IMG/VR virus record: IMGVR_UViG_3300007640_000340
Location: 1-20,311 of that record
Origin: a virus
Strand: one strand, 5' to 3'
Length of the DNA stretch: 20,311 nucleotides
Under the pieces are notes generated by a model that saw only the letters and a program-made list of their open reading frames with translations, was not told where the DNA came from and searched no databases. Shown piece after piece: positions 1 to 20,311 of the stretch. A program made the position numbers and the translations under genes. Every line of letters starts with the position of its first letter. Within the stretch, counting starts at the first letter, position 1.

Positions 1-2
1 GA

Positions 3-1349
3 CAAGGATTAAAGATTCTTGACTATCCTTGGTTACAACCTCATCATCTTGTACCGAATAGATACCTTGTGTCACATCAAAAGCAACACGGTGCTGATAT
101 TGACGAGGCTATGATGGGGCGTGCCCCCGAAGGATATTTTGGTGACACAGAGGCTGTTCACACATGGGAAGTTTTGCATCACCTCCCCGATGCTTTCTTT
201 TACCCCAATGTAAAAGAAAACTTGCAAAAGAAAGGTAAGCAACCCACAGGGTTGTACAATGCCGCTCATTCCATGATTGACAAAGCCTTGCAACAGGGGA
301 TTGAACATATTCCCAATGTCAATGTCACCATCAACACCAACACACTTGGTAGTCCACAAATGATTAACCGACCGCTCCACGAAATACTTCAAACGCCCGA
401 TTTGCGAGAGGCTTTGGTCAAAGACATGGCACATGTGCCCGCTATGATGTTCCTGTTTGGTCGTAGTGGACAAGGTGACTTCAAGCGATTGTACGACCAC
501 ATGATGGAAAAGTATGGTGCATCCGAAGACATGCTTTCAGCGAGTGAGCAAGCCAAGTACCTTTCAGCGGGTGCAAAAGGTGGAAAGGGAATGCACGAAT
601 CAGCCAAGCGTATGTTTGCTCTTGCTCGTGCTTCGGGTGAAGGAAGTGAAGAAGGTCGTAGCCGATTTGGTGAGCATCCTATTTCTGCTGACGAATTACA
701 AGCAATGGGTATGTATCACAGTGACAATCTTATGAATCAAGTGGACAGGTTTCGTGGTGTTCTTGAGGCATTGGCCGACCATCAAGCCAGTGCACAGGGG
801 CATCAAGTCAAGCGAGGTATTGGTGACATCCCTACCACCGCCCGTCCGGGTATGTCCATTGGTGGCTATCCCGAATTAAATGCTGAAACGGGGGAATACT
901 CTATGCCTCCTCTTGACCCTCACATGGATGCGTATTTCCATCAAGTTCATGATTTTGCACCAACGGAGGCGTTTGACCCCTCCCTTACACAGTCGCCCGA
1001 ATCGCAGGTTCTTTCTTCACCTGTTCCACCCGCACCATCTCCGGCGGGCACTTCTCCGGCTCCAAGTTCGGTTCGGGCGGCACCTTCCTACCCTCACACT
1101 GCAAGACAGCAGTTCCAGCAGATGCGACCACAAGTAGGACAACTTGACCCCGTGCAGTTCCGACAACTGCTTGAACAATCGGGCCGTCGCAGACCTATGC
1201 CGATGAGTGGTGCCCCTCTCTCACCCTACGAGGAAAGAATGCAAGGTGCCCTTGCAGACCCTCAACAACAATTCTTGAGTGATTATTTCAAATCAAGCGA
1301 TTCTGTAATGGATGAAGTAATGCGTATAGTCAAAGGTGGACGACGATGA
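3..1349 (+). CDS. Unrecognised protein, C-terminal part (cut by left edge)
   Basis: The frame is open from base 3 with no stop, so the true start is probably outside the window. A GTG at 69 is possible but has no convincing ribosome binding site, and residues upstream of it (with motifs such as DYPWLQPHHLVPNRYL) look like continuing protein. About 448 residues are visible. The first ~290 are mixed and His/Met-rich with predicted helices; residues roughly 320-420 are Pro/Ser/Gln-rich and probably disordered (VPPAPSPAGTSPAPSS). I see no catalytic motif, signal peptide or membrane segment. Its stop overlaps the next start in an ATGA, implying translational coupling with the following gene and the terminase. 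Being just upstream of terL in a virion module, it may be a virion or packaging-related protein, but that is inference from position only. Confidence 0.75.
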   Translation, partial: QGLKILDYPWLQPHHLVPNRYLVSHQKQHGADIDEAMMGRAPEGYFGDTEAVHTWEVLHHLPDAFFYPNVKENLQKKGKQPTGLYNAAHSMIDKALQQGIEHIPNVNVTINTNTLGSPQMINRPLHEILQTPDLREALVKDMAHVPAMMFLFGRSGQGDFKRLYDHMMEKYGASEDMLSASEQAKYLSAGAKGGKGMHESAKRMFALARASGEGSEEGRSRFGEHPISADELQAMGMYHSDNLMNQVDRFRGVLEALADHQASAQGHQVKRGIGDIPTTARPGMSIGGYPELNAETGEYSMPPLDPHMDAYFHQVHDFAPTEAFDPSLTQSPESQVLSSPVPPAPSPAGTSPAPSSVRAAPSYPHTARQQFQQMRPQVGQLDPVQFRQLLEQSGRRRPMPMSGAPLSPYEERMQGALADPQQQFLSDYFKSSDSVMDEVMRIVKGGRR

Positions 1350-2341
1350 GCAAGAAAGTATTGATTCGCAAGCAAATGGGTGGTGTCACTCAACAGGTAA
1401 TGGTTGACCAATCAAAACCCCGAACAGATGCAAGAAGCGATTTAGCCACTCTTCGTGGCGGTGCTTACGGTCTTAATCCCGATACCGGAAGACAAGGTTT
1501 CATTCCCGGCGCACAACTTCCCGGTGCCGCACCTACAAGAATGCAAAGATTGGGTGCAGGTGCTAACCTTGCTGGTCGTGGACTCGCCGCCGCTTTGACG
1601 GGTCTTCAAACAGCATATGGCCTACAGGGAGGCAATGTTGGTGCGTTAGGTTCTGTGAAAGACCAATACCGTGCAAATGTTGGTGGCTTAACTGGTGGTA
1701 GTCCTTCCGAGGCTCAACAAGGACAAAATATGGCCATGGACGAGTTAGCCCGACAAAATGCTGAAGCGGCTAAAAACGCTATGATGCAACAGGTGAATCC
1801 AGCACCTACTAATCAAAGTGGCCCTACAGGAACCCCACTACCGGGTCAAACACAAAGTACACCACTTGGTCAACTACCACCAGCGGGCATACCACCAGCA
1901 CCTCCCGTTCCTGCGGCACCAGCGGCACAACAAACAACATCAGTTGACCCAGTGCCTCCAATGGCGCAAGCATTGGGCGCATTACCGGGTATCGGAGTGC
2001 AACCAACTGGGCCAGCACAACCAGTACAACCACTTCCAAACCCACAGGGATTCAATACGGCAGAAAGTGTACCTGTGCAATCCACTCTTCCTCAAGGTCA
2101 ATCGCCTCAACCCGAAGAAGTTGTTCCTCAAGGGCAACCTTACGCTGGATACCCAGTGAGTATGATGAACAATAACAGACCACTCAATCAACAAGATTAC
2201 TTTAAATTTCTACAAGGACAACAAAATAAATCATTCGTACAAGCGATATATGATGAAATGGGAGATGCGCTATACAAAACCGACCCTCATGTAGCCGGTT
2301 TGATTATTTCCCGTATATACATGGATAAATTCGTAAGGTGA
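1346..2341 (+). CDS. Gly/Pro/Gln-rich low-complexity protein, unknown function
   Basis: 331 residues. The ATG overlaps the previous stop (ATGA) and the TGA stop forms part of the GGTGAT ribosome binding site of terL. The N-terminus is basic (MSKKVLIRKQ), followed by a Gly/Ala-rich segment (about residues 30-110), then a long Pro/Gln/Ala-rich stretch (about 145-260) that is almost certainly disordered. A more ordinary C-terminal segment of ~55 residues (PLNQQDYFKFLQGQQNKSFV onward) is predicted helical and could be the interaction domain. No enzymatic motif is visible. The position of a small terminase is upstream of terL, but there is no helix-turn-helix evidence, so I do not call it TerS. 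The N-terminal KVLI segment weakly resembles that of the gene truncated at the right edge. Confidence 0.8.
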   Translation: MSKKVLIRKQMGGVTQQVMVDQSKPRTDARSDLATLRGGAYGLNPDTGRQGFIPGAQLPGAAPTRMQRLGAGANLAGRGLAAALTGLQTAYGLQGGNVGALGSVKDQYRANVGGLTGGSPSEAQQGQNMAMDELARQNAEAAKNAMMQQVNPAPTNQSGPTGTPLPGQTQSTPLGQLPPAGIPPAPPVPAAPAAQQTTSVDPVPPMAQALGALPGIGVQPTGPAQPVQPLPNPQGFNTAESVPVQSTLPQGQSPQPEEVVPQGQPYAGYPVSMMNNNRPLNQQDYFKFLQGQQNKSFVQAIYDEMGDALYKTDPHVAGLIISRIYMDKFVR

Positions 2342-2345
2342 TACC

Positions 2346-3836
2346 ATGAGCGACATGGATGAGTTTATTCACGACATGGACAGAAAGATGTCTGCAAAGT
2401 CGTTTGAATACTTCTTCACCGAAATTTTGGGCTTTGATTACTCCGGCCACCACAAGTCGTGGGATGAAGGACTGGCTGAAAACCGATATTACTGCGTGAA
2501 AGCGAGTCGTGACCACGGTAAGTCTGTATTCTTCATGTCATACGCTCTATGGCTCGCTACTTTCAACCCCGGAAACCACATCATGATTTTTTCTCACTCT
2601 CTTGAACAGACGCTTGAACACATGCGATTTATCCGTCAAAACATTGAGAACACACCTTCAATTCGCTATCTTATCCCCGAAGGCCGTCCGTGGCGAAAAA
2701 CCTACTTTGAGTTCAGTAACGGTAGCCGTATCATGGCTAAGTCGGTTGGTGGTGGTACTCGTGGTTTCCACCCGAATGTTGTACTGTGTGACGATATTTT
2801 GTGGGGTACGACGGGTACTGAACTACAGCGTGCCGCAGACTGGTTCTACGGTGTTCTGCTCCCTGTTCTTCACCACACGGGTCGCCTTATGATGGTGGGT
2901 ACACCGTTTTCGTACAATGACTTGTACTCTCAGTTGGAGCAGACTGAAACATTCCAAGTGGAAACATATCCCGCTATCAACAAAGAAGGCGAAGCCTTAT
3001 GGCCGGAGCGATGGGATTTGGAGTCCCTTGACCAACGACGACTTACTATGCCTGCAATTCAATTTTCCCGTGAGTACCTTTGTGAGCCAATTCACGATGT
3101 AGCCAGTATGTTTCCTAATGACATACTGGAAAAGGCACGCAACAAAGACCTCGTTCTTCTTGACCGTGCTGATACTGAATACGATGCAGAAGGCGAACCA
3201 GCAGGAGTTTTCGGGCAACACTTTATTGGATGGGACACTGCTATTGCTTCGGATAAAAACGCTGACTTTACCGCCATGACTGTTATGCGTATGATACCAA
3301 ATGAAAATGTAAAGCAAATCGTCGGCATTGTTCACGAGCGTGGTATGTCGGGACTGGCGCAGAAGAATCAAATCATGATGCTCAACAACCGCTTCCAGCC
3401 CGACCTCATTGAGTTGGAAGGCAACAACTTCCAGCGTATGTTCCAAGCCGAACTGCTTGAGATGCGCCAAGACATTCCAATCAAGACTTTCATGACGACA
3501 CGCACACGCAAAGAAAGCCTGTTCATGTCCCTCTTAATGGCTTTTGAGCAAGGGCAAATTCAAACTCCATACGGCGACAAGCGAAGCCGTGAGTTTACCC
3601 ACAAGTTAGAAACTGAACTCAACCGCTTCGGTATGCAAAAGAATGGTCGCTTGGAAAGCGTGGGTACGCACGACGACTTGGCCATGTCGCTGGCTTTGGC
3701 TAATTGGGCTACGAAGGAGTTCAAAGGCTCAGTTGTCCTGCTTGACGATGTGCTACCGGGCTTTGATGAGTGGATTCGTGGTAAACCACATCGCTCACGA
3801 GACAACAATCCTGCTGATGGGTGGATGATACCTTGA
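2346..3836 (+). CDS. terL: Terminase large subunit (DNA packaging ATPase-nuclease)
   Basis: 496 residues, normal length for the family. It pumps viral DNA into the procapsid through the portal and cuts the concatemer. ATPase domain: Walker A-like loop ASRDHGKS (residues 53-60), Walker B VVLCDD (145-150), and coupling motif VGTPF (184-188). RNase H-fold nuclease domain: GWDTAIASD with D297, the second acidic residue in DLIELEGNN (E358), and the final acidic pair in THDDLAMS (D443/D444). All expected motifs are present in order, so it looks active. The ATG has a good site, GGTGAT, five bases upstream. The C-terminus (GKPHRSRDNNPADGW) is short and polar. Only the subfamily is uncertain. Confidence 0.97.
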   Translation: MSDMDEFIHDMDRKMSAKSFEYFFTEILGFDYSGHHKSWDEGLAENRYYCVKASRDHGKSVFFMSYALWLATFNPGNHIMIFSHSLEQTLEHMRFIRQNIENTPSIRYLIPEGRPWRKTYFEFSNGSRIMAKSVGGGTRGFHPNVVLCDDILWGTTGTELQRAADWFYGVLLPVLHHTGRLMMVGTPFSYNDLYSQLEQTETFQVETYPAINKEGEALWPERWDLESLDQRRLTMPAIQFSREYLCEPIHDVASMFPNDILEKARNKDLVLLDRADTEYDAEGEPAGVFGQHFIGWDTAIASDKNADFTAMTVMRMIPNENVKQIVGIVHERGMSGLAQKNQIMMLNNRFQPDLIELEGNNFQRMFQAELLEMRQDIPIKTFMTTRTRKESLFMSLLMAFEQGQIQTPYGDKRSREFTHKLETELNRFGMQKNGRLESVGTHDDLAMSLALANWATKEFKGSVVLLDDVLPGFDEWIRGKPHRSRDNNPADGWMIP

Positions 3837-3864
3837 TGTATCCTTTTAATGACTGGGGTTTTTG

Positions 3865-4314
3865 ATGATGAAAAAAGCAATTGAAGAAGCGTGGAACTTT
3901 TTGAAAGCAAATCCATTTATGCGAGATAGAGAGGGTAAGACTATACCCCCTTCTGCGGCACTATACGCAATCATGGGTCAAAAGATTATGCAAGAAGCAA
4001 GAAATCCCCCCGAAAGAGGAAACATGGGAAGAAGGGCATTGGAAGAAATGGCTCGTAATCAAGTCAATCAACGAATGAAAACACCTTCAATGGCCGTGAA
4101 TACTTACAAAAAACCCTATCCACCTCATTTTGTACCGCATCATGAAGGAAAACCGTATTATCCACCAGCGCAACAAGGTGATGAAAGGTTTCTGTACGGC
4201 GATGAAGAAGAAAAAGCACGCTTTTCAAATGTTCATGCTAACGAACAAGAATACAATTTGTTGAATGATTATGACTACTACGAACCTTATATGCAAAGGC
4301 TTGAACAACGGTGA
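3865..4314 (+). CDS. Small protein with N-terminal EEAWNFLK motif, unknown function
   Basis: 149 residues from ATG 3865; ATG 3868 and TTG 3862 are adjacent alternatives, and a GGGGT at 3854-3858 is the likely binding site. The N-terminus (MMKKAIEEAWNFLKANP) is helical and carries an AW..LK signature also present in neighbouring small genes. Residues ~75-110 are rich in Pro, Tyr and His (YKKPYPPHFVPHH), and the C-terminus is acidic and Tyr-rich (NDYDYYEPYMQRLEQR). There are no cysteines and no catalytic motif. It follows terL by 28 bases and overlaps the next gene. I do not recognise the family; a virion-associated or adaptor role would be guesswork. Confidence 0.75.
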   Translation: MMKKAIEEAWNFLKANPFMRDREGKTIPPSAALYAIMGQKIMQEARNPPERGNMGRRALEEMARNQVNQRMKTPSMAVNTYKKPYPPHFVPHHEGKPYYPPAQQGDERFLYGDEEEKARFSNVHANEQEYNLLNDYDYYEPYMQRLEQR

Positions 4315-4319
4315 GTAAA

Positions 4320-4511
4320 ATGAACAATTGTGAATGTGGTCATTGCGTTGGAATGGGAACTGCTTGGGATGCTCTTGAAAAAAAATTGTGTCCCGAAGGA
4401 AAAGCCGCCGCTAAAAAGAAGTTCAAGGTGTATCCGTCTGCATATGCTAATGGTTGGGCTGTTCAATACTGCCGAGGTAAATTCCGAGGAAAGAAGGGGA
4501 AGAAAAAATGA
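4320..4511 (+). CDS. Small basic Cys-rich protein with YPSAYANG motif
   Basis: 63 residues from ATG 4320, preceded by GGTGAG at 4310-4315; a GTG at 4311 would add three residues and overlap the upstream stop. The N-terminus has a metal-binding-looking cluster, CECGHC, then TAWDALEKKLC, then a conserved-looking KVYPSAYANGWAVQYCRGKF and a Lys-rich tail (RGKKGKKK). From memory, KVYPSAYA-type motifs recur in small basic proteins of marine phages and large viruses, where the function is unknown. Four or five cysteines plus the basic tail suggest a small nucleic-acid-binding or zinc-binding protein. It is coupled to the next gene through an ATGA overlap. Confidence 0.75.
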   Translation: MNNCECGHCVGMGTAWDALEKKLCPEGKAAAKKKFKVYPSAYANGWAVQYCRGKFRGKKGKKK

Positions 4512-4711
4512 TGGACTTTGATTATGTCATGGCTTTTCTTAAAGCAAAGCGTGATGCTCCTAACTACCGTGAGGCCACGGACAAGGAGATGAAGGCAAAG
4601 AAAAACTGTGGTACATGCAAAGCATGGGATTCAAAAACAGGGTACTGCAAGTGGTATGATTTTACCTGTAAGGCAGACCACATTTGTGATGCGTGGGTGA
4701 GGAAAGAATGA
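4508..4711 (+). CDS. Small Cys-rich protein (CxxC...C...C...C), putative metal binder
   Basis: 67 residues; ATG 4508 overlaps the preceding stop and a second ATG follows at 4511. The N-terminal half is helical (FDYVMAFLKAKRDAPNY) and resembles the AW..LK motif of its neighbours. The C-terminal half contains CGTCKAWDSKTGYCKWYDF, then TCKADHICDAW, that is CxxC followed by three further cysteines. This spacing is typical of a small zinc or iron-sulfur binding fold; similar short CxxC/CDxW proteins are common in phage structural operons, with unknown role. ATGA overlaps on both sides show tight translational coupling. Confidence 0.75.
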   Translation: MMDFDYVMAFLKAKRDAPNYREATDKEMKAKKNCGTCKAWDSKTGYCKWYDFTCKADHICDAWVRKE

Positions 4712-5223
4712 CACCGATGGATGAAGCATGGCTTGTTCTCAAGTACGAGGGCGGATTTTTCACTCAACCACCTGCCATGGAAATGGATGAAGAAAAAATT
4801 GCTAATTATGAAAAGGTGAGAGATGAGGGTGGCGATTATCCAGCCTTTTTTGGTGATGAGTATTCCAATGCCCTGTATCAGCAAGAAGAAATAGCCGCTC
4901 TCAACGAGGCAATACGCCAAGAATTACGACGACAAATGGATGCAAAAAGTGAATTCCACTTCTGGGAATTTGATAGTGGTTTTATGCCCGATGCAAGCCC
5001 CATGATGGCAATGCGCCAACACTATTTCCCCAAGGCCGGAAAGCCGATGGTGCCGACAGGTGCCAAAGGGACTTTTGTGATGCGGCCTTACAGGGGTCCG
5101 GACGATTACAAGCCTGCCCTCCCTATTCGTGCCCCAGTGATTCGCTCAAGGTGGGACCCCGAATATAAACTCAATATGAAAAACCGCTTTGACCCAGACG
5201 GGGGTAAGTTTATTGGAGAATGA
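4708..5223 (+). CDS. Small protein with N-terminal DEAWLVLK motif, unknown function
   Basis: 171 residues from ATG 4708, which overlaps the upstream TGA and is preceded by GGTGAGGAAAG. An earlier GTG (4693) is in frame but inside the upstream gene. The N-terminus MTPMDEAWLVLKYEGG matches the EEAWNFLK motif of the gene at 3865. A central acidic helix (MDEEKIANYEKVRDEGGDYP) is followed by a basic, Pro/Arg-rich C-terminus (RPYRGPDDYKPALPIRAP). There are no cysteines. No known family is recognised. It may belong with the other AW..LK proteins as a set of small accessory factors binding one partner. Confidence 0.75.
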   Translation: MTPMDEAWLVLKYEGGFFTQPPAMEMDEEKIANYEKVRDEGGDYPAFFGDEYSNALYQQEEIAALNEAIRQELRRQMDAKSEFHFWEFDSGFMPDASPMMAMRQHYFPKAGKPMVPTGAKGTFVMRPYRGPDDYKPALPIRAPVIRSRWDPEYKLNMKNRFDPDGGKFIGE

Positions 5224-5716
5224 ACGCTGTACCTGCCACGATGTTCTCATCGTAAAGAATTTGAACCGATGGTTCAAGGAAAAGTGGGTGGATGTATCTC
5301 GTAAGGATAAGGACGGCAAGCACCCACCGTGTGGCCGTAGTAAAGCCAATAAATCAAGCAAGGGCTACCCCAAGTGTCGCCCCAGTGTCAAAGTAAGTGA
5401 CAAGACTCCAAAGACCAGTGGCTCTATGTCGTCGGGTCAAAAGCAAGCCGCTACTAAACGCAAGCGTGCAAAAAAGCAGGGCGTTGGTGGCAAACCAACG
5501 GTGGTGAAAGCAATGAAAGATAACAAGAAAGATATGAAAGGCAAAAAAGGAATGGTCATGGTGATTGCGGTCACGGCTAAACCGAAAGGTAAGGACAAAG
5601 TGGGTGTAAAGAAAATGCAAAAGTTTGCAGGGCAAATGGAGCAATGCCACACTTGCGGCAATATGTTTCCCAATTACCGTATGTTGAGTCAACATCAACA
5701 ACAAATGCGTCATTGA
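5213..5716 (+). CDS. Small basic protein: WFKEKWVDV / YPKC region plus C-terminal C2H2 zinc finger
   Basis: About 167 residues. There is no in-frame ATG at the beginning; TTG 5213 with GGGGGT eight bases upstream is my choice, with TTG 5189 or TTG 5261 possible. Three parts are visible: a short CTCH-containing N-terminus; a basic domain, NRWFKEKWVDVSRKDKDG, PPCGRSKANKSSKGYPKC and KRKRAKKQGVGGKPT, whose pattern (W-KEKWVD, CGR, YPKC, GGKPT) I recall from small basic proteins of marine phages and some large viruses (possibly DUF5872-like, from memory); and a C-terminal finger CHTCGNMFPNYRMLSQH.....H with C-x2-C-x12-H-x5-H spacing. The middle is extremely Lys-rich. It probably binds nucleic acid. 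The coupling of a DNA-binding zinc finger to this basic domain is notable. Confidence 0.75.
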   Translation: MENERCTCHDVLIVKNLNRWFKEKWVDVSRKDKDGKHPPCGRSKANKSSKGYPKCRPSVKVSDKTPKTSGSMSSGQKQAATKRKRAKKQGVGGKPTVVKAMKDNKKDMKGKKGMVMVIAVTAKPKGKDKVGVKKMQKFAGQMEQCHTCGNMFPNYRMLSQHQQQMRH

Positions 5717-5748
5717 TGTAAGAAAGATTAAAACCAAAGGTCAATTGA

Positions 5749-7053
5749 GTGGTCATTATGTGGGGGAGTATGTTAATCGGGGATGAATATGATTCACCCC
5801 TGCAAGTTGAGGATGAGTTTTCAAACACAGTTTTGAAGAATCTTGCTCAACATCCCTTTTTTCAACCACAAGATGTGCCATTAAATACTTTAAATATAGT
5901 CAAAGAAGATAAAGACGCAGTAAGCCTTTTTCCAAAAAACGGAGATGGGTGGTTTGAGAGTAAATATGGTACAGATGCTAATACAATTATTCGGATGTGT
6001 CGCAAAATGCGAAGACATGATAAGGTGTTTAAATCCGAATACGATAACATCATCAAAGATATACGCCAAGTAAAAGCAATGGAAGTTGACGCTACCATTA
6101 AATCTCTTACATGGGCGGTTGGAATGGAAGATGTAATTCGCAACATAGGGCTTAGTGACCGTTCTTTGAAAGCACTTCGTAAGTTTGGTGAATTAAGAGG
6201 AACAAGTTTGCAAAAAGCATGTCAACAATACCTCAAAGCCATGACTGTATTACAACATCTTAATGAAAAAATGGATTGGGACACTGATGACCAGCAAAAT
6301 TGGGTTGATGCTAACAGCATGAAAAAAGATGCTCAAAAAATGTGGCGCAATACATTGCATCAAATTGATAACTTGAAGAAGACCGATGTTGCCGCTTTGG
6401 AATACGCATCAAATCTTCTTGGAAAAGAAGGGGCACTTGGTAGTCGTGAAATTGTACGACGAGGGTATGGAGTTCTTAACAAATCCATGACACCTGCAAA
6501 AATGAGTTCTCTTCTCAAAATGTACGGTGAAGAGGTTGATGTTTACCGAGGAAGTAGCAATAGTACATATGTAAAACAAGGCACAAATGGTTTCATTATC
6601 AAAGATATGTGGGCGTACACCGCTGGTTTTGTAGATGCTGACGGTAGCATTTTCATTTCCGAGCGAGGTGACCCCCGTGTGACTATTGTAGCCAGTGGAG
6701 ATAACGGCAAAGCGCATTGCGAAGAGTTGCAGAAAATGATTGGTTGTGGTCGCCTTGTGTCCGACCAAAAATTGGCTAAAAACACCATTAAACCAGTTCA
6801 TCGGTTGATATTTTCTTCTAAGCAAGATATTCATGAAATTCTTAAAGGGGTCTTACCACATCTTAAACTCAAATCGTTACAAGCAAAGGCCGTTTTAAAT
6901 TATATTCAAGAAAAGGACAGTATGAGAAAAACGCAACTTTACCAACTGGTAACATACAATAATTGGAAAGACCATAAAAGTAAAGCCACTTCTCTCTTGA
7001 ACAAGTGGGGCGTTGATTTAGACACTATTGGTGGATATGCGGAGGGACTATGA
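5749..7053 (+). CDS. Unknown helical domain fused to a LAGLIDADG endonuclease domain
   Basis: 434 residues from GTG 5749 (AAAGGT site upstream); ATG 5758 and ATG 5770 are alternatives. Residues ~1-270 form a mostly helical domain I do not recognise (for example TIKSLTWAVGMEDVIRN). Residues ~285-395 form a single LAGLIDADG unit: WAYTAGFVDADGSIFIS (288-304) with the acidic D296 and D298, followed by a region typical of the family (HCEELQKMIGCGRL, then HRLIFSSKQDI, then LKLKSLQAKAVLNYI). One motif copy means it would act as a homodimer. The ending (GGYAEGL) has no intein splice residues, so this is a fusion, not an intein. It lies immediately upstream of, and overlaps, the portal gene. It may be a homing endonuclease that has captured a host gene's 3' end, or a domesticated packaging nuclease. 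Confidence 0.85.
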   Translation: MVIMWGSMLIGDEYDSPLQVEDEFSNTVLKNLAQHPFFQPQDVPLNTLNIVKEDKDAVSLFPKNGDGWFESKYGTDANTIIRMCRKMRRHDKVFKSEYDNIIKDIRQVKAMEVDATIKSLTWAVGMEDVIRNIGLSDRSLKALRKFGELRGTSLQKACQQYLKAMTVLQHLNEKMDWDTDDQQNWVDANSMKKDAQKMWRNTLHQIDNLKKTDVAALEYASNLLGKEGALGSREIVRRGYGVLNKSMTPAKMSSLLKMYGEEVDVYRGSSNSTYVKQGTNGFIIKDMWAYTAGFVDADGSIFISERGDPRVTIVASGDNGKAHCEELQKMIGCGRLVSDQKLAKNTIKPVHRLIFSSKQDIHEILKGVLPHLKLKSLQAKAVLNYIQEKDSMRKTQLYQLVTYNNWKDHKSKATSLLNKWGVDLDTIGGYAEGL

Positions 7054-8813
7054 TGGCTGAAGAACAAGGAAGAATATCTCGTTTTTTATCTGCGTTAGGA
7101 GGGCCATTCCGTCGTAAAGAATCCCCAACACCAACCATGCCACTTTGGACAAGTGGAATCCAAGAACCTGTGATGGCTCAAGGAATTACAATTCCAGCAC
7201 TTTACGCAGTGAGTAATGAATCACTTATTCTTCGTACAGTTCTTGCGAAACTACGCCAAGAAATGTTTCGTCGTGGTTATTATTGGGAAAAGAAATTTGC
7301 ACGCAAGTGTACTGTATGTGATGAAGAATATCAAAGCGAAGTAGATGCCTGTGCAGAATGTGGGGGTGAGGTTCGTAAACCCGACAATGACGAACTGACA
7401 TACTCAAAATGGCTTCTTAAACAAGAAAATAGCATGGAGCAATCTTTCATTCATGTGCTTAATGAAATAGAAAGTGACCTCAATGTTGTAGATGACGCTT
7501 TCATGATTCTTGTTAAGGAGTATTTTATTGACCCCGAATCAAAAGAAGTCGTCTTTTACAGGGTAAAAGAAATAATTCGTGGTGACCCCATATTCATGCG
7601 TATTGTCGCTGACAAGCGTGGTGTTCGTGGTGGACGCTTCAAGATATGTCTTATTCATCGTGATGAAGTCAAAACACACGCTGAAGATGACACATGTGAA
7701 CACTGTGGTGCCGAACTGCATGATGTACATTATGTAAACATGGCTGGTAGTGGTAAAACGCAATACTTTGCTGAGGGAGAGGTTCTTCATGTAAGTAAAT
7801 ACAAACCCTCAAAGTTGTACGGTCGCTCACCTGTAAATACAATGTGGCGACAAGCCATGACTTTGACAGCGATGGATAATTACATTTACACTGCATATCA
7901 AAAGCGAAGGATGCCGAAAGGAATTGTATCAGTCACTACAGATAATTTAGAATCAATGAAGTCTTTTTGGAAGGCCGTTGATGAGAAAATGGAGCGTGAC
8001 CCACACTACATTCCAAAAGTTGGCATTGAATCGGCTACAGGTCGTGGTGGTGTAAATTGGATTAAATTCATGGACACTTTAGAAGAGATGCAATATATTG
8101 CAGTTCGTGATGAAATTCGTAATCGTATGGCCGCTTACTACGGAGTATCGTCTGTATTCATGATTGATAGTGGTAAGTCGGGTGGATTAAACAACGAGGG
8201 TATGCAAATACTTGTTACCAACCGTGCAGTTGAATTTGGACAAAAGGTGTACACTGAGGTTTTGTTTCCACGCCTTCTCAAACAACTCAGTGTGAATGAT
8301 TGGAAATTAACACTGTACCCTAACGAGGAAGAAGATGAAATTACTCGTTTGCGTCGTGACTCCGAAGAACTCAATGTAGCACAACGGATGGCTCAACTTG
8401 GCTTTATGCCCGAACTCATTGAGGATACTGCTAACCGTGATATTCGGTTTACTTACAAGCGACCCGAACCTCAACCACCGCAACAAGGTGCACCTCCGGG
8501 CGGTATGCCTCCGGGCGGTATGCCTCCGGGCGGTATGCCTCCGGGCGGTATGCCTCCGGGTATGCCTATGGGGATGCCTCCCGGTGGAGGGCCACAAATG
8601 CCTCCACAGTTGGCTCAACAGATTATGCCTCCACCTCAACCCGGCGGTCAAGGCGTAGGACTCCGTAATCGTGGTCCTGCGGCACCTCAGCGAAGAGGAA
8701 GCATGGGTAGCGGTGCGCCGTTTACAAATGTTCAACAGCGTGGGCCGCAACCGTCCATGCAACAAAACATAAGCAATGCACTTTTGGACGCAAGACGGCC
8801 TCGTGGTCAATAA
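7050..8813 (+). CDS. Portal protein with two zinc-ribbon insertions and Gly-Pro-Met repeat tail
   Basis: 587 residues. Forms the dodecameric ring at the unique head vertex through which DNA enters and leaves. ATG 7050 overlaps the previous stop; ATG 7053 follows and is better spaced from GGAGGG. The portal-like core includes GEVLHVSKYKPSKLYGRSPV (about 252-271), a long central helix and the MAAYYGVSSVFM segment. Two metal sites are inserted: C87/C90 with C101/C104, and C200/H203 with C216/C219 (DDTCEHCG). Residues ~465-540 are a collagen-like run of GGMPP repeats followed by Pro/Gln-rich sequence, probably disordered and perhaps tail or capsid facing. The family assignment rests on the core pattern, length and position downstream of terL. 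Confidence 0.88.
   Translation: MMAEEQGRISRFLSALGGPFRRKESPTPTMPLWTSGIQEPVMAQGITIPALYAVSNESLILRTVLAKLRQEMFRRGYYWEKKFARKCTVCDEEYQSEVDACAECGGEVRKPDNDELTYSKWLLKQENSMEQSFIHVLNEIESDLNVVDDAFMILVKEYFIDPESKEVVFYRVKEIIRGDPIFMRIVADKRGVRGGRFKICLIHRDEVKTHAEDDTCEHCGAELHDVHYVNMAGSGKTQYFAEGEVLHVSKYKPSKLYGRSPVNTMWRQAMTLTAMDNYIYTAYQKRRMPKGIVSVTTDNLESMKSFWKAVDEKMERDPHYIPKVGIESATGRGGVNWIKFMDTLEEMQYIAVRDEIRNRMAAYYGVSSVFMIDSGKSGGLNNEGMQILVTNRAVEFGQKVYTEVLFPRLLKQLSVNDWKLTLYPNEEEDEITRLRRDSEELNVAQRMAQLGFMPELIEDTANRDIRFTYKRPEPQPPQQGAPPGGMPPGGMPPGGMPPGGMPPGMPMGMPPGGGPQMPPQLAQQIMPPPQPGGQGVGLRNRGPAAPQRRGSMGSGAPFTNVQQRGPQPSMQQNISNALLDARRPRGQ
8493..8564 (+). repeat. Tandem 15-bp repeat encoding GGMPP (4 perfect copies plus a shortened one)
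   Basis: The unit cctccgggcggtatg occurs four times without mismatch (8493-8552), then once without ggc (8553-8564). It codes for a Pro-Pro-Gly-Gly-Met run in the portal tail. Perfect nucleotide identity implies recent expansion by slippage or recombination, so copy number is likely to vary between related viruses. Confidence 0.97.
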
Positions 8814-8860
8814 CCTTCTTAAACACAAGTGTCATGAGAGAAACATAGCAGGGATTAAAC

Positions 8861-9211
8861 ATGGACTTATTGAAAATGCACCCAATGGCCCGAAAAATGG
8901 AACAAGCGCAAAAAGCATTCATCAGTGCTTTGGAAACTGGTGATGGTAATTTAGCAAAGCAACATTTGACAGAAGTACAAAAATTAAGTGATTTCCTTGC
9001 TGATGATTTGAGTGGAGAAATTGCCAAGTCGGATGTTGTTACACCTCAAGGACCACGAGATATTTTTGCAGGTGGAGTTCCAGTCGTTAAGATGGAACGC
9101 AAAAAACAAGCAAACCCCATTATTGAAGGCCAACGACTCGGCTTTATGTCATCTTCACAACACAACACCAACTACAAACGCAGTGCTGGAAGTTACGGTC
9201 GTAAAGTTTGA
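8861..9211 (+). CDS. Small helical protein, unknown function
   Basis: 116 residues from ATG 8861, preceded by AGGGATT. The N-terminal half is a helical hairpin (MARKMEQAQKAFISALETGD, then LAKQHLTEVQKLSDFLADDL); the C-terminal half is polar and basic, ending SAGSYGRKV. There are no cysteines, signal peptide or catalytic motif. It sits after the portal with a 47-base gap, and its TGA stop is fused to the binding site of the next gene (TGAGGTG). The position suggests a head-assembly or connector-associated protein. I do not recognise a family. Confidence 0.75.
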   Translation: MDLLKMHPMARKMEQAQKAFISALETGDGNLAKQHLTEVQKLSDFLADDLSGEIAKSDVVTPQGPRDIFAGGVPVVKMERKKQANPIIEGQRLGFMSSSQHNTNYKRSAGSYGRKV

Positions 9212-9220
9212 GGTGTTACT

Positions 9221-9565
9221 ATGACCGAAGAAACTTCAAATGCTGAACAATTGATTGGTGTTCTCATCAATAAAATGGAGTCTATGGACTCAAATTTAAT
9301 GCTTTTGAAGGCTGAAAATGATGCTTTGAAGCGTCTTGTCAACAACCCTCAACGACTTCTCCGTAAAATGGGTCTTGTGTCAGTAAACACACCATTTACC
9401 GAAGATTTGCTTAATGACCCATTTCGTGGAGATATGGAACTTGAAAGTGGTACAATCTTAAAAAGTCAACCAAAAGTTGGCTCAATGAGTAATGAGGATA
9501 TTCACAGTATGTCGTGGGAAGAAATTCACGAAATTGCACAAAACGCAAAGGGGGCTACACAATGA
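9221..9565 (+). CDS. Small coiled-coil protein with C-terminal motif shared with the scaffold
   Basis: 114 residues; ATG 9221 is preceded by GAGGTG overlapping the upstream stop. Residues ~8-40 form a coiled coil (VLINKMESMDSNLMLLKAEN). The C-terminus, residues 90-113, reads SNEDIHSMSWEEIHEIAQ.., closely matching the last residues of the protease-scaffold protein (STQDLANMGWDEVHSLAQ..), with S, D, M, W, E, H, A and Q identical in register and both ending (K/R)GA. This suggests both proteins dock to the same partner in the procapsid, such as the capsid or portal protein. A scaffold-like or internal head protein role is inferred. The next gene overlaps by ATGA. Confidence 0.85.
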   Translation: MTEETSNAEQLIGVLINKMESMDSNLMLLKAENDALKRLVNNPQRLLRKMGLVSVNTPFTEDLLNDPFRGDMELESGTILKSQPKVGSMSNEDIHSMSWEEIHEIAQNAKGATQ

Positions 9566-10155
9566 AACCAAGACCAGTTAGCAATGAATACATTTCAAAA
9601 GCCATTGAATTAGAACAGCGACTTGAAGCATTGGAAATTTCCAAAGCAAAGTGTGACTGTAAAGAAGGTGAATGTGACTGTAAAGACTGTCCTAAGTGCG
9701 GTTCAAAGATGAACAAGATGGGTGGCTGTATGAAGATGGGTTGCGGTGGTAAAATGGAGAAAGCCGAGCCGGGATTCACAGCAGAAAAAATCTCCAATGT
9801 TAATCCTTCATTCCATGCTGAATCGGGTGGACAAACCAAGAGTGGTTACTTTACTACAAACGGAAAAACCATTGAAACCGAAGATGCTCCTAAGAATAAA
9901 AAGGCTAAAGAAACAACCAATATGCAACAACTTGGTTCTCGTATGAACCCTCACGAGGGTAGCGGTGTTGAGCGAGAGGACACGGCTGGCGACTCCAAGC
10001 CTTTGAAGAAGGCTAATCGCAAAACAGCCATGCGTGAAGAAGGGGGGCCAATGATTTGCGGTCTTTGTGGAGGTACTGAGCGTAGCGGTTGTCAATTACC
10101 CCAACACGGTGGTATGGATTTGTTTGCTTGCCCGGATTTTAGGCCGCTCCGTTGA
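9562..10155 (+). CDS. Cys-rich putative zinc-binding protein, unknown function
   Basis: 197 residues from ATG 9562, which overlaps the upstream stop and follows GGGGG. Residues 1-28 are helical (EYISKAIELEQRLEALEISK). Residues 31-61 hold eight cysteines (C31, C33, C38, C40, C43, C46, C56, C61) in CDCKEGECDCKDCPKCG followed by a Met/Gly/Lys-rich stretch. The middle is polar and probably disordered. A second cluster lies at the C-terminus: MICGLCGG, then SGCQLPQHGG and a final ACPDF. Multiple zinc sites are likely; redox or metal-sequestering roles cannot be excluded. Its stop precedes the giant gene by 13 bases, with GGTGAT between them. Confidence 0.75.
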   Translation: MKPRPVSNEYISKAIELEQRLEALEISKAKCDCKEGECDCKDCPKCGSKMNKMGGCMKMGCGGKMEKAEPGFTAEKISNVNPSFHAESGGQTKSGYFTTNGKTIETEDAPKNKKAKETTNMQQLGSRMNPHEGSGVEREDTAGDSKPLKKANRKTAMREEGGPMICGLCGGTERSGCQLPQHGGMDLFACPDFRPLR

Positions 10156-10168
10156 GGGCGGTGATAGC

Positions 10169-13100
10169 GTGAACGACCACTTCTATGTATGCGGTAATGA
10201 ACTACTGAAATCATTGAATGACGGTCTTGACCTTCGCACAGCGGCGGCTGAATACATTCTCGCTTTTGAGAATCTTGACCATACTCCTTCCGAGCCGTTG
10301 TATAAATCATTGAAAAATACTGCTGATATAATTCTCAAAGACGAAGAGGATGCGGCTACGAAAGTAGATGATGATACTTACGAGTATCCCGAAGGAGAAG
10401 GTTATCTTTTTGCACAAACTCATACTCACGGTGAGCCTACAAACCATGTATGGAAAGATGGATTACAAACATCAGTAAATCCAAAATTTGCTCATGCAAT
10501 GTGGCCTTACTACCAACCACCCAGTGGCAAGCATCCATACCAACGCCACCACTTTCCTTTTCATGAAATCAATTATCCCCTTCTTCGCACCAACGCTGTT
10601 ACAGGTGACCCTCATTATGTTCGTATGCTTCGTGCTTGGGCACTTGCTGGTCATGGTAAAAGAGAAAAAGAAATGGAAAAGAAATTCTTTGACAAACTTG
10701 GTAAAAAACACCCTATGGTTGCAGGTTATCAAAAAGAAAAAAGTGGTAAGAAAGTAAACATTATTGGTGATACACGACCTTCGGGTACACTTCACCACCA
10801 TCAATATGATTTGTATGACCGTGATTACTTTCGCTGGTTAAAGAATAACTCCAACCGTCAAGAAGAGTTGTTAGCAACAGGAATGTCCAACGAAGAAATG
10901 AAAGAGCAATTGCGTCAAGAACACTTTGAAGACCGAGCGGCTATGTGGGAAAACAACGATACTACACTGAGTGACTCTTACGAAGAACATCCAAATCGTC
11001 TTGGTCATCTTGGTTATATGCTCGGTCTTGAATGGCTAAGTCCCGAAGAGCGTTCAGCCGTAATGCAACACATAAATGAGAAAGGTCTTGATGACCATGA
11101 ACTGATTACTCTCCCCAATGGGGAAAAGATACCATCTGCTCGTATCAAATATAACGCTCTCATGCGTATGACTCCCGAAATGAATTGGGCTATTCGCCCA
11201 ATGACACACATGGGCCGAAACGCTCACTACCATCAAGAAGACAATGATAATGATTACACTAAGGGAGAAGAAGGTATGTTCTTACAACAAGGGCTTGGTA
11301 CTCTTGCCCACGAACCGTTGGAAGAATTTGACGGTGTTTCTATTGCTTCTCATATTCTTAGTCGCATAAAAGAAAATTACGGTACTGAAAAGCGTATGCG
11401 GTATCTCCCTCGTCTTAACATTCACAAAGAACCAATGAAGGAACTTCAATATGATGAATTACTTGATGCGTCAAGAAGTCATTTCAAGGGTAAACAAAAT
11501 TTAGAAAAGGTAAGGATGAGTAAAGATGACCTTCTTTATTTGGCTGGTTATGACCCAAAGACACGGGAATTGATGAGCGAGCATCCTATTCATGGTAAAC
11601 TGGATGAACCCATTGTAGATGCTGGAATGATTGACTACATTGAGGCTGTCGCTAAAATGCGGTCTTCACTTCATCGTCAAATAAAAGACATTCGCAATCA
11701 TCGTGCATTCTTTACTTCACCCTTTGGCCCACACCCCGATGAAGAAAAGCCCGAATACTGGGAAACAAGTGCTGATAATGATTTTACTTACGGTCCGGGT
11801 CATTTTTGGAGTACACCGTTTCAAAGTACAGGTGGAGCAGGAATGTCTTACGCCACATACATGGAGATGCTTCATGCGACACACGCTCAAGAAGATGGTT
11901 CAACACCGTTTATTGAAAGCAAGGATGATACAGGTGAAAACTTCTTTGAGCCAAATATGATGAATAAAACTCTCGCTAATCACTTCATGCCGTTGAGGTC
12001 AAAAATCATAGGTCAATACCAAGAAAAAATGAAAAAGGTGAACACAAAAGAAAAACAATTTGTATCTGCTGGAAAGGGTTTTGTTTACCGAAATGAGGCT
12101 GAAACTCTTCAAGAAATGCTTTCACCATTCGGTGTTTCAAAGAAACATCCTCATCGTGAAGGCACTACAAACAAAAACAACATCACTGAACACAAGTCTT
12201 CACTCAATCCTCAGTACGAATACGCTATACGACACATGACGAAAAATGAGCGAGATAGCAAATTTGGTACCCACCTTCAACCCCTTCAATTCCCACATAC
12301 TGTAATTCCTAATTATCACATTGGCGGCAAAACTGGTTATGGTGCGGCACCTTCCGATAGTAACCTTCACCGTAACGCCCAACTTGCTCATTTTGTAGAA
12401 ACATTAGGAGGTCGTATGTATCACCCTCACACCCCCGCTAAAAAATCCATGCAAAAGCCAAGCGATTTCATACGAGGGGATGAATCAACCAGCGGTGGTA
12501 TGTCTCGTGATGAGTTTACAGACTTTATGAGATGGGGAAGCGGTACAGGGTTTTCTTTCAAGTCACTCAAAAATAAAGTTCTCAATAACAAAGATATGAA
12601 CCATACGATGACTGCTATCACTCAAGCGTCAAAAATACTGGGTACACAAGACCCGAAGGAGATTCTTGAATACCTTACTCACGGTGACCACGAAGAACTA
12701 AACCGTGCGTTGTTGGGTCGTGAAATCGGAGAATTTGATACCAATAAATTCAATATCGGGATAGACAGTATGAAAGCCAGTATGAATACTGAGATTCAAA
12801 ACAAGAAAAAGAATCAAAAAAGTAAAACCACAATGACCACTGATGAAAAAGATGTGGTGTCACGCTTTTTACAATTTGGTGGTATGATGCCCGCTTCTCA
12901 AGAAGAAAGCGAGTTGAATACCAATCTTGAAATGATGAATCAGCAATTGATAGATACGCCAGTTGAGCAACGAGGCGAACTGATGCAACAAATTCGTGAC
13001 ACAACTGAACAACTTGAGCGTGTACAACAAAAAATGAACAAAAAGAAGCAATCTTCTCATTGGGAAAAAGATGCCAATCGTACACATACAATTTTCAGCG

Positions 13101-15877
13101 GCCATCGTAAAACAATTGCCGAGGTAGCACGAGATGTTATACTACCAAAATATCTTGAGCATGACCCAAATGCCTTTGACCCAAATGACCCGAAAACATT
13201 CCTTGCAAATCATCACCAACTTATGCGTGACGCTCAACGCTACATCGCATCTGTGCCTCATTCAGTACATGGTATAACAACGACTAATTATGGCATAGAT
13301 GATGCAGTAAAACCAACAAAACCTTCACAAAATCCATTACACGCTACGGTAGGTAAGCATTTATCCACAGATGGAAAAATGATTGATGGTAACATGAGCG
13401 TGGATGAAGTGCTTAAAATTCTCAATATAGAAAAGACCCCTGTTGCTAAAGAAAAAGCACGAGAACTCATTAACGCTTCTAATGAAGCCAATACACCTTT
13501 GTTCGCATCAACTATCAAAGACATTTTACTTAGCGGAAAAATTCCAAACATAGATGCTATCAATCTTAATCAATTTACAGATGAAGAAATCATGAGTAAG
13601 CCCGAAGAAGAATTAACAGATGAAGAACGCTTCTTTCGCCATGCACGAGAAAATGGTTATCATAAAGCCATGAATCACTTTCAACAACAAACCGATAACA
13701 AGCAATGGAAAGGGCACCACTCTCACGCTATACCTCGCTATTTGGCTATGAAACTCAACCCACAACAATTTGATTTTTCTATGACAGCGGCAGGCGTAGG
13801 AGCAATAAGTGGAGATATACACAATGCAAAAGGATTCAACAGTAAATCATTGGCTCGCACAACGAACACAACGAAAAACCATCTTGATACCATCGTTCAC
13901 TTTGACCCTCGTGTTATGGATGATGAAGAAGGTATTTTTACTCCCGGTGAAGACTTTTCGGAAACAGCAGGATTTGGACAACGACCTGTAGGTGCGGCCA
14001 CGCCTGCTAATACTGCTTTGACTGACCACTTTGACAGTGGTGCATGGCATCACGGATATGAATTGACACCAACGGTTGGTGCTGAGTTTGATGCTGAGGG
14101 GAATATATTCGCAGGCTCAAATGTTAGTACAGGATTGTATCACAGTGTACCTCAAGAACTTACTGAAATGGTGCATGGAAAGGAAATAGCAAATCAAGTG
14201 TACGCAAACGCCCCACCGCCAAGAAACCCTTCCAACGCTCACCAAAGTATGAATCTTGAATCGGCTGACACAGCGAGTGACAATATGTACACCATAGCGG
14301 CCAGTGAGATGACTGAACTTATCACATCACTTCTTGACCCCGATATTATGCTTACAAAGAGTGATGATGCAAAATGGAGTCCACCTGTTCGTCCTATGCA
14401 CCGTATCTTTGAGATGAGTGACTTAGAACATTTGCGTGGTTTCAGCGGTTCATGGGTAGTAAGTAAGTGGTACGATGGAAAGCGTCTTGTTATTGTAAAC
14501 AAAGATGGGGAAATTACAGCGTATGACGAAGGTGGTAGAAAGAAAGGTCTTCGTAAAACCACGAAAGAGGCTCTTGAAAAGATGAACGATAAGAATTACA
14601 CGCTTGACGCTATACTTGGTGAAGAGGAATTACATATCATTGATATTATCAATTACGATGATAACAATGTGGCTGAGATGCAGATGTTTGAGCGATTAAA
14701 GATATTGCGCTCACAGTTTGATAGTCAAGAACATGTTATCGTTCCCGGCCCACATGATACTCGCATGACGGATGATGAAGGATTGGAAGAGGCTGTAAAG
14801 AATCTTAAAGAAGACCACGATAACATTCTCCTTCGTGATAACAAATCAACATACATGCGTGGAGAACGCCGCCATCCTAAGTGGGTGTTATATCGTGATT
14901 CTCGTGATTTCAACTTCATAGTTCTTGACCGAAGAGGCAAAGGCCCATACACATACCAACTTGGTGCTGGCCCCATTCTTGAAATAGAAGGACTTGGAAA
15001 CCGAGCAGTAGAGCATAAAGGAGAACATTACATGGATGTAGGTACTGCACACAATCAAAAGAAGGTCTTCAAGGTTGGAGATGTTGTTCGTGCATCTATT
15101 ACAGGTATCTCAAAGAAGAACCGTAAGAATCGCCCTGTGTACAATGTACAGTTCAAAGAATTGGAAGGGGAGGGCGAAGGAGAAGGTGCGGCAAGTACAG
15201 AATCTCTTGACCTCATGACTAAATCATTTCCTCCTATTCTTATTCCGCACGATATTGAAATCTCGGACTCACAAATTCAAATCGTGTTGAAGGGAATTGA
15301 CACAGTAGTGTATGAAATGGAAGAATTGAACGATACATGGGTACTACATTCTCCTACAAGCACAATGGGTGCTTTAACAAAAACTGATTACCCAGTAATT
15401 CTTTCCGAAAGCCTATTCCCGTTTTGGTCGTCTGTTGCTCCTTTGTTAGTAAAGGGGTACTTGAGGAAGGCTACAGAAGTGGATATGCCAAAGAAACCTA
15501 CAGATGAGCAAATGGAAGAGGGAAGTGCGGGTATTCTTGAAGATGATGATGAGGAGCGATTACTCAAACCTAATAATACCAAGAAGGCGTTAGAAATTAT
15601 TTCACGAGCATTGGATAAAATTTCCAAAGAAAAGATGACTTGGACAGGTCCGAAGGGATTGGGTATAGATGTAGGTACACCGCAAGAATCACCTCGTGGC
15701 CCCACACAACTTCGCAATGAGTCCACACTCCCCGATTTTGACGGTGAAAAGAAAATTACCGATGAAACAAAAGAGAAGAAAAAAGAAAGACTGAATCACA
15801 TTCAAGTGCAAACTGACGAGGGTGAAAATTTGTCTATAGACTACGATAATGACCAGCCTTTGTTATCTCGCTCTTAA
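10169..15877 (+). CDS. Giant protein (1902 residues) with internal degenerate ATP-ligase-like domain
   Basis: GTG 10169 with GGCGGTGAT just upstream is the likely start; the frame is open further upstream but that overlaps the previous gene. Residues ~1-1380 are unrecognised: His/Trp-rich N-terminal third (THTHGEPTNHVWKDG), and a coiled-coil or charged region around 930-960 (QQIRDTTEQLERVQQKMNKK). Residues ~1405-1665 align with the nucleotidyltransferase plus OB fold of ATP-dependent DNA ligases: motif I-like SKWYDGKR (1432-1439), III-like AILGEEE, IIIa-like LHIIDIINYDD, IV-like DNILLR (1551-1556), V-like PKWVLYR, then an OB-like segment (GDVVRASITGI). The catalytic lysine position is Trp, with Lys one residue early, and motifs IV and V are also altered. 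The ~237-residue tail is charged. It is located between portal and protease, where minor-head or ejection proteins usually lie. Confidence 0.88.
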   Translation: MNDHFYVCGNELLKSLNDGLDLRTAAAEYILAFENLDHTPSEPLYKSLKNTADIILKDEEDAATKVDDDTYEYPEGEGYLFAQTHTHGEPTNHVWKDGLQTSVNPKFAHAMWPYYQPPSGKHPYQRHHFPFHEINYPLLRTNAVTGDPHYVRMLRAWALAGHGKREKEMEKKFFDKLGKKHPMVAGYQKEKSGKKVNIIGDTRPSGTLHHHQYDLYDRDYFRWLKNNSNRQEELLATGMSNEEMKEQLRQEHFEDRAAMWENNDTTLSDSYEEHPNRLGHLGYMLGLEWLSPEERSAVMQHINEKGLDDHELITLPNGEKIPSARIKYNALMRMTPEMNWAIRPMTHMGRNAHYHQEDNDNDYTKGEEGMFLQQGLGTLAHEPLEEFDGVSIASHILSRIKENYGTEKRMRYLPRLNIHKEPMKELQYDELLDASRSHFKGKQNLEKVRMSKDDLLYLAGYDPKTRELMSEHPIHGKLDEPIVDAGMIDYIEAVAKMRSSLHRQIKDIRNHRAFFTSPFGPHPDEEKPEYWETSADNDFTYGPGHFWSTPFQSTGGAGMSYATYMEMLHATHAQEDGSTPFIESKDDTGENFFEPNMMNKTLANHFMPLRSKIIGQYQEKMKKVNTKEKQFVSAGKGFVYRNEAETLQEMLSPFGVSKKHPHREGTTNKNNITEHKSSLNPQYEYAIRHMTKNERDSKFGTHLQPLQFPHTVIPNYHIGGKTGYGAAPSDSNLHRNAQLAHFVETLGGRMYHPHTPAKKSMQKPSDFIRGDESTSGGMSRDEFTDFMRWGSGTGFSFKSLKNKVLNNKDMNHTMTAITQASKILGTQDPKEILEYLTHGDHEELNRALLGREIGEFDTNKFNIGIDSMKASMNTEIQNKKKNQKSKTTMTTDEKDVVSRFLQFGGMMPASQEESELNTNLEMMNQQLIDTPVEQRGELMQQIRDTTEQLERVQQKMNKKKQSSHWEKDANRTHTIFSGHRKTIAEVARDVILPKYLEHDPNAFDPNDPKTFLANHHQLMRDAQRYIASVPHSVHGITTTNYGIDDAVKPTKPSQNPLHATVGKHLSTDGKMIDGNMSVDEVLKILNIEKTPVAKEKARELINASNEANTPLFASTIKDILLSGKIPNIDAINLNQFTDEEIMSKPEEELTDEERFFRHARENGYHKAMNHFQQQTDNKQWKGHHSHAIPRYLAMKLNPQQFDFSMTAAGVGAISGDIHNAKGFNSKSLARTTNTTKNHLDTIVHFDPRVMDDEEGIFTPGEDFSETAGFGQRPVGAATPANTALTDHFDSGAWHHGYELTPTVGAEFDAEGNIFAGSNVSTGLYHSVPQELTEMVHGKEIANQVYANAPPPRNPSNAHQSMNLESADTASDNMYTIAASEMTELITSLLDPDIMLTKSDDAKWSPPVRPMHRIFEMSDLEHLRGFSGSWVVSKWYDGKRLVIVNKDGEITAYDEGGRKKGLRKTTKEALEKMNDKNYTLDAILGEEELHIIDIINYDDNNVAEMQMFERLKILRSQFDSQEHVIVPGPHDTRMTDDEGLEEAVKNLKEDHDNILLRDNKSTYMRGERRHPKWVLYRDSRDFNFIVLDRRGKGPYTYQLGAGPILEIEGLGNRAVEHKGEHYMDVGTAHNQKKVFKVGDVVRASITGISKKNRKNRPVYNVQFKELEGEGEGEGAASTESLDLMTKSFPPILIPHDIEISDSQIQIVLKGIDTVVYEMEELNDTWVLHSPTSTMGALTKTDYPVILSESLFPFWSSVAPLLVKGYLRKATEVDMPKKPTDEQMEEGSAGILEDDDEERLLKPNNTKKALEIISRALDKISKEKMTWTGPKGLGIDVGTPQESPRGPTQLRNESTLPDFDGEKKITDETKEKKKERLNHIQVQTDEGENLSIDYDNDQPLLSRS
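14381..15163 (+). other. Ligase-fold domain within the giant protein
   Basis: This segment encodes residues ~1405-1665 of the giant protein. The order and spacing of motifs I, III, IIIa, IV and V plus an OB-like C-terminus follow the ATP-dependent ligase/capping superfamily. The nearest form of motif IV/V, DNILLRDNKSTYMRGER..PKW, resembles bacterial/phage LigD-type EG(V/I)xLR...Y..G.R...W. Catalytic residues appear substituted: Lys to Trp in motif I, Glu-Gly to Asp-Asn in motif IV, and motif V lysines to Leu/Tyr/Arg. The segment between III and IIIa is unusually short. Confidence 0.75.
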
Positions 15878-15884
15878 CGAGCAG

Positions 15885-15892
15885 TATAAATA
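15885..15892 (+). promoter_or_regulatory. Putative archaeal TATA box (TATAAATA) for protease-capsid operon
   Basis: TATAAATA lies in the 39-base gap after the giant gene. Its centre is about 28 bases before ATG 15917, so initiation at the usual archaeal distance would fall at or just before the start codon. The next gene has no Shine-Dalgarno sequence (tccttgattcaATG), which fits a leaderless transcript. No clear bacterial -35 lies upstream. Base purine-rich BRE is not obvious. Confidence 0.6.
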
Positions 15893-15916
15893 CCATAACA
15901 GTAAGTCCTTGATTCA

Positions 15917-17287
15917 ATGCTCGCAGTTCAACGACCCAATGACGGTATCACTCTTCTCAAGAGTGGTAACGATTTGGTTGTTGCTGGTTACGCATCGGTT
16001 GAACTTGTTGACAAGCAAGGCGACCTTATTACTCGTGGTGCTTTGAGTGATGCCTTTGATGGCTTCATGAAGAGCGACAAATACCGAAATGTGCAACTGG
16101 CTCACTCCAACATTCAAGTTGGGGAAGTAATTGACAGTTACATAGATTCTAACGGACGAATGTGGAAATCCGAATGTGATGACACAGGAATGTTCGTTGT
16201 AGTACAACTCCGCAATGATATAGAGAAGGCTCGTGAAGTAGCCGCTGAAATCCGCAAGGGCAACCTTCGTGGGTTTTCTATTGGAGGACAAGCATTCAAG
16301 CGAGTGCGAAAGTCCGACATGGAAAAAGGCGACTACCAAGAGATTTCAAAAATGGAGTTGCATGAGGTGACGATTTGTGAAAAGGGTATCAACCCCGAAG
16401 CGCAATTCCGAATTTTGAAGGAGGATACCACTATGACAGACGAAAACAGTGATTTGACAGGAATTATGTCACGCCTTGAAGCCCGATTGGATGCTATGGA
16501 AAAGGGAGAACTACCTCCTGCTCTTAAAGAATCTATGAAAGACAGCAAGGCTGATGAAGAAAAGAAGCCCGAAAAAGAAGAAGGTGACGAAATGAAAGAT
16601 GAAAAGAAAGAAAACCCCTTTGCAAAGGGAGAATACAGCGATGTTATTTCCTCTGAGTATCTATCTTGGATGGAAAGCACTCTCAAGTCGGCTGGTGTTG
16701 ATACACTCGCCGCTCGTGACCACTTTGACGCTCTTGAAAAAGCACAACTTGGTGGCTTTGATAACCCCGATGCCGTGGACGGTGCTGACTACTTCGGTGG
16801 TCAAGTCCGTGGTCGTGGACAAGAAGGAGGTTCACCATCTACTGGTGCAATCAACGCAATCACAGCATCCGGTGGAAAAACCCCATCCGGTGCTCTCGGA
16901 CCAGCCCAATTGTCTAAGGGTTACCTCAACGCTGAAAATGTGAGTGAGGCTGACCTTGAAGCCGCTTACGAAGTGTACAAAGCCGACGCATCGGAACAAA
17001 CTTTCCGAAACGACCTTGAAGGACACTTTGCAAACCGTTTCCAACAAGAAATGCAACTTGCAAAGTCCGAGGCTGAAAAAGCCGCTTTTGATGCACGAGC
17101 ACCTCTTACGGAAATCGTGAAGTCCATTGAGCAACTTTCGGAGCGTATTGACAATCTTGGTGCTGGAACTTCTTCCACTATCCAAAAGTCAGTGTCCACT
17201 ATTGATGTCCCTTCCACGCAAGACCTTGCCAACATGGGTTGGGATGAGGTACACTCGCTTGCACAGCGAACCTTGCGAGGGGCTTAA
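15917..17287 (+). CDS. HK97-type prohead protease fused to scaffold domain
   Basis: 456 residues. Residues ~1-170 are a serine protease of the HK97 prohead type that cleaves scaffold and capsid parts during head maturation: catalytic His in NVQLAHSN (H63), Ser in LRGFSIGG (S121) and an acidic third member in ELHEVTICEKG (E150). Residues ~173-456 are an acidic, Lys/Glu-rich, coiled-coil scaffold (ISRLEARLDAM-type helices, a Gly/Ser linker near 300-325, and an amphipathic helix EIVKSIEQLSERIDNLG), ending in NMGWDEVHSLAQRTLRGA, which is shared with the coiled-coil gene at 9221. The ATG has no ribosome binding site but a TATA box upstream. A strong internal ribosome binding site at the protease-scaffold boundary suggests separate scaffold production. 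Confidence 0.92.
   Translation: MLAVQRPNDGITLLKSGNDLVVAGYASVELVDKQGDLITRGALSDAFDGFMKSDKYRNVQLAHSNIQVGEVIDSYIDSNGRMWKSECDDTGMFVVVQLRNDIEKAREVAAEIRKGNLRGFSIGGQAFKRVRKSDMEKGDYQEISKMELHEVTICEKGINPEAQFRILKEDTTMTDENSDLTGIMSRLEARLDAMEKGELPPALKESMKDSKADEEKKPEKEEGDEMKDEKKENPFAKGEYSDVISSEYLSWMESTLKSAGVDTLAARDHFDALEKAQLGGFDNPDAVDGADYFGGQVRGRGQEGGSPSTGAINAITASGGKTPSGALGPAQLSKGYLNAENVSEADLEAAYEVYKADASEQTFRNDLEGHFANRFQQEMQLAKSEAEKAAFDARAPLTEIVKSIEQLSERIDNLGAGTSSTIQKSVSTIDVPSTQDLANMGWDEVHSLAQRTLRGA
16418..16424 (+). promoter_or_regulatory. Strong internal Shine-Dalgarno (AAGGAGG) for nested scaffold start
   Basis: AAGGAGG ends eight bases before in-frame ATG 16433 (protease-scaffold residue M173). It is the longest match to the archaeal/bacterial anti-Shine-Dalgarno sequence that I see in the window, and lies exactly where the protease domain ends. 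Confidence 0.75.
16433..17287 (+). CDS. Nested scaffold protein (in-frame internal start of protease-scaffold gene)
   Basis: A 284-residue product from ATG 16433, the same frame and stop as the fused gene. The organisation resembles phage lambda C/Nu3, where a scaffold is translated from inside the protease gene. The product would be acidic and largely helical with the shared C-terminal W-E-H-AQ motif, and would provide extra scaffold without protease. Evidence is the strong binding site, spacing of eight and position at the domain boundary; expression is inferred. Confidence 0.65.
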   Translation: MTDENSDLTGIMSRLEARLDAMEKGELPPALKESMKDSKADEEKKPEKEEGDEMKDEKKENPFAKGEYSDVISSEYLSWMESTLKSAGVDTLAARDHFDALEKAQLGGFDNPDAVDGADYFGGQVRGRGQEGGSPSTGAINAITASGGKTPSGALGPAQLSKGYLNAENVSEADLEAAYEVYKADASEQTFRNDLEGHFANRFQQEMQLAKSEAEKAAFDARAPLTEIVKSIEQLSERIDNLGAGTSSTIQKSVSTIDVPSTQDLANMGWDEVHSLAQRTLRGA

Positions 17288-17315
17288 AATTAAAAAAGAA
17301 ATGAGGTGAATTATT

Positions 17316-18416
17316 ATGGCACGAGATTACATTAGAAACATTACTGATATGGAACGATACTACTATGGCGCAGGAAACGCTATGGGTTACTCCTACTCCG
17401 GTAGCGAGTTGCTCAAGGCTGATGCACCTATGCTATCAACCACTGCTGGTACATACCAAGCAATCTACGGACGCAAAGTTTGGAGTCAGTTGAACCAAGA
17501 GTTCAACGCCTTCTCTATTCTACCAAAGCGACCATGGGAGCGCAGTGGATGGCGAGTTATCACCGAGCGTCCTTCCTTCTCTGTTGGTGGCGGTGTTGCA
17601 GAAAACGCAACTCTTCCCGACACCACCAAACCTACCTTCCAACACATTGCCGCAAAGCCAAAGACTGTTGTTCACACCTTTGACATGAGCGAAACCGCAA
17701 TGTTCCTTTCCGACAAAGATGACGGACTTGGCGACATTCGTGCAATCCTTAAGGAAGAAATGGGTAAGCACCACGCAGAACACATCAACAAGATGCTCAC
17801 TGTTGACAAGGCTACTGTTGCCGGAAACGACTTTGAATCCCTTGACCGTGTTACTACTGGGGCTTCCGCAGGTTCCGCAGAAGACATGTACTCCATTGAC
17901 CGAAGTGCAAACTCTTGGTCACTTGCAGAACATGATGAAAACGGCGGTACTGACCGAAACCTTTCACTTGACCATTTGGACACTTTGTTCCAAAAGACAT
18001 GGACTCGTGGTGGAAACCCAAAGGTCATCCTCACTGGATACGACACTTTGATGCGTCTTCAACAACTTCTACAATCCCAACAACGATTTATGGAAGAGAA
18101 GCGTGTTACCCCTACCTACAACGGTGTTAAGGGTGTTCCCGGTCTTGAAGCAGGATTCATTGTTGCAACATACAATGGTGTCCCAATCATCCCATCTAAG
18201 GATGTGCAACCCGACACCTTGAGCCGTATGTATTTCCTTGACACTGATTACTTGTACTTTAGTACAGCAATTCCAACCCAATACTTTGAGAGCGGTATTG
18301 AAACTGGCGACCCATTCGCCATCAACCGCCTCGGACAAGAAGGAATGTATCGTACTATGGGTGAACTATGGACGACTTTCTTCGGCGGTCACGGCTCTAT
18401 CCGTGACCTCAAGTGA
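17316..18416 (+). CDS. Major capsid protein (HK97 fold)
   Basis: 366 residues; ATG 17316 has a textbook GAGGTGA site seven bases upstream. It forms the icosahedral head shell. The fold assignment rests on position directly after the protease-scaffold gene, size, and segments typical of the family: an N-terminal arm rich in Tyr/Gly; the region KPKTVVHTFDMSETAMFLSD; a spine-helix-like KEEMGKHHAEHINKML; a P-domain/A-domain part with NPKVILTGYDTLMRLQQLL; and a C-terminal strand region GVPIIPSKDV...SRMYFLDTDYLYF. There is no obvious N-terminal delta domain, which agrees with the scaffold being in the preceding gene. The start of a run of C-ending codons (aac, gac, ttc) suggests high expression. 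Confidence 0.9.
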   Translation: MARDYIRNITDMERYYYGAGNAMGYSYSGSELLKADAPMLSTTAGTYQAIYGRKVWSQLNQEFNAFSILPKRPWERSGWRVITERPSFSVGGGVAENATLPDTTKPTFQHIAAKPKTVVHTFDMSETAMFLSDKDDGLGDIRAILKEEMGKHHAEHINKMLTVDKATVAGNDFESLDRVTTGASAGSAEDMYSIDRSANSWSLAEHDENGGTDRNLSLDHLDTLFQKTWTRGGNPKVILTGYDTLMRLQQLLQSQQRFMEEKRVTPTYNGVKGVPGLEAGFIVATYNGVPIIPSKDVQPDTLSRMYFLDTDYLYFSTAIPTQYFESGIETGDPFAINRLGQEGMYRTMGELWTTFFGGHGSIRDLK

Positions 18417-18451
18417 GGGTTGTGAAGCAAAACAATATGGATGTGTAAAAT

Positions 18452-18916
18452 ATGGCAACAGAAACAAAGACAGAAAAAGGCTTGACTATCTCATTTGATG
18501 ATGCAGATTTTTCAACAGGAACCGTATCGGTTCTTTTGGACTTAGACATGCGAACAGGAACCCCCGTTGATGAAACGGGTTGGTTGGACGGTAACGCTGG
18601 TGGTGCATACCCCGGTACCCTTACTGGTTTCACCGCACAGAACACTGACGGAAACGCAGTGGGCAGTATGCGAATGGTGACCATTGGGTTTACCTTGGCA
18701 GATGCCGCTGAGCAAGTGCTGGTTCTCACCGCAGGTGCATCAAAAATTGTCGGTGTTATCGGCACCACTTTTGCAGTGGCTGACAAGACCCTATCCGCTA
18801 CTTTCACCAACACGGGATTGGCCCCTGCCGCAAAAACTGGCGGTGCTGACCCATCAATTGTCCTTCACGGTGAAGCAGGCGGCGCAGGAACGGTAACTGT
18901 AGTGATGCTTAACTGA
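18452..18916 (+). CDS. Small beta-rich protein, probable capsid-associated (decoration) protein
   Basis: 154 residues from ATG 18452; the upstream GGATGTG is only a moderate site. Composition is Gly/Thr/Val/Ala-rich with alternating hydrophobic patterns and almost no charged helix (TGTVSVLLDLDMRTGTPVDE, TLSATFTNTGLAPAAK), typical of a beta-sandwich. The ending GAGTVTVVMLN is also beta-like. There are no cysteines. Its place right after the capsid gene is usual for decoration or cement proteins, so that is my guess; sequence alone does not prove it. Confidence 0.75.
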   Translation: MATETKTEKGLTISFDDADFSTGTVSVLLDLDMRTGTPVDETGWLDGNAGGAYPGTLTGFTAQNTDGNAVGSMRMVTIGFTLADAAEQVLVLTAGASKIVGVIGTTFAVADKTLSATFTNTGLAPAAKTGGADPSIVLHGEAGGAGTVTVVMLN

Positions 18917-18927
18917 GTGTGATTTAG

Positions 18928-19254
18928 ATGCCCAAAGTGACTTTTACTGGTCCTTTCTATGAAAGGCGGCGAAGAGATTCTCCGACTCCATGGATTCGTG
19001 GACAAGTGAATGAAGTCACACAAGAGTGGCTGAACGAGTGGCGACATACGCTACCCGCAAAGCACTTCAAAATTGAAGAGGATGAAGGAGTCACCGTTGA
19101 TGGTGACAATGACGGCATCCCCGACAACGGTTGGTCACGAAAGGACATCCTTAAGTGGTTGACTGACAACGGAGTTAGCAAGGGTAGCGGTTATCTAACA
19201 AAAACCGCCGCTCTCGCTCTTGTAAAGGGGCATCTAAACACAACAAATGAATAA
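18928..19254 (+). CDS. Small protein with EF-hand-like Ca site and HeH/LEM-like domain
   Basis: 108 residues from ATG 18928. The N-terminal part (KVTFTGPFYERRRRDSPTPW) is basic and beta-like. Residues ~56-66 are DGDNDGIPDNG, a D-x-D-x-D-G-like loop resembling EF-hand or thrombospondin-type calcium sites. This is followed by WSRKDILKWLTDNGVSKGSG and TKTAALALVKGHL, which look like a small HeH/LEM or SAP-type helix-extended-helix domain known in many phage head-tail genes. It could be a connector or head-completion protein, with the helical part binding DNA or a partner. Confidence 0.75.
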   Translation: MPKVTFTGPFYERRRRDSPTPWIRGQVNEVTQEWLNEWRHTLPAKHFKIEEDEGVTVDGDNDGIPDNGWSRKDILKWLTDNGVSKGSGYLTKTAALALVKGHLNTTNE

Positions 19255-19265
19255 GGTGAAAAATT

Positions 19266-19595
19266 ATGGCAGTAACAATTGACCCACGACCAACCGTTTT
19301 CGGTGACAGAATGATTATAACAGGCACTTATGCCGCTGGTGATAACTCTATTGATTTGAGTTCTTTCCTTTCGGAAATTGATTTCGCAGGTGCAAACTCA
19401 AGCGGTGTTATCGCAGGACGAGCAATTACCGACACTGGTGCATCACCACCACTTCAAAATGTACACTTTGGAGTAGATGTTCGTATTGACGGTACAACCA
19501 TTCGTTTGGCGGCTGGTCTGCAAGACCCCGGTGATGTCGCAAACACAACACCCGCACAGGCTGGAACATTCATCGCAATTGGTCGTCGCTCTTGA
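19266..19595 (+). CDS. Small beta-rich protein, unknown (virion-associated)
   Basis: 109 residues; ATG 19266 is preceded by AAGGTGA. Short alternating hydrophobic segments (RMIITGTYAAGDNSIDLSSF, GVDVRIDGTTIRLAAG) and Gly/Asp turns indicate an all-beta fold. There is no catalytic motif. Its stop is fused to the next binding site (TGAGGTGA). It may be a second decoration or a tail/connector component; similarity to its neighbour at 18452 is only in composition. Confidence 0.75.
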   Translation: MAVTIDPRPTVFGDRMIITGTYAAGDNSIDLSSFLSEIDFAGANSSGVIAGRAITDTGASPPLQNVHFGVDVRIDGTTIRLAAGLQDPGDVANTTPAQAGTFIAIGRRS

Positions 19596-19606
19596 GGTGA
19601 CGACTT

Positions 19607-19810
19607 ATGGCGGCACTAACCAAGATTGGCGTAAAAGTGCTCGGTCCTTTCTCCCCGAAGGAGTTTAGTGACACGGCAACTTTGCAAGGAACCATTCAAG
19701 CGGCTATCCAAGCAATTGCTGATGCGAGTAGTACCAGTTCTGTAATTGACAGCGAGTTAGTTCCTGTTCTTGGGAATTATTTTGTTATGGTAACCTATCA
19801 ACTCGCATGA
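19607..19810 (+). CDS. Small protein, unknown function
   Basis: 67 residues from ATG 19607, with a TGAGGTGA site overlapping the preceding stop. An N-terminal strand-like segment (LTKIGVKVLGPFSPKEF) is followed by an Ala/Ile-rich helix (LQGTIQAAIQAIADASS) and a hydrophobic C-terminus (LVPVLGNYFVMVTYQLA). The last part might be membrane- or packing-related but is too short and interrupted to call. I do not recognise a family. Its position, within the capsid operon, suggests a virion component. Confidence 0.7.
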   Translation: MAALTKIGVKVLGPFSPKEFSDTATLQGTIQAAIQAIADASSTSSVIDSELVPVLGNYFVMVTYQLA

Positions 19811-19821
19811 GGTGAGTTGGT

Positions 19822-20121
19822 ATGGGTTTTGATGTTAGAAGCATTGATTTGAGCGACATTGTTCGTGCTGGCAAGCAAGACCGCAAGGCTGATTATCAGT
19901 ACGGTGGTGATGTGGTTTCAAAGCCCGAAAAGCCACTTGAAGGTGTTACTCGTTCCCAACGAAACCGCAATCAAGAAATAGGTGACATTCTTAACATTGG
20001 TTCGGGCACTCGTTGTACGCACTGCGGATTCCTTCATTTCATGTGGAGGGCAACCTGTGGTGCTTGTGAAAAGCCTATGGAATACAACTTAGGAAAGCGT
20101 GACGAAAAGAAGAGGTTATGA
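19822..20121 (+). CDS. Small zinc-ribbon protein, unknown function
   Basis: 99 residues; ATG 19822 is preceded by GAGGTGAG overlapping the previous stop. The N-terminus is charged (DVRSIDLSDIVRAGKQDRKA). The C-terminal half has CTHCGFLHFMWRATCGAC, a C-x2-C-x10-C-x2-C array like a RanBP2-type or simple zinc ribbon, followed by a basic tail (YNLGKRDEKKRL). It may bind zinc and nucleic acid or protein. It is coupled to the following gene by an ATGA overlap. Confidence 0.8.
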   Translation: MGFDVRSIDLSDIVRAGKQDRKADYQYGGDVVSKPEKPLEGVTRSQRNRNQEIGDILNIGSGTRCTHCGFLHFMWRATCGACEKPMEYNLGKRDEKKRL

Positions 20122-20123
20122 AT

Positions 20124-20311
20124 ATGAAAGTTCTAATTAAAGCAATGCGACCACACCGACAAAAAGTTCTTACAGAAGATGGCGAAGAAATGCGCCTTCA
20201 ACAGTGGGCTAACAAAGCGGCCAGTTCTGCACTTCGTGGTGCAGGTGAGGTTGCGAGCGGAGAACAATTTACTCAAGCCCGTGACGCTCTCATGCGTGAG
20301 GCTGTAGCCAA
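20124..20311 (+). CDS. Partial gene, N-terminal part (cut by right edge)
   Basis: Start at ATG 20124 (GAGGT 20112-20116) or ATG 20118 overlapping the upstream stop. At least 62 residues are visible without a stop to the window edge. The first residues MKVLIKAMRPHRQKVLTEDG weakly resemble MSKKVLIRKQMGGVTQQVMV of the gene at 1346. A helical, Ala-rich stretch follows (QWANKAASSALRGAGE). The function is not recognised. Confidence 0.75.
   Translation, partial: MKVLIKAMRPHRQKVLTEDGEEMRLQQWANKAASSALRGAGEVASGEQFTQARDALMREAVA

Follow-up and report, generated by a model that had tools for sequence, protein, structure and literature searches.

A degenerate DNA-ligase domain maintained as a likely pseudoenzyme within a giant head-region protein of magrovirus-type viruses

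The m3G-cap-binding domain of snurportin-1, a eukaryotic import adaptor, is a non-catalytic nucleotidyltransferase (NTase) fold that takes a nucleotide cap as its ligand. Ligase-fold pseudoenzymes are little described, and in the literature searched we found none in a viral head-module protein. The closest described fold is that of archaeal ATP-dependent DNA ligases, such as those of Pyrococcus and Thermococcus (PF01068; PDB 2cfm, 4eq5), in which an NTase domain is joined to an OB fold. Among phages, passages of two papers describe polyvalent and MuF toxin proteins that are large, encoded among head genes and equipped with enzyme-type domains (PMC5512222, PMC5576092), and the former includes multidomain proteins near late genes that are thought to be injected, as well as an inactive PBECR domain in the head protein gp30 of phage Mu, a precedent for a dead enzyme in such a protein. 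The haloarchaeal virus HVTV-1 encodes a large protein, gp115, between a head-assembly gene and the protease, with zeta-kinase and ADP-ribosyltransferase domains. Finally, the Magrovirales, linked to marine Poseidoniales, are characterized by a major capsid protein (MCP) related to that of Druskaviridae, a family B DNA polymerase (PolB), a chaperonin and contigs near 90-110 kb (PMC10768690), and almost all magrovirus vOTUs are said to encode a DNA ligase (PMC10160649).

Here we describe a ligase-like domain in a 20,311-nucleotide stretch of viral DNA (IMG/VR record IMGVR_UViG_3300007640_000340), referred to as the window. It is a tailed-virus head module encoded on the plus strand, with several small open reading frames (ORFs) between the portal gene and that of a giant protein:

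2346-3836, plus strand: terminase large subunit (ORF and profile matches)
7050-8813, plus strand: portal protein (Phage_portal, E=4.6e-10)
10169-15877, plus strand: giant head-region protein of 1902 aa (ORF; full-length homologues with conserved gene order across all clades)
15656-15742, plus strand: C-terminal tail of the giant protein with a highly conserved sequence, GLGIDVGTPxESPRGPT...LPDFD
15917-17287, plus strand: prohead protease of the S78 type (E=1.8e-9)
17316-18416, plus strand: major capsid protein of the HK97 type (36% identical to the HVTV-1 MCP)

A first-pass annotation, made from the DNA letters, had reported ligase motifs in order within a 1902-residue protein lying between portal and protease. 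We found exactly this ORF, with a GTG start at 10169 and a stop at 15877, and within it the strings SKWYDGKR, DNILLR and WVLYR. The N-terminal ~1370 residues of the protein contain no recognized domain, and a tblastn search with the protein against annotated phages returned no match.

HVTV-1 was the most similar source for the MCP, the portal (29% identity) and the protease (30%). Close relatives of the window are found on long contigs of up to 95-115 kb, and among ten of these we found PolB in nine and a Cpn60-type chaperonin in all. Because MCP likeness, PolB and Cpn60 are Magrovirales traits, we take the window to be a fragment of a magrovirus-type genome, with PolB and Cpn60 scored on the relatives' contigs since the window spans only 20 kb. 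Its virus would thus be expected to infect marine archaea of the Poseidoniales.

The ligase-like segment and its main features are:

14357-15178, plus strand: pseudo-ligase domain, NTase fold and OB fold, residues 1397-1670 (PF01068, AlphaFold, Foldseek)
14393-14410, plus strand: PMHRIF signature in place of the P-M-L-A segment that lies ahead of motif I in ligases (H, I and F invariant, n=55)
14465-14482, plus strand: degenerate motif I, K-W-Y-D-G-K, with a Trp codon (14468-14470) in place of the nucleophilic Lys
14600-14614, plus strand: degenerate motif III region, TLDAI (LDGE changed to LDAI; Glu replaced by Ile or Val)
14819-14836, plus strand: degenerate motif IV, DNILLR, its Glu column unconserved
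14837-14884, plus strand: near-invariant signature D-x-K-S-T-Y-M-x-G-E-x-R-H-P-K-W (column conservation)
14885-14896, plus strand: degenerate motif V, VLYR, with Leu and Arg for the two Lys of ligases
14897-15178, plus strand: OB-fold part (AlphaFold, Foldseek), absent from one divergent clade

Several lines of evidence converge on the identity of the fold. The isolated domain matched the Pfam family DNA_ligase_A_M (PF01068) with 29.3 bits (cut-off 26.2; E=8.7e-7), as did 29 of the 29 homologues in our first alignment, and a profile search of the PDB retrieved the Thermococcus DNA ligase 4eq5 (E=3e-6). An AlphaFold model built from 29 close homologues reached a pLDDT of only 54, with ligases nevertheless first in its PDB search. 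Broadening the alignment to 55 diverse homologues raised model quality (pLDDT 91.3, pTM 0.81), and archaeal and human DNA ligases occupied the top Foldseek ranks for this second model, the Pyrococcus and Thermococcus enzymes matching at E~2e-11 (best query TM-scores 0.68-0.70) with the NTase portion and the OB portion both covered. Sequence and model together thus identify residues ~1397-1670 as a predicted DNA-ligase-type NTase plus OB fold, in agreement with the first-pass annotation, which had named the lack of such a structural match as grounds for its own rejection; the match was obtained. That annotation had placed the domain correctly at 14381-15163, although its limits are better set at 14357-15178. 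In one clade (L194, L204, L210, L217 and L228) the OB part is not recognizable, and HPKW leads directly into the next region. The top viral structural match, BFVD A0A516LT18 (a viral protein of 827 aa; E=8.7e-22, 27% identity), is probably a distant member of the family. Snurportin-1 (PF21974) also appeared in profile searches, below threshold (E=0.005; 17.2 bits against a cut-off of 27), and 12 of 29 homologues matched it at E<0.1. The domain is structurally closer to DNA ligases. We regard snurportin as a useful analogue of how an NTase fold might serve without catalysis.

Despite the shared motif order, and the G-x-R of motif I, the Y-x-x-G and the W ahead of motif V that the domain has in common with archaeal ligases, the residues of ligase chemistry are missing. 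Three alignments pair the KxDG of ligases with WYDG (EIKYDG against SKWYDG), which sets Trp in the Lys position, as had been proposed from the window by itself, and they contain no insertion that would restore a Lys at the canonical place. One of the three, an hhalign comparison of the family with a two-sequence profile of intact viral ligases, was not significant, though its register agrees with this pairing. We read the catalytic columns over 55 representatives drawn from all clades. The nucleophile column holds Trp in 42, Tyr in five, Met in three, His in three and Gln in two, and Lys in none; nor does Lys occupy this position in any of the motif I strings of 188 aligned loci. The Glu of motif I is replaced by Ser or Thr. 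Motif III, to be added to the degenerate motifs already recognized, has Ile, Val, Met or Thr in its Glu column (Glu in 0/55). Motif IV keeps its Glu in 13/55, scattered and unconserved, and motif V its first and second Lys in 0/55 and 2/55, respectively. Unlike archaeal ligases, the domain also has no DNA-binding N-terminal domain and no recognizable RFP-type motif closing its OB fold, and sits inside a giant head-region protein. Judged from these columns, the loss of the nucleophile is a true loss, more than a shift by one residue.

In place of the ligase residues a new set has become fixed. Invariant among the 55 representatives are H1411, I1413, F1414, W1429, R1509, R1514, D1535, D1557, Y1562, M1563, G1565, E1566, H1569, P1570, K1571 and W1572, with Lys 1571 (codon 14879-14881) the sole Lys conserved in all of them. 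Within the giant protein, no other part is as well conserved as this domain. Within the window's clade its median dN/dS was ~0.04, compared with ~0.11 for the remainder of the protein, from the 15 of 66 pairs that were usable and with dS near saturation; raw nonsynonymous proportions pointed in the same direction (0.09 and 0.26, respectively), with near-equal synonymous proportions. The new invariant signature (HRIF; YM-GE; HPKW) and the low dN/dS indicate, at the level of sequence, a maintained pseudoenzyme under strong purifying selection and no decaying relic.

The domain is widespread. Pattern-plus-tblastn scans found relatives encoded in 433 IMG/VR stretches, and an MCP-led scan added divergent clades. 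Thus, the impression from the window that no family has this arrangement holds for described families only. Full-length homologues of the giant protein, ~1780-2150 aa long and containing the domain, were found at every locus with a long enough upstream region, and in all clades the genes follow one unvarying order (portal, giant protein, protease, MCP) where the locus reaches far enough. Distances between domains correlated with those between MCPs (Mantel r=0.63; none of 2000 permutations as high), as expected from vertical inheritance. More distant viruses that share the MCP (HVTV-1 relatives, L169, L170 and L226) lack the domain, and two conserved patterns, run against 84,980 cellular genomes, yielded no credible relative; we rejected the two matches, both in Nocardioides, because their frames lie antisense to unrelated genes.

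We also searched for separate ligases in long magrovirus-type contigs, which may be incomplete. PF01068 searches found an intact one on a single contig, that of L217 (379 aa, motif I RKFDG), and this protein as a query had no match in 19 other magrovirus contigs (1/20 overall); RNA_ligase (PF09414) and NAD-ligase (PF01653) were found in none of the long contigs tested. Two intact viral ligases, L165 (493 aa, motif I IKLDG) and L291 (379 aa, RKFDG), are stand-alone genes with an intact OB fold. Because Pfam scores the pseudo-ligase domain as a DNA ligase and a stand-alone ligase was present in just 1 of 20 contigs, the published statement on magrovirus DNA ligases (PMC10160649) may rest partly on the dead domain.

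Comparison with Druskaviridae points to the slot between portal and protease as a site of enzyme-type gene gain in archaeal tailed viruses. HVTV-1 gp115 and its Druskaviridae counterparts occupy the syntenic slot and, like the giant protein, are large; they carry nucleotide-handling domains. A zeta domain lies near the same slot in L153 and L156, a single ORF in L166 combines a polyA-polymerase head with zeta and MuF domains, and the intact ligase of L165 lies between a MuF-type gene and the protease. A full-length profile of the giant protein, in contrast, detected no homology to HVTV-1 gp112-116, gp119 or gp120, and MuF (PF04233) was found in none of eight long magrovirus contigs, whereas the HVTV-1 and L166 control contigs matched and L165 did so weakly. 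We therefore do not claim membership of the MuF-toxin or gp115 classes. Similarly, the giant protein is a large protein encoded among late or virion genes, as polyvalent proteins are, but these are recognized by at least two effector or enzyme domains, and PF01068 was the only Pfam domain in 23 full-length homologues. Compared with the polyvalent and MuF proteins covered in the passages cited above, the ligase type of the domain and its family-wide inactivation are particular to the giant protein.

What might such a domain do? Our preferred explanation, to which we assign a probability of roughly 60%, is that a ligase core was captured, fused to the giant head protein, inactivated and kept for a non-catalytic binding or docking task. 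A magrovirus ancestor would have acquired the NTase and OB core of an ATP-dependent DNA ligase, which, once fused into the head-module protein, would have been stripped of its ligase chemistry yet retained. The domain would most likely be a rigid module for binding or docking during head assembly or within the capsid, and the giant protein may perhaps enter a new host along with the DNA. Candidate partners are a nucleotide, a nucleic acid, the portal or protease, or a host protein. Both the non-catalytic role and the capsid location are presumptive, and it is gene order that suggests the presence of the giant protein in the virion.

A second explanation, which we consider unlikely though worth keeping in view, is that virions package the giant protein and eject it with the DNA as an effector or decoy, its domain binding a nucleotide, a nucleic-acid end or a host factor and so blunting defence or repair. 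The effector-type and nucleotide-handling genes at or near this slot in related viruses favour it, as do the similar multidomain phage proteins, thought to be injected, in the passages of PMC5512222. Against it stand the lack of MuF in the magrovirus contigs, the lack of sequence homology to the HVTV-1 proteins of the region and the retention of the domain in all clades, unlike effectors that are typically swapped. A more specific version, in which the injected pseudo-ligase occupies a host ligand (a nick, a clamp partner or a defence nucleotide) and an ancient ligase has thus become a virion-borne inhibitor or sensor, is speculative and in our view distinctly improbable.

The first-pass annotation had offered two readings, a dead fold reused as a structural or DNA-binding module and an active enzyme with a shifted Lys. 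The dead-fold half of the former is supported, with the nucleophile, the Glu of motifs I and III and the first Lys of motif V gone in 55/55 and strong purifying selection on the domain. Its DNA-binding half fares poorly. DNA ligases encircle nicked DNA, and the gene lies within the packaging and head module, both of which would suit a non-catalytic module gripping packaged DNA or its ends. However, the net charge of the domain is -2 in the window and reaches -29 in relatives (neutral to strongly acidic), and the OB part has been lost in one clade. Binding of DNA is thus not favoured by the sequences, and we consider this possibility quite remote.

Still less probable is an active nucleotidyltransferase with a relocated nucleophile, such as K1571 of HPKW. 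The invariance of K1571, H1569, D1557 and E1566 is compatible with it, and pseudokinases offer known cases of catalytic lysines that have migrated (PMC10211241); these four residues could be part of a new active site, which would count against the pseudoenzyme reading. Yet the Glu residues of motifs I and III and the first Lys of motif V, which serve the chemistry, are also lost. Moreover, the model shows residues 172-179 as a strand on which K1571, of opposite parity to the motif V positions, would be expected to face away from the pocket. The remaining proposal, the shifted nucleophile at Lys 1433 (codon 14465-14467), one residue upstream of the canonical position, finds encouragement in the SKW kept within the window's own clade but has next to no likelihood, strongly disfavoured by the replacement of this Lys with Ile, Val, His, Asp, Ala, Ser or Leu in 13/55 representatives from other clades.

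Our preferred reading, a captured ligase core retained without its chemistry, means that a dead ligase domain is now a fixed component of a very widespread virus group of marine archaea. If the published count (PMC10160649) includes this domain, then the prevalence of DNA ligase among magroviruses would partly reflect a pseudoenzyme. In addition, the findings highlight the portal-protease slot as a place of enzyme-type gene gain in archaeal tailed viruses.

The ORF directly upstream of the portal gene carries a LAGLIDADG-type endonuclease domain, and this domain had matches in 156 of the 157 hit loci, a distribution that disfavours sporadic insertion. Because the domain is matched this widely, the ORF looks, on sequence comparison, like a stable component of the head/packaging module. 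At full length, it was 45-72% identical to its counterparts in the four divergent loci inspected. The features considered here are as follows.

Window 5749-7053: ORF with C-terminal LAGLIDADG-type domain (phrog_5046, E=3e-8)
Window 7050-8813: portal
Window 15656-15742: C-terminal tail of the giant protein
L165, 3059-4540: ligase gene (493 aa)
L166, 1-3768: multidomain ORF
L170, 4056-6323: subtilase gene

The portal itself contains zinc-ribbon-like CxxC pairs, around residues 83-108, and a tail of Gly/Met/Pro-rich repeats.

In the giant protein, which carries the pseudo-ligase domain, the C-terminal tail (GLGIDVGTPxESPRGPT...LPDFD) is near-invariant between clades, whereas the mid-protein is variable. 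The tail may be a protease or assembly signal.

Related viruses encode enzyme-type genes in or close to the slot between the portal/head-assembly genes and the protease. A subtilase gene (Peptidase_S8, E=6e-59) lies between portal and protease in L170, a more distant relative, and a single ORF of at least 1256 aa in L166, a Druskaviridae-type relative, combines polyA-polymerase-head, zeta-kinase and MuF domains. On the halovirus-like contig L165, a ligase gene with canonical motifs is flanked by a MuF-type gene and the protease. This ligase is possibly a relic of the route by which a ligase came into the slot.
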